From Deltaproteobacteria bacterium (lineage in GTDB: Bacteria; Desulfobacterota; Binatia; HRBIN30; JACQVA1): a stretch of 64,000 nt of DNA. The translations under genes and the position numbers were made by a program. The notes beneath the pieces were generated by a model that was given only the letters and a program-made list of their open reading frames with translations, searched no databases and was not told the origin of the DNA. The stretch lies in NCBI GenBank assembly GCA_016178705.1, contig JACOST010000001.1:1-64000 (forward strand), written 5' to 3'. Positions within the stretch are counted from its first letter, which is position 1; the number at the start of each line of letters is the position of its first letter. Below, in pieces: positions 1-64,000 of the stretch.

Positions 1-3000
1 CGAAGCTCGCGTTCTGGACCAAGTTGCCCGGGCAGAACGACGGCGTGGCCGTCGGCGGCACGGCGGTGTTGGTCGCCATCGCGGTGCTGGTGCGCGTCGT
101 GGTCGGCGGCACCGCTGTGTTCGTCGCCGTTGCCGTCGCCGTCGCCGGGACCGCGGTGTTGGTCGCTGTCGCGGTGCTGGTGCGCGTCGTGGTCGGCGGC
201 ACCGCCGTGTTCGTCGCCGTTGCCGTCACGGTGGGCGGCACGGCGGTGTTGGTCGCCGTCGCGGTGCTGGTGCGCGTCGTGGTTGGCGGCACCGCCGTGT
301 TCGTCGCCGTTGCCGTCGCCGTCGGTGGCACGGGCGTATTGGTCGGCGTCGGGGTAGGCGCTTGGCAGTGCAGTGAACAATAGTTCGGTTCGTTGCCGTG
401 GAACGCGTCGAGCAGGCGACTGCTGTAGCGAACACCGCCCGCGAGCGAGAGCAACACATCTCCGAAGAAGGCGTCGGTCTGATACGCGCACGGAGAATTG
501 GTCACGCTCAGCGTGGTTGAGCTGTTCGGTCCCAGCACCGTCACGCGGTAGTCGAGCAACTCCTGGTTGTCGATGTTGGCGTCGAACTCCTTGTACACCG
601 CCAAACCGATCGGATAGCTGCAGCTGGTCGATAGGTTGACGAAGGTTGCGCTGCTGGTGTTTCCGGCAATCGTGATAGTCGCGGTCAACATTCCCGACCC
701 CGGTGTGCTGGAGCAGCCGCCGGCCGGAGTGAACGCCGGAGATGGCATGCGCGTCGGCGTTCCCGCGGTGCACACTTCACCCGTTGGCGTCGCGGTTGCC
801 GTTGGGGTTGGCGGCACCGGCGTATTCGTGCGGGTCACGCTCGCCGTCGCGGCGCGCGTCACCGTCGCCGGCACCACCGTGTTGGTGTTGGTCGGCGTAG
901 CGCTCGGCGGGATTGCCGTGTTGGTCGCGGTCGCCGTGCGCGTTGGGGTGTTCGTCACCGTCGGGCTCGCCGTTGCACACGGTGGCGGCATGACGTGGCA
1001 CTGCGCGCCCGCGCCTTCGCCATCGCTGCCAACGTAGTAGACGGCGTCAATCAACTCCATGCTGGCGCTAGCCGACGGCGTGTTGAACGCCGTGTCGAGG
1101 ATCTGGCTGACGGTCTGTCCCGTCAGGCTCCCGAAATTGTAGAGAGCATTCCCGAGCTGTGGGTTGAGCGCCAGATTGAGTTCCGCCGACAGCAGATGAC
1201 GATGGTACTGATCCGACGTGTCGTTCAGGAACGCATCGATTTGCACGGTGGTCAGTGTCGAATAGTGCGTGGTGGCCTGGATGAGCGCAGCGAACTGCGT
1301 TGTGGTGAACTGGTTCTGCCAATTCTTCCAGTAACCAGGGCTGCGGATGAGCGAACACAGATCGGCGCTGCCGCACACGGGAGTGATCGTGCCGGTCGGT
1401 GTCGGTGTCGGTGTGTTGGTTGGGGTCGGCGTCAGCCCACACACGGTCGGCACCACCCGGCAGCTCTGCCCCGCACCCTCGCCGTTACTACCGAGATAGA
1501 GCACGGCGTCGTAGAGATCGGCGCTCGCACTGCCCGCCGGCGTGTTGAAGGCGGTGTTCAGAATCTGATTGACCGTCTCTCCGCTGAGTGTGCCGAACAT
1601 GTAGAGCCCAGCGCCGAGCTGCGGGTGCAAGGCGACATTGAGTTCCGCAGACAACAGGTGACGATGATACTGGTCCGTATTGTCGTTCAACAACGTTTCG
1701 GCCTGCGCGACGGTGAAACTGCTGTAGTCGGCAGTGGCCTGAATGATCGTCAGAAACTCCGCCGTCGTGTAGTGGTTCGACCAGTTCTTCCAATAGCCTG
1801 GGCTGAAGATGAAACCACAGAGCTCCCCGGTCGTACACGGGGTGGCGGTGGCGGTCGCCGTTCGCGTCGGCGTCTGTGTCGGGGTGGCAGTCGGCGTGTT
1901 CGTCGGTGTGAAGGTCGGCGTTCTCGTTGGCGTGTGGGTGGGTGTTTGCGTCGGTGTACTGGTCGCTGTGGCTGTCGAAGCATTCGTCGGCGTGGCTGTA
2001 GCGGTTCGCGTCGGCGTCGCGGTCGGCGTCTGCGTCGGGGTGTTCGTCGGGGTCACCGTAGCTGTTAGAGTCGCCGTGTTCGTCGGCGTCGCGGTCGGCG
2101 TGGTGGTCGGTGTAGACGTTGCGGTCGTAGTCGGCGTCACCGTCGGTGTTCGTGTCGGCGCGCTCGTTGGCGTAGCTGTCGGCGTCGCCGTCGCAGTGCT
2201 GGTTGGGGTGTGAGTCGGGGTCGTGGTCGGTGTCACCGTCGGTGTTCTTGTCGGCGTGCTCGTTGACGTACCGGTCGGCGTCGCCGTTGGTGTCCCAGTT
2301 GGGGTTGCCGTCCCCGTGCTCGTCGGCGTCGCCGTCGGGGTACTCGTTGGTGTCGCGGTCGGTGTCGCTGTCGCAGTTTGAGTCGGCGTGTTGGTCGCAG
2401 TGATCGTCGGGGTACTGGTTGGTGTCGCCGTTGCGGTTCGCGTCGGAGTGTTGGTTGGCGTCGCCGTCGGCGTTTGAGTTGGCGTGTCGGTCGGGGTTGC
2501 CGTCGAGGTGTGAGTCGGCGTTGACGTCGGGGTCGCGGTCGGCGTCGCCGTTGGCGTTGCGGTCGGCGTGTTCGTTGGGGTCGAAGTCGGCGTCCCAGTT
2601 GGCGTCGCGGTCGGCGTACTCGTCGGTGTGGCGGTCGGCGTATCGGTTGGGGTTGCCGTCGGGGTGTCAGTCGGTGTTACGGTCGGTGTCGACGTTGGCG
2701 TCCCGGTTGGGGTGGCCGTCGCCGTATTCGTCGGAGTCGCGGTCGGCGTCGAAGTCGGCGTACTCGTCGCCGTGGTGGTCGGCGTATCAGTCGGCGTCGC
2801 CGTTGCTGTGCTCGTCGGCGTCGACGTTGGCGTCCCAGTTGGGGTGGCCGTCGCCGTATTCGTCGGGCTCGCGGTCGGCGTCGAAGTCGGCGTGCTCGTC
2901 GGCGTCGCGGTTGGTGTGTCGGTCGGGGTTGCGGTCGGCGTGTTGGTTGGCGTCGCCGTGGGCGTGTGAGTCGGCGTCGCGGTTGGCGTACCGGTTGGTG

Positions 3001-5281
3001 TCGCCGTGGGAGTGTGAGTCGGTGTCGATGTTGGCGTACTCGTGGGTGTCGCGGTCGGCGTGCTCGTTGGCGTTGCCGTCGGCGTATCCGTCGGTGTCGC
3101 CGTCGGCGTGGCGGTTGGCGTTGCCGTTGGCGTTGCCGTCGGCGTATCCGTCGGTGTCGCCGTCGGCGTGGCGGTTGGCGTTGCCGTTGGCGTCGATGTT
3201 GGCGTGCTCGTCGGTGTGGCGGTCGGCGTTGCCGTCGGTGTACTCGTCGGGGTCGCCGTCGGCGTGCTCGTCGGCGTTGATGTCGGCGTGCTCGTCGGGC
3301 TCGAGGTTGGTGTGTCGGTCGGGGTTGCGGTCGGCGTGTCAGTCGGGGTTGCCGTTGGTGTGTGGGTTGGTGTCGCCGTCGGCGTATCCGTCGGTGTCGA
3401 TGTTGGCGTACTCGTGGGTGTCGCGGTCGGCGTGCTCGTTGGCGTTGCCGTCGGCGTATCCGTCGGTGTCGCGGTTGGCGTTGCCGTCGGCGTCGATGTT
3501 GGCGTGCTCGTCGGGGTCGCTGTTGCGGTACTCGTTGGCGTGGCCGTCGGCGTCGACGTTGGTGTACCAGTCGGCGTGGCCGTCGGTGTGTCGGTTGGCG
3601 TCGCGGTCGGCGTGCTCGTCGGCGTCGCGGTTGCGGTACTGGTTGGTGTCGCCGTTGTGGTTCGCGTCGGCGTGTTGGTTGGCGTCGCCGTCGGCGTTTG
3701 AGTTGGCGTGTCGGTCGGGGTTGCCGTCGAGGTGTGAGTCGGCGTTGACGTCGGGGTCGCGGTCGGTGTGTCGGTCGGAGTCTCCGTCGGCGTGCCGGTT
3801 GGGGTTGCCGTCGGCGTACTCGTCGGGGTCGCGGTCGGCGTTGCCGTTGGCGTTGCGGTCGGTGTGTCGGTCGGCGTTGCGGTCGGCGTGTTGGTTGGGG
3901 TCGAAGTCGGCGTCCCAGTTGGCGTCGCGGTCGGCGTACTCGTCGGGGTGGCGGTCGGCGTATCGGTTGGGGTTGCCGTCGGGGTGTCAGTCGGTGTTGC
4001 GGTCGGTGTCGATGTTGGCGTCCCAGTTGGGGTGGCCGTCGCCGTATTCGTCGGCGTCGCGGTCGGCGTCGAAGTCGGCGTACTCGTCGGGGTCGCCGTC
4101 GGCGTGTCGGTTGGCGTCGCGGTCGGCGTTGATGTTGGAGTGTTCGTCTGGGTCGCCGTCGGCGTATCAGTTGGCGTCGAAGTTGGGGTGTTCGTCGGAG
4201 TCGCCGTCGGCGTGTCAGTCGGTGTCGCCGTCGGCGTATCCGTTGGCGTCGATGTTGGCGTGCTCGTCGGCGTCGACGTTGGCGTACCGGTTGGTGTCGC
4301 CGTCGGCGTTGCGGTCGGTGTGGCCGTCGGCGTGCTCGTCGGCGTCCGTGTCGGAGTGCTGGTGGGCGTACTCGTTGGCGTACCAGTCGGCGTGGCCGTC
4401 GCGGTGCCAGTCGGAGTCGCTGTCGGCGTGCTCGTCGCGGTCGCGGTTGGTGTCGCCGTAGCCGTGCTCGTCGGCGTCGCCGTCGCGGTGCTAGTTGGAG
4501 TACTTGTGGGCGTAGCCGTCGGGGTAACCGTCGGCGTGAAAGTAGGCGTGTTCGCTTCAATCGGGTTGGTCGGGACTTCGACCGGCGTCGGGGTCGAGCT
4601 GGGCGTCGGGGTCGGCGGGCCATACACCTCAACCAGGTTCAACCGCAGGTCGCCGGCCTGATGGGGATCGACAACGATCTTTACGCTTTTGATGCTGCTG
4701 AGATTGATTCCGGGAAAGCTTGTGAACGGAAAAGCAATGACCATGGGCCCAGAGACCGTGATCGTCTGAGTGGCAGACTTGGTGGTACCGAAATTATCCA
4801 CAAGGGCTACCGTTACCGGGTAACCACTCGACCCCACTGACGACAGATCCGCAGAAAAGATACTGACGCGAATACCGGTCTGCGTTGCGAAGCTCGTATT
4901 GAGGCCGGTCGCGCTGTTACCTGCGTCGTAGAGCAACTCGAACCGACCGTCGGCGCGCACGCTCGACGAATAGTCGAGCAGCACCGAGCTGGTAGACACT
5001 CCGACGGTCACCGAGTCGACCGCGGATCCAATGCTGGTGGCTGTGACCGTGAGCTTTCGAGCCCCGCCGAGAACACCCGCGAGGCCGGTATCGGTCTTCG
5101 TGGTGCTGCCAACGGTCAACTGCGATACCCCAGGCGGCAACTTCGTGTTTACGGCGCTCGTGAAGTCGTCGATAGTAATCCCGCTCGCAGTAGTCGCGGC
5201 ACCCAAAACCAACGCCAACATCCACCAAGCGAAGGCACGTCCGGCTCTGATGGCCACTGCGGTGTGGTTGGGTCGCGTCAC
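1..5281 (-). CDS. Giant secreted Thr/Pro-linker multidomain protein (3' end outside window)
   Basis: The minus-strand frame stays open from GTG 5281 (alternative in-frame GTG 5290) to the window edge, over 1760 codons. I confirmed the same codon phase near 4501, 3001, 1792 and 1330. Layout: a signal peptide (hydrophobic [16 protein letters not shown]); a beta-rich domain at about residues 35-215, paralogous to the whole next gene upstream; a Thr/Pro/Ala/Val linker at about 221-1147; two related domains with SPGYWKNW (tryptophans 1164 and 1318), each followed by [13 protein letters not shown]; a Thr-Pro spacer; a Cys-containing domain at about 1499-1637; another spacer; and the beginning of a domain starting [11 protein letters not shown], which resembles the N-terminus of jelly-roll carbohydrate-binding or DUF642-like domains. 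Probably an exported surface or matrix protein. Function unknown. It starts 37 nt after the upstream paralogue's stop, so co-transcription is likely. Confidence 0.85.
2411..2541. repeat. 131-bp segmental duplication, copy 1 (copy 2 at 3635-3765)
   Basis: The block is nearly identical to 3635-3765, 1224 bp (408 codons) away, with two mismatches seen by eye. A following block around 2581-2730 reappears around 3901-4050 at offset 1320, so a 96-bp insertion or deletion separates the duplicated arms. This indicates growth of the linker by long segmental duplication, not only by hexamer slippage. Confidence 0.75.
3066..3180. repeat. Perfect 60-bp tandem duplication inside the linker
   Basis: Positions 3066-3120 are repeated exactly at 3126-3180 (period 60 bp, 20 codons). 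The sequence identity, including third codon positions, points to a recent event. Confidence 0.85.
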
Positions 5282-5318
5282 GGTCTCACTCACTCTCGGG
5301 GCGTTGCGCGTACCCGTC

Positions 5319-5969
5319 TCACGGCCCAGTCGGACCGAAGGTGCGTATCTTGTTGAGTTGTAGATCACCGGACTTCTGCGGATTGACGCTGACGACGATG
5401 CTCCGCACGTGGGCGAGATCGACCTTGGGCAATGCCGATAACAGCAAGCGTACTTGCTGCGGACCGGCGCTTGTGCTTGCCTTTGTGATTGTTCCCGATC
5501 GTCCGCTTCGGTCAGCGATCACCAACGTGATCGTATATGGAACCGAAGACAAATCAGCCTCGGCGACATCGATCAGCACTCCGCTTTCGGACAAGAGATT
5601 AGCGTTCAACCCGGCACCGCCGGCATCATAGGTGAGATCGAAACGTCCATCGGCGCCGCCGCTGCTGGCGTAGCCGAACAGGCCTGCACCCGGAACGATG
5701 TCAGCCGATACGATGTCCAAATCGCCTGAGTCCTGCGATTCGACGGTGACCGTCACTCGCCTTTGGCCTCCCAACACCCCTTTCAAACCCGTATCGTTCG
5801 CACTCAGACTCCCCATGCGCCGCTGGCGGACTCCCCGTGGCAGTGTTGCCGAGGCGCCGCTGTTGAAGTCGTCGATCATCACAGCAGCCGCCGGGATGGC
5901 TGCGAGCGTAGCGATTGCACCGGTCACTAGCAGCGCCAGTGCCGGCATTCGGAACGGGTTGCGCGACAT
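5319..5969 (-). CDS. Secreted beta-rich protein, paralogue of the giant protein's N-terminal domain
   Basis: 216 residues with a clear signal peptide ([21 protein letters not shown]). The mature part shares a set of signatures with residues 35-215 of the downstream giant protein: IDDF near the N-terminus, DTGLxGVLGG, ADGRFxLxYDAG, ADLSSV, and GDLxLN followed by GP at the end. It therefore looks like a stand-alone version of one secreted domain. Its ATG overlaps the stop of the small gene upstream (TGATG), implying translational coupling. A purine-rich AGGCGAGA lies upstream. Family and function unknown; the predicted composition suggests an all-beta fold. Confidence 0.85.
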
Positions 5970-6295
5970 CAGCTGTCTCGCCTACTCTTGGCAGAGCGAG
6001 CGCCGAGGCGCGCCGCCGTGGTGTTGACAATGACACCAAAGGCGCTCGGATTCTCAACCTGCGTGTGCAGCACACAGGGACTCATCGCGAGCGCGCGAAC
6101 GATTTTCGGATCGAGCCCGTGGGCGACGCTGTCCAACGCACGACCCTCGATCCGCAATAGGGCGGTCACCTCGGCTGCGGTGACATCCAGCCCGTGGTCG
6201 CGGCACACCGCAGCGGGTTCGACGAAGAACCGGCCACGAAACGCGCCATCGGTGATCAACCGACCTATAATGCTCTCAACCGATCGCTGGCTCAT
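5969..6295 (-). CDS. Small Os1348/NHLP-like leader-type protein
   Basis: 108 residues. The N-terminal part, MSQRSVESIIGRLITD then FRGRFFVEPAAVCRDHGLDVTAAEVTALL, matches the pattern I know for Os1348/NHLP-clan proteins related to Nif11-type RiPP leader peptides: a helix ending in IGRLxTDxxFRxRFxxxP, then a G-L-D-[LV]-T turn and an ExxAL helix. The later ALDSVAHGLDPKIVRA also fits that family. The C-terminus (CVLHTQVENPSAFGV, then an Arg/Ser/Ala tail) has no signal peptide and only a single Cys in the tail. GAGG lies upstream of the ATG. It is first in a three-gene operon with two exported proteins; no obvious maturase gene is adjacent. It could be a RiPP precursor or a non-modified regulatory or escort protein. 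Confidence 0.7.
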   Translation of the reverse strand: MSQRSVESIIGRLITDGAFRGRFFVEPAAVCRDHGLDVTAAEVTALLRIEGRALDSVAHGLDPKIVRALAMSPCVLHTQVENPSAFGVIVNTTAARLGARSAKSRRDS

Positions 6296-6675
6296 CGAAT
6301 GACCTCACGTTAGTTCTCGCCCACCGTGTCTAAGTGCAAGTGGTCTGCCACGTGCGGAAGTTTTCCCAAGCCAAAAAAAGCGTTGATGCTGCAAAGCCCT
6401 CGTCGCCTTACGCCCACCATCCAGAGCGGTCGGACCTGCCCGCCCGGCTGGTGTCAACCACGCCTGGCTCAGATCAGCCGCGCGCACTACCTCTGCCCAG
6501 AACTGGGCGTATTCCACAGCGTATGCGATGAAGGCGGACGGCGGCGCAGCCACAGATCTTCGCTTGCTACGCAGAATTCCGCGCAGAGCTGGGACTGCTC
6601 CGTCACCGCAGCTCCAGCAGGGGCTTGCGTCACAGCGACATCCCTCGCTAGACACGCCCACGAGGAGAGGTGGCG
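6296..6675. other. Divergent intergenic region
   Basis: About 380 bp between the NHLP-like gene and the SDR gene. It contains the sigma-54-like site described separately and the ribosome-binding site of the SDR gene. Overlapping short ORFs in this interval have no recognisable family and no consistent start signal, so I call none of them. Confidence 0.6.
6335..6350 (-). promoter_or_regulatory. Candidate sigma-54 (-24/-12) promoter for the NHLP-like operon
   Basis: The minus strand reads TGGCAGA-CCAC-TTGCA, with GG and GC separated by exactly 10 nt. It matches 10 of 12 defined positions of TGGCACG-N4-TTGCW. It lies about 40 nt before the ATG at 6295, which leaves room for a short leader with a ribosome-binding site. 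Confidence 0.5.
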
Positions 6676-7788
6676 ATGGTCGTTCTCATTACAGGCGCAT
6701 CGAGTGGTATCGGCGCAGCAACAGCGCAGGCGTTCGCGCTTTCTGGCGCGCGACTAATTCTGGCGGCGCGGCGGATCGATCGCTTGCGATCGCTGACCTC
6801 CACGCTGCCGAGCGAGTGCCACCTCATCCAACTTGACGTGCGCGACCGCGCGGCCGTCCATCAGGCGGTTGCGGCGATCCCCCAACCCTTCTCCGCAATC
6901 GACGTTCTGGTTAACAACGCTGGCTTGTCGCGCGGCTTCGAGCCCCTGCACGAAGGCTCGGAGGAGGACTGGGATGAGATGATCGATACGAACATCAAGG
7001 GCCTGCTGTACGTGACCCGGGCCGTGCTCCCCGGCATGGTCGCACGTGGACATGGGCACATCGTCAACGTTGGATCGATCGCCGGGCACGAACCATACCC
7101 GCGCGGCAACGTCTACTGCGCCAGCAAGGCTGCGGTCCGCATGCTCAACAAGACCATGCGGCTCGATCTCCACGGTACCGGAATCCGTGTAACCACGGTC
7201 GACCCCGGCCTTGTCCCCACGGAGTTCAGCGAGGTGCGCTTCCACGGTGACCGCACCCGCGCCGCTTCGGTGTATGAGAATACTCGGCCGCTGTCAGCCA
7301 TGGATGTCGCGGACACGATCGTCTGGTGCACGAGTCGGCCGCCGTGGGTGAACGTCGAAGAGCTTCTGCTGATGCCGACCGATCAAGCCGCCCCGGCGAT
7401 GGTTTACCGTCGGCCGCTACCCGATGCGGGCGCTGGCGCCAGCGCACCACTGGCCCAGAGGTGGTTCGACGCTTGGAACGCACACGACGCCGAGGCCGTG
7501 CTGGCGCTCTATGCGCCAGAGGCCCGTCACACTAGCCCGCATGTGCGCGCGTCGGGTGGGGCAACCGACACACTGAAGGGACGCGATGCCATCGGCGCCT
7601 ACTTCCGCCGTGCGCTACAGAAGGATCCATCTCTCCGCTTCGAACCGGTCTCGCTCTCCAGCGGGCTGCGCACCGTGGTGATCGAGTACCGCGCACATCG
7701 CGACGGGATCGTCGAGTCGAACGCGGAACTTCTGGAACTCGACGCCGACGGCCTGATCGCACACTCGCGCGTCTATCACGCACACTAG
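6676..7788 (+). CDS. SDR-family oxidoreductase fused to a SnoaL-like (NTF2-fold) domain
   Basis: 370 residues from ATG 6676; GAGGAG sits 8 nt upstream, favouring it over the in-frame GTG at 6670. The N-terminal 240 residues form a classical short-chain dehydrogenase: TGASSGIG (6-13) cofactor motif, NNAG (80-83), catalytic Ser134, Tyr147 and Lys151. The segment DVADTIVWCTSRP followed by PTDQA resembles the YdfG/3-hydroxy-acid dehydrogenase subgroup, so NADP(H)-dependent oxidation of a small hydroxy acid is a reasonable guess. About 110 C-terminal residues (from roughly 258: LAQRWFDAWNAHDAEAVLAL) have the SnoaL/NTF2-like pattern. The fusion is unusual for YdfG-type enzymes, and the added domain may bind the substrate or dimerise. 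Confidence 0.85.
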   Translation: MVVLITGASSGIGAATAQAFALSGARLILAARRIDRLRSLTSTLPSECHLIQLDVRDRAAVHQAVAAIPQPFSAIDVLVNNAGLSRGFEPLHEGSEEDWDEMIDTNIKGLLYVTRAVLPGMVARGHGHIVNVGSIAGHEPYPRGNVYCASKAAVRMLNKTMRLDLHGTGIRVTTVDPGLVPTEFSEVRFHGDRTRAASVYENTRPLSAMDVADTIVWCTSRPPWVNVEELLLMPTDQAAPAMVYRRPLPDAGAGASAPLAQRWFDAWNAHDAEAVLALYAPEARHTSPHVRASGGATDTLKGRDAIGAYFRRALQKDPSLRFEPVSLSSGLRTVVIEYRAHRDGIVESNAELLELDADGLIAHSRVYHAH

Positions 7789-7838
7789 GTTCGTGGCCCA
7801 ACAGCTACCGCTTGGCTCAGCGGACGCGCAGAGTGGCT

Positions 7839-8567
7839 TCACCGCAAATGGCGCCGGAAAAACGCTAGCGCACGCGTCCACGCATCAGCCGCCGCGTCTG
7901 GGCGAAAAGCGTCCGCGCGGCTGTCGTTGAAGAACGCGTGTCCGGCGCCTGTATAACTCTTGATCTCGAACGTCTTCTCCCGACGCTGGAGAATCGCGCG
8001 CAACTCGTCGACATCGACCTGCGGGATGAGGCCGTCATCAGCGCCGAACAGTCCGAGGTATGGACACGCCAACTGCGGCGCGAGATCGAGTGGGCTCGCG
8101 GGTTTTGCGCGGTCATCTTTCTGCGTGTAACGCAGCATGCCGTACCAGCTCACACAGGCCGCCAGTTGTGAAACTGTACACGCCGCCATCAGCGCGTATT
8201 GCCCACCCATACAGAACCCTGTAATTCCGATCGCATCGACCCGCACGTCCGAACGTCGCGCGAGAAACTCCACCGCTGCATCGAGATCGGCGAGTACGCG
8301 CGGGTCGGGTAACTCGCGCATCCACTTGAACGCCGCCGCCATGTCCGGCAGCACCGGCGGACCCTCGCGGCTGTACAGGTCAACCGCCAACGTCAAGAAT
8401 CCCTCCTGGGCAAAGCGTCGCGTGATGTCGCGGTAGTGTTCATGCAATCCGCGCACGTCGGGAATGAGCACGATCGCCGCAAACGGCCCGCGTCCATCTG
8501 GCCACGCCGCGTAACCAAGCAGCGTCTCGCCGTCGCGTTGAAAGGTCAGTTCCGCCGTCTGCGGCAT
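7839..8567 (-). CDS. Dienelactone hydrolase family protein
   Basis: 242 residues, alpha/beta hydrolase fold. The nucleophile elbow is GFCMGG with Cys119, as in carboxymethylenebutenolidase, with an acid at Asp177/178 (FGADDGLIP) and His210 (GAGHAFFND). Cytosolic, no signal peptide. The family hydrolyses dienelactones in chlorocatechol catabolism, but many relatives have other ester or lactone substrates. It begins 10 nt after the stop of the MFS transporter gene on the same strand, suggesting an efflux-plus-hydrolase operon for an aromatic or lactone compound. Confidence 0.88.
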   Translation of the reverse strand: MPQTAELTFQRDGETLLGYAAWPDGRGPFAAIVLIPDVRGLHEHYRDITRRFAQEGFLTLAVDLYSREGPPVLPDMAAAFKWMRELPDPRVLADLDAAVEFLARRSDVRVDAIGITGFCMGGQYALMAACTVSQLAACVSWYGMLRYTQKDDRAKPASPLDLAPQLACPYLGLFGADDGLIPQVDVDELRAILQRREKTFEIKSYTGAGHAFFNDSRADAFRPDAAADAWTRALAFFRRHLR

Positions 8568-8577
8568 GCTCTCCTCC

Positions 8578-9813
8578 TCAGGGACTGGCTGGCAAGCGTG
8601 GCGCTGGCGCTGCCGCGGTTGCGGTAGCCCTCCCGAGTCGCGCGGCCACCACCGTCGCGGCCACCATCAACAGTCCGGTACTCACAAACGGGCCCGCCGG
8701 GCCCCAATCGAACAGGAGCCCGCCCCAGAGCGGACCGAGAATGCGTGCCAGACTGCCCATCGACTGCGACAAGCCGAGTACGCCACCCTGTTCCGCGGCG
8801 CTGCTCACCTTCGAAATTAGACTCGACAGCGTCGGAGATGCGATCCCTTGGCCACACGCGACCAAAGCCAACGCAACCAACAGCGGCGCAAACGGATAGG
8901 CGAACGGTGTCGCCAACAACCCGATTGCGAGCAGCGCACAACCGCCCGTCACCATCCGGCGCTCATCGGTGTAGCTCGCCAGGCGTCCGATCAGCCCGCC
9001 CTGCACCACACTCATCGTCAGTCCCATGAATCCGAACAGCCAATAGATCTGCGCGGCGGGCAATTGAAAGTACGTCGCGCACAATAGCGACAAGGTCGTT
9101 TCCATGGTGGCGAAGGCGAACACGACGACGAAGAACAGCACCAACAACGGCGTCAGTTGCGCGTGCTGCAGCGCGCGGCCAACGTGCCGCAACGGATGCT
9201 CCCGCGGCGCATCCGACATCGACCGCCTGGCGCTCGGCAGCGACTCGGGTAGCCGAACGATCGCGATAACCAGATTCGCGCCGCAGATGAGCGCCGCCGC
9301 CGCGCCCGGCGCCCAATGCCCGTACGCCGCGAGTAGTCCACCGATGGCGGGTCCGAACACGAAACCGAGTCCAAAGGCCGCGCCGATCACGCCCATGCCT
9401 TTGGCGCGTTCTTCGTCGCTGGTCACGTCGGCGATGAAGGCCTGCGCCACGGCGATGTTCGCGCCGCCGGCGCCGGCCAGCAGACGCGACAGGAACAACA
9501 TCCCAAGACCGGTCGCACTCGCAAACAATGCGTAGGACAGCGTCGAAGCCGCCAGGCTGACTAGCATCACCGGTCGCCGTCCGACTCGGTCGGACAGCCG
9601 CCCCCACAGCGGCGCGAACACGAGCTGCATCGCCGAGTAGCAAGCGACTAGGGCCCCCGCTGTCACGCCCGACGCCGCAAAGCGGTGGGCGTAGTACGGC
9701 AAGAGCGGAATCACGATGCCGAAGCCGAGCAAGTCGACGAAGACCGTGAGAAACAGAATGCCCAACGTCGACCGCGGTGCCGGTGTGCGAAGCGCATTCG
9801 TAGGCTCAGTCAT
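8578..9813 (-). CDS. MFS transporter (DHA1/TetA-like)
   Basis: 411 residues with about 12 hydrophobic segments. Motif A of the major facilitator superfamily is visible in loop 2-3 (GRLSDRVGRRPVML). The N-terminal FLTVFVDLLGFGIVIPLLPYYA is typical of TetA-like drug:H+ antiporters. Likely an inner-membrane proton-coupled efflux pump of unknown substrate. First gene of a two-gene operon with the dienelactone hydrolase. Transcribed divergently from the gene at 9944. Confidence 0.88.
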   Translation of the reverse strand: MTEPTNALRTPAPRSTLGILFLTVFVDLLGFGIVIPLLPYYAHRFAASGVTAGALVACYSAMQLVFAPLWGRLSDRVGRRPVMLVSLAASTLSYALFASATGLGMLFLSRLLAGAGGANIAVAQAFIADVTSDEERAKGMGVIGAAFGLGFVFGPAIGGLLAAYGHWAPGAAAALICGANLVIAIVRLPESLPSARRSMSDAPREHPLRHVGRALQHAQLTPLLVLFFVVVFAFATMETTLSLLCATYFQLPAAQIYWLFGFMGLTMSVVQGGLIGRLASYTDERRMVTGGCALLAIGLLATPFAYPFAPLLVALALVACGQGIASPTLSSLISKVSSAAEQGGVLGLSQSMGSLARILGPLWGGLLFDWGPAGPFVSTGLLMVAATVVAARLGRATATAAAPAPRLPASP

Positions 9814-9943
9814 ATGAAGCCCGCGCCGCTTACCACGACGGCGAGCGCCGCCACAAGACGCCCGTCAGCCTCGGACGTACGCGATTCTGCGCGTGACAGC
9901 GTGGCCTGACCGCGGTATCTTTCGCCGCGAGGAGGACTGACTG

Positions 9944-10306
9944 ATGCGCATGCGAACCGTAGCAGCCGTATTCTTCGTGGCAGTGTCGCTCGGTGTAGCG
10001 GCTAGTGCTCACGCGGATCACTATTACATGGAGGGTGGCGACCCGGTCCGAGTGGAGAAGGACCAACCATGGGCTCCGGGCCCGGCCATCGGCGCCGCGG
10101 TGATCAACGTCGTCTACGTGCCCATCCGCTTTAGCTGGAGCGTTGTTGGCGTGGTTAGCAGTGGGCTCACAGGTCTGCTCACCGGCGGGAACCAGACCGC
10201 CGCTGAAGATGTCTGGGGGTTGTTTCGCGGCTCGGCACAGGTGACGCCCGGCATGCTGCGTGGACGCGAACCGTTTCGCTACGGCCCGTGGGAGACCGGC
10301 CGCTGA
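9944..10306 (+). CDS. Small exported hypothetical protein
   Basis: 120 residues. A signal peptide (VAAVFFVAVSLGVAASAHA) precedes a short polar stretch and a hydrophobic, glycine-rich helix region (AAVINVVYVPIRFSWSVVGVVSSGLTGLLTGG). GAGGAGGACTGACTG precedes the ATG, giving a good start. I do not recognise a family. It overlaps the start of the next gene by 19 nt, so the two are probably translationally coupled. Possibly a small periplasmic or membrane-associated protein. Confidence 0.75.
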   Translation: MRMRTVAAVFFVAVSLGVAASAHADHYYMEGGDPVRVEKDQPWAPGPAIGAAVINVVYVPIRFSWSVVGVVSSGLTGLLTGGNQTAAEDVWGLFRGSAQVTPGMLRGREPFRYGPWETGR

Positions 10307-11217
10307 TCTCCAACAGTGCCGCAGACAGCGACCGCACCTTCGGCCGCGTCACCGTGCTGGTGGGTGACAAGAACGGGAAGTATCCGCACGGCAACTCTAT
10401 CCTGGTACGCGGGCGCGATACCTCCCTGCTAATTGATCCATCGCTCACAGTCGCGCAGCGGGCTGATCAGTTGCGCGGCGCGGCGGATCTCGTCGTGTTG
10501 AGTCATGTGCACGAAGACCACGTCGCTGGCGTCTTCGCCTTTCCCGACGCGCCAATCTACGCGCATCGTGCCGATGCGTCCGGCCTGCGCAGCATGGATG
10601 GTCTGATGGAAATCTACGGCTACGGTGAGCCGCTCACCGCCGGCATGCGCGACTACGTTACCCAGACATTCCACTACACGCCGCGCCCCGACACGCTCGA
10701 CTACGACGACGGCGCCGAGTTCGATTTGGGCGGTACGCGTGTGCGCGCCGTTCATCTGCCGGGGCACACGCGCGGTCACAACGCTTTGCTGATCGAGCCG
10801 GAGGGAGTGCTGTTCCTTGGTGATATCGATCTGACCGGCTTCGGTCCGTACTACGGCGATGCTTGGTCGGATCTGAACGACTTCGAGCGATCGCTGGTGC
10901 GCCTGCCCGAGATCGATGCCCGCATCTGGGTGTCGTTCCATCACGTCGGCATCATCGAGGATCGGGACGTGTTCACCACCAAGCTCGCCGCGTTCGCCGC
11001 CAAGATTCCCGCACGGGAGCAGGCCATCCTCGATTTTCTTGCTGAATCTCGCAGCCTGAACGAACTCGTGGCGCATCGCTTTCTCTATCCGCCGCACGCG
11101 CACGCGCCATTCATTGACGCCGTCGAGCAGCGCACGATTGCCCAACACCTGACGCGACTGATCGCCAATGGCGCAGTCATCGCAGGCGATGGCGGCCGAT
11201 TTTTGCGGCGTGACTAG
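10288..11217 (+). CDS. Metallo-beta-lactamase-fold hydrolase
   Basis: 309 residues from GTG 10288. The zinc-binding motif HVHEDH supplies His73, His75, Asp77 and His78; further ligands are His160 (LPGHTRGH), Asp179 (GDIDLTG) and a His at 218/219 (VSFHH). About 90 C-terminal residues after the fold look like a small helical or winged-helix extension, as in LACTB2-type members. No signal peptide, so cytosolic. The substrate cannot be deduced; thioester, lactone or nucleic-acid hydrolysis all occur in this superfamily. Confidence 0.85.
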   Translation: MGDRPLISNSAADSDRTFGRVTVLVGDKNGKYPHGNSILVRGRDTSLLIDPSLTVAQRADQLRGAADLVVLSHVHEDHVAGVFAFPDAPIYAHRADASGLRSMDGLMEIYGYGEPLTAGMRDYVTQTFHYTPRPDTLDYDDGAEFDLGGTRVRAVHLPGHTRGHNALLIEPEGVLFLGDIDLTGFGPYYGDAWSDLNDFERSLVRLPEIDARIWVSFHHVGIIEDRDVFTTKLAAFAAKIPAREQAILDFLAESRSLNELVAHRFLYPPHAHAPFIDAVEQRTIAQHLTRLIANGAVIAGDGGRFLRRD

Positions 11218-11279
11218 CCGCCGCGCAGTCGGCGCGCTGCCTTGACCGTCCGGAGGCAAGCGATTAATGCGAGGGTGAC

Positions 11280-12389
11280 GTGAACGGTCAACTCGCAGAG
11301 GCGCAGCCGGTGTCCACCCCACCCGCGTCCGCCGCCACCACCAAAGCGCACCGGCGCTGGCTCCCTCTCGCGATCGTGCTCGGCATTGGGGCTTTCGCGG
11401 TGATGTTCTCCTTCACCGACATCCGCGAGATGCAGCGCGTGATCGCGCGTGCCGATCCGTGGCTCCTGCTTGTGCCTGTCGTGTTCACTATTCTGAGCTA
11501 CTTGGTCATGGCGCTCTCGTATCACGGCATTGCCGAAGCCTCAGATGCCCAGGTCCCGTTCGGCGAGATGTTGAAGGTGACCTTCGTAGCGAATACGGCG
11601 AACTACTTAGTCTCGAGCGGCGGGCTGAGCGGCTTCGCGTTGCGGCTCTACTTCTTTAGCCGGCGGGGTATTGCGTCCGATACCGCAGTCGTGATCTCGC
11701 TGGTGCAGACGTTTTTAACCAACGTCACCCTGCTCGCGTTCGTCCTGTTCGGTTTCGCCTATCTCGTCGCGGCGCAGACGCTGCACGGCTGGGCACTGAT
11801 CACCACGGTGGTGCTCTTGGTGTTCTTTAGCGCCGCCGCCGTCGTCGCCCTGCTGCTGCTCTTTCACCGCCGGGTGCGGCGCCGCACGCTTTTCGTGCTG
11901 GCTAACACCGCCAACTGGCTGCTGCATCGCTTCGTCCCGCACCGCAAGCCGGGGCGGATGCGTATCTGGCGATTTCAACGCAACCTCAATCGCGGCATCG
12001 AATTCATGCTAGCGCGCAAGTCACAGATGGCCGCACCCGCGGTCTATATCTTCGTCGATTGGATCGTCACCTTGGGCATCCTCTACGGCGCCTTTCTCGC
12101 CTTGCACTATCCCATCCCCTTCACCTACGTCGTTGTGAGCTTCGCCGTGGGCACGATCTTGGCGCTGGTGTCCTTCATCCCTGGGGGGCTCGGCATCATG
12201 GAAGGCTCAATGGCTGCGATTTTTGCGAACCTTGGTGTGCCGCTCGAGACCGCGGTGGTCGCGGTGTTGATCTTTCGGGTCGCCTACTACGTCCTGCCAC
12301 TGATCGTGAGTCTCTTCTTCTTTCACGGGATGTTCCTGCAAGGCGCCCATATCCGCCCCGACCTGCGCAACGTTGATTTCAACGGCTGA
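11280..12389 (+). CDS. YbhN/lysylphosphatidylglycerol-synthase-like integral membrane protein
   Basis: 369 residues from GTG 11280 with GGAGG and GAGGGTGAC upstream. About eight hydrophobic segments, with the characteristic central region FVANTANYLVSSGGLSGFALR and a C-terminal FIPGGLGIMEGSM, both typical of the LPG_synthase_TM/UPF0104 family. It lacks the soluble aminoacyltransferase domain of MprF, so it probably acts as a lipid flippase-like or glycolipid-related membrane protein. Lies 62 nt after the metallo-beta-lactamase gene. Confidence 0.85.
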   Translation: MNGQLAEAQPVSTPPASAATTKAHRRWLPLAIVLGIGAFAVMFSFTDIREMQRVIARADPWLLLVPVVFTILSYLVMALSYHGIAEASDAQVPFGEMLKVTFVANTANYLVSSGGLSGFALRLYFFSRRGIASDTAVVISLVQTFLTNVTLLAFVLFGFAYLVAAQTLHGWALITTVVLLVFFSAAAVVALLLLFHRRVRRRTLFVLANTANWLLHRFVPHRKPGRMRIWRFQRNLNRGIEFMLARKSQMAAPAVYIFVDWIVTLGILYGAFLALHYPIPFTYVVVSFAVGTILALVSFIPGGLGIMEGSMAAIFANLGVPLETAVVAVLIFRVAYYVLPLIVSLFFFHGMFLQGAHIRPDLRNVDFNG

Positions 12390-12407
12390 CCTGGCGCTCG
12401 GCGGCGC

Positions 12408-12444
12408 ACACTTCGTTGACAAGAACGCCGAAGTGTCAGACAGT
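12408..12444 (+). promoter_or_regulatory. Candidate sigma-70 promoter overlapping a hairpin
   Basis: A perfect -35 hexamer TTGACA (12416-12421), a 17-nt spacer and a weak -10 GACAGT (12439-12444) lie 42 nt before the carboxypeptidase ATG. The -35 sits in the loop of a perfect 8-bp inverted repeat (ACACTTCG 12408-12415 / CGAAGTGT 12429-12436), which might be an operator or the end of the preceding transcript. Confidence 0.35.
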
Positions 12445-12485
12445 AGATTCGCCGTGACAACTAGGCTGGGCAAGACGGGGAGGTC

Positions 12486-13655
12486 ATGAGGGGCGGAGGG
12501 CGGAGCGCGATACTGGTCGGCTTGGTGCTATCGAACAGCATCGCATTCCCGATCATTGCGCACGCACGCAGCGCCTCGGTCACGGCGACTGCCGCGATTC
12601 TCATCGACCGTCAATCTGGGCAGATCCTGTGGCAACGCAACATCGACCTGCCGCTGCCGCCGGCAAGCACGACCAAGATCGTCACCGCGCTGCTCGCCCT
12701 CCAGAGTGGGCGGCTCGATGATTCCTTTGTCGTCAGCGCCAACGCCGCGCAGGCGGCGCCCTCGAAGATCAGCGTCCGTCCGGGGTGGCGGTTGCGCTTG
12801 CGCGATTTGCTCTATGCGATCCTGTTGAACTCCGCCAACGACGCCAGCGTCGTCGCCGCCGAAGGTCTCGGCGGCTCGGTCGATGGCTTCGCCGGGCAAA
12901 TGAATACGGCGGTGCGCACCCTTGGTGCCACGCACTCACACTTCGTCAACCCGAATGGCCTACCGGCCGCCAATCACTATTCCACCGTGCACGACCTCAC
13001 CACGGTCTTCAACGCCGGCTTGCGCTGGTCGCTCTTCCGGCAAGTGCTGGAGACCAAGCGCATCGTCATCACGCCGACCGCCGGGAGCACGCGCCCGATT
13101 GCGCTCCACAGCCACAACCGCCTGCTCATGTCTGACTACGAGATTCACGTGATCGGCAAGACCGGGTGGACGATTGCCGCCAAGAAGTGCTTCGTCGGCG
13201 TGGCCTCATCAGGCGACCGCGAGCTTCTGGTCGCCGTCTTGGGCTCGCGCGATTTGTGGGGCGACGTGAAGCGGTTGATCGACAGCGGCTTCCGCACCGA
13301 GACCGGCGGGCCGACGTTGGTCAGCAACGATGTCGACTGGCAACTGGCCGCCGAGGATCCCGTTCCGCAGGCGGCGGGCGATGCCGACGAACCGGCGCAG
13401 GTTGAGCCGCCCCGGGCCGTGACCTACGACATCCGCGTCGCGTCATTTCGAGGTACGGATAGCGCGACCCGCCTGCGCAGCTCGTTGACCAAGTCCGGCT
13501 ATCACGCCACCGTGGGGCGCACTGGGGCGGGAAAGAAGTTGCGCTACCACGTGACGGTCGGCAGTTACCAGACCCTCAAGCAGGCGCAAGACATTGCTCG
13601 CAAACTCTCCCGCACGCACCGCGTGAAGCCGGTGGTGCTGAAGTCCTCAATCTAG
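12486..13655 (+). CDS. D-alanyl-D-alanine carboxypeptidase (S11) with C-terminal SPOR domain
   Basis: 389 residues. After a signal sequence, the S11 penicillin-binding-protein motifs are complete: SxxK (Ser61-Thr-Thr-Lys64), SxN (Ser116-Ala-Asn118) and KTG (225-227). It trims the terminal D-Ala from peptidoglycan pentapeptides in the periplasm. The last 75 residues or so (YDIRVASFRG onward, with VTVGSYQTLKQAQ) form a SPOR domain, which binds denuded glycan strands and usually directs proteins to the division septum. GGGGAGGTC precedes the ATG. Confidence 0.92.
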   Translation: MRGGGRSAILVGLVLSNSIAFPIIAHARSASVTATAAILIDRQSGQILWQRNIDLPLPPASTTKIVTALLALQSGRLDDSFVVSANAAQAAPSKISVRPGWRLRLRDLLYAILLNSANDASVVAAEGLGGSVDGFAGQMNTAVRTLGATHSHFVNPNGLPAANHYSTVHDLTTVFNAGLRWSLFRQVLETKRIVITPTAGSTRPIALHSHNRLLMSDYEIHVIGKTGWTIAAKKCFVGVASSGDRELLVAVLGSRDLWGDVKRLIDSGFRTETGGPTLVSNDVDWQLAAEDPVPQAAGDADEPAQVEPPRAVTYDIRVASFRGTDSATRLRSSLTKSGYHATVGRTGAGKKLRYHVTVGSYQTLKQAQDIARKLSRTHRVKPVVLKSSI

Positions 13656-13690
13656 GTATCCTCGTTCCGCAATCGCCCGGGCGGTGCCAG

Positions 13691-14968
13691 CTAGAGAGAC
13701 TCACGGATCGCTTGCAGTAGCGCGATGTTGTCCGAGTGCCCTGTGCGCCGCGCGGTGACGAAGCCACGCAGCGGGCGCCCGAGCAAATAGAGATCGCCCA
13801 TCACATCGAGGATTTTGTGGCGCGCAAACTCGTTGGGAAAGCGCAGCGTGGTGTTCACCACCTTCTCCTCGTCGATGAGGATGCAGTTGTCGAGTCGCCC
13901 GCCGCGCGCCAGCCCCATCGCGGCAAGCGCCTTCATGTCCTTGAGAAACGCAAACGTCCGTGCGGGGGCGATCTGCTCGCGGAATATCGCCGGATCGCCG
14001 GCCCGATAGGTGTGCTCCTGCGTACCGACTGGATGCGGATAGACCAGCGTGTACGACACGCCGAAGGTGTCCGCAGGATCGATCCAGATCGCCTCGCCGT
14101 CACCGTGGGGATCACCCACCGCGATGCGACGATCGATTTCAATCGGTTCGATGCTGGCGCCCTGCTCTTCGGTGCCGGCGCTCTCGATGAGCTGGCAGAA
14201 CTCACGCGCCGAACCGTCCATCGCCGGCACTTCGCCCTGAATCTTGATCAGGAGATTGGTGATCCCGTACGCGTGCAGCGAAGCGAGCAAGTGCTCGACC
14301 GTCTTCACGGTGATCTCGCCGCGATGCAACGTCGTCGCATAGCCGGTCGAGTCGACATAGTCGAGAAACGCCGGCACGGTTTCATCCGACGACACTGTGC
14401 CGAAGACAATGCCGCTGCCTGGAGGCATCGGCTGGAGGATCAGTCCGGTTTTGGTACCGGTGTGCAACCCCTGCCCGCTGGCTACTACGCCGCGACGCAG
14501 CGTGCGTTGGGCGGTACCACTACGCAGCAGTGCCCCCTGAAGAGTCGCGCCATTGACCGGCTGCAGGTCGGGGCTCGCGGTCGCCGCGTGCGCCGCTGCG
14601 CGATGGTCGAGCGCGCGGTTGACCACGCGCAGCAGTCCTTCCAGTGAGAACGGCTTCTCAATGAAGTCGAAGGCCCCAAGCTTGGTCGCCTTCACCGCCG
14701 TCTCGATGTTACCGTGCCCGGATATCATCACGACTTCGGGCGAGAACGGCTCCGCGCGCAGCCGTTCGAGGAGTTGAATGCCGTCCATCTCTGGCATCCA
14801 GATGTCGAGCAGCACCAGCTCGGGGTGTTCATGTTCGATCACCTCTAGGGCTTGGCGGCCATCTTCCGCTTCCAGCACGCGCAACCCTTCATCAGCCAGT
14901 ACCCCTCGCACCGACGCCCGGATCTCCGCTTCGTCGTCGACCACCAGCACCGTCGCCACCGTTTCCAT
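13691..14968 (-). CDS. lpxC: Response-regulator receiver domain fused to LpxC deacetylase
   Basis: 425 residues. Residues 5-122 are a CheY-like receiver with Asp11/Asp12, phosphoacceptor Asp55 (LVLLDIWMPEMDG), Ser83 and Lys105 (FIEKPF). SGHGNIETAVKATKLGAFDFIEKP is the signature of the NtrX subgroup. After a linker, residues 150-425 are UDP-3-O-acyl-GlcNAc deacetylase, the committed step of lipid A synthesis. Its active-site residues are present: Glu225-His226 (VEHLL), DGSA (251-254), His384 and Asp388 (zinc ligands, RHKILD) and catalytic His411 (TGHSDN). The AAA+ and Fis DNA-binding domains of NtrX are absent. The gene follows the NtrY-like kinase by 21 nt on the same strand, so the kinase probably controls LpxC through phosphorylation. 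No separate lpxC is in the window. Confidence 0.93.
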   Translation of the reverse strand: METVATVLVVDDEAEIRASVRGVLADEGLRVLEAEDGRQALEVIEHEHPELVLLDIWMPEMDGIQLLERLRAEPFSPEVVMISGHGNIETAVKATKLGAFDFIEKPFSLEGLLRVVNRALDHRAAAHAATASPDLQPVNGATLQGALLRSGTAQRTLRRGVVASGQGLHTGTKTGLILQPMPPGSGIVFGTVSSDETVPAFLDYVDSTGYATTLHRGEITVKTVEHLLASLHAYGITNLLIKIQGEVPAMDGSAREFCQLIESAGTEEQGASIEPIEIDRRIAVGDPHGDGEAIWIDPADTFGVSYTLVYPHPVGTQEHTYRAGDPAIFREQIAPARTFAFLKDMKALAAMGLARGGRLDNCILIDEEKVVNTTLRFPNEFARHKILDVMGDLYLLGRPLRGFVTARRTGHSDNIALLQAIRESL

Positions 14969-14989
14969 GCGTCGTTCTCCTGTCTCGCG

Positions 14990-17239
14990 CTAGATACGCG
15001 CGCCGACCCGCGCCAGCGGTATACGTCGCCGGGTTGGGAACTCGATCACAAAGCGACTACCACGCGGCGCGTTGTCACGCACGCGGATGTACGCCTGATG
15101 GTCGGCGACGATCGCCGACACAATCGCTAAGCCCAACCCGGTTCCTTCCTTCTTGGTCGAAAAGTACGGCTCGAAGATGCGGCCCTTGGTCAGGTCGCTC
15201 ATCCCGGTGCCAGTGTCGGCGACCTCCAAGCGCACCAAGCCGACGCGTGGTTCGTACTGCGTACTGACCGCGATCCGGCCGCGCTCGCCGGTGACGGCTG
15301 CGCAGGCGGCGACCGCGTTGTCGAGCAGGTTCACGATAGCGCGCTTGATCGCCGCACGATCGAGCTCGAGTGTCGGCAATTCCGCCGTGGGCATCCACTC
15401 GAAGTCGATTTCGCGATGGCCTTCGCGAAACAACACCAGCGCTTCCTCGATGATCTCGTTGAGATCCTGCGAGCTGAGATCAGCGGCCGGCAAGCGTGCG
15501 AAGGTGGAGAACTCGTTCACCATCTTCTTCAGCTCCTCGACTTGCCGAATGATGGTGCGCGTACACTCGTCGAAGATCCCACCATGCTGCTCACCCAGCT
15601 GGGTCGCGAACCGCTTGCGTAGGCGCTGTGCCGACAATTGAATCGGCGTCAGCGGGTTCTTGATCTCGTGGGCGATCCGACGAGCCACTTCGCGCCAAGC
15701 CTCCATGCGTTCGACTCGCAACAGATGACTCACATCCTCGAAGAACAGCATGACGCCCAGCGACGACCCAGCGTCGTCGCGCAGCGCCGCCGCCGTTACC
15801 AAGGCGGTAACGACACGATCGCCCCCGCCGAAACGCAACTGGCGTTCGACTTCGGCTTCGCCGCCCTCGACCACTTGACTGATCTGCTCCCCGATCTTGC
15901 GCAGATCGGAGCGCTCGAACACCGCTTGCCATGAGCGCCCTTCAACCTCGCGCGCACGCAAGCCGAGCATCGACTCCACCGCGCGGTTCACGGTGGTCAC
16001 GGTGCCGGTTTGACCGATGGAGATGACGCCGGCCGCGATGTTGGCGAGGATGTTCTCGATGTAGCGCCGCCGCGCATCGAGCTCAGAGTGAATCGTCTTC
16101 AACTCGCCGGTCATGCGATTGAACGAATCGACGAGCGTCGCGACCTCCTCGTCGCCACCGGCGGCGATGCGATAGTCCCAGTTCCCTTGCGCCACTTCGC
16201 GCGTGCCCTCGGCGAGCCGCTGGATTGGCACCGTGATGCCCTTGGCGAGATAGAATCCGAACCAGGTCGCTGAGAAGATGACGACGAGCGTGATCAAGAG
16301 GAGCGTTAGGGTATAGCCGTTCTTGATCGGCTGCTTCATGGTCTTGAGCTGTCGATACTCCTGGAACGAGCGCGAGATATCCTCGGCGGTGCGACTAATC
16401 TGTCGCGGCACCACTTCGGCAATGACGATCGCACCAACCACTTGGCCGTCGGCATCCAGCACCGGCACTCCGCCGCGGACGAGATCACCCTTGCCAACGC
16501 GCTGTGTGCGAGCGATCGGCTCGCCCCTGAACAGCTGATCCATGATATCGAGCGGCGGCACGGGAAGTGTTGCGGTGCCGAGTTGCTCGCTTTGCGTTAC
16601 CGCCGCCATCGCAGTGCGCGCGCCGTCGAACACCTCGATGCCGGCGAAATTCAGCTCGTGCAGCTTCTCGTTGAGAAACTCGTGCAGCTGCGCGCGCTTC
16701 GTCTGACTCCATAGTCCTCGTTGCTGGGTCTGCTCGGCCAACGCGCGCGCGGCGCGCAGCGACCGATTGGCAGCGGCCTGATAGTACGACTGCGCGACAT
16801 CGAGCGAGCCCGCCAATGAGCTTTCCACGCGCACGCCGAACCAATTCTCGATCGCGGAGGTGAGGAAGCCCTGTGCGACGAGGAACAAAAGCAGCGTTGG
16901 GAACAGCGTCAGACTAACAAAGGCGAGCACCAAGCGGGTGCGCAACCGCGAACCGAGGATGCGCTGGCGGCGCTCGAACAGCAGCTTCACCAAATTGCGC
17001 GTGACCAGGAAGATCAGCAGGATCAGTAGGATCAAATTCAGGTTGATGAGCAGAAAGAAGACGATATTTCCCGATAGCGACGAGCTGTTGCTCAACTCCG
17101 GCAATCGAGTTTCGAACAGCGCTAGCACCAGCACCACCAGCGCGGTGATAGCGATGACGATGCCCTCACGACGGCGCCGGCGCCGCTCGTCGGGCGGTAG
17201 GTCCGGTCGTTCACGCCAGAGGCTACGCCAGCGAGACAT
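14990..17239 (-). CDS. ntrY: NtrY-like transmembrane sensor histidine kinase
   Basis: About 749 residues from ATG 17239 (the open frame extends to a TTG at 17263). Layout: Arg-rich N-terminus, two or three membrane helices (IVIAITALVVLVLALF; FFLLINLNLILLILLIFLV; LVLAFVSLTLFPTLLLFLV), a periplasmic region, another helix (LTLLLITLVVIFSATWFGF), HAMP, PAS (around VNRAVESMLGLRAREVEGRS), HisKA (RRIAHEIKNPLTP with the phosphoacceptor His) and HATPase_c (N box DNAVAAC; DTGTGMS; GTGLGLAIV). This is the NtrY architecture. It is followed 21 nt downstream by the receiver-LpxC fusion, which takes the place of NtrX. Confidence 0.92.
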   Translation of the reverse strand: MSRWRSLWRERPDLPPDERRRRRREGIVIAITALVVLVLALFETRLPELSNSSSLSGNIVFFLLINLNLILLILLIFLVTRNLVKLLFERRQRILGSRLRTRLVLAFVSLTLFPTLLLFLVAQGFLTSAIENWFGVRVESSLAGSLDVAQSYYQAAANRSLRAARALAEQTQQRGLWSQTKRAQLHEFLNEKLHELNFAGIEVFDGARTAMAAVTQSEQLGTATLPVPPLDIMDQLFRGEPIARTQRVGKGDLVRGGVPVLDADGQVVGAIVIAEVVPRQISRTAEDISRSFQEYRQLKTMKQPIKNGYTLTLLLITLVVIFSATWFGFYLAKGITVPIQRLAEGTREVAQGNWDYRIAAGGDEEVATLVDSFNRMTGELKTIHSELDARRRYIENILANIAAGVISIGQTGTVTTVNRAVESMLGLRAREVEGRSWQAVFERSDLRKIGEQISQVVEGGEAEVERQLRFGGGDRVVTALVTAAALRDDAGSSLGVMLFFEDVSHLLRVERMEAWREVARRIAHEIKNPLTPIQLSAQRLRKRFATQLGEQHGGIFDECTRTIIRQVEELKKMVNEFSTFARLPAADLSSQDLNEIIEEALVLFREGHREIDFEWMPTAELPTLELDRAAIKRAIVNLLDNAVAACAAVTGERGRIAVSTQYEPRVGLVRLEVADTGTGMSDLTKGRIFEPYFSTKKEGTGLGLAIVSAIVADHQAYIRVRDNAPRGSRFVIEFPTRRRIPLARVGARI

Positions 17240-17317
17240 AAGCAACCTGAGCAACTTGAGCAACGTGAAAAGGACGGCGCATTCTAAGAGCCCGGCATCT
17301 CGGCCGCAAGGGCCGCA

Positions 17318-17530
17318 TCAGCGCCGGAGCAGATACAAGAGCAGACTCAGCACAACGCTGATCAGTACCGACGTCGTGAGGGGGAAGTAGAAGCTGAAGT
17401 GCTCGCGCTTGATGTACACGTCGCCAGGGAGCCGGCCAAGCCAGGGCACCTGGCCGACCACACTCGCAACAACGCCGACGGCGATCAGGACAGCGCCCAG
17501 GATGATCAACGCTCGCCCGATGTCGCTCAT
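17318..17530 (-). CDS. DUF2905 small membrane protein
   Basis: 70 residues with two predicted transmembrane helices (ALIILGAVLIAVGVVASVV and LTTSVLISVVLSLLLYLLR) separated by GRLPGDVYIKREHFSFYFPL, the hallmark of DUF2905. Function unknown. It starts 3 nt after ruvB and is the last gene of the yebC-ruvCAB run. Linkage of DUF2905 to ruvB is common in related bacteria. Confidence 0.9.
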   Translation of the reverse strand: MSDIGRALIILGAVLIAVGVVASVVGQVPWLGRLPGDVYIKREHFSFYFPLTTSVLISVVLSLLLYLLRR

Positions 17531-17533
17531 CGC

Positions 17534-18568
17534 TCACCTGGGAAACAACCTTCCCTGCGCCGCGGCGCCCCCCACCGCTCTGCCGAAGTGCTCATGCGCG
17601 CGTGGTGTCGCCATGCGCCCCTTTGGTGTACGGCTCAGATAACCAACCTGGATCAAGAACGGTTCGTAGACGTCTTCGATCGTGTCGCGCTCCTCGCCCA
17701 CCGCGGCGGCTAACGTATCGAGTCCGACGGGCCCACCGCTGAATTTGTCGATGATGGTGAGCATAATCGCACGGTCCATTTTGTCGAAGCCTTCGCGGTC
17801 GACCTCTAACATTGCCAGCGCTTCGTCAGCGACCCGGCGTGAGATGACACCGTCGGCACGCACCTGCGCGTAATCCCGCACGCGGCGCAGCAGCCGGTTG
17901 GCAATGCGCGGCGTGCCGCGAGCGCGGCGCGCTATCTCGAGCGCACCGTCGGCTTCGATTCGAACCTGCAGGATGGCGGCCGATCGCTTCACGATCAGAA
18001 TCAATTCTTCCGGGGCATAAAAGTCCAGGCGGAAGGTGACACCGAAACGATCGCGCAGGGGCGAGGTCAGCAGACCGGCGCGCGTGGTCGCGCCGATCAA
18101 GGTGAAGCGCTTCAGATCGAGCTTGATCGAGCGTGCCGCCGGACCCTGCCCGATCATCAAATCGATCTGAAAGTCCTCCAGCGCTGGATAGAGAATCTCC
18201 TCGACGATCCGGCTCAACCGATGGATCTCGTCGATGAAGAGCACGTCGCCGGCGTCGAGATTGGTCAGGATCGCGGCGAGGTCACCCGGTCGCTCGATGA
18301 CGGGGCCGGACGTCGAACGGATGCTGACGTTCATTTCGCGCGCGATGATGTGCGCGAGCGAGGTCTTTCCCAAACCCGGCGGCCCACAGAGCAGCATGTG
18401 ATCGAGCGAATCGCCGCGCCCCTTGGCGGCGTCTATTGCGACGCACAGATTGGCCTTCACCTGCTCCTGCCCGACATAGTCGGCCAGCGTTGGCGGCCGC
18501 AAGCTCGTGTCGAGGGCAACGTCTTCCTCGCTAGTCGCCGGGGTGATGAGACGATCTGGGTCCGACAT
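17534..18568 (-). CDS. ruvB: Holliday junction branch-migration helicase RuvB
   Basis: 344 residues, normal for the family. [18 protein letters not shown] near the N-terminus, Walker [14 protein letters not shown], Walker B DEIHRL, sensor 1 [10 protein letters not shown] and the C-terminal winged helix ending [19 protein letters not shown] are all present. The hexameric AAA+ motor drives branch migration together with RuvA. Starts 3 nt after ruvA. Confidence 0.97.
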
Positions 18569-18571
18569 CAG

Positions 18572-19165
18572 TTAGCCGCTCAATCGGCGCAGCGCGTCGC
18601 GAATCACGCCGCTGAGTTCCTCCACGCCGTCGGCGCGCGCCGCCTTCACCGCATGCTCCGCCTCCGGCCGACGGTAGCCCAAATTCACCAGCGCCGAAAC
18701 CGCCTCGGTGTTGACGCCGTCACTCCGACTGGCGCCCTGCCCATCGGCGTGCGCGGCCTGCAGGATCTTGACGCGATCGCGTAGCTCGACCACCAGGCGC
18801 TCGGCGGTCTTCTTGCCGATGCCGGGGATCGACACCAAGCGAACCAAGTCACTCGATTCGATCGCCGCTTGCAGCTCGCGAACCGGCATGCCCGACAAGA
18901 TATTGAGCGCCAAGCGCGGACCGATGCCGGACACACCGATAAGTAACCCGAAAAGCTGCCGTTCGTCCGCCTCGGCGAAGCCGAACAGCTCGAGCGCGTT
19001 CTCGCGCAGGTTGGTGTGAATCAAGAGCCGCACGCGTTCACCGGTATTGGGCAATTGATAGAGGCAGTTGAGTGAGACGAAGACTTGGTAGCCGACGCCC
19101 CCAACATCGACAACCAGGTGCTCGGGTGATTTGTGCGCGAGCGTGCCGCTGAGTTGGGCGATCAT
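18572..19165 (-). CDS. ruvA: Holliday junction DNA-binding protein RuvA
   Basis: 197 residues from ATG 19165, which overlaps the ruvC stop (ATGA). The longer open frame upstream is read through ruvC and is not used. The N-terminal OB fold begins MIAQLSGTLAHKSPEHLVVD; the helix-hairpin-helix region is LLIGVSGIGPRLALNILSG and LVSIPGIGKKTAERLVVELRD; the C-terminal domain contacts RuvB. RuvA tetramers hold the junction in the square-planar form. Confidence 0.96.
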   Translation of the reverse strand: MIAQLSGTLAHKSPEHLVVDVGGVGYQVFVSLNCLYQLPNTGERVRLLIHTNLRENALELFGFAEADERQLFGLLIGVSGIGPRLALNILSGMPVRELQAAIESSDLVRLVSIPGIGKKTAERLVVELRDRVKILQAAHADGQGASRSDGVNTEAVSALVNLGYRRPEAEHAVKAARADGVEELSGVIRDALRRLSG

Positions 19166-19734
19166 CGTTTCGCCCCCGGTTTCACTCCGGCGAGACTCAT
19201 CCACCGACCGCCCGAGCGGCGGCGGCGCGCGCGCACCAACTCGACCAAGTTCCCGTGTCCGATGCGTGCCGCCATCCGGCGCGCGTGGATGTGACACACA
19301 GCTGCGGCGAGCGCGTCGGCTTCATCAGTCACCACGTCACCTTCGATTGCGAGCAGGCGGCGCATCATCAGTTGTACCTGCTCCTTTGTGGCGCGACCGG
19401 TGCCGACCACAGCCAGCTTGATCTCGGCGGGACTGTACTCCGCGATCGTCAACCCCTCTCGCGCCGCGGCGACCAGCACCGCACCACGCGCCTCACCTAG
19501 CCGGAACGCGCTCTGCACGTTGGCCGCGACGAAACTCTTTTCCAAACTGAGTGCGGTCGGCGAGTAGTGCGCAAGGACTTCTTCGAGCCGCGCCACGATG
19601 GCGGCCAAGCGCGCCGGCAGAGCACCCCGCACGCGCACGACACCACTGGCGACGCGGATCACTCGCGTGCCGCGTTCCTCCACCACACCCCAGCCCGTCG
19701 TCACCGTGCCGGGATCAATCCCGAGCACTCGCAT
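19162..19734 (-). CDS. ruvC: Crossover junction endodeoxyribonuclease RuvC
   Basis: 190 residues from ATG 19734. MRVLGIDPGTVTTGWGVVE carries the first catalytic Asp of the RNase H-like fold; Glu in SLEKSFVAANVQSAFRLGEARG and the later DEADALAAAVCH motif complete the acidic site. RuvC resolves Holliday junctions in the RuvABC complex. It lies 49 nt downstream of yebC and overlaps ruvA. Confidence 0.96.
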   Translation of the reverse strand: MRVLGIDPGTVTTGWGVVEERGTRVIRVASGVVRVRGALPARLAAIVARLEEVLAHYSPTALSLEKSFVAANVQSAFRLGEARGAVLVAAAREGLTIAEYSPAEIKLAVVGTGRATKEQVQLMMRRLLAIEGDVVTDEADALAAAVCHIHARRMAARIGHGNLVELVRARRRRSGGRWMSLAGVKPGAKR

Positions 19735-19783
19735 ATCGTGTGAGATTACAACTCCCGCCGCGCCACTCCGCATCCACCCGCCG

Positions 19784-20536
19784 TCAGGCCGCGCTGAGTC
19801 GCTCCAATTCCTCCGGCGCAATCTCGAAATTCGCCGCAACTGACTGGATGTCGTCGTGGTCTTCCAGCTCTTCGATGAGCGCCATCGTGTGCTCCGCCGC
19901 TTTGCCGGTCACCGCCGTGCTGTTCTCCGGCTGCATGGTGATCTCGGCGGTAGCGGTTTCGATCTTGGCGTCGTCGAGGGCTTCCTTCACGGCATGGAAC
20001 GACTGCGGATCAGTAACGATCTCAAACTGATCCCCGGTGTCGCTCATGTCTTCCGCGCCAGCCGCAAGGACCAGTTCAAGGAGCGCGTCCTCGTTGGCTT
20101 TGTCCTTCTCGACAACGAGTACACCCTTCTTATGGAACATCCACGCCACGCAACCCGTGGCGCCGAAGTTGCCGCCGTGCTTCTCGAATACCCGCCGGAT
20201 CTCGGCAACGGTGCGATTGCGGTTGTCCGTTAGCGCTTGCGCCATCACCGCTACGCCGCCCGGGCCGTAGCCTTCGTAAGTGACCTCTTCGTAGTGGACG
20301 CCTTCCAACTCGCCGGTACCCTTCTTGATCGCGCGCTCGATATTGTCGTTCGGCATGCTCTGCGAGCGCGCCGTCAGCACAGCCGTCCGGAGGCGCGGGT
20401 TGGCATTGATGTCACCGCCACCCATACGTGCGGCCACGGAGATTTCCTTGATCAGCTTGGTGAACAGCTTACCCCGTTTGGCGTCCTTCGCCGCCTTCTT
20501 GTGCTTGATGGAACTCCACTTGGAATGGCCGGACAT
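19784..20536 (-). CDS. yebC: YebC/PmpR family protein
   Basis: 250 residues beginning [22 protein letters not shown], diagnostic of the family, with [17 protein letters not shown] and the acidic C-terminal domains. Members are described as transcriptional regulators and, more recently, as factors that relieve ribosome stalling. GGAGGCTTC precedes the ATG. First gene of the yebC-ruvC-ruvA-ruvB-DUF2905 operon, a widely conserved order. Confidence 0.96.
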
Positions 20537-20718
20537 GAAGCCTCCTCGGACGATCGGGAAACTGCCGGACAGCTAGCACAACGATTTTCACGAGTAAAAC
20601 GACGAAGCGAAAGCCATCGACGGGGCGTCGATGCCTCCACAATCGCGTGCCCAAACGTCAGAACAGATGGGTCGCAGTCGGAGTACTATCGCCAGCGGCC
20701 GTGTGATAAGAAACTATC

Positions 20719-21843
20719 GTGTCCCCGCTGATCCGCACTCTGGTCCGACTAGCGCCGCGCCCACTCAGGGCAGCGCTGGAGAAGAACCCCAACCTCACCA
20801 CGCGGCGGCTGGTCAACGCGGTGCTCAACAAGGTGGAGATGCGTCTCGGGCGGACTCATTTGATCTCCCGCCCCTACAAACTCTGCATCGACGTCAGCAA
20901 CAAGTGCAACCTTGCGTGCCCATTTTGTCCCACCGGACGCCACGAGCACGGACGCGCCAAGGGTAACGTCTCATTTTCGGTCTTCAGCTCGATCGTAGAT
21001 GAACTCGCGCCGTACGCGTTCTCATTAGATCTGTTCGACTGGGGGGAACCGTTCTTCAACCCGGAGCTGCCCCGGCTGATTGCCTACGCTCACCGCAAGG
21101 ATCTGATCACCACCATATCCAGCAACCTCAGCTTTCGCCTGAGTGACGACACGATCCGGGCCGTCATCGCATCCGGACTCTCGTATCTCACCGCGTCGGT
21201 TGATGGGGCCGATCAGGGTTCGTACGAGATCTATCGCCGCGGCGGCAAGTTCGAACTCGTGATCGAGAACCTGCGAAGCTTCGTCCGACTCAAGCGGGAA
21301 TTTGGGAGTGTCACCCCGCGCATTACTTGGCAGTATCTGGTCTTCGCACCCAACGAGAATCGAGTGGAGGACGCGCGCCAGCTCGCGAAGGAGCTTCAGC
21401 TTGATGCCTTCAGGCCGCTAGCTGGAACCTACGACGATCCCAGCTGGCAGCCGAGCGGGGACTATTCGTTTGACTACTTGCACGTACATGAAAATCGCTG
21501 CGTGTGGCTGTGGAACTCCGCCGTCTTTCACTGGGACGGCGGCTGGGCATCGTGTTGTATGGGCTTTTACAAACACGACGATTTTGCCGAGTGGACGCCC
21601 GGGGCTTTTGGCCGACTCTGGAACAATGAGAAATTCGTCGCAGCTCGCCGCATCTGGACCGAGAAGGACTCACCTCTTCCCGATGGGCACTATTGCACGG
21701 ACTGCGACAAGGTTCGCTTCTATCGCGGATTGCCGCAAAACTCGGCGACGAAACCTCACCCCGACGCCAGTCGAGTCGCATCCACGGCGAGCATAGTCTC
21801 GGAGGAGTCACCGCAGCTCGTTCGACGCATGCCGGCTGCGTAA
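20719..21843 (+). CDS. Radical SAM/SPASM domain protein
   Basis: 374 residues from GTG 20719. CxxxCxxC cluster Cys63, Cys67 and Cys70 (NKCNLACPFC), then DWGEPFFNP (the GGEP-equivalent strand 2 motif). The C-terminal SPASM region carries further cysteines (ENRCVWLW, ASCCMGFY, HYCTDCDK) for an auxiliary Fe-S cluster. The family includes peptide maturases, sulfatase-activating enzymes and tailoring enzymes. No partner gene is adjacent: the flanking genes are yebC (divergent) and two small Cys-rich proteins (convergent). The N-terminal 50 residues (Arg-rich, amphipathic) are outside the core. Substrate unknown. Confidence 0.87.
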   Translation: MSPLIRTLVRLAPRPLRAALEKNPNLTTRRLVNAVLNKVEMRLGRTHLISRPYKLCIDVSNKCNLACPFCPTGRHEHGRAKGNVSFSVFSSIVDELAPYAFSLDLFDWGEPFFNPELPRLIAYAHRKDLITTISSNLSFRLSDDTIRAVIASGLSYLTASVDGADQGSYEIYRRGGKFELVIENLRSFVRLKREFGSVTPRITWQYLVFAPNENRVEDARQLAKELQLDAFRPLAGTYDDPSWQPSGDYSFDYLHVHENRCVWLWNSAVFHWDGGWASCCMGFYKHDDFAEWTPGAFGRLWNNEKFVAARRIWTEKDSPLPDGHYCTDCDKVRFYRGLPQNSATKPHPDASRVASTASIVSEESPQLVRRMPAA

Positions 21844-21858
21844 ATCGCCGGCTCGACG

Positions 21859-22209
21859 TTACGCCGCCCGGCCCTTCGGCTTTGTTGTCTTCGAGCAGGC
21901 GCCGCAGAGGTTGGCGACGTTGTTGGGATCTTCCACCAAGCCATCATCCATGTTGTGGCAGACCTTCTTGCACTCGCCGCAGATGAAGTAGACGCCTTCG
22001 ATCGTCTTGTTGATCCGCTCGCGGTTGAGGATGCGGCCCTTCAACTTCTCGACGCGGATGCCGAGCAGCGTTTCGTACTGGCGCTTGATCTTGCGGCGGC
22101 CGGCTTCGTCCTTGGGGAGTTCACCGTCTTCGCTGCCCTCGTCGCGTTCGTCGGCGTCGAAGATGCTGTGCCCCTTCTTGGCCTTGTCTTTTTTCGGGGT
22201 CCGGCCCAT
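21859..22209 (-). CDS. Small Cys-rich basic/acidic protein (putative zinc-binding)
   Basis: 116 residues from ATG 22209. Lys-rich N-terminus (MGRTPKKDKAKKG), an acidic segment, a helical KRQYETLLGIRVEKLKGRIL stretch and a C-terminal zinc-ribbon-like arrangement with CGECKKVC and LCGAC. I do not recognise the family. It lies 13 nt after the other small zinc-ribbon gene, so the two form an operon. A nucleic-acid or protein adaptor role would fit the composition, but that is a guess. Confidence 0.75.
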   Translation of the reverse strand: MGRTPKKDKAKKGHSIFDADERDEGSEDGELPKDEAGRRKIKRQYETLLGIRVEKLKGRILNRERINKTIEGVYFICGECKKVCHNMDDGLVEDPNNVANLCGACSKTTKPKGRAA

Positions 22210-22222
22210 ACGCCCCTCCGTA

Positions 22223-22396
22223 CTAGCGGGTTCGCTCGCTGAAGCCGCAATCTTTCTCGCACACCCAAAAGAACCCCTTGCGGCCAAAGCCGGTAAAGTA
22301 CGTCACCTTGCTATCGGAACCGCACTGCGGACATTGACGGGTGCGCTGAATCTGTTCTGCGGACTTTTGAGCGGTCTTCGCCTTCTTCTCTGCCAT
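22223..22396 (-). CDS. Small zinc-ribbon protein
   Basis: 57 residues from ATG 22396. Basic N-terminus (MAEKKAKTAQKSAEQIQRT) followed by CPQCG and CEKDCGF, a four-cysteine zinc-ribbon pattern with the aromatic TYFTGFGRKGFFWV between. Too short for an enzyme. First gene of a two-gene operon with the Cys-rich protein at 21859-22209. Family not recognised. Confidence 0.75.
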   Translation of the reverse strand: MAEKKAKTAQKSAEQIQRTRQCPQCGSDSKVTYFTGFGRKGFFWVCEKDCGFSERTR

Positions 22397-22643
22397 CGGT
22401 TGGCCCTTCCTATTCGCGTCGTGCTCGGTGATGCGTGCTGCGGAAACGTGTGGCGCCACCACCCGATGACCACCGGCCGCGCGTCTTGTCCACCAGACCG
22501 GCTTGCTGCATCGCTGAGGCTGGCCTGTATAACGGAGGGGCCTGACTCAGTCAACGTAGCCTGGCGGACACGTAGCCTGGCGTGCGCCTCCGCGGTCCGT
22601 GGGCTATACTTCGGACGCGATCAGACCTTCGGAGGAGACAGGC

Positions 22644-22958
22644 ATGCCACGCGGGCTCGCGACCTTGGGCGGCGTAGCGATCGGTGCGGTGCTGGGTGCC
22701 GCAACTGGATATTGGCTGTGGGGTCGCGATGCCGCGCGCCTGCCGCAGCTCGACCTGCGCCTCCAAACGCTCCAATCCGAGATGGCGGAACTGCGTCAAG
22801 CCAAGCTGACCCTTGAGCAACGCGTCGGACAGATCACCAAAGAGCAGGAACGTCTGGCGCAAGAGAACGACCTGCTGCGCACTCAGCGTACGAGCGAGCA
22901 GTTGCTGAGCGAGTCAACGCGCGACCGCGACAACCCGCCGCCGTTGCCACCCAAATAG
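22644..22958 (+). CDS. Membrane-anchored coiled-coil protein
   Basis: 104 residues from ATG 22644, preceded by GGAGGAGACAGGC. One N-terminal hydrophobic helix with small-residue motifs (LATLGGVAIGAVLGAATGYWLWG), then a continuous heptad-like coiled coil rich in Leu, Gln and Glu (about residues 35-85), ending in a Pro-rich tail (NPPPLPPK). Likely anchored in the inner membrane with the coil in the periplasm or cytoplasm. Function unknown. Convergent with the dockerin/Thr-Pro giant. Confidence 0.8.
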   Translation: MPRGLATLGGVAIGAVLGAATGYWLWGRDAARLPQLDLRLQTLQSEMAELRQAKLTLEQRVGQITKEQERLAQENDLLRTQRTSEQLLSESTRDRDNPPPLPPK

Positions 22959-22981
22959 GCGGGCACCGCCGATTCGGGGTC

Positions 22982-25900
22982 TCATGGTGAGCCAGCGGAC
23001 AGTACCCGCAGGATCATCTGTCCCTGTAAGCTCAAATTGTCGCCGCTGTCACGCAGCTTGACGGTGACAACCGTATCGCCGACCGGGAAGCTGAAGGGCC
23101 GCTCGACGGCTCCGCAAAACTGCAGAGTTGAGTTGCTCGCCACGAATCGGAAATCGCCGGTGCGGATGACCGTACACGCCTCGTCCGTGCTGCGGCCGAC
23201 TGGCTGGCCGCCACCGTTGAGAAAGCGGCAGCCGAGGTCGTTCATTGCGTCCGAGATGGGTTGCGTGAAAGCAAAGTTGGGCGGCTCGGTGGAGGGCACG
23301 CCACCGAGATCGGGCGACATGTTGTCACATACGGCCGTACTGCCGTTTCCCAGTGGTCGCGAGACGATGACCTGCAGGTCCGGTCGCACTGTCGGGTCCG
23401 ACGCGTCGGTGGCAAAGGCACTCTTCCCGAGTGCGTGGTGGCTACCGCCCGGGCGCCCCTCGACCACCATCGTGAAATTGAACCCGAGCGGCCGCACGTA
23501 GATCGGTACACCCCCTGCTGTCGTGGCGCTCGGCGTCGGCACGGTGCCGTCCGAATTCGCGGCGCCGAAGAACGTGATGAACGGTCCTGGATAGATCGTT
23601 GGCGTCGGCGTACGCGTAATGGTCGGCGTGCGCGTGATCGTCGGCGTCTCGGTGATCGTCGGGGTCTGCGTCGGCGTGCGCGTGTTCGTCGGCGTCCGCG
23701 TTGGCGTCAATGTGAACGTGACCGTCGGAGTGAGCGACGGCGTGAGGGTACGCGTAAACGTCGGCGTCAACGTCGCGGTTGGCGTCAGAGTTATACTCGG
23801 CGTGTTTGACGGCGTGCGGGTCGGGGTCACCGTGGAGGTCAGCGTCGGCGTCAGAGTCGATGTCGGCGTCCGCGTCGCGGAAGCTGTGAAGGTTATCGTT
23901 CCGGTGGCACTCGTGGTGCGGGTGGGCGTTTCTGTCGGAGTCGGCGTCGAGGTGGGTGACGGCGCGTTGGTGCGGGTGAATGTCGGGACGCGCGTCACAG
24001 TCCCCGTGGCTGTCAGCGTGGCCGTGCGGGTCAACGTGCGCGTGAATGTCGGCGTAGTCGTGGGCGTCGCGCTGCTTGTGGGCGACTCGGTCGGCGTGAA
24101 GGTTGGCGGCCGGCTCCCCGTAATCGTGACCGACGCCGTACCGGTCGTAGTGGCGGTGCGCGTGCGAGTGAGCGTGGCGCTCGGCGAGGGGCTGCGACTG
24201 TTTGTTGAGGTTCCGGTTGGAATCGGCGTCATGGTACCGGTCGTGGTCGGTACCGCTGTCAGACTTTGTGTCGATGAGGCACTGCGGCTCGCGGTCGTGG
24301 TCGGGGTCACGGTTGGCGTGGCAGTGATTGATCCAGTTGGCGTGAAGCTGCGGGTGATCGGCGGCGTCCCAGTTACACTAGGTGATGCGGTGATCGTACG
24401 AGTGTGGGTAGCTGTGGGGGTTGGCGTCATGCTCAGCGTCGGCGTCGCGGTGGGCGTGTAGGTTAGAATGCGGGAGCCGGTCGCCGTCACGGTAACGGTA
24501 CCGGTACGCGACGGCGTACGTGTCCGACTCGGCGTCGCGCTAAGGGTGGCGGTGCTGGTCGCGGTATCGGACGGGCTGGGCGAGGGCGGCGGCGTGGGAG
24601 CAATCGTCGGGGTGTCCGACGGCGTTCGCGTCGGCTGAGGCGAGCCGGTGCTGGTTGTCGTGGTCGTCGGTGTGATCGAGGTCGTCGGTGTCCGTGTCGC
24701 CGTCGGCGTACGCGTTCGCGTGAATGTTGGGCGCCGTGTGCGCGTTGGCCGGCGGGTGCGGGACATCGTCGCTGTTGCGGAGTTGGTTGCCGTAAGCGAG
24801 CTGGTGGCGCTTGGCGAAGGGGTGGCTGAGGCCGTCGCCGAAGTGCTGCGCGTCGCACTGTTGGTTGCGGTACCGCGCGGTGTGGCGGTCGATGTCGTAG
24901 TCGGTGATGGACTAGTGGTTCCGGTCACGGTTGGGGTCGCGGACGGCGTATCAGTGGGAATGGTGGATGATCCGGTCATCGTTGGCGACGGCGTCGCGGA
25001 GTTGGTCGCTGTCGAGGTAATCGTCGCACTCGCCGTGGGTGTAGGCGAAGGTACAGCACTGCCGGTCAACGTTGGAGATGGCGTCACGGTGGCCGTCCCG
25101 GTAGGCGACGGAGAGTGGGTCACCGTCACCGTAACGGTCCCTGTCAGCGTAACCGTCGGTCGCTGCGTCGGTGTCGCCGTCGACGTTGGTGTTCGAGTGG
25201 GCTTCGGTCGGGTCGGCGTCGCGGTCGGCGGTAGTGTGGCCCCGATGTGCACGATGATCTGCTCGACCGGGCCGACACTGCCACTCACGCTGCGCACGCG
25301 GGCTGTGATCACGGTGTCACCCTCCGCGAACTGCAACTCGGTGGCTATCGGCGCGCAGAACTGTGCCCGGGTACTGGCGCTTGTGAACGCCGGATTTCCG
25401 AACGCGTTGAGCGTGCACGCGGCCGCGGGATTTCCGACGACCTCGAAACGACACGCCAAGTCGTTGAGGGCATCGGCGACGAGTTGGCCGCCGCTGAAAT
25501 CCGGCGGGTCGATGGCGGGCACTCCGTTTTCGCACACTGTGCGGCTACCATCGCCAGCCGCGCGCGAGAGCAACAACTGCAGATCGGGCCGTGCCGCAGG
25601 ATCGTTGGGGCGTGCGTTGAACAGTTGAGTACCAACCGCAGCGCCATCGCTTCCAGGTGCCGCCTCGACCACCAAGCGGAAGCCAACGCCTGTGAACCGT
25701 TGATACACCGCTGTACCCTCCACCACCGTTGCCGGCGAAAGTATCGTCCCGTCGGCGGCGGCGATGCCGAAAAAGGTAAGCATCGGCCCCGGAGCCGGAG
25801 TGGGAACGACGGTCGGCGTGCCGGAGGGTGCCAGAAGAAGCAGCGCCGTGGTATCGGCGGCGTTGACGAAGCCATCCTGATTAACGTCGGCTCCCGCACA

Positions 25901-26167
25901 GCTCGCGACCAATCCGCCGCCGACATCGCCCACGGCTTCGCCATCGCCGTCGTCAATTTCGGACTCGAGTTGCCAAAGGTCGGTCGCGGTAACCACCCCG
26001 TCACAATTCACATCGCCTGGAGCGGAGGGGGGCCCTGCGGAGGCCCCCCCGACTATCACCATCGCCACAGCCACGACGTTTATCCACGCGCGCCGCCACA
26101 GCGGATATTCGGTTCGCCTCCACACAAAAAGACGAGTCACTATGCCCAGCACTTCCGCCGGGGTCAA
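22982..26167 (-). CDS. Secreted dockerin-like protein with Thr-Pro linker and two copies of one domain
   Basis: 1061 residues as drawn; the true start may be an internal GTG just before the Arg-rich signal peptide ([21 protein letters not shown]). Immediately after it are two Ca-binding dockerin-type repeats ([17 protein letters not shown] and [19 protein letters not shown]). A domain at about 130-310 ([42 protein letters not shown]) is repeated at the C-terminus ([42 protein letters not shown]). Between them lie about 540 residues of Thr/Pro/Ser-rich linker. Presumably exported and surface-bound. Function unknown, but the build parallels the giant protein at the left edge. Confidence 0.87.
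23602..25235. repeat. Degenerate Thr-Pro-encoding repeat tract
   Basis: About 1.6 kb of GTCGGCGT-like degenerate units encoding Thr/Pro/Ser/Ala on the minus strand. It is more diverged than the tract at 1840-4620, with more Ser, Arg and Ile codons, suggesting an older array. Plus-strand Val-rich ORFs here are antisense artefacts. Confidence 0.8.
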
Positions 26168-26200
26168 TATCCGCCGAGACCAGCTCGGCCGTCTTTGCTC

Positions 26201-26229
26201 TTGTCAGCATCGAGCGCCTCGGGCTAAAA
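26201..26229 (+). promoter_or_regulatory. Possible sigma-70 promoter for the phasin-like gene
   Basis: TTGTCA (26201-26206), 17-nt spacer, CTAAAA (26224-26229). The -35 is good and the -10 weak. The site is about 50 nt before the ATG at 26278. Confidence 0.3.
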
Positions 26230-26277
26230 GACCATCAGATAAAGGCGTCGATCAACACGATTACAAAGGAGGCACTG

Positions 26278-26742
26278 ATGGCGAGAGCAAAACGACCCAC
26301 CACCAAGCCAGCCCGCGAACCCCTGGCCCGGCTACGCGACAACATGAAGCGCTTGCAACGCGACGCCGAGACGCTTCTGACCCGCACGCGCAAGCAGGCC
26401 TCAAGTCTGATCTCACGCGACCAGAAGCGGGCGCTCAATCGCCTGCTCGATCAAGCGAAGCGCTTGGGTGGCGATTTCGAGAAGCGTGCGCAACGCGTGC
26501 AGAAGGATGTTGAACAGCGCAGCGAGAAGTTACTTGCGAGCCTCGAAGCGCAGATAACGCAGCGCCTCGAACCGGTCGTGCGCCGCCTCGACCTTCCAAC
26601 CCGTAAAGAAGTGCAGGGTCTTAACAAGCGCATCGGTCAGCTTGAGCGGCGTCTGCAAGCGGGATCAGCCGGCACGCGCACGACAGAATCCAGCGTAGAA
26701 TCGGCCTCGCCTGCGGCCGATCCGTTTCCCGAGATTGAGTGA
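26278..26742 (+). CDS. Phasin-like coiled-coil protein
   Basis: 154 residues with AAAGGAGGCACTG before the ATG, an excellent ribosome-binding site. Almost entirely amphipathic helix rich in Arg, Lys, Gln, Glu and Leu (LARLRDNMKRLQRDAETLLTR...). There is a conserved-looking LDLPTRKEVQGLNKRIGQLERRL segment, which matches the C-terminal pattern of PhaI/PhaF-type polyhydroxyalkanoate granule-associated proteins. A disordered Ser/Thr/Pro tail ends in FPEIE. Likely coats PHA granules in the cytoplasm; no PHA synthase gene is in the window. Confidence 0.75.
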   Translation: MARAKRPTTKPAREPLARLRDNMKRLQRDAETLLTRTRKQASSLISRDQKRALNRLLDQAKRLGGDFEKRAQRVQKDVEQRSEKLLASLEAQITQRLEPVVRRLDLPTRKEVQGLNKRIGQLERRLQAGSAGTRTTESSVESASPAADPFPEIE

Positions 26743-26769
26743 GCAGCGCGACCTCGCCGCGCGTTTGCG

Positions 26770-27240
26770 TTATTCGGTCAGCGCACCTGGAAGCCGCGCC
26801 CCGGCGCCCGCCGCCTGCGCAATCATCACCGGCGGCGCATGCCGGTTGCTCAGCAAATCGATCCGCACACGCGCAATGCCACGTCGCACGATCCCGAGCG
26901 AGCGTGCTGCGGCATATGAGAGATCGATCCCCCGACCTCTCATGAACGGTCCCCGGTCAACAATGGTGACTACGACCGAACGTCCCTTGGCCAAGTCCGT
27001 CACGCACACGCGACTGCCCAAGGGTAAACTCGGGTGCGCTCCAACAAGCTGTTCCGGATCGAAGAGGACCCCGCTCGCCGTCGGGCGGTTCTTGAAAGCG
27101 CGACCATACCATGAGGCGTTGGTCACCATAGGTTTCGGCTGTGTGGGACTTGCGTGCGCCGATACGCTAGCACCCACGCAGCCAACCAAAACCGCCACGG
27201 CGATCAGTCCTCGGTAACCTCGATTGAACGAATGATTCAC
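26770..27240 (-). CDS. rlpA: RlpA-like septal-ring/double-psi beta-barrel protein
   Basis: 156 residues. A signal peptide (GLIAVAVLVGCVGASVSAHA) precedes the RlpA double-psi beta-barrel: NASWYGRAFKNRPTASG, PLGSRVCVTDLAKGRSVVV, TIVDRGPFMRGRGIDLSYAAA. The conserved Asp and His equivalents of lytic transglycosylase RlpA are plausible. No SPOR domain is present, unlike E. coli RlpA, so septal targeting may be lost or provided otherwise. A c-di-AMP riboswitch and terminator lie in its leader (27309-27490), predicting transcription control by cyclic di-AMP. Confidence 0.9.
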   Translation of the reverse strand: MNHSFNRGYRGLIAVAVLVGCVGASVSAHASPTQPKPMVTNASWYGRAFKNRPTASGVLFDPEQLVGAHPSLPLGSRVCVTDLAKGRSVVVTIVDRGPFMRGRGIDLSYAAARSLGIVRRGIARVRIDLLSNRHAPPVMIAQAAGAGARLPGALTE

Positions 27241-27308
27241 GATCCACTCCCCTTCTGCGACATCAACGGGAGAGAGGAACCGCCCAACACATCCGCGCCA
27301 CTACAGCC

Positions 27309-27342
27309 AAAAAAAGAAAAACCAGAGGATCATACCCCTGGT
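27309..27342 (-). terminator. Intrinsic terminator in the rlpA leader (attenuator)
   Basis: The minus strand reads ACCAGGGG-TATGAT-CCTCTGGT (8-bp stem with one G-U pair), then TTTTTCTTTTTTT. It lies between the riboswitch and the rlpA ATG, 69 nt upstream of the start. A competing hairpin, CTGGT-GCG-ACCAG (338-350 end of the region, plus-strand 27338-27350), uses the 5' strand of the terminator and could serve as antiterminator. Confidence 0.85.
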
Positions 27343-27364
27343 CGCACCAGTTTGGCTCCTCTCC

Positions 27365-27490
27365 TTGAAGGCCGACGAAGTTAGCTGACGGGTTCGGGCT
27401 CAAAGAGTTGCCCGTCCCAATCGAACGATCGGGATTCACCCCAAAGGACCTGGGTCCTCCGCTCCCCGCTTTGTGTGGGGATTAGGCCTG
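27365..27490 (-). promoter_or_regulatory. c-di-AMP riboswitch (ydaO/yuaA class)
   Basis: On the minus strand the conserved blocks of the ydaO/yuaA element occur in order: CCTAATCC, AGCGGGG, GGAGGACCCA, TTTGGGGTGAATCC, CTCTTTGAGCCCGAACC, CGTCAGCTAAC, TTCGTCGGCCTTC, GGAGAGGAG. The outer helix pairs AGGCC (5') with GGCCT (3'). In other bacteria this class senses cyclic di-AMP, usually switching off cell-wall hydrolase or osmolyte genes. Here it sits directly upstream of a terminator and rlpA, matching the known target class. Confidence 0.9.
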
Positions 27491-27502
27491 CATCGCGAGC
27501 TT

Positions 27503-27531
27503 CATGTAGCGGGCCGGAGCGTCGGAATCAA
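27503..27531 (-). promoter_or_regulatory. Likely sigma-70 promoter for riboswitch-rlpA transcript
   Basis: TTGATT (27526-27531), 17-nt spacer, TACATG (27503-27508). Transcription would start about 10 nt before the riboswitch's outer helix, as expected for a riboswitch leader. Confidence 0.4.
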
Positions 27532-27649
27532 GGACTGATTGCACTTCAATATCCGCTGCTAGCGACTCAATTCCACCACCACGTTACGAATTTGACGGGC
27601 GCTCCGCGAACCAGGAGCGATCCCCGAAATTCCACACACTAAAATATCC

Positions 27650-27665
27650 TGGCACGTGCCGTGCT
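27650..27665 (+). promoter_or_regulatory. Candidate sigma-54 promoter
   Basis: TGGCACG-TGCC-GTGCT has 11 of 12 defined matches to TGGCACG-N4-TTGCW, with GG and GC 10 nt apart. It lies about 60 nt before the small XRE-type gene. The core overlaps the palindrome GGCACGTGCC, so it could instead be an operator. Confidence 0.4.
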
Positions 27666-27726
27666 CCGACTCTGGCCATCTGGGTTGAAGCTGAAGAGGC
27701 TGATGCTGGCTGACGGGAGGAGGCTT

Positions 27727-27969
27727 ATGTCGTTCGAGAGCAAAAGTAATGGGGCACCAGTTGCGTTGCTGCGGCGGCGTCTGAACATGACGCAAGAGGA
27801 GTTCGCGCACGCGATCGGCGTGACTGTGTCGACCGTGAACCGCTGGGAGAATGGCCACATCGAACCGAGCCGCCTCGCCCGCAAGGCGATGCAGGTATTG
27901 GCCGCGCAGGCATCCATCCCGGTCGATCTAGCCGGCGGGGGAAATGGATTGCTCCACAAGGATTCGTAG
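27727..27969 (+). CDS. Small XRE/Cro-type helix-turn-helix regulator
   Basis: 80 residues from ATG 27727, preceded by GGGAGGAGGCTT. Helix-turn-helix with ALLRRRLNMTQEEFAHAIGVTVSTVNRWENGHIEPS, the canonical XRE pattern (WENG). Single domain, no toxin partner next to it. Likely a local transcription regulator or autoregulator; target unknown. Sits between rlpA (divergent) and a peptidase gene (convergent). Confidence 0.88.
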   Translation: MSFESKSNGAPVALLRRRLNMTQEEFAHAIGVTVSTVNRWENGHIEPSRLARKAMQVLAAQASIPVDLAGGGNGLLHKDS

Positions 27970-28132
27970 CTCCGCCGCCGTCATCTACTGCTCCATCTCC
28001 TGACTACAAACGACTCTTTGGCCACCACTACCGCCTCCTGCATTGATCCATCCCGTTGGCGGGGATGCGAGAGACAGAATGAGGACACGGTCGTCACCGT
28101 TTCGGTATTGCGATTCTCGATCACTTGCTTCT

Positions 28133-29500
28133 CTAAGGCCTCGCCTCGCGCAGCTGCGGGGGGTTGCCTTCGATCACGTGGCGGCGAAAGAACATTCCGA
28201 ACGCGCGCTCCGCGACTCGTTCGGCCTCCCGCTGAAAGTGCGCCGTGTCAACGACCCCACCTGCGCGCGCCAACGCAGTCACCACATCGTCGAGGCGCCG
28301 CTTACCGGCGGTTGCCCGCTGAATGCGCCGATCCAACGCGTACATGATCAGCGGGGCGCTGTTGTTCGTCGCCGCATTGTCCTGTTGTTTCGTCAGGTCA
28401 ACCTGCCACAAGCCGTAGCGGTGCAGGTACTCAAGGCCGTGCATAAAGTCGGTCGCATCGAGTAGGCCGGTACGACGCTGCAACTCCAGCGAGTAGTACT
28501 CCGCCAGTCCTTCTTCGATCCAATCCGCATCGGCGGCCGGCTTGAAGGGTTGTAACACATGAAACATCTCGTGCAGGTACGGCGACGTCTGGTCCGGCGT
28601 TCGGAGTGGACGATCACCATGCAGAAAGAACGAACCTGCACCACTCACGCCACCGTGCCACATCGGATCGGGAGCACTGACTATCAAAATCCTATCGCTC
28701 GGCTGCGGAAGCAGCCTGCGTAACAGCGGCAGCGTCCGATCGTACAGGCGAAACAGTCCGGCAGTATCCAGCGTCGACCCGGGCGCGCGCGCCACCAGTA
28801 CCATCGCATCCGCGATCTCTTGCTGACTAACCTCCAGCCGGCCCAGGGCGAACCAACCCCGCGGTCGATCCAACACCTTCCCGGGCTCGGAAAGCAGAAA
28901 CGTGTCGCCCCCCACGGGCTCGTGCGGCGTCACGCTGTGCCAACCGGCGGGCAAATGGAAGATGAGCCGCGCCCGTGATTTCGGGGCCTGCTTTCCCCGC
29001 GGCGTGTAGTTGATCAGCGTGCGCGGAAACAGATCGCGCGCGCGTGTGACGATCCAATCCGTCGCTGCATAACTGTCGTAGCGCTGTTGGCGTCCGCGCC
29101 GATGGTCAATGCGAACGCGGTAACTCAAGTGCGCATAGGGTCCACCAGGTACCCACCGAACGTAGCCGGCGCTCTGTTCAAGGACTCCGCTGCCGGCGAA
29201 TCCGTCAATTCGATCACTAGAAAACCGCAGGCGTAGATCATCGATCTCGTCGACACCGGAGAGTTCCCAGCGGACCAGCGCCGTCTTCGTGTCGTCCGCC
29301 GAGATCGTCACGATGTAGTCGACCGCGAAAGTTCCTTTTGTCCCGGCCCGACCGGGCGCGGACAGCAAGCACCCGGCAAGCGCAACCCAAGAAGCAATGC
29401 ACCGCGGTGCGCTCCGTCCACCGCGCGGCGCATCACACCGCCGGCGCGAATCACCCGCCGCTGGCCGGTTGGTCTGCACGCGCCTGGCTTGCACCAGCAT
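28133..29500 (-). CDS. Secreted M61-like zinc metallopeptidase
   Basis: 455 residues. Basic N-terminus then a hydrophobic segment (CIASWVALAGCLLSA) that looks like a signal or lipoprotein sequence. Zinc site HEMFHVLQ (HExxH), then Glu in DWIEEGLAEYYSLEL about 25 residues later, the gluzincin pattern of M1/M61 families. The N-terminal beta domain resembles that of glycyl aminopeptidases, but the PDZ domain of classic M61 enzymes is missing. The start overlaps the end of the thioredoxin-like gene by 50 nt, so translation may begin further downstream; no better start with a ribosome-binding site is visible. Confidence 0.75.
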   Translation of the reverse strand: MLVQARRVQTNRPAAGDSRRRCDAPRGGRSAPRCIASWVALAGCLLSAPGRAGTKGTFAVDYIVTISADDTKTALVRWELSGVDEIDDLRLRFSSDRIDGFAGSGVLEQSAGYVRWVPGGPYAHLSYRVRIDHRRGRQQRYDSYAATDWIVTRARDLFPRTLINYTPRGKQAPKSRARLIFHLPAGWHSVTPHEPVGGDTFLLSEPGKVLDRPRGWFALGRLEVSQQEIADAMVLVARAPGSTLDTAGLFRLYDRTLPLLRRLLPQPSDRILIVSAPDPMWHGGVSGAGSFFLHGDRPLRTPDQTSPYLHEMFHVLQPFKPAADADWIEEGLAEYYSLELQRRTGLLDATDFMHGLEYLHRYGLWQVDLTKQQDNAATNNSAPLIMYALDRRIQRATAGKRRLDDVVTALARAGGVVDTAHFQREAERVAERAFGMFFRRHVIEGNPPQLREARP

Positions 29501-30011
29501 CGGATTGCAACAGTCCCACGAAGTAGCGGTAGCTCTGCTCTGTCTCCCAATTCTCTGGACCGATTGTGTGTTCGATGACGCGTCCTTGGCGATCGATCAC
29601 GAACGTCTCAGGATAGCCGGTCACGCCAAACTGTCGCGACACCACCCCCTTCGGATCGACAAGAACCGGAAACGTCAGCCCCGCCTGCTCGACGTACGGT
29701 TGCACCGACGCGCTCCCATCCTCGTCTTGGCTGACCGCGAGCATGACGAAGTCGCGGCCCTTGAGGCGTCGATAGAGCGTCTCCATCGACGGCATCTCCA
29801 TCCGGCACGGCGGGCACCATGTTGCCCAGACGTTGAGGAACACCACCTTGCCGCGGAAGTCGGACAACCGATAGACGCGCCCACTCAAGTCCGGGAGGGT
29901 GAAGTCGGGCGCGGGAAACCCGCTACGCTTGCCCTGTCCGACCTGGACATACGTCGCCGCCGCCAAGCCGGCCGCTAGGATGCTCAGCGGCGCGCCCCAA
30001 CGTTTGATCAT
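29451..30011 (-). CDS. TlpA/ResA-like membrane-anchored thioredoxin
   Basis: 186 residues from ATG 30011, which overlaps the lgt stop (ATGA). One N-terminal anchor helix (APLSILAAGLAAATYVQVG), then the AhpC/TSA-thioredoxin fold with active site WATWCPPCRMEMP and cis-proline GYPETFVIDR. Acts in the periplasm as a thiol-disulfide reductant, for example in cytochrome c maturation or extracytoplasmic redox repair. Co-transcribed with lgt. Confidence 0.9.
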   Translation of the reverse strand: MIKRWGAPLSILAAGLAAATYVQVGQGKRSGFPAPDFTLPDLSGRVYRLSDFRGKVVFLNVWATWCPPCRMEMPSMETLYRRLKGRDFVMLAVSQDEDGSASVQPYVEQAGLTFPVLVDPKGVVSRQFGVTGYPETFVIDRQGRVIEHTIGPENWETEQSYRYFVGLLQSDAGASQARADQPASGG

Positions 30012-30823
30012 GAAGCCGACCGCACGGCCGAACGTTCGCCGGTGCTCGGCGCCCACGCAACGATCAGCCGCCACACGCCGATGGACACGAGGACGATGCT
30101 AATGACCTGCGCCTGCGTCAGGGTTCCGGCGACCGGCGGATTGATGCGCACAAACTCAACAAGAAACCGTAGACTCGACGCTAGCACTAGATACCACCAG
30201 AACAGCGCGCCATCGCGGTGCGGGCGCTTGCGCAGCGACCAAAGAATTCCGAACACCACGGTGTAGGCAATGGTCTCGTAAATCGGCGTCGGATGCACCC
30301 GCACGCCCGGCGGATAGTTCCATCCGACGATGGCATTGGGGTACGTCATCGCCCACGGCAGCGTCGACACCGCCCCCCAATCACCGTCGCCCGCGAGCTG
30401 ACAACCGATGCGGCCGATGGCATGTCCAAGCGCCAACGTCGGCGCAATGCAATCGACGGTCTGCAAAAACGGCAGTTTCAGCCGACGCATCGCCAGCGTC
30501 ACGGCGACGAATCCACCGATGAGTCCGCCGTACCAGACAAAGCCGGCGCCGGTAAAAATGAATCTCACCGGGTCGTGCAAGAACTCCGAAAACTCTTCGA
30601 AGATTGTCAGCAACCGCGCGCCAATCAATCCGCCGACTGCCGCCCAGAACACCAGCGTCGACGCGGCGCTCTCTGGCAGGCCTTTACGCTTCAGTTCCAG
30701 ACCGACGAGATAGGCACCCGTAAGAAACGCGATCGCCATCATCATCCCGTAGCTGTAGATGGCGAGATGGAGCTTGACGCCGAAGACACTGAGCGTGCCA
30801 AAATCGACAATCACTGGAATCAT
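30008..30823 (-). CDS. lgt: Prolipoprotein diacylglyceryl transferase Lgt
   Basis: 271 residues from ATG 30823; the longer frame upstream is non-coding. Seven hydrophobic segments, with AIYSYGMMMAIAFLTG at the N-terminus, GFVWYGGLIGG, and the Lgt signature GHAIGRIGCQLAGDGDWG. HPTPIYE carries the conserved periplasmic residues. Transfers diacylglyceryl from phosphatidylglycerol to lipobox cysteine, the first step of lipoprotein maturation. Confidence 0.95.
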   Translation of the reverse strand: MIPVIVDFGTLSVFGVKLHLAIYSYGMMMAIAFLTGAYLVGLELKRKGLPESAASTLVFWAAVGGLIGARLLTIFEEFSEFLHDPVRFIFTGAGFVWYGGLIGGFVAVTLAMRRLKLPFLQTVDCIAPTLALGHAIGRIGCQLAGDGDWGAVSTLPWAMTYPNAIVGWNYPPGVRVHPTPIYETIAYTVVFGILWSLRKRPHRDGALFWWYLVLASSLRFLVEFVRINPPVAGTLTQAQVISIVLVSIGVWRLIVAWAPSTGERSAVRSAS

Positions 30824-30915
30824 TGCGCACGGATGATAGCGGAGCGCGTCCGGACATTCTATCCCGCTGGCGCGCTTCGTTTGCTCCCTTCCGCCGACGT
30901 TGCCAGAATGCGGGC

Positions 30916-32547
30916 GTGAACAAGCGCCGCGCGTCCGATGCGCATCTCGTCGAAGAACTTCGCCGACTTGCCGACAACCCCGCACCTGACCACGCGCTGC
31001 GGGATCTGAGCCACCGCACGCAGACACCGCTTCACCGCCTGCACAGCCTTACAACCTTTTTCCCTCAATTGGGATCGTTACGTGCTGAGGAGACTCGCGT
31101 CTGTGGTGATCTCAGTTGTCATCTGGCCGAGCCGGGCTTGCTTGAAACATTACGTGCGGCCGGCAAGCGCGTGTCGTCGTCCTCGTGTCTCGGATTGTGC
31201 GACCAGCCCGCCGCGGTCGCGATCGGTGACCACGTGTACGGCGGGTTCACTTCACAACACGCCGTCGAAGCGATCGCGAACGTCACCGGTGCCGCTGCGA
31301 TCACCGCACACTCGATCACTCGGTTCATTGACCCTCACGACGGCGGCGCACACTATGCGACGCTGCGCGGCTTCGTTGCCGCGGGCGATCCCGATTCCAT
31401 TATCAAGGAACTCGACGCCAGTGGCCTGCGCGGCTTCGGTGGTGCGGGTTTTCCGACGGCGCGTAAGTGGCAACTGGTACGCGCCGCGCACGCTACTGAG
31501 AAGTTCGTCGTGTGCAACGCCGACGAGAGCGAACCCGGAACGTTCAAGGACCGCTTTCTGCTTGAACACTATCCGCACCTGATCATCGAAGGCCTGGTCA
31601 TCGCCGCGCTCGTCGTCGGGGCCCGCAAGGCGTATGTCTTCTTGCGTCACGAGTACGCTCGCCAACGCGAACGATTGGTTGCCGCGTTGACGGCCGCTCG
31701 CGCCGCGAATGCGGTGGGAGCAAGCGTGTGTGGCTCCGAGTGTGCCGTCGACATCGAGATCTTCGATAGCCCGGGTGGCTACATTTGCGGCGAGGAGACC
31801 GCACTACTTGAAGCTATGGAAGGCAAACGCGCCGAACCACGCAATCGCCCGCCATTCCCGGGAGTGATCGGCTTGTGGGGCCAGCCGACGCTCATCAACA
31901 ACGTCGAGACGCTCGCGTGGGTGCCGACGATTCTAACGCGCGGCGGGGCGTGGTTTGCCCAGCAAGGCTGCAATGGCGCATCCGGACTCAAGTTCATCGC
32001 GCTCAGCGGTCATGTCACACGCCCCGGCGTATACGAGATTCCGCTCGGCCTCACCGTGCGCGAGCTGATCGAGGAGCACGGCGGCGGCATGAGCGGACAG
32101 CGACGCCTCAAGGCGTTCGCCCCGGGCGGCGCATCGTCGGGATTCTTGCCCGCCGCGTGCAGCAACATCGCGCTCGACTTTCAACCGCTGGCCGCCGCCG
32201 GTTCGATGCTCGGTTCGGGCGCGGTGATCGCTCTCGCCGAGGGTACGTGCATGGTAGATGCCGCGCTCAGCGGGTTGCGGTTCTTTCGCAACGAGTCGTG
32301 CGGCAAATGCGTCCCCTGCCGCGTCGGGTCGGAGAAGCTCGTCGGACTGGCGGAGGCGCTGGCACGCGGGGTCGCGCGCGCCGCTGACCTTGATCTCGTG
32401 CGCGAGTTGGCGAACACGATGGAGGCTACGTCGATCTGTGGGCTCGGCCAAGCCGCGCCGAATCCGCTGCTGTCCGTGCTGAAGCACTTCCCCGATGAAG
32501 TTGACGCGCATCTCCATGGCCATTGCCCCGCCCGCGTGTGCCGATGA
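30916..32547 (+). CDS. fdhB: NAD-dependent formate dehydrogenase beta subunit (NuoE-NuoF fusion)
   Basis: 543 residues from GTG 30916. Residues 1-125 are NuoE-like with [2Fe-2S] ligands Cys63, Cys68, Cys91 and Cys95. The rest is NuoF-like: NADH site RGFGGAGFPTARKW, FMN site CNADESEPGTFKDR, and a C-terminal [4Fe-4S] site ESCGKCVPCRVGSEK plus CGLGQ. This diaphorase module passes electrons from formate to NAD+. Its stop overlaps the alpha-subunit ATG (ATGA). Fusion of the gamma/NuoE-like part to the beta subunit makes the complex a two-gene system. Confidence 0.9.
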   Translation: MNKRRASDAHLVEELRRLADNPAPDHALRDLSHRTQTPLHRLHSLTTFFPQLGSLRAEETRVCGDLSCHLAEPGLLETLRAAGKRVSSSSCLGLCDQPAAVAIGDHVYGGFTSQHAVEAIANVTGAAAITAHSITRFIDPHDGGAHYATLRGFVAAGDPDSIIKELDASGLRGFGGAGFPTARKWQLVRAAHATEKFVVCNADESEPGTFKDRFLLEHYPHLIIEGLVIAALVVGARKAYVFLRHEYARQRERLVAALTAARAANAVGASVCGSECAVDIEIFDSPGGYICGEETALLEAMEGKRAEPRNRPPFPGVIGLWGQPTLINNVETLAWVPTILTRGGAWFAQQGCNGASGLKFIALSGHVTRPGVYEIPLGLTVRELIEEHGGGMSGQRRLKAFAPGGASSGFLPAACSNIALDFQPLAAAGSMLGSGAVIALAEGTCMVDAALSGLRFFRNESCGKCVPCRVGSEKLVGLAEALARGVARAADLDLVRELANTMEATSICGLGQAAPNPLLSVLKHFPDEVDAHLHGHCPARVCR

Positions 32548-35333
32548 GCATGATTCGGCTCAGCATCGACGGCCGCGCTGCCAACGTTCGTGCCGGCACC
32601 ACGATTTGGGCCGCCGCCCAGCAGTCGGGCATTCAGATTCCCGTGCTCTGCCACGATCCGCAGCTCCGCCCCGTCGGCGTATGTCGCGTCTGCACCGTCG
32701 ACGTGCAAGGCGCGCGTACGCTCCAAGCCGCCTGCGTCCGCCCCGTCGAGGACGGCATGGTCGTGCGTACCGCGACTGCCTCGGTGCTGCGGGCGCGTCG
32801 TACGCTCGTCGAGCTGCTGCTCGCGGATCACCCTTCGCCGTGCGCCAAAGAACAAGTCGGCCACTGCGCACTGGAGCACCTCGGCCGCGATCTCGGTATA
32901 GGGCTACCGCGCTTCGCCGCACGCGCCTGGCACGACCATGACGACACCTCGTCGCCTGTGATCGCCGTCGACCACCGCGCGTGCATTCTGTGCGACCGCT
33001 GCATCCGCGCCTGCAACGAAGTGCAATCGAATGAAGTCATCGGCCGTGCCGAAAAGGGCTATGCCACGCGGATTGCCTTCGACCTTGGTCAACCGATGGG
33101 CAACTCGACCTGCGTCTCATGCGGCGAATGCGCCGCTGCGTGTCCAACCGGCGCACTGATCGATAAGCCGGTCACGCAGCCGCGGGTGGACTCTCCTTCG
33201 CGTAGCCCAGAGCTTCTGGTCGATTCGGTCTGTCCCTACTGCGGCGTCGGCTGCGCGATTCAGTACCACGTTCGCGACGGCACCCTTGTGCAAGTTTCAG
33301 GACGCGCGGACAGCCCGGTGAATCAGGGCCGGTTGTGTGTGAAGGGTCGCTATGGATTCGACTACGCACACCATCCGCAGCGCCTCACCGTGCCGTTGAT
33401 CCGCCGGTCCGACCGCTACCCGAAGGGTGCGCTCTCTCCGGAGGTGCGCGGCGACGAACGCGGGCACCGACCCGGCGGACTGGTAAACTACGACGATGTG
33501 TTGCCCGCGTTTCGCGAGGCGACATGGGACGAAGCGCTCGATCTGATCGCCACGCGCTTGCGAACGATCAAAGAGACCCACGGCGGCGCGGCGCTCGCCG
33601 GTTTCGGATCGGCCAAGTGTTCGAACGAGGACAACTACATCTTCCAGAAACTCGTCCGCGCGGTGTTCGGCACGAACAACGTCGATCACTGCACGCGGCT
33701 GTGCCACGCGTCGTCGGTCGCCGCGCTGATGGAGACTATCGGCTCGGGCGCGGTCTCCAACGTGTTCGCCGACGTCGCGCTTGCCGACGTGGTGCTCGTC
33801 ATTGGATCCAACGCCACCGAGAACCATCCAGTCGCCGCGACCTTCATGAAGGCTGCCGCCAAACGTGGCTCGACGTTGATCGTCATCGACCCGCGCCGTC
33901 CGCCACTCGCAGATCACGCCGATTACTACCTGCGCTTCAAGCCTGGCACCGATGTCGCGCTCCTCAACGGCCTGATGCACGTCATCATTCGAGACAGATT
34001 GGTGAACGCCGACTTCGTGCGCGACCGCACCGAAGGCTTCGACGCGCTACGCACAACGGTGCAGCACTATCCTCCCGATGTCGTCGCCCGCATCACCGGT
34101 GTGCCCGCCGACATCATCGAGACCGTCGCGGGCTGCTACGGCCGCGCGCGCGGCGCAATGATTTTCTGGGGCATGGGCATCTCTCAGCACACCACGGGCA
34201 CGGACAATGCGCGCTGCCTCATCTCGCTCGCGTTGATGACCGGCAACATCGGCCGGCCGGGCACCGGGCTGCATCCGCTGCGCGGTCAAAACAACGTGCA
34301 AGGCGCATCCGACGTCGGCCTGATCCCGATGGTTTTTACCGACTATCAGTCGGTTACGGATCCGGCCGTGCGCGCCAGCTTCGAGCGAGCGTGGGGCGTG
34401 CCGCTCGATCCCAATCCCGGCCTGACCGTGGTCGAGATCATGAGCGCCGCGCAAGCCGGCACCATTCGCGGGATGCTGATGATGGGCGAGAACCCATTTC
34501 TCAGCGATCCGAACACCAACAAGGTGCGCAAGGCGCTCGCGGCGCTCGACTTCCTCGCGGTGCAGGACATCTTCCTCACCGAGACCGCGGAGTTCGCCGA
34601 CGTCATCCTCCCGGCGACTAGCTTCGCCGAGAAGGAGGGCACCTACACCAATACCGATCGCCGTGTGCAGCTCGGCCGCAAGGCCGTCGAGCCACCGGGA
34701 CAAGCGCGCACCGATTGGCAAATCCTTTGCGACATCGCTACGCGCATGGGCTACCCGATGCGCTATCAGAACGCCGAGGAGATCTTTCGCGAGATGACCT
34801 CACTCACGCCCAGCTACGCCGGCCTGAGTTACGAACGACTTGGGTCCATCGGCATGCTCTGGCCCTGCCCGTCGCCCACCGAACCGGGCACCGCGGTACT
34901 CTTCACCGAGCAGTTCCCCCGCGGCAAGGGTAAGTTCGTTCCCGCCGAGTTCGCGCCGGCGAAGGAGCTGCCGGATGACAAGTACCCCTACGTCCTCAAC
35001 ACCGGCCGCCTCCTCGAACATTGGCACACGGGCACGATGACGCGTCGCTCGAAGGCGCTCGATGCGCTGGAGCCGGAAGCGTACGCCGAGCTGCACCCCG
35101 AGGACCTGCGCAGCCTCGGCCTCGACGAGCACGATCTCGCCCGCATCAGCTCGCGCCGCGGCGCGATCACCATCAAGGTGCACGCGGGCGAACGGACGGC
35201 ACAGGGAAGTGTCTTCATTCCCTTCCATTTCCGCGAAGCCGCGGCCAACGTGCTCACCATCGATGCCCTCGATCCGTTCGGCAAGATCCCGGAGTTCAAG
35301 TTCTGCGCCGTGCGCATCGAGCGAGCGCGGTGA
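32544..35333 (+). CDS. fdhA: NAD-dependent formate dehydrogenase alpha subunit (molybdenum/tungsten)
   Basis: 929 residues from ATG 32544. Domains: [2Fe-2S] ferredoxin (Cys36, 47, 50, 64); His-Cys cluster region with His96, Cys100 and Cys108, but Glu103 where a cysteine is usual; two [4Fe-4S] clusters (Cys147/150/153/157 and 190/193/196/200); bis-MGD domain with Cys230/233/237/265; metal ligand Cys387 followed by His388 (RLCHASS), the cysteine version of the FDH active site. The C-terminal dinucleotide-binding domain contains LNTGRLLEHWHTGTMTRRS. It oxidises formate to CO2; cytosolic. Not a Sec enzyme. Confidence 0.93.
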   Translation: MSMIRLSIDGRAANVRAGTTIWAAAQQSGIQIPVLCHDPQLRPVGVCRVCTVDVQGARTLQAACVRPVEDGMVVRTATASVLRARRTLVELLLADHPSPCAKEQVGHCALEHLGRDLGIGLPRFAARAWHDHDDTSSPVIAVDHRACILCDRCIRACNEVQSNEVIGRAEKGYATRIAFDLGQPMGNSTCVSCGECAAACPTGALIDKPVTQPRVDSPSRSPELLVDSVCPYCGVGCAIQYHVRDGTLVQVSGRADSPVNQGRLCVKGRYGFDYAHHPQRLTVPLIRRSDRYPKGALSPEVRGDERGHRPGGLVNYDDVLPAFREATWDEALDLIATRLRTIKETHGGAALAGFGSAKCSNEDNYIFQKLVRAVFGTNNVDHCTRLCHASSVAALMETIGSGAVSNVFADVALADVVLVIGSNATENHPVAATFMKAAAKRGSTLIVIDPRRPPLADHADYYLRFKPGTDVALLNGLMHVIIRDRLVNADFVRDRTEGFDALRTTVQHYPPDVVARITGVPADIIETVAGCYGRARGAMIFWGMGISQHTTGTDNARCLISLALMTGNIGRPGTGLHPLRGQNNVQGASDVGLIPMVFTDYQSVTDPAVRASFERAWGVPLDPNPGLTVVEIMSAAQAGTIRGMLMMGENPFLSDPNTNKVRKALAALDFLAVQDIFLTETAEFADVILPATSFAEKEGTYTNTDRRVQLGRKAVEPPGQARTDWQILCDIATRMGYPMRYQNAEEIFREMTSLTPSYAGLSYERLGSIGMLWPCPSPTEPGTAVLFTEQFPRGKGKFVPAEFAPAKELPDDKYPYVLNTGRLLEHWHTGTMTRRSKALDALEPEAYAELHPEDLRSLGLDEHDLARISSRRGAITIKVHAGERTAQGSVFIPFHFREAAANVLTIDALDPFGKIPEFKFCAVRIERAR

Positions 35334-35341
35334 CCGCCGCG

Positions 35342-35389
35342 ATCCATCGAGAACGAAGTCGCGAGAACGAATTCGCTTGCCCGATGGAT
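35342..35389 (+). other. Stem-loop after the formate dehydrogenase operon
   Basis: ATCCATCG (35342-35349) pairs perfectly with CGATGGAT (35382-35389), with a smaller GCGA/TCGC pair inside the loop and a short T stretch after. A second inverted repeat, CCTCAAC-AGTTC-GTTGAGG (35397-35415), follows. Possibly transcript-end structures. Confidence 0.3.
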
Positions 35390-35568
35390 TTTCCGCCCTC
35401 AACAGTTCGTTGAGGTGATGATACATAGTACGTTGATTTCACGGATGAACTGCAGCACCTTTTATGCTCGCCGCGTTGTCCGATAGTGGATTGACAATCG
35501 TGCTGCACGACACTATTGTCCGGCGCCGTCGTCGCGTTCAAGGCGTCGGCCACTACGGAGTTCGGTCA

Positions 35569-36012
35569 ATGCGCATGATCTTGCCGCCGCTGAAGGAACG
35601 GCGGGTAATTCATCGATCACTGAGCGTATTTTTTCAGGCACACCACACGGCCGACTTCAATCGCGCGGTCGGTGCGCTGTGCCGGTTTTTTAATCTCAAG
35701 CGGCCAAGCATCGAGTGGTTCGAGTACATCGACTGGGGTCGCACGGCAGGCAAGACGTACGAAGACGGCAAGATCCATCTGGTGCATCCGGAGAACTGGA
35801 AGAACGGACGCAAGTACAATTCCGAGCGCCAGTGGGTCAACATGGTCTTTCATGAAATGGGGCACTATGTCTTCTGGTCTGATGCCGAACGTAAGGCTGA
35901 CACCTTCGCTTTCCGCATGACACGCGGGACCGCTGCCAATGGCGTCCGCACGAACGGCTATCACCCGCCAACCAACGGACGGGCGCGCCAGAAAAAACGA
36001 GCGGCGAGCTAG
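35569..36012 (+). CDS. Small HExxH putative metalloprotease
   Basis: About 147 residues from ATG 35569 (CGGAG upstream; a longer frame begins at 35464). The helix VNMVFHEMGHYVFWSD contains HExxH, followed by Glu/Asp-rich AERKADTFAF, resembling compact minigluzincin-like proteins (ImmA/IrrE or SprT-like size class). Lacks a signal peptide. Basic C-terminus. Start lies 235 nt after fdhA. Co-directional with, and 3 nt before, an unknown protein gene. Substrate unknown. Confidence 0.7.
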   Translation: MRMILPPLKERRVIHRSLSVFFQAHHTADFNRAVGALCRFFNLKRPSIEWFEYIDWGRTAGKTYEDGKIHLVHPENWKNGRKYNSERQWVNMVFHEMGHYVFWSDAERKADTFAFRMTRGTAANGVRTNGYHPPTNGRARQKKRAAS

Positions 36013-36015
36013 GCG

Positions 36016-36573
36016 ATGGCCGACAAGGCGCCTGACGCCAAGACGCAACCGAAGGTGGTCGATCGTTGGTGGGTCGAGACCACGCCCAAGCAACGCCCCA
36101 AGGTCGTGCGCCCGGCGGGCCCTGCGGGTACTAGCTTTTTTACTGTCGCACACGACTTCGAACAGGGCCGCGCCCTCGATCACCTCACGGACAACAATCT
36201 CCGGTTGTTGCAGCAGGCGAACCCGCCCGATGGTGGCTGGCAATACGTACAGCTGGCCGAGACCACCTACCCGCAGCGCGAACTCGATCGACTCAAGCAA
36301 CTCATCGCCCTGCCCAACTACGCCCGCGGTCTGATCGTGGATTCCGGCCGGACGATCCGCGTGCTGGTGACCGGCACGCCGATCGGGGAGCGTCTGCTCG
36401 AATTGGCGCTCGGTGAAGCGCCATCGTTCGATTGCTGGGTGGACGGCGACTGGGTACGGGAAGAACTGTTCGACGACGTGAACGCCGCGCTCAAAGCCTT
36501 CCGCAAGTATCTGGTCGACTATCTCTCGCCCGCAGGAATCGCGCACAGTCGTGCGATCTCTGCGCGCGCATGA
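36016..36573 (+). CDS. Hypothetical protein
   Basis: 185 residues, cytosolic, no recognisable family. Charged N-terminus (MADKAPDAKTQPKVVDRWWVETTPKQRP), a mixed alpha/beta core (RGLIVDSGRTIRVLVTGTPIGERLLELALG) and an acidic helix (DGDWVREELFDDVNAALKAFRKYLVDYL). Starts 3 nt after the HExxH gene and so is likely co-expressed with it. Convergent with the DUF3553-like gene. Confidence 0.65.
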   Translation: MADKAPDAKTQPKVVDRWWVETTPKQRPKVVRPAGPAGTSFFTVAHDFEQGRALDHLTDNNLRLLQQANPPDGGWQYVQLAETTYPQRELDRLKQLIALPNYARGLIVDSGRTIRVLVTGTPIGERLLELALGEAPSFDCWVDGDWVREELFDDVNAALKAFRKYLVDYLSPAGIAHSRAISARA

Positions 36574-36576
36574 GTA

Positions 36577-36882
36577 TCAGCGCGAAGTGAGTCGGCGCGG
36601 TCCGCCGCGTCGCGCCGCGCGTGTGCTCGCCTCGAAGACCTCGGCATCCAGATCCCAAAGTTTTTTCACACCGAAATAGTAGCAGCAACTCTCGTTGTCC
36701 ATGTCGTTGCCGAACGTCCGCTGCCGGCCATCCCGAAATTTAATGCGCACCAAACAGGTCCCGCCCGGCACGGTCGATGTCATCTCCTCGACCACCACTC
36801 CCTCGCCCCACTGGGAATAGTTGACGTGATTGACCTTGTCGCCAAGACGGAGGAACAGCCGCTTGTCATTCACGAACGGCAC
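36577..36882 (-). CDS. DUF3553-like small protein
   Basis: 101 residues. LGDKVNHVNYSQWGEGVVVEEM and GGTCLVRIKFRDGRQRTFGND follow the DUF3553 pattern (H-x-x-W-G-x-G-x-V then V-x-F-x-x-G), a small beta-barrel also seen as an accessory domain in UvrD-like helicases. Two adjacent Cys and Tyr (CCYYFGVKKLW) follow, then a basic tail. Lies 39 nt downstream of the 2-hydroxyacid dehydrogenase gene. Confidence 0.65.
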   Translation of the reverse strand: MPFVNDKRLFLRLGDKVNHVNYSQWGEGVVVEEMTSTVPGGTCLVRIKFRDGRQRTFGNDMDNESCCYYFGVKKLWDLDAEVFEASTRAARRGGPRRLTSR

Positions 36883-36921
36883 CGTCGCCTCATATCACAA
36901 GCTTCTTGCGCTCGAAAGATC

Positions 36922-37920
36922 TCACTCGCTGTCGGCCACATAGCCTAACCGTTTGTCGACCACGTTGCGCATCCGTTCGCCGGCGATGAAGCGGCACAGG
37001 TTGTCGCGGAAGATCGCCAGCATCTTGCCAAAATAGTCCGGCGTGTAACCCGACACGTGCGGCGTCAGCACCACGTTCGGTAGGTCCCACAGCGAACTCT
37101 CGGGCGGCAACGGTTCGGTGGCGAATACGTCGAGACCCGCACCGGCAATCGCGCCGGCGCGCAGACTCGCGATCAACGCGGCTTCGTCGACCACCTCGCC
37201 GCGTGCGATGTTGATCAGAAACGCATCCGAGCGCATGGCCTGCAGTTCGGCGGTGCCGATGAGGTGGCGCGTTTCACTCGTGAGCGGTACCGCCAGGACG
37301 ACGAAATCCGCCCACCGCAACAGCTCGTGAAGCTGTTCGTGTCCGACCACTTGTTCGGCACCCGGCACACCACGGTCGGGGTTGCGGCGCAGCACGCGCA
37401 CGTGCATGCCGAGCGCCGTTGCTTTGTTCGTCAGTGACCGCCCGATCGCGCCGACACCGAGGATGGCCAGCTTTGATCCGGCCAATTCGCGGATGCCACC
37501 ATTGCCGGCGATGATCTCGAATCGTTCCCAGCGCTTCTCCTGTTGCATCCGAAACGCGATCGGAAAGTTGCGTGCTAGGACCAGCATCGTGGCCAGCACA
37601 TGCTCGGGAATCGACACCACGTGCAGGCCGGCGGAGTTGGTGAGCACTACGTCACTGCGGATCAGCTCGGGAAACAGATTCGCTTCGATTCCGGCTGACG
37701 CCGAATGAATCCATCGCAGTCGCTTCACCGCCCCGAAATGTTGCGGCGGGAAGTGCCAGCCGGCGAACGCATCGGCATCAACCAATTCGTCGGCCAAGCG
37801 TGCGTCATCCTCAAGCGACACCAACCGCATCGCCGGAAATTGGTTCCGCAAGTCCGCAAGCTCGGACTCCGGGATTGCCCAGCGCACCTCGTTCAATTGG
37901 AAATATGCCACAACCTTCAT
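36922..37920 (-). CDS. D-isomer 2-hydroxyacid dehydrogenase
   Basis: 332 residues from ATG 37920, with GAAGGTGACG upstream; the in-frame GTG at 37935 is less likely. Rossmann motif GVGAIGRSL, catalytic Arg in NIARGEVVDEAAL, Glu in FATEPLPPESSLWDLPN and His in LTPHVSGYTP, the standard triad. The VGAIG...VLRRNP pattern resembles GhrA/phosphoglycerate-dehydrogenase-like members. NAD(P)H-dependent reduction of a 2-keto acid such as glyoxylate or hydroxypyruvate is likely. Confidence 0.88.
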   Translation of the reverse strand: MKVVAYFQLNEVRWAIPESELADLRNQFPAMRLVSLEDDARLADELVDADAFAGWHFPPQHFGAVKRLRWIHSASAGIEANLFPELIRSDVVLTNSAGLHVVSIPEHVLATMLVLARNFPIAFRMQQEKRWERFEIIAGNGGIRELAGSKLAILGVGAIGRSLTNKATALGMHVRVLRRNPDRGVPGAEQVVGHEQLHELLRWADFVVLAVPLTSETRHLIGTAELQAMRSDAFLINIARGEVVDEAALIASLRAGAIAGAGLDVFATEPLPPESSLWDLPNVVLTPHVSGYTPDYFGKMLAIFRDNLCRFIAGERMRNVVDKRLGYVADSE

Positions 37921-38060
37921 TGCCGTCACCTTCACGATCTTCGGTAGCCTCGTAGCATACGCGCGCCTGCGCTCACCACTCCCGTGCGAATGACGGCAAT
38001 CGGCGCCGCTGGACCCCTAGGCGGTCGCCCGGCTATGCTCCACGCCATGGAGGCTGGGGC

Positions 38061-39386
38061 ATGAACTTCAACGCGTTGTGGGGCGAGCTGCTGGCGATCG
38101 TGGTCTTGGTGCTGGTGAGTGGCTTCTTCTCCGCCTCCGAGATCGCGTTCGTCGCGGTGCGGCGCAGTCGCATTCCGCAGTTAGTCGCCGAAGGTCGCCG
38201 CGGCGCCGCGGCGCTCGCCACGCTCAAAGAAAATCCACCACACTTTCTCGCCACCGCACAAATCGGCGTGACGGTAGCCGGGGCGATGGCCTCGGTGGTC
38301 GCGGGTGCCGGTACCGTCGCCTTCATCGAGCCGGTGCTGCGGGCGATCGCGCCGACTTGGTTGTTGCCGTGGGTCGATCCCATCGCCTTGAGCGGCACGG
38401 TGCTGTTCATGTCCTACTTCACGCTCGTGCTCGGCGAGCTCGCGCCTAAGTCCATCGCGCTCAACCGCGCCGAGCAGTTGGCGTGCTTCGCCGCACCCGT
38501 GATCCGCGGCTTTGCCTGGCTCTGCGCGCCGGCCGTCGCCGTGCTGACGCGATCGACTGGCGCCATCACTCGGCTGCTAGGCGCCGGCCACATCGATGAT
38601 CCCTTTGTCTCCGAAGACGAGGTCAAGCACATGGTGCACGAAGGCACGGAGGCGGGCATCTTCGATGAAGCCGAACGCAAGCTCATCCACAGCATCTTCG
38701 AGTTCACCGACACCTCGGTGCGCGAAGTGATGACGTCGCGCTCGGAGATCCATGCGGTCAACAGCGACATTCCGCCCGCGGCGCTCGCCAAGGATCTGAT
38801 CGAAACCGGCTTCTCGCGCGTGCCGGTGTATCACGGTGATCTCGATCACATCGTCGGCACGGTCCACATCAAGGATCTCTTCCGCGCCCTCGAGCGCGCG
38901 CCGTCGCCCAAGCTGGTCGAGGTGATGCATCCCGCCTATTTCGTCCCCGACTCGATGCAGATCAGCGATCTGTTGCGCGAGTTGCAAGCGCGCCGGCTCC
39001 ACCTCGCGATCGTCCTCAACGAATTCGGCACCGTCATCGGCTTGGTGACCATCGAAGATTTGTTGGAAGAGATCGTCGGCGAGATTCGCGACGAGTTTGA
39101 CGTCGACGAAGAACTCGACATCCAGGAATTGCCCGACGGTTCGTTATTGGTACGCGGCACCGTGACGCTGAGCGATCTGCACGACAAGTACGGCCTGCCG
39201 GTCGAGGAAACGCAGGACTACAGCACGCTCGCCGGCTTCGTGCTCGCGCGTCTTAAGCGCATCGCCAAAGGTGGTGAAGCGATCATGCACGACGGCCACA
39301 AGATGACTGTGGTCGCGCTCGATGGCCGACGCATCAGCAAGGTGCGCATCGAGCGCCCGCGCAAGGCCGAGTTGGCCGCCGTTTGA
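38061..39386 (+). CDS. CNNM/CorC (hemolysin-family) transporter-like protein
   Basis: 441 residues with GGAGGCTGGGGC before the ATG. N-terminal CNNM domain with about four membrane helices and FFSASEIAFVAVRRSR; two CBS domains (VMTSRSEIHAVNSD; LRELQARRLHLAIVLNEFGTVIGLVTIEDLLEEIVGEI); C-terminal CorC/HlyC domain (LVRGTVTLSDLHDKYGLP). Members are implicated in Mg2+ or Co2+ homeostasis. Confidence 0.92.
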   Translation: MNFNALWGELLAIVVLVLVSGFFSASEIAFVAVRRSRIPQLVAEGRRGAAALATLKENPPHFLATAQIGVTVAGAMASVVAGAGTVAFIEPVLRAIAPTWLLPWVDPIALSGTVLFMSYFTLVLGELAPKSIALNRAEQLACFAAPVIRGFAWLCAPAVAVLTRSTGAITRLLGAGHIDDPFVSEDEVKHMVHEGTEAGIFDEAERKLIHSIFEFTDTSVREVMTSRSEIHAVNSDIPPAALAKDLIETGFSRVPVYHGDLDHIVGTVHIKDLFRALERAPSPKLVEVMHPAYFVPDSMQISDLLRELQARRLHLAIVLNEFGTVIGLVTIEDLLEEIVGEIRDEFDVDEELDIQELPDGSLLVRGTVTLSDLHDKYGLPVEETQDYSTLAGFVLARLKRIAKGGEAIMHDGHKMTVVALDGRRISKVRIERPRKAELAAV

Positions 39387-39395
39387 GCGCCACAC

Positions 39396-42218
39396 TCAGA
39401 AGATCGTGCCGATGCTGAAGTGGACCTCGCCGATCGACTCATCCGATCGGCGATCGAGCTTGAACCCGTAATCGAGGCTGAGCGGGCCCACGGGCGTATC
39501 GTAGCGCACCCCGAGCCCCGCCGAGCGACGAAAGTTGTCGAGGGTCACGGCGCAGTGCTGCCCGCCCACGTCCGTTGATTCACAGCGATCGACATCGTGC
39601 AGATAGACCCCGCCACCATCGGTGAAGACCGCACCACCCACCCCCCAGAACAACGGGAAGCGCAGCTCGATGTTGGCGTTGACATCCCAGTCGCCGCCGA
39701 TCGGGTTGCCGCTGCTGCCGGTCGGTCCGATTGAGTTCTCACTGAAGCCGCGCACGGTGGTGCGCCCGCCTAGGAAGAACCGTTCGCGGATCGGCACCTG
39801 CGAGTTGTTCTCCAACGACTCCGACCAACCCGCGCGCAGCGCGTAGACGAACGTCACGCCCGCCCCGATCGGGATGTACTGACTGTGCTGACCGAGCACT
39901 TTGATCAACGGTAAATCCGAGCCGAGCCAACCGGCGGCGTAGCGCACGCGCAACGAATCGAAGACCCCACGATGCGGAATGAAGGGATCGTCGCGCCCGT
40001 CGTACACGAGGAACGGACCGGGGCTGATCGCGGTCGACCGGCCGTCATCCGCCGGGTTGAACTTCAACACGTCCTGCTCCACATCAAACACCTTGATGTC
40101 TTCGACTTGCAGTTCCACCCCCGCGCGCAAATCCGGCAGCACTTGCCGCTCGATTGCGGGGACAAAGGCGAACCGTTCGAAACTGAACTGATCCACCGAC
40201 CGCGTCGATCGCTGCGCGATCAAATTGACTCGCCCGGCCCACAACGAATCAGCGATGCGCGGATCGCGAAAGCCGAGGTCGCCCAGATACTCGTTTGGCG
40301 TCACCGCGCTCGGCTGAAAACTAACCTCGCCACGCAAGCTGATGCGCCGGCCGAGTCCCTGCAGATTGTTCTGACTGATTTCGCCAAACGCACGAAACCC
40401 ATCGCGCGTATTGTAGCCGCCGCCAAACTGAATGCTGCCAGGGGCCTTCTCTGCCACCCGCACGTCCACGTCGCGCGCCCCATCCTGCGCCGGGTCCGCG
40501 CTGGGGCGTACGCTGACGCTGCGGAACAACCCCAGCCGATACAGCCGCCGCTCGCTCTGCGCGAGGGCCTCGGGATCGAGCGGATCACCCGAATGAAACG
40601 ACAACTCGCGCAGCACGACGCGCGACTTGGTGTCGATGTTGTCTTGCACGATGATCGTACCGACTCGCTCATACGTGCCGGGGGTGACCACAAACCGCAC
40701 CGTCGCCGCTCGTTCGTCGCCATTCGCTTCGGTCGCGACATCACTCTTCACTTCCGCAGACGGATAGCCAGCCTGCTGCTGCGCGGCGAGTAACGCACGC
40801 CGATCGGCTTCGACCTCATCGACGTTGAGTGGCACGCCGGGACGAGTCCGCAGCTCCGGCAGCGTCCTGACGCCGATCAGACCCACCGGCTCGACCGTCG
40901 TCACCACCGTGCGCACGCCTTCTTCGATCACGACTGTCACCGTCGCCTGGCCGTGGGCGCGATCTATTTGGGTACGCACATCGGCGATTTCGGCCGCGTG
41001 ATAGCCGTGGCGACGATAGAGATACCAGAGCTGCTTCAGATCTTCGTCGAGTACGTCGTCGAGCAAGACCCCCGTGCGCCACGGAACCCAGCTTGGTGGC
41101 TGCGTGGCCATGGCCGCGCGCAGCGCGGTGGCCGACAACGCGTGGCCGCCGTCGAAGTCGACAGCCGCCACATGAATCACCGGACCTTCATCGACAGCGT
41201 AGCGAATCACCTTCGGCGAACCCAACTCGATCTGCACGTCGACGCGCGCAAAGTAGTAGCCGTCTTCCTGATACGCACGCCGGATGCGCCGCGCGAGTTC
41301 CCGCCAGGTTCCATCAGTCACAATGGGACGGCCCAACAGGTCGAGAAGCTTGAGCAGGCGCCGCTTGCTGAAGTGATGATTGCCTTGAACCTGAATCTCG
41401 AACAACGGACCAGGGTCAACGCGGAACTGGAGTGTTCCCGTCGAGCCCGGATCACGCCGCCACTCGGCGGCAACGTCCGCTTCGAAATAGTCTTCGGCAC
41501 GCAACCGCCGTATGATCGCCTTTTGCGCCGCGTGCTGGCGCGTGGCGAGATAGCGATCACCCGGTTTGATGCCGGCCGTTCGCCGCAGCATGTCCGTAGA
41601 CACCGGCGCATCCCCCGTAAACTCCACCGCCGCGACTCGCACCGGCTCGCCCTCGTCGATCACGAACGTGACCTCCACCTCGCCCGGCCGACACTCGCTG
41701 ACGTCGGTGCGTACCTGCGCCGTGTCGAAGCCTTCGTTCTTGTACCGTTCGCGGATGCGCGCCACGGCGAAGTCGCGCGCCTCGTTGGAGAACGGCGAGC
41801 TCGTGCCCACGCGCACGATGCGGTTCAGCACGGTATCGCTCAGCGCATCGTTGCCACGAAAACGTACCCGGTTCACGATCGCCTCGCGTGTGAGCTGCAC
41901 CACCAGGGCGACGGCATCGGCGCGCGGCTCGGCCGCGACTTCAACCGCAGTGAAGATCTCCCGTTCCAGCAGCCGTGCACGCACTCGCTCCGTGTCGCCC
42001 GCGCGTAACACGTCGCCCCGCTGCACCGGCAGGATGCGACGTAAGTCACCGCTGTCGATCGGAGCAGCGCAGTGAATCTCGATTGCTTCGATTCGCCGCC
42101 CCACCAGATCGTCCACCTGCGCATAAGCCCGTGCCGCCTCGCCAAGGGCGCCCACCGCTAGCGCCATTGCTACCCACGCGAGCAGCGGCCGGCGACCGTT
42201 CCCGTGCCTACCGCGCAT
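39396..42218 (-). CDS. tamA: TamA/BamA-family outer-membrane protein with about seven POTRA repeats
   Basis: 940 residues from ATG 42218, overlapping the tamB stop by 11 nt. Signal peptide (WVAMALAVGALGEAARAYA), then successive POTRA-like repeats, each with a hydrophobic strand plus G-N/G-x motif: IEAIEIHC, VNRVRFRGNDALS, VAAVEFTGDAPVS, FEIQVQGNHHFS, VAAVDFDGGHALS, TTVEPVGLIG, GTIIVQDNIDT. Then a 16-strand Omp85 barrel with the lid-loop motif TTVRGFSENSIGP and C-terminal strand VHFSIGTIF. TamA has three POTRAs and BamA five, so this is expanded. Together with TamB it should insert proteins or carry lipids across the envelope. Confidence 0.88.
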   Translation of the reverse strand: MRGRHGNGRRPLLAWVAMALAVGALGEAARAYAQVDDLVGRRIEAIEIHCAAPIDSGDLRRILPVQRGDVLRAGDTERVRARLLEREIFTAVEVAAEPRADAVALVVQLTREAIVNRVRFRGNDALSDTVLNRIVRVGTSSPFSNEARDFAVARIRERYKNEGFDTAQVRTDVSECRPGEVEVTFVIDEGEPVRVAAVEFTGDAPVSTDMLRRTAGIKPGDRYLATRQHAAQKAIIRRLRAEDYFEADVAAEWRRDPGSTGTLQFRVDPGPLFEIQVQGNHHFSKRRLLKLLDLLGRPIVTDGTWRELARRIRRAYQEDGYYFARVDVQIELGSPKVIRYAVDEGPVIHVAAVDFDGGHALSATALRAAMATQPPSWVPWRTGVLLDDVLDEDLKQLWYLYRRHGYHAAEIADVRTQIDRAHGQATVTVVIEEGVRTVVTTVEPVGLIGVRTLPELRTRPGVPLNVDEVEADRRALLAAQQQAGYPSAEVKSDVATEANGDERAATVRFVVTPGTYERVGTIIVQDNIDTKSRVVLRELSFHSGDPLDPEALAQSERRLYRLGLFRSVSVRPSADPAQDGARDVDVRVAEKAPGSIQFGGGYNTRDGFRAFGEISQNNLQGLGRRISLRGEVSFQPSAVTPNEYLGDLGFRDPRIADSLWAGRVNLIAQRSTRSVDQFSFERFAFVPAIERQVLPDLRAGVELQVEDIKVFDVEQDVLKFNPADDGRSTAISPGPFLVYDGRDDPFIPHRGVFDSLRVRYAAGWLGSDLPLIKVLGQHSQYIPIGAGVTFVYALRAGWSESLENNSQVPIRERFFLGGRTTVRGFSENSIGPTGSSGNPIGGDWDVNANIELRFPLFWGVGGAVFTDGGGVYLHDVDRCESTDVGGQHCAVTLDNFRRSAGLGVRYDTPVGPLSLDYGFKLDRRSDESIGEVHFSIGTIF

Positions 42219-45200
42219 CAAGCTGCACACAGTCGTCGCTGGGAAACAGCGATAGCGGGAATCGGCGAAACTCGTAGCGGAACTTTATGTCACCGCCGAA
42301 CGCGCCCGCCTGGTCCTGCGTTTCACTTTCCCAGCTCCCCAGCAGTGAGATGCGGCGGGTCAGTTTGTACTCCAACTGCGCGACATGCGCGGTCCCCGTG
42401 CCCACGGTCGTCGAAGCCAGCACGCGCAATCGGTCGGTCAGATCTTTCCCCACCGTCAGGCGCGGCTCGATCGTGCCGGTGGTGCGCGCCTGCGTCGCCT
42501 CCACCTCAAAGCGGTCCACCCCGACGAAGCGGCGCACTTCGGCCTCAACCATTCCGGTTGGAATGAAGGCGAGCGCACTGCCCGCCCCGACTCCAGTCGC
42601 TTCGCGTTGCAACTGCGCCGAGGTCTTGCCGAAGGCCACCAGACTCAGGACGTCGTTCTGTGACAAGCTGGGATCATCGGCGGTGAACTCGACGCGCGGA
42701 TTGTCCGCCTTGCCGCTCACGGTCGCGCGCACCGTGTATTCCGAGTCGCTGGTCGCGATGTCACTCTCGGCGCTGAGATTCAACAACGGGTTGAGATCAA
42801 ATCGGTCGCGAAATTCGATCGATCCGCCATTGACGGTGAACGTGCGCCCGCGGAACTTCACCTCGCCGCCAAATACGCCGATGGTGCCGAGCAGTACCGG
42901 TTTGGTGGCATGACCGGCGACCTGCAAATCGAGCCACAACTCGACCGCGGCGACGTTGTTGTCGACAAACACGCCGTCGTGGGCGAATACCCGCAAATCG
43001 AGTCCGATGCCGTTTTCCGTGGCCTCGCGCTGGGGCGCGGCGGCGAACAGCCGCTGCAGAACAGGCAACAGATCGGCCAACCCGACGTCGCGATCGTACA
43101 GAGCGTTGAGCACTTCGACCTTGCCGCTCACCGCCAGGCTCTCCCACGGCCCCGCCACTTTGCCCTCACCCGAGACGCGCGCTTCGAGCCCGTCGCTGAC
43201 CGGCAGCGCCACCTCACGAATGGTCCAACTAAGATCCGGGCCGGTGCTCACGCTTGCCACCCCACCGACTTCGAACGTTCCGCCCCCAAGTTTGCCGGCA
43301 AGTGAGTCGATCGCGATCCGATCGCCGGCCAAGCTGAACTCACCGCTGGTATCGGTACAGGCAACCGGCAGACCCGCATCGATGGCTGCGTCACTGACGC
43401 TGGCGGCGCCGCTGAGTGTGACCGCGCCCGCTTCACTGCGACGAATCTTTGCGTGCAGGGCGAAGCTGCCGCGCGCCGACTGCACCGGATCGATCAGCAG
43501 TTCGACCAATTCCAAATCGCCGCTACCGGTGAGGTCGACATCGAGTAACCCTGACGTGGCGAAGGTTCCGCTCGCATCGAGATGACTACCACCGCCGGCG
43601 ATCGCGCAGCGAAGCAAGCGAAAGCGGCCGTGCTCGCCTTGCAACACAATCGGCTCGCTGGCCTGCACCGCGTACGACTGGCGCGACACGTTCAGATTGG
43701 AGACCCGCACTTCACCACCGACGTCGTTCAGCGCAGTCAGCCGCCCGTGCACGTCAAACGTGCCGGCGACCTCGATGTGCATCAGCGACTTGAGCAACAG
43801 CAGCGCCGCCAAGTCCGTCGGCCGCAGCTCACCACGCAAGGTAAACGGCCAGTCCGCCCCGACGCGCCAACTCGCATCAGCTTGCAGCGCCTCGCCCAAC
43901 AGCGTCACGTGCGACGTCCACTCGCCGAGATTGCCCGCGGCCGTGATCACGCCATCGCCGATCGCATGATCATCCGCTCGCAAGTCGTGGCCCTCGATTC
44001 GCACCGATCCGCTTGGCCGCTGCAGTTCGCCGTCAATGGTCGCGTGCAGCGAGACCGCCCCGTCCAGGCCACGCCAACCGGCGCCACGCAGATGACTGAG
44101 TCGCAAGTCCGTCGACGCCAGCGTCGCACGCAGCTGTCGAGTTCCTAGCCCTGCCGCGCTCAGCGTCACCGACTCAGTCTTGGTGTGGCTCAGCTGTAAT
44201 TCGCCATTCCAACCCTCCGGCGACGCATGCGCGCGGATGGCCAACGCGTGGACCGGCTCCGGCAGTATCCACAACCGGTGCAGTTCCAGCTCCGCGTCGA
44301 GCTGCGGTGCCGACCACGAGCCCCGGCAGCTCGCGCGACCGTCGAGGACGCCGCCTTGCAACGGCATCTGCCAACCGAGGAAATCCGCCGCCGCGGTCAG
44401 CGGCGTCACATCCAAGTTGCGAGCGCTCAGTCGCCAGTCATTCGCTGCATCCAGCGTGAGCCCGAACGCGCCATTGATCTCGCCCGATCCGGTCGCGGTG
44501 CTGATCTGAACGCCGCGCGCAGCTAGCTCGTTGCCGCTCCATTCCAGTTGGCCACGGATCTTCGGGATCGTCGCCCCGAAGATCGTCAGTCGATCGCCAT
44601 CCACAGCGCCCGCGAATGTCGGGCGACTCAGTGGACCACTCACCGACGCGTTCACCGCCACACTGCCGCTCAATCCATCGCGCAGTGGTCGTGGCGTCAG
44701 CGGCGCCAGCTTCGCAACATCGCCGAGTGTGATCTCAGCGGTACCGCCCACCGTCTCGCCGTGCGCCAGCGTCAGAGCGATGTGCGCCTGATTCTCCGCC
44801 GTTTGCTTGACTGTGCCGTTGAGGCGCAGCTCGTCCTTGGCGATGGCGAGATCCGCAGTCCAGCGCGCGGGGGACGGCTCGCTCTGCTCGATACGCGGCG
44901 CGAGCGTTCCTTCGCCCGCCACCGTCAGAGCCAACGGGTCAAGTGTACCGGTGACTTGTGCGCTACCGCGCGAGAGCACCGACCAATCGCGAGGCGGCTG
45001 ATCGAGGTAGCCGATCTGCGTGGCATCGAGATCCCGCCACGCAACCTGCCCCGTCGCTGGCACCGTGCCGCCGACAGTGAGCGCGAAGCTCGCCCGCGCA
45101 CTGCCGCCCCACGCGGTGATCTCCGCATCCGCCAAGGTGAGTTCCCGACCCTTGCGCGTGAACGTGCCGTGCAGATCGCCGACCGCCAGCCCATGCACCG

Positions 45201-46128
45201 TCGTCTGATCGAGCCGCACGTCGGCCTCGACCAGCGGGTCGAACAGCTCGCCACGCAGCGACGCATCGGCGCGAGCTGTGCCGGCAATCTCCCCCAGCGG
45301 TTCGAACACCAGGCCGAGGATGTCGAACGGCAGCTCCGCCGTAATGTGATGACGTGTATCCGGCGGCGGAGATTCGTTCACCGCGCGGACGTGGAGGCGA
45401 TCGCCGTCAACCGTCCACTCATGGAGGAAGAACTGGTCGTCTTTCACGCCCGCATCGAGATGCACGCGCGCGACGTCGAGGTGGTGGGCGGCACGCTCGA
45501 CCTCGGCCGCATCGCAATCGACGACGAACAATACGTACGGCCGCGCCGCGTCCATCGACACGCGGCCGGTCACCAACGCCGTCTTGGCGGCAGCCGTCGC
45601 TCCTTTTCCGCCAACTGGGAATTGCACCGTGACATCGTCGATGCGATCGGCCACCACTAGGAACGGAAGCACGCGCGGGGCCGCGAGCGGCCCTGGTGCG
45701 TGCGGCTTCTTCTTTGACTTGGGCAGTCGGCCCGCATCGAAGAACACCCCCTCCGCCGTCAACGACGCTACCGGTTGGCGGGCCCGCAGGCTTTCTCCGA
45801 TGCGCAGAGTGGCGTCGACTTCCCGCGCCGTAAGCGTGGGCCGTTCCGTACCGATACGAGCGTCGCGAATGTGAATTCGCGGCGGCAACAGCGACAGCTC
45901 GATCGCACCGATGCGGGCGGGGACTTCGAACACGTCCGCCAGCACCGCCTCGACGCGCCGCGTTCCCCATTCGATCAGCGAGTCCCGCGCGGCCCACAGC
46001 GCCAGCACGCCGAGCGCGAACGCGACGAGACCCATCCCAAGCAACCAGCGCACGACCCGCACAGTGTGGAGGAGGTACCGACAATCGCGCGGCGCCGCAA
46101 ATGGCCGCCCGTGGTCGACATCCGGCAC
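42208..46128 (-). CDS. tamB: TamB-like translocation/assembly module protein
   Basis: 1306 residues from GTG 46128; an internal GTG before VRWLLGMGLVAFALGVLALWA is possible. One N-terminal signal anchor, a long stretch of repeating beta strands typical of AsmA/TamB bridges (VTGRVSMDAARPYVLF, GSVAVNASVSGPLSRPTF, ...) and the C-terminal DUF490/TamB domain (GGEVKFRGRTFTVNGG, DNPRVEFTADDPSLSQND, GKDLTDRLRVLASTTVG). These proteins span the periplasm as hydrophobic grooves for lipid transport or outer-membrane protein assembly. Operon with the TamA/BamA-like gene. Confidence 0.92.
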   Translation of the reverse strand: MPDVDHGRPFAAPRDCRYLLHTVRVVRWLLGMGLVAFALGVLALWAARDSLIEWGTRRVEAVLADVFEVPARIGAIELSLLPPRIHIRDARIGTERPTLTAREVDATLRIGESLRARQPVASLTAEGVFFDAGRLPKSKKKPHAPGPLAAPRVLPFLVVADRIDDVTVQFPVGGKGATAAAKTALVTGRVSMDAARPYVLFVVDCDAAEVERAAHHLDVARVHLDAGVKDDQFFLHEWTVDGDRLHVRAVNESPPPDTRHHITAELPFDILGLVFEPLGEIAGTARADASLRGELFDPLVEADVRLDQTTVHGLAVGDLHGTFTRKGRELTLADAEITAWGGSARASFALTVGGTVPATGQVAWRDLDATQIGYLDQPPRDWSVLSRGSAQVTGTLDPLALTVAGEGTLAPRIEQSEPSPARWTADLAIAKDELRLNGTVKQTAENQAHIALTLAHGETVGGTAEITLGDVAKLAPLTPRPLRDGLSGSVAVNASVSGPLSRPTFAGAVDGDRLTIFGATIPKIRGQLEWSGNELAARGVQISTATGSGEINGAFGLTLDAANDWRLSARNLDVTPLTAAADFLGWQMPLQGGVLDGRASCRGSWSAPQLDAELELHRLWILPEPVHALAIRAHASPEGWNGELQLSHTKTESVTLSAAGLGTRQLRATLASTDLRLSHLRGAGWRGLDGAVSLHATIDGELQRPSGSVRIEGHDLRADDHAIGDGVITAAGNLGEWTSHVTLLGEALQADASWRVGADWPFTLRGELRPTDLAALLLLKSLMHIEVAGTFDVHGRLTALNDVGGEVRVSNLNVSRQSYAVQASEPIVLQGEHGRFRLLRCAIAGGGSHLDASGTFATSGLLDVDLTGSGDLELVELLIDPVQSARGSFALHAKIRRSEAGAVTLSGAASVSDAAIDAGLPVACTDTSGEFSLAGDRIAIDSLAGKLGGGTFEVGGVASVSTGPDLSWTIREVALPVSDGLEARVSGEGKVAGPWESLAVSGKVEVLNALYDRDVGLADLLPVLQRLFAAAPQREATENGIGLDLRVFAHDGVFVDNNVAAVELWLDLQVAGHATKPVLLGTIGVFGGEVKFRGRTFTVNGGSIEFRDRFDLNPLLNLSAESDIATSDSEYTVRATVSGKADNPRVEFTADDPSLSQNDVLSLVAFGKTSAQLQREATGVGAGSALAFIPTGMVEAEVRRFVGVDRFEVEATQARTTGTIEPRLTVGKDLTDRLRVLASTTVGTGTAHVAQLEYKLTRRISLLGSWESETQDQAGAFGGDIKFRYEFRRFPLSLFPSDDCVQLDAR

Positions 46129-46300
46129 ATTCCTTCAGCTGACGTGCGAATCACCTCGCTGCGCTCACCCCATCCCGAGACCGTATCGCTCATTGCTCTC
46201 GATACGCCGGCTATCGTAGTAGTGGCACGCGCGGCGAATTCGACTGCGGCATGGTCTGCGGTGTACGACATCGAGTGATCGAAGCGTTGGCTCAAGGCCC

Positions 46301-47944
46301 GTGACTGAATCATCCGACTTGCACACCCGCGGACGCATTGCCGAGATAGTCTGGGCGTGTGTTCTTCTCGCGATCGCTCTGGTCTATGCCGCGGCCGCGC
46401 ACGGCCTGTGGCCCTCACTCACGACCGAAAGCGCGGACACCTGGGCCCATCTCGCGGTCATCCGGCACACGATTGAGCGCGGCTGGTTTCCCGGCGACCC
46501 GTTTTATGCCGGATTGCCGACGCCGCCTTACTACTCGCTCGCCCACATCCTTGCCGCCAGTGTCAGCGCGCTGAGTGGGCTCCCGCCGCTCGATGTGTTG
46601 CTGCTGGCACCATACGTCACCGCGCCGCTCGTCGTCGCGGCAGAGTTCGCATGGCTCCGCGCGCTCTCATCTGACACACGCCTTGCGGCAATCGGGGCCG
46701 GGGTGACGTTGCTGATACGCGCGCCCGGACCCGCCTGGGCGGTGCTGTCGTATCCGCGGGCCATCGCGCTCGCCCCTCTGGCGCTCGCACTCATGTGGCG
46801 CCGCCGCGCGCATGAGTCGAACTCCATTCCGTACGACGTCGCCGCAGGCTGCGCCCTCGGTGTCTGTCTCGTCACCCACTTGTTCGTCGGCGGGATCGCC
46901 ATGCTCGCGGTCGGCGTGCTTGATTTGGCACATCGGCGCCCCGCGCCTCGCTCGCAACGACACATCATCTTGATCTGGGCAATAGGGTTGCTGGTCGCGG
47001 CACCATGGCTACTCAATTTCATCGACGCTTGGTACCACCGCCCACGTGAGATCGCCCACGTCTTCCGCGACAGCTGGGACAACTACACTCAATCGATCGG
47101 CCCGGTTACCCTTACGATGCGATCGCCGACGGCAATGTTTGCCGCGCTTCCCGCGCCGCTCTGGATTCCGGCCGGGGCAGGGCTGATCTTCAGTTTGCTG
47201 CGCTGGCGACGCGGCCGTGCAACTATCGCGGATCGCTATGCGTTGTATGCCACCGCCGTGGCCCTGCTGCTGCTGTTGACGCCGCTATACGGATGCGTCG
47301 TGCTGCTGGCCGCCGCATGGGCCGATCGAGTCGTGCTCCTGATGCCCTTCTCGTTGCTCATCGGAATCGGAGTGTGCGGCGCCACCGAATCCATTCGCGA
47401 CCGTTGCCGCGACCGTCGTCGGTGGCTACCTGGACGGCTCGCGCTCGCGGCAGGTATACTGTTTGTCGGCTCGTGGATTGGAATCGCAACGTATCGAACA
47501 GCTCTCTGGGACTACGCGATGACACGCACCTTCTCTGGCCCGCTGGCCCGTCAGGATTGGCAACCGATCGCCAAAGCGGTCGCGAACGGAAGCGCCCCCT
47601 GTACCGTCGCGTCCGATCCGTGGACATCGTACTTGCTCCCCTACTATCTCGGCTGCAACGTGCTCATCATGCTGCCGGAGCACGGCTCGCCCTACGCCGA
47701 TCACGTCGCGCGGCAGCGTTTGGCGTATCGCATCTATGATCCGTCGACGCCGATGTCCGATGTGAAGATCATGCTCGATGCATACGACACCACCGCCGTC
47801 ATCATCGATCTTCATCGCCAATGGCCGCACGAGGAGAGTGCGCAAGCCGTCGCCCGTCGCTTCCGGCAATCGCCACTGTTCGAAGATACGGGATGCTGCG
47901 AGGATTGGCGCATCTTCCGCTATCACTCGCAAGCCATCGATTGA
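46301..47944 (+). CDS. Polytopic membrane protein, GT-C glycosyltransferase-like
   Basis: 547 residues from GTG 46301. About 11 hydrophobic segments in the first 410 residues and a soluble C-terminal domain (CTVASDPWTSYLLPYYLGC, DTTAVIIDLHRQW). The first large loop contains TTESADTWAHLAVIRH; acidic residues Glu43 and Asp46 are placed like those in GT-C enzymes that use lipid-linked sugars. Not a confident assignment. It opens a block of envelope and glycan genes. Confidence 0.65.
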   Translation: MTESSDLHTRGRIAEIVWACVLLAIALVYAAAAHGLWPSLTTESADTWAHLAVIRHTIERGWFPGDPFYAGLPTPPYYSLAHILAASVSALSGLPPLDVLLLAPYVTAPLVVAAEFAWLRALSSDTRLAAIGAGVTLLIRAPGPAWAVLSYPRAIALAPLALALMWRRRAHESNSIPYDVAAGCALGVCLVTHLFVGGIAMLAVGVLDLAHRRPAPRSQRHIILIWAIGLLVAAPWLLNFIDAWYHRPREIAHVFRDSWDNYTQSIGPVTLTMRSPTAMFAALPAPLWIPAGAGLIFSLLRWRRGRATIADRYALYATAVALLLLLTPLYGCVVLLAAAWADRVVLLMPFSLLIGIGVCGATESIRDRCRDRRRWLPGRLALAAGILFVGSWIGIATYRTALWDYAMTRTFSGPLARQDWQPIAKAVANGSAPCTVASDPWTSYLLPYYLGCNVLIMLPEHGSPYADHVARQRLAYRIYDPSTPMSDVKIMLDAYDTTAVIIDLHRQWPHEESAQAVARRFRQSPLFEDTGCCEDWRIFRYHSQAID

Positions 47945-48057
47945 GCGCACGGCGACTGGAACCTCAGCGACGTGGATGCTAGTGTGCGCCGCCGTCTCGC
48001 GGTCGTCGCATTCTACCTGATGCGGCAATACTGCCGCGGAGACCGACGAGAGAACGG

Positions 48058-49056
48058 ATGGCAACCAAAACCTCCCGCGGCAAGCGCCGCGACACGCCGC
48101 GTAGCGCCGGGACTTCGCTCACCCGCCTCACTATCCTGGATGCGTTCCATGGTTGGGTGATTCCGGCGCTGACCGCACCGGCTGCCTTGGTCCTGTATGT
48201 CCTTTACAACATCGAAGCGCTCGATCGTGCTCCGGCAGTCATCGCGCTCTCGTTGTTAACGCTGGCGACTGTGCTGTGGGCGGGGCTCCGCGCCTTCATC
48301 AGCGAACGGACCAGCACCCGCCTGGCGCTGCTCCTCGCGGCCTATGCGATCGTCTGGGCGGCCACTACCACCATTCCCCTCGTCGCCACCATCGACCCGG
48401 GTGCACCGTTGTTCACCGAGCAACTGCAAGAACACGACACCACCAAGCTTCCGCTCGAAGGCCGCCCCGGCGCCTATCGCTTGGTCGTGCAAGGCGTGTT
48501 CGGCCCCAGCCAAACGAAGAGCGCGCGACAAGCCCACTACCGACTGGGTTTCGCCGCAGGCGACGCGCCGGCGCAAACCCTAGAAGGCGACTTCACCGAG
48601 CGCTACATGCAGCAGCGCCTCGGCCGCCGCGGTAGCACCACGGTGCGCGAACTCCACACCGAGCGACTCCACGATATTCAAGTGGCCGGCGACAAGCCGG
48701 TCAGCGTGACGCTCTCCGACATCGCTCCGGCCGACACCATCACGTCCGTCACGCTGCAGCTCTACCCCGATCGCTTCCCCGTGATTCTGTTAGCGGGTCT
48801 CGGTCTGCTGCTCACTTGCGGCGCGGTGGTGATCGACGCCTGGAGGCCGCGCGGCGAGTCGGAAGGGTTGCTGACGACACTCACCCTGGCAACAGTGCTG
48901 TCGATCGCTTCGCTGAGCCTGTGGGGCGGGGCGCATCCGGGCTTCGGCCAGCTCGCGGGCGACGCGTTGGGCGGCAGTGTCGTGGGCACGATCGTGGCGC
49001 TGGCGCTGGCGCGGGTGGCCCGTCCCCTTATTCACCGCCTGCCGGCAGCCCCGTAA
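48058..49056 (+). CDS. Hypothetical membrane protein with extracytoplasmic beta domain
   Basis: 332 residues. Three N-terminal membrane helices (VIPALTAPAALVLYVLYNI, VIALSLLTLATVLWAGL, LALLLAAYAIVWAATTTIP), an about 150-residue region likely outside the cytoplasm, then three helices to the C-terminus (VILLAGLGLLLTCGAVVI and following). Family not recognised. Ends 20 nt before htrA, suggesting co-transcription. Confidence 0.75.
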   Translation: MATKTSRGKRRDTPRSAGTSLTRLTILDAFHGWVIPALTAPAALVLYVLYNIEALDRAPAVIALSLLTLATVLWAGLRAFISERTSTRLALLLAAYAIVWAATTTIPLVATIDPGAPLFTEQLQEHDTTKLPLEGRPGAYRLVVQGVFGPSQTKSARQAHYRLGFAAGDAPAQTLEGDFTERYMQQRLGRRGSTTVRELHTERLHDIQVAGDKPVSVTLSDIAPADTITSVTLQLYPDRFPVILLAGLGLLLTCGAVVIDAWRPRGESEGLLTTLTLATVLSIASLSLWGGAHPGFGQLAGDALGGSVVGTIVALALARVARPLIHRLPAAP

Positions 49057-49076
49057 CCTGTCGCGGCCTGATCACG

Positions 49077-50453
49077 ATGCGAAGTGTACATTGGCGGCTC
49101 GTCGTGTTCGCGGCAGTCGCGCACGCTGCGCTTTCAACCACCAGTGCGCACGCACACAGCAGCGATGCGGCGCCACCATCGTTCGCACCGGTCGCCAAGG
49201 TCGCCCGCCCCGCGGTCTGTCACATCTTCGCGGCGCAGGGCGCGCGGCCGAGCGCTGGCGGCGAACCGCTCGAAGAGTTTTCCCGCCGCTTCTTCGGTGA
49301 GGCGCCACCGCGCAACGCACCCCGCCGCAGTTTGGGCAGCGGGTTCATCATCAGTGCCGACGGCTACATCGTCACCAACGCGCATGTGATCCGCGACGCC
49401 ACGCTCATTCGCGTCCGCCTCGCGGACAAGGAAGAGTACGACGCCAAGCTGATCGGCAGCGATCCGAAGACCGATGTCGCACTGATCAAGATCGAACCGC
49501 GCGGTACACTCCCGACGGTACGGCTGGGTAGCTCCGCCGCGCTCGAAGTCGGCGACTGGGTGGTCGCCATCGGCAATCCGTTCGGGTTGGCACAAACCGT
49601 GACCGCCGGCATCGTTAGCGCCGTCGGGCGCGTGATCGGTGCCGGGCCGTACGACGACTTCATTCAAACCGACGCGTCGATCAATCCGGGAAACTCCGGC
49701 GGTCCGCTGCTCAACCTGGACGGTGAAGTGATCGGCATCAACAGCGCGATCTTCAGCAAGAGCGGCGGCAATGTCGGGATCGGATTTGCGATTCCGATCG
49801 ATCTCGCGCGCCGCATCATCGATCAGTTGCGCGAGCACGGCAAAGTCGTCCGCGGCTGGCTCGGCGTCAGCATTCAGGAGATGACTGCGGATCTCGCCAA
49901 GTCGTTCGGCTTCGATCGTCCGCACGGTGCCCTGATCGCTGATGTCATCCCCGGCGGACCCGCCGAGCGCGGCGGGTTGCAACGCGGCGACGTCATCATC
50001 GAGTACCAAGGTCACGCGGTGCTCGATTCGCAACACTTTCCGACCCTGGTGGCCGACACGCCCGTGGGCTCGCACGCGGAGGTCAAGGTGCTCCGCCATG
50101 GGGAGGAGAAGAGCCTCACCGTCGCCGTGGCGCAACTGCCCGAGCCCAAGCCGCAAGTCCGCGCAGCAACGGATAGCGACTGGGGCCTCGCGATCGCCGA
50201 CCTCACGCCGAACCTGGCGCGCCGCCTCGGCCTGCCGACACAGCGGCGCGGGATAGTCATCACCACGGTCGCGCCCACCAGCGCCGCCGCTGAAGCCGGC
50301 GTGCAATCCGGCGACATCATCCGTGAAGCGAATCGCCACGAGGTGAGCACGGTGCGCGAGTACCGTACGGCGATTGCGGGGGCGACGGACAGTTTACTGC
50401 TGCTGTTGCAGCGCGGTGAGTTCTCGTCCTACGTTGCGCTCCGGCGCGAGTAG
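49077..50453 (+). CDS. htrA: Periplasmic HtrA/DegP-family serine protease with two PDZ domains
   Basis: 458 residues from ATG 49077; the open frame upstream runs through the previous gene and is not used. Signal peptide, protease domain with catalytic His103 (TNAHVI), Asp133 (DPKTDVALIKI) and Ser207 (NPGNSGGP), then two PDZ domains (VVRGWLGVSIQEM; WGLAIADLTPNLARRL). Degrades or refolds damaged envelope proteins. Neighbours are membrane and glycan-related genes. Confidence 0.94.
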   Translation: MRSVHWRLVVFAAVAHAALSTTSAHAHSSDAAPPSFAPVAKVARPAVCHIFAAQGARPSAGGEPLEEFSRRFFGEAPPRNAPRRSLGSGFIISADGYIVTNAHVIRDATLIRVRLADKEEYDAKLIGSDPKTDVALIKIEPRGTLPTVRLGSSAALEVGDWVVAIGNPFGLAQTVTAGIVSAVGRVIGAGPYDDFIQTDASINPGNSGGPLLNLDGEVIGINSAIFSKSGGNVGIGFAIPIDLARRIIDQLREHGKVVRGWLGVSIQEMTADLAKSFGFDRPHGALIADVIPGGPAERGGLQRGDVIIEYQGHAVLDSQHFPTLVADTPVGSHAEVKVLRHGEEKSLTVAVAQLPEPKPQVRAATDSDWGLAIADLTPNLARRLGLPTQRRGIVITTVAPTSAAAEAGVQSGDIIREANRHEVSTVREYRTAIAGATDSLLLLLQRGEFSSYVALRRE

Positions 50454-50462
50454 CTCCGCCAC

Positions 50463-52700
50463 CTACTCGCCGTCGGGCTGCAGCGCGGTGGGCGGAATCA
50501 GCGACTGCACGCCGTCCGGTGGGGTCCAATAGAGGCGGACGGCTGGATGCGCGCCGGCAACCGCGCGAAGAGTGATCACAACCGGCGTCGCTTGCTCCAT
50601 TTGAAGCTCGATCCCCTTCCCTTCCCAACCCTCGGTTTCGATCTCCATCTGCTGGCCAGCGATCTGCAGCTGAGTGGCCGCCTCGCGCACTTCAAGGCGC
50701 ACGCCGTACGTCCCGGCGATCGGCGGCACGATTCGACCCGACCAGCGCACGCGCATGCTAGCCAAACGTCCATTCAGCAGACCGCCGGTGAACGCGGTTG
50801 GAATCGTATGCATCATCAGCGCGGGATCGATCGTGCACAGAGTGACGGCCTCGCCGTTCGCTTGCTCGCCGTTGTAGTCCGCTCGCAGCCCGACCGCTGG
50901 CGCCGCCCCACAGTCGCTCGTCGATTCCACCGATACCACACCGACCGTCGCCATCGAGTCGGGATTCCGCAGGTTGGGGTCGCGATGGATCGCCGTCGTG
51001 TAGTGTGGGCACACCGTCGCAACCAGGGCCGGCAATTGCTCCGACTCGTGCGTGCCTTGGGTGATCCAATATCTCGGCGCGTGCTCGTAGCCATCGCGGA
51101 CATCGAGCGCTGCCGCAAGCGAGGTGGCACGTCCGCCGGTCGCGTGCGCGGTCAGCCAGACGTAGTCGGACGGGCCGAAGGCGTTGCTAACGTCGGTCGT
51201 CAGCAGCACCACGCGTACCCCCGCGGGCACTCGATGAATCGCGTCGAGCACGGTGTTCTCTGGCACCACAAACGCATCTTTCACGACCGGGCTATCGAGG
51301 AGCCGCTGCATTTCGGCGACGTTGAAACACAGCGCCGCCGCTACGGTCGCCCCCGCCACTGTTGTTCCGATCCACTGCGGCACTCGGGGCCAGCGCACCC
51401 AATCGTCGACCAGCAGACCGATGAGCGTGAACAGCGGCACCAACAGAACAAAGCAGCGCGAGACGTTCAGATTGGTCGGAATGACCGCCAGCGCCGCGAA
51501 CGGCAGCGCGAACGCAACGAACGTGAGTCGCCGCAACGGATCGCGCCAACGCCGCATGCCGTTCAGCAGCGCGAGAGTCGCCAGCGCAGCGGTCACCGGA
51601 TCCAGCATCGCGTGTCGTGGAATGTTGACCCACGCGATTTCGTCGCCCGTCGTGACGAATGCGGCCCAGCCGTCGCGGGCCCGTTTCATCATCGGGCGGA
51701 TGAGGTCGACCAGGGGACGCTGCTCGGCTACGGCTTCTTTCCATCCGTCACCGTGTCGCCGGATCGCCTCCGAAAAAATCTCACTGCCATGGTAGACCGT
51801 CGCCACCACACCCGGACTGAGCAGGACCGCCCACACGGCAGCACCAAGGACGAAGTGTCGCACGGCGGCGCCCGACAGCCTGGCGTGGCGCCACGCGGAC
51901 AGCGCGAGCAGCGCCGAACTTGCGGCAAGCAGTAAGGGAAAGACCCGATAGCCTGTATAGGCATAGAACAGATCAGCACTGACGACCGAAAGCAGGAAGA
52001 CGTCGACACGTCGGCGCTGTTGCACAACCCGCACGAACAACCACAGCGTCAGCGCCATGATCGACAACGGGAAGAAAATCTCGTCGGCAAAGCGCGCGGC
52101 GGCGGCGGCCCAGCGACAGCCGGCGAGCAACACCGCGGCGGTCCAGGCAGCGGGCAACGCGATCAGGCGTCGGAGCGCGAGGAACAGGAATACCGGAGCG
52201 AGCACCCCACCCAGAACGAACGGCGCACGCAAGGCTTCCGACGTCAGCCCGAAGAGATAGAAACTGAGCGCCGGGAGCAGATTTGTCAGCGGGAACTCGA
52301 GCGGCCAGCGCCAGTCGCGATAGAAGCCATAGCCGAGATAGCCGGTCTGGATTTCCTCGAAGCCAAACGCATCGGGCGGCGGATATTGCGTGATCCGCCA
52401 CAAACGAAATGCCAGCGCAACGATCGCGATGGACAGCAGCGCGAACCAGTCGACTCGCCGCCATGGCGGTGCCGGCTGCGCGTCGGGATCGCGATCGCCC
52501 AGTAACGCCGCGACGGCGAGCCAACCGACGCCACCCAACCACCACCACCCACCGGTAGCCAATTCGCGACTCTCCGCGAAGTAATGGTTTCCGACGCTGG
52601 CGGTAGCAAGGCCGAGCCCGATCACCGCGTACCACAGCAACAGTCGCCAGCGCACAGCGCGCCTATAGCAGCCTGCGCGGCATGAGGTCACGCGTACCAT
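50463..52700 (-). CDS. GT-C (PMT/ArnT-like) membrane glycosyltransferase fused to a PA14 domain
   Basis: 745 residues from ATG 52700. About 11 membrane helices. The first loop carries PPPDAFGFEEIQTGYLGYGFYRDW, where acidic residues precede the G-x-x-D/W pattern of protein mannosyltransferase/ArnT-type GT-C enzymes. After the membrane part comes an extracytoplasmic domain, and the last 150 residues or so (VRWSGRIVPPIAGTYGVRLEV, GQQMEIETEGWEGKGIELQM, AVRLYWTPPDGVQSLIP) look like PA14, a carbohydrate-binding module. It should transfer a sugar from a polyprenyl-phosphate donor to an acceptor outside the inner membrane. Divergent from the sulfatase-like gene. Confidence 0.82.
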   Translation of the reverse strand: MVRVTSCRAGCYRRAVRWRLLLWYAVIGLGLATASVGNHYFAESRELATGGWWWLGGVGWLAVAALLGDRDPDAQPAPPWRRVDWFALLSIAIVALAFRLWRITQYPPPDAFGFEEIQTGYLGYGFYRDWRWPLEFPLTNLLPALSFYLFGLTSEALRAPFVLGGVLAPVFLFLALRRLIALPAAWTAAVLLAGCRWAAAAARFADEIFFPLSIMALTLWLFVRVVQQRRRVDVFLLSVVSADLFYAYTGYRVFPLLLAASSALLALSAWRHARLSGAAVRHFVLGAAVWAVLLSPGVVATVYHGSEIFSEAIRRHGDGWKEAVAEQRPLVDLIRPMMKRARDGWAAFVTTGDEIAWVNIPRHAMLDPVTAALATLALLNGMRRWRDPLRRLTFVAFALPFAALAVIPTNLNVSRCFVLLVPLFTLIGLLVDDWVRWPRVPQWIGTTVAGATVAAALCFNVAEMQRLLDSPVVKDAFVVPENTVLDAIHRVPAGVRVVLLTTDVSNAFGPSDYVWLTAHATGGRATSLAAALDVRDGYEHAPRYWITQGTHESEQLPALVATVCPHYTTAIHRDPNLRNPDSMATVGVVSVESTSDCGAAPAVGLRADYNGEQANGEAVTLCTIDPALMMHTIPTAFTGGLLNGRLASMRVRWSGRIVPPIAGTYGVRLEVREAATQLQIAGQQMEIETEGWEGKGIELQMEQATPVVITLRAVAGAHPAVRLYWTPPDGVQSLIPPTALQPDGE

Positions 52701-52789
52701 ATCCGATGATTCACTGGCGCACCCCACGCGCATGCGACATTGACCGCAGCCGGACGGCTGTGTACAGCGAAGACGGACATAAACAGACG

Positions 52790-54145
52790 ATGCGTATCGG
52801 ACGATGGGCCGCGCTGACGGTCGTGCTCGTGGGTGTGCTGGGGTGGTACACGTGGTCGCGGCCCGGGCCCAATCTGTTGCTCATCACGGTAGACGCCCTT
52901 CGCCCGGATCGCCTGTCGTGTTACGGCGGCTCGATCCAGGTCGCGACGCTCAATCGACTAGCCGCGGAGGGCGTGCTCGTGCGCGACGCGGTGACGGACG
53001 TGCCGTGGACGACACCGGCGTTGGCGACGATTCTGTCCGGCGTCGACGTCAGTCGGCATCGGCTACGCCTGCCCGAGCAAGCGCTCGCGGATGGTTTCGA
53101 AACCCTCGCGCAGCGCTTGCAGCAAGCCGGATGGAATACCGCTGCGGTCGTGGGGGCGTATCCCGCGGATCGCAGTACCGGGCTGGCGCGCGGCTTCGCG
53201 TACTACGACGACCGCTACAATGCGCCGATGGAGTATCCGCTCGCGCGCGTCTCGCGCGTACCGCGGCGGCACTTCGACGATCTTGATGCCGCTCGCGAGT
53301 ATCATGCGCGCAAGGTCGTCGCGGACAGCTATCGTACCGACGGCGCCGTCACGGACGCGGCGACCGCGTGGCTCGCTCGTCATGGAGGCGGTCGCTTTTT
53401 TTTGTGGGTTCACTACTTCGGCGCTCACGAGAAGCGCGATCAGCGGCACGCGATCGGGGTTGAGATCGAGACCCTGCTCAACACCTATCCGCAAGCGGTG
53501 GAACGCGTCGATGACGAGATCGGTCAGCTGCTCGCCGCGCTCGCTCAGCGCGGCTGGACCGATCGCACGTTGGTCGTCGTGCTCGGCGACCACGGACAGA
53601 GCCTCATGGAGCACGACGCTCTCGGTCATGGCGCGGACCTCTACGAACCCAGTCTGCGCGTACCATGGCTCATGCGATTTCCCGCTCGGCTTGCGCCCGG
53701 GCAGCAGATCGCCAAGGCTCGTACGGTGGATGTGGTACCCACCGTCACCGCGCTATTGGGAGTCGCCGCGCCCGCGGCGGCAATGGGTCGCGATGTGTTC
53801 GCCGAACCTGCCGCTGGCGACGCGTATGCCGAAACCTATCTGCCGGCAACCGCTGTGCTGAGCACGACCGTGACCGACGGCGACACCGCGGTGCGTCTCG
53901 GCTTCGTGCGGCGCGCCTGGCGCAGTGCGCCGTGGAAGTTCATTCGCAGCGAGCCGTCGCCGCTGCTCGACACCAAGTCACCACCGCCGGTGCCCGAGAC
54001 AGTCCGCACCCAGAATGTGCGCGAGGAACTCTACAATCTCGACAGCGATCCGGCGGAGACCACCAACGTCATCGCGACGCAGCCGCAGATTGCCGAGCAG
54101 TTGCGGCAACGGCTGCAGGCGCATGTTGCCGCGGGAGGTGCGTAG
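52790..54145 (+). CDS. Sulfatase-fold hydrolase lacking the formylglycine cysteine
   Basis: 451 residues from ATG 52790. One N-terminal membrane segment (ALTVVLVGVLGWYTW), then the alkaline-phosphatase/sulfatase fold: metal ligands in LLLITVDALRPDRLSCYG and VVLGDHGQSLMEHD. The active-site position normally Cys-x-Pro-x-Arg reads PWTTPALATILSG, so Thr replaces the formylglycine cysteine and the Arg is absent. That favours phosphatase, phosphodiesterase or phosphotransferase chemistry over sulfate ester hydrolysis. Its TAG stop overlaps the wecB GTG by one base. Confidence 0.87.
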   Translation: MRIGRWAALTVVLVGVLGWYTWSRPGPNLLLITVDALRPDRLSCYGGSIQVATLNRLAAEGVLVRDAVTDVPWTTPALATILSGVDVSRHRLRLPEQALADGFETLAQRLQQAGWNTAAVVGAYPADRSTGLARGFAYYDDRYNAPMEYPLARVSRVPRRHFDDLDAAREYHARKVVADSYRTDGAVTDAATAWLARHGGGRFFLWVHYFGAHEKRDQRHAIGVEIETLLNTYPQAVERVDDEIGQLLAALAQRGWTDRTLVVVLGDHGQSLMEHDALGHGADLYEPSLRVPWLMRFPARLAPGQQIAKARTVDVVPTVTALLGVAAPAAAMGRDVFAEPAAGDAYAETYLPATAVLSTTVTDGDTAVRLGFVRRAWRSAPWKFIRSEPSPLLDTKSPPPVPETVRTQNVREELYNLDSDPAETTNVIATQPQIAEQLRQRLQAHVAAGGA

Positions 54146-55287
54146 TGGCGACGGCGCGCAAGATTCTCGTGGTGTTCGGCACGCGTCCGGAAGCGATTAA
54201 GCTCGCCCCCGTGATCGCGGCGCTGCGAACCGTAGCCGACGTACACGTGTGCGTCACCGCGCAACACCGCCAGATGCTCGATCAAGTGCTGCGCGCATTT
54301 GCGATTCAGCCAGACCGCGATTTGAACGTCATGCGCGCCGGGCAGGATCTCACCGACATCACGGCGGCTGTACTCAGTGGCATCCGCGATGTTCTCGCCG
54401 ACGAGCGGCCCGATCTCGTTGTCGTGCAGGGCGATACCACCACGACGATGGCGGTGGCGCTGGGGGCATTCTACGCCCGCGTACCGGTGGCTCACGTCGA
54501 GGCCGGCTTGCGCACCGGCGATCCGGCAAGTCCGTTTCCCGAAGAGATCAATCGCCGAGTCACAACGGTGCTCGCCGACCTCCACTTCGCACCAACCAAC
54601 GGGGCGCGCGATAACTTGCTCGCGGAAGGCATCGCCCCCGATCGCATTACCGTGACCGGCAACACCGGGATCGATGCGCTGCTGGCGACGACGGGTCGCC
54701 TGGCGCGCGGCGAGATCGCGGTACAGCTACCGGACGCAGTGGAACAAGTCAGCCGTGGTCGCCGCATGATTCTCGTCACCGGCCATCGTCGTGAGAGCTT
54801 CGGCGCGGGCTTCCTGAACATTTGTCGCGCCCTCCGACAAATCGCCGCGGAACATCCAGACGTCGCCCTGGTGTATCCGGTGCACTTGAATCCCAACGTC
54901 CGCGAGCCCGTCCACCGTTTGTTAAGTGGTGTGCCGAGCATCGCGCTCATCGAGCCGCTCGACTACTTGCCGTTCGTCGCATTGATGCAGCGCGCGGTGA
55001 TTCTCCTCACCGACTCCGGAGGCGTACAGGAAGAAGCGCCGTCGTTGGGCACGCCGGTGCTAGTGATGCGCGAGAAGACCGAGCGGCCGGAGGGCATCAC
55101 CGCGGGGGTGGCAACCTTGGTGGGCACGGATCCGGCGCGGATTTGCGGCGAGGTCGATCGCTTGCTGCGCGAGCGTTCGGCAGGCGCGCAATCGTCAGCG
55201 AAGGCGAACCCCTACGGCGACGGTCGTGCCGCCGAGCGCATCGCGACGGCGGTGGCTGCCTATTTTGCCACGCACCCGAGCGTGTGA
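54145..55287 (+). CDS. wecB: UDP-N-acetylglucosamine 2-epimerase (non-hydrolysing)
   Basis: 380 residues from GTG 54145, which shares a base with the previous stop (TAGTG). The longer open frame running back into the sulfatase gene is not real. Motifs FGTRPEAIKLAPV, QGDTTTTMAVAL, HVEAGLRTGD, GHRRESFG and TDSGGVQEEAPSLGTPVLVMREKTERPEG identify the family. Converts UDP-GlcNAc to UDP-ManNAc. The next gene, wecC, starts with an overlapping TGATG. Confidence 0.95.
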   Translation: MATARKILVVFGTRPEAIKLAPVIAALRTVADVHVCVTAQHRQMLDQVLRAFAIQPDRDLNVMRAGQDLTDITAAVLSGIRDVLADERPDLVVVQGDTTTTMAVALGAFYARVPVAHVEAGLRTGDPASPFPEEINRRVTTVLADLHFAPTNGARDNLLAEGIAPDRITVTGNTGIDALLATTGRLARGEIAVQLPDAVEQVSRGRRMILVTGHRRESFGAGFLNICRALRQIAAEHPDVALVYPVHLNPNVREPVHRLLSGVPSIALIEPLDYLPFVALMQRAVILLTDSGGVQEEAPSLGTPVLVMREKTERPEGITAGVATLVGTDPARICGEVDRLLRERSAGAQSSAKANPYGDGRAAERIATAVAAYFATHPSV

Positions 55288-56561
55288 TGGCGTCGATCTG
55301 CGTTCTCGGGCTCGGCTATGTCGGCTTGCCGACTGCGGCGTTGCTCGCCGCGGCCGGCCATCGTGTGCTGGGCGTTGACACCGACCCCCGCGTGTTGGCG
55401 CGACTCGCGAACGGTGAACCGCACATCGACGAACCTGGTTTGGCAACCGTGGTGCGCGCGGCGCTGCAGTCCGGCCACCTGCGTCCCGCCGCGCGTCCCG
55501 AAGCCGCAGAGATCTTCGTCATCGCGGTGCCAACACCGCTGCAACGCGGCGAGGGGTTGCCCCGTGCGGATCTCGCTGCGGTGCGCGGCGCGGCGGAGTC
55601 GATCGTGCCGGTTCTGCGGAAAGGCAATCTGGTGTTGCTCGAATCGACCTCGCCGCCCGGGACCACGCGCGACGTGCTGGCTCCGGTGCTCGAACGATCC
55701 GGGCTGAGCGCCGAACGCGACCTCGATGTCGCGTACTGTCCGGAGCGCGTGATCCCGGGCAACATTCTCAAGGAGTTACTTGCCAACGTCCGCATCGTCG
55801 GCGGGCTCACATCACGCGCGGCCGAGCGCGCCGCCGAGCTTTACCGCACCTTCGTTGACGGCGAGATCATCTGCACCGACGCGATGACAGCGGAGTTGGT
55901 GAAGCTGATGGAGAACACCTACCGCGACGTCAACATCGCGCTCGCCAATCAGCTCGCGCGCATGGCCGAGGACCTCGATGTCGACGCGTGGCGCGTCATC
56001 GAGCTTGCCAATCGCCATCCCCGTGTTCATCTGCACCAGCCGGGACCGGGTGTGGGCGGTCATTGCATCGGCGTCGATCCCTGGTTTCTGGTGGAGAAGC
56101 TCCCCGAGGCGACACGCCTCTTACGCGTGGCGCGGGAGCTCAACGACGGCGTGCCAAAAGTGATGACCGATTGGGCCATCGACCTCGTGCGCGATGTCAC
56201 TCGGCCAAAGATCGCGCTACTCGGCCAGGCATACAAGGGCGATGTGGACGATGCGCGCGAGTCCCCTGCCGTCCGCGTACGCGATCTGCTCGTCGCCCGC
56301 GCTGGCGCCCAAGTGGCGACTCATGACCCTCACGTCGGTGATCATCGCGATGTCGCGGCGCTGCACCGCTGCGTAGACGGCGCACATCTGATCGTTCTGC
56401 TCACACCACACGCGGCCTACCAGCAACTGGATCCCGTCGACATAGCCCAACGAATGGCGCGGCGCGTGATCCTCGACACTCGTGGCTGCGTGAATCGCAC
56501 GGCGTGGCGGGCGGCGGGATTTCGCGTCGAGGTGCTGGGCGCCTCACCGCGCCCACGCTGA
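55287..56561 (+). CDS. wecC: UDP-N-acetyl-D-mannosamine dehydrogenase
   Basis: 424 residues from ATG 55287. NAD-binding GLGYVGLPTAALLA, the central domain with SPPGTTRDVL and YCPERVIPGN, catalytic Cys in GVGGHCIGVDPWFL, and C-terminal KIALLGQAYKGDVDDARESPA. Oxidises UDP-ManNAc to UDP-ManNAcA, a building block of enterobacterial-common-antigen-like or capsular glycans. Cotranslated with wecB. Confidence 0.95.
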   Translation: MASICVLGLGYVGLPTAALLAAAGHRVLGVDTDPRVLARLANGEPHIDEPGLATVVRAALQSGHLRPAARPEAAEIFVIAVPTPLQRGEGLPRADLAAVRGAAESIVPVLRKGNLVLLESTSPPGTTRDVLAPVLERSGLSAERDLDVAYCPERVIPGNILKELLANVRIVGGLTSRAAERAAELYRTFVDGEIICTDAMTAELVKLMENTYRDVNIALANQLARMAEDLDVDAWRVIELANRHPRVHLHQPGPGVGGHCIGVDPWFLVEKLPEATRLLRVARELNDGVPKVMTDWAIDLVRDVTRPKIALLGQAYKGDVDDARESPAVRVRDLLVARAGAQVATHDPHVGDHRDVAALHRCVDGAHLIVLLTPHAAYQQLDPVDIAQRMARRVILDTRGCVNRTAWRAAGFRVEVLGASPRPR

Positions 56562-56586
56562 CGTTTGTTGTGGAACAAGAGGAGGC

Positions 56587-56620
56587 GGAGGCATCGCCGT
56601 TAGCCGGCGGCGATGCCTCC
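56587..56620. terminator. Perfect 13-bp inverted repeat between convergent genes
   Basis: GGAGGCATCGCCG (56587-56599) and its exact complement at 56608-56620, loop of 8 nt. Very stable, but no T run on either side. It lies after wecC and before the end of the DUF1329 gene, so it may act as a terminator or transcript-stabilising hairpin. Confidence 0.4.
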
Positions 56621-56788
56621 GTTGAGACGAGGAAGCATCAGGTCGGGGGGACGACCTGTTACCCGATACCAGAGCAGCTCTCGTGCCGCGGGCAAAACGC
56701 CCAACTGCCAGGATCGGCCTCCAAGCGTGGGAGCCATCAAACTAACGAAACCGGCGCTTTCGCTACTTCGACGCCGGAGAGCCAAACG

Positions 56789-56818
56789 AAAAAGGCGGGG
56801 CCGTCGCCGACCCCGCCT
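56789..56818 (-). terminator. Intrinsic terminator of the DUF1329 gene
   Basis: On the minus strand AGGCGGGG (56818-56811) pairs with CCCCGCCT (56800-56793), 10-nt loop, followed by TTTTTCGTTT. It lies about 26 nt after the DUF1329 stop codon. Confidence 0.85.
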
Positions 56819-56844
56819 CTCCGCGGACAACAGCTCCGTCCGAA

Positions 56845-58113
56845 TCACGTACCGGAGGCAATCAACTCGGCGATGGTAAAAAATTCTTCCGTCATGCCGG
56901 ACTTCTCTCCCTGATTGAAGTACCACCCCTGTTCACCGGGGAACTTGTTGCTCGGCAACGCCGCGCGCGTCGCATGGCTGAGCTGCATGTCCACCATGGT
57001 GATGCTGGGCTGGAAGGGCATCTCGTCCGGGTACTCGACGCCGTAGCTCGGCGTCGCGCGTTTGCGGAACGACCACTGGTTGACCCACACCTTCCACAGG
57101 TGACCGGAGCGATCAAACATATCGCTGAAGGCAATCAGGTAGCTCTCCTGATCGAGGAAGATCAGCCGCTTGCCGTACGCGTATTGCGGCAGCTTCGAGA
57201 CGCCTTCAATGACCCAGACTTTGCGCTTCTCCCAGTTGTCGCAGAAGATGAAGTCGCCACCGTTGTCGCAGTACTTGACCGGAAAGTTGTCGGAGTGGAA
57301 CGAGGCGAGTATTTCCTTCTCGCCGAGAAATTTCCAATCGAACCACGGGATCTGTCCGGCGTAGCCGCCATAGCTGTCGACATCCGTGTCCTGGCCGAAC
57401 AGCGCGTCGGAACGCTGCGCGCTCGACAAACGGCGCACCCGACGCAGGGTCGGCAAGTAGAGCCACGTATCGTCCTGACGATCGGGACTGAGGTAACGGA
57501 TGCTGGTAGAGCCGATGCCCTTGAGGTCGAAGGGTTCCAGGATGGGATGCAGCGAACTCTTGCCGCGCACTTGATCCGGGTTGGGCCGTTCCGGCTTCGG
57601 ATCGACGATGATACGGCCGTTGTACAGCAGGGTGCGGAGGTGATCGAGCAGGAAGTGTCGTTCCACCCCCATCGGTCCGTCGGCGACTGGACCGGTGTCG
57701 GCGTCGAAGTTACGCAGGTCTTCGTCATCGGTGACGAAGGGCTTGTACTCGTAGTTCCACATCAGCTTCAGAGCGTACTGTGGGTCGTTGGCATCGAGGT
57801 TCGGGAATGGTAGTCCGGCGACGTGCCCGACCAGCGAGCGCCCGTCGGGCGCAAGCTTCACCTGCCCGGAGTACTTCTCGGTCGCTTCGCGAAACGCCTT
57901 GTTCCACTCGACCTTCTTGTACGGGACGATCTTCATCTGCATGCCGTGCTGCACGCACCACTCAATCCCGGGTGAGATGAGATCCTTGATTTTTTCGATG
58001 TTGTCCTTGGTAATAGTCTCGCCCGGAACGACATCGGCACGGCTCGGTCCAGCACACACCAGGAGCGCCGCGGCGAGGATGGCTAGCGCCGACACCTTTA
58101 CACGAACGATCAT
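56845..58113 (-). CDS. DUF1329 outer-membrane/periplasmic protein
   Basis: 422 residues from ATG 58113; GGAGGACTAC lies just upstream, so the ATG at 58125 is not used. Signal peptide (ALAILAAALLVCAGPSRA). DUF1329 features: TITKDNIEKIKDLISPG near the start, long beta-rich body, RQDDTWLYLPTLRRVRRLSSAQRSDALFGQD, and LIFLDQESYLIAFSDMFDRSG. LolA/LolB-like fold is commonly assumed. The family is linked to RND/MMPL transporters of hydrophobic compounds, but no such transporter is here. Terminator follows. Confidence 0.9.
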   Translation of the reverse strand: MIVRVKVSALAILAAALLVCAGPSRADVVPGETITKDNIEKIKDLISPGIEWCVQHGMQMKIVPYKKVEWNKAFREATEKYSGQVKLAPDGRSLVGHVAGLPFPNLDANDPQYALKLMWNYEYKPFVTDDEDLRNFDADTGPVADGPMGVERHFLLDHLRTLLYNGRIIVDPKPERPNPDQVRGKSSLHPILEPFDLKGIGSTSIRYLSPDRQDDTWLYLPTLRRVRRLSSAQRSDALFGQDTDVDSYGGYAGQIPWFDWKFLGEKEILASFHSDNFPVKYCDNGGDFIFCDNWEKRKVWVIEGVSKLPQYAYGKRLIFLDQESYLIAFSDMFDRSGHLWKVWVNQWSFRKRATPSYGVEYPDEMPFQPSITMVDMQLSHATRAALPSNKFPGEQGWYFNQGEKSGMTEEFFTIAELIASGT

Positions 58114-58167
58114 GTAGTCCTCCATTGGTTGCGGTATGCGTTCGGGCGCGTACCGAAGCGGTTTCGA

Positions 58168-58196
58168 GCTTTACGTTGCGTCGTGAGCCAAGTCAA
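58168..58196 (-). promoter_or_regulatory. Likely sigma-70 promoter of the DUF1329 gene
   Basis: TTGACT (58196-58191), 17-nt spacer, TAAAGC (58173-58168), about 55 nt before the ATG at 58113. It lies between the OmpA-like gene and the DUF1329 gene, allowing separate expression. Confidence 0.45.
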
Positions 58197-58263
58197 CGCA
58201 GTATCCAACGTGGAGCAACGTCTGCGCACTGCCCGCGGCCGGTGGATGCCAACGTTCGCCGAA

Positions 58264-58998
58264 CTATTCGACCCGCAGTTCCACACGACGATTCTGCGCC
58301 CGACCCGAATCCGTGCTGTTGTCCGCCACCGGATGGGTCTTGCCGAAGCCGACGGTGCTCAACTGCTCTGGCGGCACGCCGCCATTGACGAGGTAGCGGT
58401 ACACCGCTTCGGCGCGCCGGATCGACAGCGCTTGGTTGTACTCGTCGCTGCCGATCGAGTCGGTGTATCCCTCGACGACGACCTTCACGCCAGGGTTGGC
58501 GAGCAACGTGTTGCGGGCTTCATCGAGCACCGGCGACGACTCGGCGCGGACGATGCTCTTGTTGAAGTCGAAGGTGATGCCGCGCAACACGATGCGCTTG
58601 CGTGTAATCGGTGGCCCAGGAGGCGGCACTTCCACGGCTGGCGGCGGCGGCGGCGCGCTGGCGACCTGCTCGCCGGGATCCAAGAACAGGTAGCCGGCGA
58701 TGCCACACAGGACGGCCATGCCCGCACCCAAGCCCACCGTCCACGCGGCGTAGTTGTGATCGTCGCGAACGCAGTTCTGCTGGCTCTCGGATCCGGTCGT
58801 GGTGGTGGCACACGAATGGCCCGGGATGTTATCCGCGATGGCGTACCCGCCCCCGGCGCCGGCGGCGCCACATACGGCCGCGGAGATCCAGGTCCACTTG
58901 CCTACCGGCTTGTTCCACGAAGGCTTCTGCATCGTGGCGCACGCGCTCTGCATCAGCAGCGCCGCTATGAGGATTACTGCCCAGGATCGCCGTCGCAT
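58264..58998 (-). CDS. OmpA-family lipoprotein
   Basis: 244 residues from ATG 58998 (GGGGAGA upstream). Lipoprotein signal with LMQSAC. The N-terminal part has two hydrophobic Gly/Ala-rich segments (AAVCGAAGAGGGYAIADN; LGAGMAVLCGIAGYLFLD). A Pro-rich linker follows, then the OmpA/MotB peptidoglycan-binding domain: ITFDFNKSIVRAES, VVVEGYTDSIGSDEYNQALSIRRAEAV, VGFGKTHPVADNSTDSGRAQNRRVEL. Tethers the envelope to peptidoglycan. 76 nt after the histidine kinase gene. Confidence 0.9.
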   Translation of the reverse strand: MRRRSWAVILIAALLMQSACATMQKPSWNKPVGKWTWISAAVCGAAGAGGGYAIADNIPGHSCATTTTGSESQQNCVRDDHNYAAWTVGLGAGMAVLCGIAGYLFLDPGEQVASAPPPPPAVEVPPPGPPITRKRIVLRGITFDFNKSIVRAESSPVLDEARNTLLANPGVKVVVEGYTDSIGSDEYNQALSIRRAEAVYRYLVNGGVPPEQLSTVGFGKTHPVADNSTDSGRAQNRRVELRVE

Positions 58999-59074
58999 GT
59001 TGTCTCCCCTCCGACCGTCAGCCGTGCACAACCCGGCTAGCGCAAAGCCTTCTAGTCTTGGAGCCGCGCGCGGG

Positions 59075-62000
59075 TCAAGCCGAGGGTGCCGATTCCGCGG
59101 CGCGCAGCGGTTCACGGAGCTGACGTGGAACGCTGACGCGAAAAGTCGAGCCGACGCCGACCTGACTCTCCACGCCGACAGTGCCGCCCAACATCTCCGC
59201 CAGGCGGCGCACGATGTACAACCCCAGCCCTACCCCGCCGTGCGTCCGGCTATCGGCCGAATCGACTTGCCGAAACATATCGAAAATGTTGGGCAACGAC
59301 TCGGGCGGAATCCCTCGGCCAGTGTCCCGCACCAGGATTTCGATCGCGTTGTCGATCTCGCGCGCGGCGATATCGATCCGTCCTTCCTCGGTGAACTTCA
59401 GTGCGTTGTCGAGCAGATTGCGGACGATCAACTTAAGTTTGCCGCGATCCGTGTGCAGCGCGCGCATGCCGTTGACCGGCTGCCAGTGCACGGCCGCTGC
59501 CGCCTTCGCCAGCCGCGGGGCGACTTGCGCTTGCAATTCCCCGAACAGCTCCCCAAGCGCGAATTGTTCCCGGGCGAGGCCGACTTCGCCGCGTTCGAGT
59601 CGGCTGAGATCGAGGGTGGCGTTGATGAGTTCGAGCAGTTGCTGCGATTGTGCCAGGACGCGGTCGAGCGTCTCGGTTTGTTGCGGCGTCACCGCGCCGA
59701 ACTGCGCATCGCGCAGCAAGTCGGTGTAGCCGATGATCACGTTCAGCGGTGAGCGGAGCTCGTGCGACATGGTGGCCACGAAGTCCGACTTCAAACGATT
59801 GGCGGCGTGCAGCGCATCGAGAAGCCGTGCATTCTCGAGCGTCGTTGCCGCATGATACGCGATCCCTTCGGCGAGTCGCACGCTGTCGTCGGAGAAGGCC
59901 AGTTCTCGCCGACGCGCGAACACCAGCAACGCCAGAAAAGTCTGATCGCGGCGGATAGGAAGATAGAGTACGTGCTCAATCCCCCAGCGCTCCATCATCA
60001 TGGCAGCGAGAGGTTTCGCGGCTGCGGCGCGGCTGAACTGGCGGGCCTCGGCGGTGAAGACCGGAGCCGTCTGGGGCTCAAACTCAAGGCCCTCGATCTC
60101 CAGGCGCTGTTCCTCATCGAGGCCGTGCACATGGGCCACGCGGAAACGACTCTGCTCGGCGTCATGGATCACGATAGCGGTGATGTCGGCATCGAGCAGG
60201 AGCGCTGACTCCTCGGCCAAGCTGCGGCGCAGCGCTGGGTCGCCGAGCTTTGCGTGCAAGGTTTGCGCGAACGTCAACAAATGCGCAGTCGCCCGTGCTT
60301 CGACGCGCTCTCGGTCGCGCAGCCGCGCGTTTTCGATGGCGAGGACCGCCTGGGCCGCGAAAATCTGCGCCCACTCGGCCGATTGGGCGTCGAAGCGCTC
60401 AGGGTTCACGCGATCCAGCAGCGCCAGTGCCCCAAGAATCTGGTCACCGTCGAACAGCGGGATCACCATCCAAGCGCACATGCCGACCTGCGCCACCGGA
60501 TGATTGCGCCACTCGGACTCCTCAATGCGATTGACGTAGACGGGGCGCTTCTCCTCGAACGCCCGCGTGCTCAGCGCTTGCGGATCGAACAGCGGGACAC
60601 TCCAGGTGCGAAATTCTTCCGCCCACTCGCCGCTGGCCCCACGGCCTACCAGCATGTCACCCTCGCGATACCACAGATAGACACACGAGACATCGAACAG
60701 ATCGCGACAAATGCCCGCGATCTGCGCCGACGTGTGGTCGAGTCCGTGCGAACCGTGGAGCGCGGGCGCAACCGCCGTCAGCGCATGCTGGAACGCCGCC
60801 AAGCGCTGGGTTTGCAGCAACAGCGTCTGGCGTTCGCTGTCAACGCGCTGGCGCTCGGTGACATCACGCCCGATGCTCTGGACGTAGATGGGGCGGCCAT
60901 CCCTCTGGATCACCCGCGTGTACAACTCGATCTCGTGGCGCGATCCATCACGCGCAACCAGCGGCACGACGTGCGGCTGCTGCACTGCAACGCCAGCCAA
61001 AAGCTCGCTGCGGAATTGCATCGCGGTTGGCCGAAAGTCGGGCGCGACCAGGTGCGAGAGGTGGAGGCCGCGCTGCAGATCAGCGGCGGCGTATCCCGCC
61101 AACGCCAGGGCGGCCGGGTTGGCGCCGATGAAGTATCCATTGAGGTCGGTTTCGATAATCAGGTCGGTGGCGTTCTCGAACAGATCGCGGTAGCGCGCTT
61201 CTGACGCGCACATCTCAGCCGCCAGCCGAGTGGCCTCGCGTTGGCGGTCACGTTCCTCCGTCACGTCGATCACCACGCCGAGCGCCGCCGGACGGCTGTC
61301 GTACTGAATACAACTGAAGCTCGCCCGCGCCTGGACTTCACGCCCGTCGCGTCGTGACACGCGCAACAACGTTTCGAACGGCCCGCGTTGCCCCGACAAC
61401 AGGTCGGCGAGGGCGCGCTCGGCTTCTGCTAGGTCTTCGGGCCGGTACAGCTTGTTGTGTGATTGCCCGATGAGCTCCTCGCGCGAGTAGCCTAGCATCC
61501 GCGCGGTCGCTTCGTTGGCGAACACAAACCGGTCGTCTTGGTACACCAGCACGCCCGCGACCGCCCCTTCGGTGAGCGAGCGGTACTTTTCTTCCGATTC
61601 CGCTAACGCAACCTGTTGCGCGTACAGGCCCCGCCGATGTCCATCCACCAAGGTGGCGCCAACGATACACAGCATCGCTCCGACCAGCGGCGCAACGATG
61701 ATGTTCGGTCCGGCGCCCACCATCACGCCGGTGATCATGCCTGCCAGCGTGTAGCCAGCAAGCGTGTACGCCGCGGCCGCCGCCTGCCACACCGGGGCCC
61801 ACGGAAATACCAGCGCGGTGCCCGCGAGCTTCAGCGCCAGCGCGAGGGAGATCCCTGCGACGTTGGCTTGGGGAAGGAACAATTCCGACAAGACCAACGT
61901 GGTGAAGATCATATCGAGCAGCAGCAGGGTTCTTTCAACATGGCGACGTGCCGCGCGCAGTCGCAAGAGAAAGGCGCCGCCGAACGGGATGGCGGTTTCG

Positions 62001-62173
62001 ACGGCGTAGAGCACCTGACCACTGATCGTGTGCGTGCCGAGCGCAACCACCAGGACATTGTAGAGCGCGACCATGGCCGCTGCGGTAATCAGCGCGCCTG
62101 GGGCGCGTTGGATCAACTGCTCCCGCCGGTGCTGAGCGAACGGCGTCCCGCCGCGAACGGTGAAAGTTGTCAT
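59075..62173 (-). CDS. Multidomain sensor histidine kinase (TM, PAS x2, GAF x2)
   Basis: 1032 residues from ATG 62173. N-terminal membrane domain of about six helices, PAS domain (EEKYRSLTEGAVAGVLVYQDD), PAS (SEARYRDLFENATDLIIETDLNG) with PAC, a GAF-like domain (AQIAGICRDLFDVSCVYLW), a second GAF (LRRSLAEESALLLDADITA), HisKA (FVATMSHELRSPLNVIIG, phosphoacceptor His) and HATPase_c (NLLDNALKFTEEG; DTGRGIPPE; GGVGLGLYIV). No receiver domain. Partner response regulator not in the window. Transcribed divergently from the TetR gene. No ribosome-binding site precedes the ATG. Confidence 0.92.
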   Translation of the reverse strand: MTTFTVRGGTPFAQHRREQLIQRAPGALITAAAMVALYNVLVVALGTHTISGQVLYAVETAIPFGGAFLLRLRAARRHVERTLLLLDMIFTTLVLSELFLPQANVAGISLALALKLAGTALVFPWAPVWQAAAAAYTLAGYTLAGMITGVMVGAGPNIIVAPLVGAMLCIVGATLVDGHRRGLYAQQVALAESEEKYRSLTEGAVAGVLVYQDDRFVFANEATARMLGYSREELIGQSHNKLYRPEDLAEAERALADLLSGQRGPFETLLRVSRRDGREVQARASFSCIQYDSRPAALGVVIDVTEERDRQREATRLAAEMCASEARYRDLFENATDLIIETDLNGYFIGANPAALALAGYAAADLQRGLHLSHLVAPDFRPTAMQFRSELLAGVAVQQPHVVPLVARDGSRHEIELYTRVIQRDGRPIYVQSIGRDVTERQRVDSERQTLLLQTQRLAAFQHALTAVAPALHGSHGLDHTSAQIAGICRDLFDVSCVYLWYREGDMLVGRGASGEWAEEFRTWSVPLFDPQALSTRAFEEKRPVYVNRIEESEWRNHPVAQVGMCAWMVIPLFDGDQILGALALLDRVNPERFDAQSAEWAQIFAAQAVLAIENARLRDRERVEARATAHLLTFAQTLHAKLGDPALRRSLAEESALLLDADITAIVIHDAEQSRFRVAHVHGLDEEQRLEIEGLEFEPQTAPVFTAEARQFSRAAAAKPLAAMMMERWGIEHVLYLPIRRDQTFLALLVFARRRELAFSDDSVRLAEGIAYHAATTLENARLLDALHAANRLKSDFVATMSHELRSPLNVIIGYTDLLRDAQFGAVTPQQTETLDRVLAQSQQLLELINATLDLSRLERGEVGLAREQFALGELFGELQAQVAPRLAKAAAAVHWQPVNGMRALHTDRGKLKLIVRNLLDNALKFTEEGRIDIAAREIDNAIEILVRDTGRGIPPESLPNIFDMFRQVDSADSRTHGGVGLGLYIVRRLAEMLGGTVGVESQVGVGSTFRVSVPRQLREPLRAAESAPSA

Positions 62174-62186
62174 TGGAAAGTGTTCG

Positions 62187-62215
62187 ATTATAAGGTGCCT
62201 CGCCGGCCCCGGCAA
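62187..62215 (-). promoter_or_regulatory. Strong sigma-70 promoter for the histidine kinase, near-leaderless
   Basis: TTGCCG (62215-62210), 17-nt spacer, perfect TATAAT (62192-62187). Only 13 nt separate the -10 element from the ATG at 62173, so the transcript would have a leader of roughly 6 nt. This fits the missing ribosome-binding site. Confidence 0.65.
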
Positions 62216-62274
62216 TGGAAAACTCTGCTGCCCCAGCCGCCCACTCGCGGGCCGCACTTGACGACAGTCGCAAC

Positions 62275-62301
62275 ATTGTAATATTGGTCACTTGCACAAT
62301 A
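62275..62301 (+). promoter_or_regulatory. Inverted repeats, candidate TetR operator
   Basis: Nested arms ATTGT (62275-62279) / ACAAT (62296-62300) and TATTG (62282-62286) / CAATA (62297-62301) lie immediately upstream of the TetR gene, downstream of a TTGACG (62258-62263) that may be its -35. Placement suits autorepression. Confidence 0.4.
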
Positions 62302-62306
62302 ATCAG

Positions 62307-62981
62307 ATGCACCGCGCGACCAGCACGCCACAGCCGATTCGAAGGACGCCCGGCCGCCGCAGCAGCGCCGAGGCGGCTCAGACTCGCATCCGCCTGCTCC
62401 GGCGCGCCGAGCAGGTCTTCGCCCGCAAGGGATACGGCGCGACCTCGCTGCGTGAATTGGCTCGCGCCAGCGGCGTACGCATGTTCACTATCCAGCACCA
62501 CTTCGGCTCGAAACGTCGTCTATACGAAGAGATTCTCCGACAGTGGGACCGCGACGTCGAGCAGATCGTGGCGCAGGTCCTCGCAGAAACCACCGAGCCT
62601 CGCCCTTTGGTGCAGCGCACCATCGAGCGCCTGTTCGATTTCTTCGTGGCCAATCGCGCCCGCCTGAGCCTGAACGCCCGCGCCGCCCTCGGCGAAGGGC
62701 TCCCGCGACAGCTGGCGCTCAGCGACCGCAGCTGGCTCCGGTTCATGCGCACCACACTGAAGGCCCGGCACCTTGGCACTCGCGGGCTGGACCCGGGGCT
62801 GCTCCTCATCACGATCGAAGGAGTGCTCCACCATCACATCCTGGCGACGACGCACTACCGCCAGCTTTTCGGGCGCGACCTAACGAACCCGGTTGTAGCG
62901 AAAGCGGTGAAGGATCATTTGACACGGGTGATTCTCACGTTGCTCGGACCTGCTTCGGGCACAAAGACCTCGCTGGCGTAG
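62307..62981 (+). CDS. TetR/AcrR-family transcriptional regulator
   Basis: 224 residues from ATG 62307 (an in-frame TTG at 62292 is possible). HTH region IRLLRRAEQVFARKGYGATSLRELARASGVRMFTIQHHFGSKRRLYEEIL is canonical. The ligand-binding part is helical; the family binds small hydrophobic ligands. It lies 57 nt before the P450 gene on the same strand, so regulation of the P450 or of the divergent kinase is likely. Confidence 0.92.
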   Translation: MHRATSTPQPIRRTPGRRSSAEAAQTRIRLLRRAEQVFARKGYGATSLRELARASGVRMFTIQHHFGSKRRLYEEILRQWDRDVEQIVAQVLAETTEPRPLVQRTIERLFDFFVANRARLSLNARAALGEGLPRQLALSDRSWLRFMRTTLKARHLGTRGLDPGLLLITIEGVLHHHILATTHYRQLFGRDLTNPVVAKAVKDHLTRVILTLLGPASGTKTSLA

Positions 62982-63038
62982 TCACCTCGGGAAGAGTCGA
63001 GAACTGCTGCGCGGCGATGCATGAGGAGCCGATACCGT

Positions 63039-64000
63039 ATGCCTACTGACATGGAACTCTTTGGTGGCACGATGATGAGTCCGATCGTGGATCCGTACTC
63101 CGTCTATCGGCGTCTCCGGCAGGAGCAGCCCGTGATCTGTGTCGAGGGCCTCCTCGGGCGAGATCACCTGGTCACACGCTATGACGACGTGCTCGCCATC
63201 CTCAAGAATCCCACGCTCTTCTCGTCGCGCGCCAATGCCCGCGGCGCTGGGCTGGTCATGGGCCGCACGATTCTCGAAATGGACGGGCGTGAGCATCTCC
63301 GCCACCGGACCCTGATCACTCCGTTCTTTGCGCCCAGCGCCCTACGCGGCGGCGTCGAAGCCATGATCGAGGCGACAGTGCATCACTTGATCGATCAGTT
63401 CGTCGCCGATGGACGCGCCGATCTCATCCCGCAATTCACGTTCACGTTTCCGATGCGGGTGATCGCGCATATCATCGGCATCCCGGTCGATGACTTTGCC
63501 ACCTTCCATCATTGGGCGGCGGACCTGCTGCGTATCGGCGACGACCCCGAGAAGGGTTTCGCGGCATCGGCGTGGCTCATCGACTACCTGCGCCCTATTC
63601 TCGATCAGCGCCGGGCCCAGCCGGACGCCGGCCTCCTGAGCGCGCTCTTGCACACCGAGATCGACGGCCAGCGGCTCACCGACGAAGAGGTGCTCAGCTT
63701 CCTGCGGTTGCTGCTACCCGCCGGCGCCGAAACCACCTATAGGCTGCTCGGCAGTACGCTCTTTGCCCTCCTGTCGCACCCCGATCAGCTCGAGGAGGTG
63801 CAGGTCGACCGCTCGAAACTTGATCTCGCGATCGAGGAAACGCTGCGCTGGGAAGCTCCGATACAGTATGTGTCGCGCGAAACGACGACGGACGCGACCG
63901 TCGCCGGCATCGACATCCCCGCCGGCGAACTGGTGTCTGCCGCCTTGGGTTCGGCCAACCGTGACGAGCGTCACTTCGAGGACCCGGACCAATTCGACCT
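63039..64000 (+). CDS. Cytochrome P450 (C-terminus outside window)
   Basis: The reading frame from ATG 63039 (GAGGAG 9 nt upstream) stays open to the right edge, 320 codons. Recognisable features: DGREHLRHRTLITPFFAPSAL (helix C region, WxxxR-like His/Arg heme contact), I-helix PAGAETTYRLLGS (AGxET), EETLRWEAPIQ (ExxR motif) and RDERHFEDPDQFDL. The heme-thiolate Cys lies beyond the window. Bacterial soluble class I type; needs ferredoxin partners not seen here. Substrate unknown. Confidence 0.9.
   Translation, partial: MPTDMELFGGTMMSPIVDPYSVYRRLRQEQPVICVEGLLGRDHLVTRYDDVLAILKNPTLFSSRANARGAGLVMGRTILEMDGREHLRHRTLITPFFAPSALRGGVEAMIEATVHHLIDQFVADGRADLIPQFTFTFPMRVIAHIIGIPVDDFATFHHWAADLLRIGDDPEKGFAASAWLIDYLRPILDQRRAQPDAGLLSALLHTEIDGQRLTDEEVLSFLRLLLPAGAETTYRLLGSTLFALLSHPDQLEEVQVDRSKLDLAIEETLRWEAPIQYVSRETTTDATVAGIDIPAGELVSAALGSANRDERHFEDPDQFD

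Follow-up and report, generated by a model that had tools for sequence, protein, structure and literature searches.

An NtrX-type receiver domain fused to the lipid A enzyme LpxC and encoded beside an NtrY-type kinase

The committed step of lipid A synthesis is under post-translational control in both E. coli, through FtsH and LapB, and P. aeruginosa, through MurA (PMC12444477), and in these bacteria control is exerted by proteolysis or by a partner enzyme rather than through a phosphorylatable domain of LpxC. LpxC has been found within a fused protein, the LpxC-FabZ of Chlorobium (PMC516016), although the partner there is a biosynthetic enzyme and not a receiver. Response regulators with an enzymatic output, such as CheB, Rec-GGDEF proteins and others, likewise join a receiver (Rec) domain to an enzyme, and the attachment of Rec to metabolic enzymes is already in print (PMC5847659). 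A further two-component system, NtrYX, consists of the kinase NtrY and NtrX, a DNA-binding regulator of the σ54 family.

Here, we describe a locus within a stretch of 64,000 nucleotides (the window) in which an NtrX-type receiver is fused to LpxC. The locus resembles NtrYX in the domain order of its kinase, in its Rec subfamily and in its gene neighbourhood, and relatives have ntrYX linked to lpxC, but the fusion lacks the AAA+ and helix-turn-helix (HTH) parts of NtrX and has an enzyme as its output. It differs from the known response regulators with enzymatic outputs in that the output is LpxC, and, whereas archaeal Rec fusions are narrowly distributed (PMC5847659), the LpxC fusion extends over a class as well as much of Nitrospinota, and reaches parts of other groups. 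No paper on a Rec-LpxC fusion was found in the part of the open-access literature searched (titles and the starts of abstracts).

The fusion gene and the adjoining kinase gene

The fusion gene (13691..14968, minus strand) is a single open frame of 425 aa with no internal stops, and its architecture, a Pfam Response_reg match at aa 7-116 (112 bits) followed by LpxC (PF03331) at aa 154-421 (277 bits), is found class-wide. With a score of 236 bits against TIGR00325 (lpxC), the protein satisfies both curated cut-offs for LpxC family membership (27 bits for PF03331 and 187 bits for TIGR00325). The receiver domain (14621..14950, minus strand) carries the acidic pair, phospho-Asp, Ser/Thr and Lys expected of a response regulator (D11, D12, D55, S83 and K105), the codons of D55 and K105 lying at 14804-14806 and 14654-14656 of the minus strand. 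Of the response-regulator models, that of NtrX fits it best (130 bits), its closest solved structures are 4d6x and 5m7n, which we take to be Brucella NtrX, and it is split from paralogs with a support of 98; by these measures the Rec belongs to the NtrX subfamily. The window protein does not qualify as NtrX on the remaining features, a σ54-type AAA+ domain, a Fis-type HTH and a score above 600 bits against NF051870; Pfam detected no AAA+ or DNA-binding family in it. The 600-bit cut-off is strict for this phylum, where 0 of 64 genomes exceed it.

The deacetylase domain (aa 154-421; 13706..14509, minus strand) is supported by both family models, by its invariant residues and by Foldseek, for which all 50 of the 50 PDB matches listed were LpxC. 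Residues E225, H226, H384, D388 and H411, which we take to be the zinc ligands and catalytic residues, are all in place. The fusion is the sole LpxC in a genome that also encodes LpxK, so it is likely to be a functional deacetylase, its activity being inferred; LpxK was found in all 17 fused genomes tested. Between the two domains lies a flexible linker (aa 117-153; 14510..14620, minus strand; pLDDT <50 at aa 135-149). Across 98 Rec-LpxC proteins the spacing ranges from 25 to 66 aa, and the linker is variable in length and poorly conserved, which speaks against rigid coupling. An AlphaFold model of both domains together has a pLDDT of 93.1 and a pTM of 0.85, the latter only a hint on domain coupling, with no PAE or coordinates behind it.

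The neighbouring gene (14990..17239, minus strand) encodes an NtrY-type membrane histidine kinase of 749 aa from its ATG. Its Pfam domains (NtrY_N, HAMP, PAS, HisKA and HATPase_c, from a run on a 757-aa version starting at an upstream TTG) meet the test for NtrY, and it possesses the motifs HEIKNPL, NLLDNA, DTGTGM and GTGLGL and four hydrophobic stretches; the H-box His is aa 524 (codon 15668-15670, minus strand). No other NtrY_N occurs in the source genome. The 21-nt gap separating kinase and fusion (14969..14989, minus strand) contains AGGAG, a ribosome-binding-site-like sequence 5' of the fusion ATG. Upstream of the kinase on the same strand are ruvB, ruvA, ruvC and yebC (17534..20536, minus strand); RuvB is supported by Pfam, and the other three are what we take them to be from their translations. 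The window order is yebC-ruvC-ruvA-ruvB, then ntrY, then Rec-LpxC. An LPG_synthase_TM (PF03706) gene lies near the fusion (11280..12389, plus strand), and a member of this family also follows ntrX at a relative's locus, L290.

An initial annotation, made from sequence alone, had described a Rec fused to a full LpxC with an NtrY-like kinase 21 nt away and without the AAA+ and DNA-binding parts of NtrX. All of this held, as did the positions it gave for D55, K105, E225, H226, H384, D388 and H411. It stated that its reading would be refuted by a second stand-alone lpxC together with a full-length ntrX elsewhere in the genome, or by an assembly error. No second lpxC was found in the source genome, where the LpxC count is one. 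Among the 21 of 98 candidates scored with the NtrX model, none had an NtrX-like score, the best reaching 414 bits versus 467-530 in genomes with NtrX. The three top candidates (414, 400 and 392 bits) were rejected, as they fall in the paralog score range and among paralogs in the tree. The source genome has 33 matches to the σ54-activator family, and the Rec tree included 15 distinct paralogs from among them. That NtrX is missing from this genome is well supported, if not exhaustively so.

Distribution and conservation of the fusion

Within the class of the source, 140 of 148 genomes match the fusion at 1e-30, of which 133 align to Rec and LpxC over nearly the whole length and 7 only in part; 8 have no match. 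By full-length alignment the fusion occurs in 54 of 395 genomes of a phylum sample, and it is present in 16 of 376 Acidobacteriota-side genomes. A Rec-AAA+-LpxC form, in which NtrX is joined to LpxC, is found in other families and, judged by frame length, in most Nitrospinota. A scan of genome contigs returned at least 80 loci; the spread described here is that within the three phyla searched. An assembly error or frameshift joining two genes is ruled out by this recurrence in independent assemblies, rather than by read coverage. One relative (L116) has a stop within Rec. Some genomes carry an unfused LpxC in addition (G047, G208, G252, G510, G530 and G873), and G208 and G285 have the scores of a true NtrX; in such genomes the fused copy has a second LpxC or another NtrX-type regulator beside it. 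A control genome with standalone lpxC (G038) also lacks an NtrX-like score, so that missing NtrX does not set fused genomes apart.

Among the distinct fusions fetched, D11, D12, D55 and K105 of Rec and E225, H226, H384, K385, D388, D392 and H411 of LpxC are invariant (126 of 126). The activator part of Rec-AAA-LpxC proteins presents the opposite picture: the σ54-contact loop GAFTGA is missing in 28 of 28 (it is present in 10 of 12 cluster NtrX proteins), the Walker B Glu is missing in all 28 and the Walker B Asp in 19. Because the former residues are invariant and the latter motifs are lost, we infer that selection keeps Rec and LpxC and not the activator. The tail after LpxC has a median length of 6 aa in 97 Rec-LpxC and 7 aa in 28 Rec-AAA-LpxC proteins, versus 33 aa in 105 standalone enzymes.

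NtrY lies directly upstream of the fusion at 20 of the 21 class loci examined, the window included, and the remaining locus is at a contig end. Outside the class, where 23 Rec-LpxC loci were fetched (two of them with <200 bases upstream), it adjoins the fusion only at L145. NtrY is kept by most fused genomes, also where the two genes lie apart: NtrY_N is present in 27 of 34, and the whole kinase has a match in 36 of 39 but none at 1e-50 in the other 3 (G393, G374 and G557). These three genomes and the sparse adjacency outside the class speak against NtrY pairing. The proposal that kinase and Rec-LpxC form one two-component system is nevertheless supported by adjacency within the class, residue invariance, the grouping of Rec with NtrX and the retention of NtrY.

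Origin of the fused gene

Among 20 standalone lpxC loci fetched in the phylum, ntrY lies downstream in 10, ntrX as well in 6, and yebC-ruvC-ruvA-ruvB upstream in 4 (L290, L293, L295 and L304); of the 75 standalone loci that were named, 9 have ntrY after lpxC. From this gene order in relatives we infer that the yebC-ruvCAB run in the window marks an ancestral-type locus. In the LpxC tree a single branch (SH-aLRT 100) separates all fused sequences from the others, and a second tree recovers them as one clade (100/100). Residues G175, H232, K242, Y310 and P311, near the substrate passage, are clade-specific. Fused Rec domains group with NtrX and are separated from 34 NtrC-family paralogs (support 98, or 99 in a Rec+AAA tree), and within the Rec tree, which rests on few columns, they do not form one group (3 changes).

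The inferred order of events would begin with an ancestor bearing lpxC beside ntrY-ntrX, in which lpxC was joined once onto the 3' end of ntrX. The σ54-activator and DNA-binding parts would then have decayed, with Rec-AAA-LpxC as a remnant, and been lost at least once independently to yield Rec-LpxC. A bolder reading, towards which we incline without great confidence, is that, through one ancient fusion of NtrX with LpxC, a DNA-binding regulator was converted stepwise into an allosteric regulatory domain, passing from lpxC-ntrY-ntrX neighbours through an NtrX-LpxC with dying AAA+ and HTH to Rec-LpxC.

Proposed control of LpxC and alternative explanations

We propose that the response regulator of this two-component system is the committed-step enzyme of lipid A synthesis itself. 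The membrane kinase NtrY, whose sensor region is predicted to be extracytoplasmic, would phosphorylate Asp55 of Rec, and the phosphorylation state of Rec would determine the amount of LpxC activity in the cell, most likely through docking of Rec on, or its release from, the deacetylase domain across the flexible linker. That phosphorylation by NtrY directly sets LpxC activity is likely; phosphotransfer, its effect and its sign are inferred, without biochemistry. The sign could fall either way, and we lean only slightly, by analogy, towards phosphorylation lowering activity because NtrYX reduces lpxC expression in alphaproteobacteria (lpxC mRNA is 8.8-fold in R. sphaeroides ΔntrYX; PMC7240162), an effect that its authors judged indirect (PMC7240162).

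The initial annotation had suggested that a membrane sensor sets lipid A synthesis post-translationally, bypassing transcription. The bypass is a sound inference, with AAA+ and HTH absent here and decaying in Rec-AAA-LpxC relatives. Post-translational control by the sensor is supported as an inference; neither phosphotransfer nor an effect on activity, stability or location has been shown. The contrast drawn with FtsH in E. coli was too narrow, as FtsH control is largely limited to Enterobacteriaceae and NtrYX was already linked to lpxC transcription in alphaproteobacteria (PMC12444477, PMC7240162).

It remains possible, if unlikely, that Rec controls the amount of LpxC and not its catalytic rate, with phospho-Rec gating recognition by a protease or adaptor. 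Rec domains gate in RssB- or CpdR-type adaptors, E. coli LpxC is under proteolytic control (PMC12444477), the C-terminal tail of standalone LpxC is missing from the fused form, and a flexible linker fits such a switch. However, a 28-row alignment revealed no conserved terminal sequence, and outside Enterobacteriaceae LpxC is largely not an FtsH target (PMC12444477). For an FtsH degron, tail loss is weak support, this control being largely enteric (PMC12444477).

We regard as very unlikely the idea that the fusion is a locator, in which docking of Rec on NtrY carries LpxC to the membrane while leaving catalysis largely unaffected. Such a role would fit the predicted membrane location of the kinase, and Ght has been suggested to place LpxC at the membrane in N. 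meningitidis (PMC12444477), but a locator would not need invariant D55, D11, D12 and K105, and in many cases the fused gene is not linked to ntrY. Less likely still is a reverse signal, in which substrate occupancy of LpxC alters Rec and, via NtrY, other regulators, making LpxC a relay sensor. The broad NtrYX regulon of alphaproteobacteria (PMC7240162, PMC12444477) and the wealth of σ54-activator matches in the source genome favour this view, but no other NtrX-type partner was found there. An assembly or frameshift artefact or a vestigial Rec, suggested by the caution of the initial annotation and by the stop in L116, is all but excluded by recurrence across the three genome samples and by universal retention of the acceptor residues.

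Direct control of LpxC by NtrY, the reading we prefer, bears on how lipid A is balanced against the rest of the envelope in Gram-negative bacteria beyond a few models, a question that is unresolved, and LpxC is a pursued antibiotic target. The indirect alphaproteobacterial link between NtrYX and lpxC becomes a testable direct one, and the fusions offer ready-made phosphorylatable LpxC variants for biochemistry. They also present a transcription factor shedding its DNA function and turning into a regulatory domain. Control of lipid A seemingly has been built into one protein, with the enzyme as the target of a sensor kinase, and in a whole lineage it is probably the enzyme, and not its gene, that the membrane sensor switches.

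The kinase and fusion genes and their recurrence in the class

On the minus strand of the window, a gene encoding an NtrY-type kinase (14990-17239), identified by its Pfam domains and kinase motifs, is followed 21 nt downstream by a 425-codon gene (13691-14968, minus strand) encoding an NtrX-type receiver domain (Rec) fused to LpxC. Pfam places the receiver at residues 7-116 and a complete LpxC at residues 154-421 of this protein, and the scan revealed no further domain. The fusion protein scores 236 bits against the NCBI equivalog model for LpxC, above the cut-off of 187; its top response-regulator model is NtrX, matched through the Rec part only at 130 bits, below the cut-off of 600. The kinase possesses NtrY_N, HAMP, PAS, HisKA, and HATPase_c domains, H, N, G1, and G2 motifs, four hydrophobic stretches and, in its sensor region, a sub-cut-off Cache-like match. 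The window also contains a long low-complexity stretch at 2081-4485, an array of about 200 copies with a 12-bp period, and, at 22982-26167, a low-complexity ORF of 1061 residues with many T/P-rich repeats and, by eye, a dockerin-like start.

The initial annotation had described the adjacent kinase and Rec-LpxC genes, allowing that an assembly error might have joined two genes or that a second stand-alone lpxC or a full-length ntrX might lie elsewhere. The assembly-error concern failed, since the fusion aligns nearly end to end in 133 of 148 class genomes, one of which (G485) carries an internal TGA. Matches at 1e-30 were obtained in 140 of these genomes and in eight there was none; seven matches were partial, four of them beginning no more than 65 bases from a contig end, and G510 was the sole genome in this search with a second, unfused LpxC-like ORF. 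The adjacency held: NtrY is encoded directly upstream of the fusion in 20 of the 21 class loci examined, the window included, and in L093 the contig ends there. No second lpxC was found in the window's own genome (6.1 Mb, 98% complete), where LpxC and NtrY_N each occur once, the latter in the window kinase. G445, a class genome listed as 99% complete, has no LpxC match at 1e-30, in contrast to its family.

Fusion architectures and kinase partners beyond the class

In a sample of 395 genomes of the phylum, the window genome counted in, Rec and LpxC fall within one alignment in 54 (one reaching residue 394 only), with one more partial match. In 36 further genomes the LpxC part lies within frames of 448-820 residues; Rec precedes LpxC in all 26 of these that were retrieved, and in 16 of the 26 a σ54-type AAA+ domain lies between them (Rec-AAA-LpxC). 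Five such proteins scanned with Pfam contain Response_reg, Sigma54_activat, AAA_lid_14, and LpxC. One Rec-AAA-LpxC gene, L116, has a single in-frame stop within Rec, either a sequencing error or a genuine break.

Both architectures extend to other phyla. In Nitrospinota, to which the named Nitrospinaceae locus L181 belongs, 64 of 77 genomes match at 1e-40, 56 of the 64 in frames of 670-797 residues; eleven of twelve retrieved loci are Rec-AAA-LpxC, as are the named loci L180 and L181, and the twelfth is Rec-LpxC. Thirteen Nitrospinota Rec-AAA-LpxC are thus established by domain, the remainder being assigned from frame length. In the phylum that includes L179 (an Acidobacteriota record), Rec and LpxC both align in 16 of 376 genomes, the LpxC of two more lies within frames of 440-442 residues, and 23 others match at 1e-60 by the LpxC part only (frames of 298-448 residues). 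Named examples include CP070817.1, JAOZUP010000027.1, and JAIQFQ010000008.1 for Rec-LpxC, and JACRGP010000022.1 and JAJDBF010000038.1 for Rec-AAA-LpxC.

The window kinase, used as query, found a match at 1e-50 in 36 of 39 fused genomes, and NtrY_N was found once in each of 32 out of 39 genomes, comprising 27 of the 34 fusion carriers and all five standalone controls. NtrY lies directly upstream of Rec-AAA-LpxC at 9 of 15 judgeable phylum loci (16 retrieved; L117 is cut) and, by coordinates, in Nitrospinota G606, G608, G609, and G611. Outside the class, it adjoins Rec-LpxC at 1 of 23 retrieved loci.

Several genomes have unusual complements. G393, 75% complete, carries two Rec-LpxC copies on a single contig (L124 and L125), reflecting duplication or misassembly. 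G047 has a standalone lpxC with ntrY downstream (L139) and a Rec-LpxC (L138). Divergent Rec-LpxC (L146 and L147; 39-41% identity) occur in G252 and G208 together with an ordinary lpxC-ntrY locus; could these be a second, specialised LpxC? Several genomes of phylum family f47 listed as 99-100% complete lack an LpxC match and may have lost lipid A.

Origin of the fusion and decay of the σ54 activator

A quick tree of 232 LpxC domains, in which the program flagged several long branches, separates fused from standalone proteins by one change (SH-aLRT 100), and the three architectures require seven. In a more careful tree of 70 selected rows (33 Rec-LpxC, 16 Rec-AAA-LpxC, 21 standalone), this split has support of 100/100 and was recovered in 200 of 200 bootstrap trees; the branching order of the deeper fused lineages is unresolved. 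The Nitrospinota Rec-LpxC L318 is nested inside Rec-AAA-LpxC (100/100), a clear loss of AAA provided that the fusion came first. The Rec tree (178 rows, few columns) separates fused Rec and NtrX from 34 NtrC-family paralogs (support 98), and in it the fused Rec by themselves do not form a single group (three changes). In the Rec+AAA tree (80 rows), the 28 Rec-AAA-LpxC lie on one side of a branch (100), as do 18 NtrX rows, 16 of them distinct (81), and the paralogs are separate (99). Regarding a full-length ntrX, the own-genome candidates that were scored top out at 414 bits against the NtrX model, and the genome's 15 distinct treed paralogs, including the three best scorers, all fall among paralogs. 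Just six of 64 genomes score above 460 bits (467-530), namely G208 and G285, which carry a fused gene, and four of the five standalone controls, G038 being the exception.

Gene order bears on the origin. Twenty standalone-lpxC loci of the phylum were retrieved, picked by high LpxC score and hence non-random, two being truncated downstream. In ten, lpxC is followed on its own strand by ntrY, six of these having ntrX as well (once on the opposite strand); in the other ten no ntrY was seen. In four, yebC-ruvC-ruvA-ruvB precedes lpxC; in the window the same genes precede ntrY and then Rec-LpxC. At L290 and L304, clusters of ancestral type, an extra small gene separates ruvB from lpxC and a DUF4390 gene lies between lpxC and ntrY. 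A PF03706 gene follows ntrX in L290; in the window, one gene separates such a gene from the fusion. Nine of 75 named standalone loci have ntrY after lpxC: two from Rokubacteria, one from Thermoanaerobaculia, and the others deltaproteobacterial records, Desulfonema magnum among them. These gene orders make it probable that lpxC already lay next to ntrYX when the fusion arose. Besides the fused gene, G873 and G530 each have an unfused lpxC adjoining ntrY, which suggests gene transfer in these two genomes.

In 12 NtrX from lpxC-ntrYX clusters, Walker B is intact in all and the GAFTGA loop is present in ten (one as GSFTGA). None of 28 Rec-AAA-LpxC has GAFTGA or the Walker B Glu; nine have the Walker B Asp, and all retain Walker A. 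A stretch aligned with a Fis-type HTH is, by eye, kept in 19 of the 28 and gone in nine (four f61 proteins, L180, L181, and L326-L328); the five proteins scanned with Pfam gave no HTH hit. In long-linker Rec-LpxC (L126, L129, and L131), the linker start looks by eye like the NtrX Rec-AAA linker, as expected if AAA+ was excised. Across 126 distinct retrieved fusions (98 Rec-LpxC and 28 Rec-AAA-LpxC), Rec residues D11, D12, D55, W57, and K105 and LpxC residues E225, H226, H384, K385, D388, D392, and H411 are invariant; position 83 is S except for T in 11 Rec-AAA-LpxC.

Proposed control of LpxC by the receiver

All 17 fused genomes that were checked for LpxK contain it; we therefore infer that lipid A is likely made and that the sole LpxC must work. 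Because the Rec chemistry is invariant, the kinase adjacent, and the transcription domain absent, the simplest reading is that phospho-Rec would directly control LpxC, phosphotransfer and effect both being inferred. The Rec-to-LpxC linker is 25-66 residues long with pLDDT under 50 in part, and on these grounds Rec may dock on and release from LpxC, a rigid lever being disfavoured. The C-terminal tail of standalone LpxC is missing in fused proteins (medians of 6 and 7 versus 33 residues). Eleven positions, among them K242 (acidic in others), H232, and G175, are near-fixed among clade members with the fusion (at least 88%) and uncommon outside them (at most 15%); they could be Rec contacts, though contact is untested. 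A joint pTM of 0.85, predicted by a model without PAE, is no more than a hint of a defined domain arrangement.

In Rhodobacter sphaeroides and C. crescentus, NtrYX lowers lpxC expression (PMC12444477), and deletion of ntrYX in R. sphaeroides raises lpxC mRNA 8.8-fold, an effect its authors consider indirect (PMC7240162). By this analogy alone, we slightly favour the reading that phosphorylation would reduce LpxC activity. A predicted σ54 promoter ahead of lpxC in Leptospira (PMC12655853) may be another tie between lpxC and σ54 control.

An LpxC-FabZ fusion is already known (PMC516016), and Rec on metabolic enzymes is a known trend; as in Rec-LpxC, the receiver is attached to an enzyme (PMC5847659). 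No paper on Rec-LpxC was found in a partial search of the open-access literature by title and abstract start, and the terms "receiver", "fused", and "fusion" were not found in the main text of a 2025 review of lipid A regulation (PMC12444477). Rec-LpxC is thus, as far as that literature goes, a previously unreported type of response regulator with an enzymatic output.
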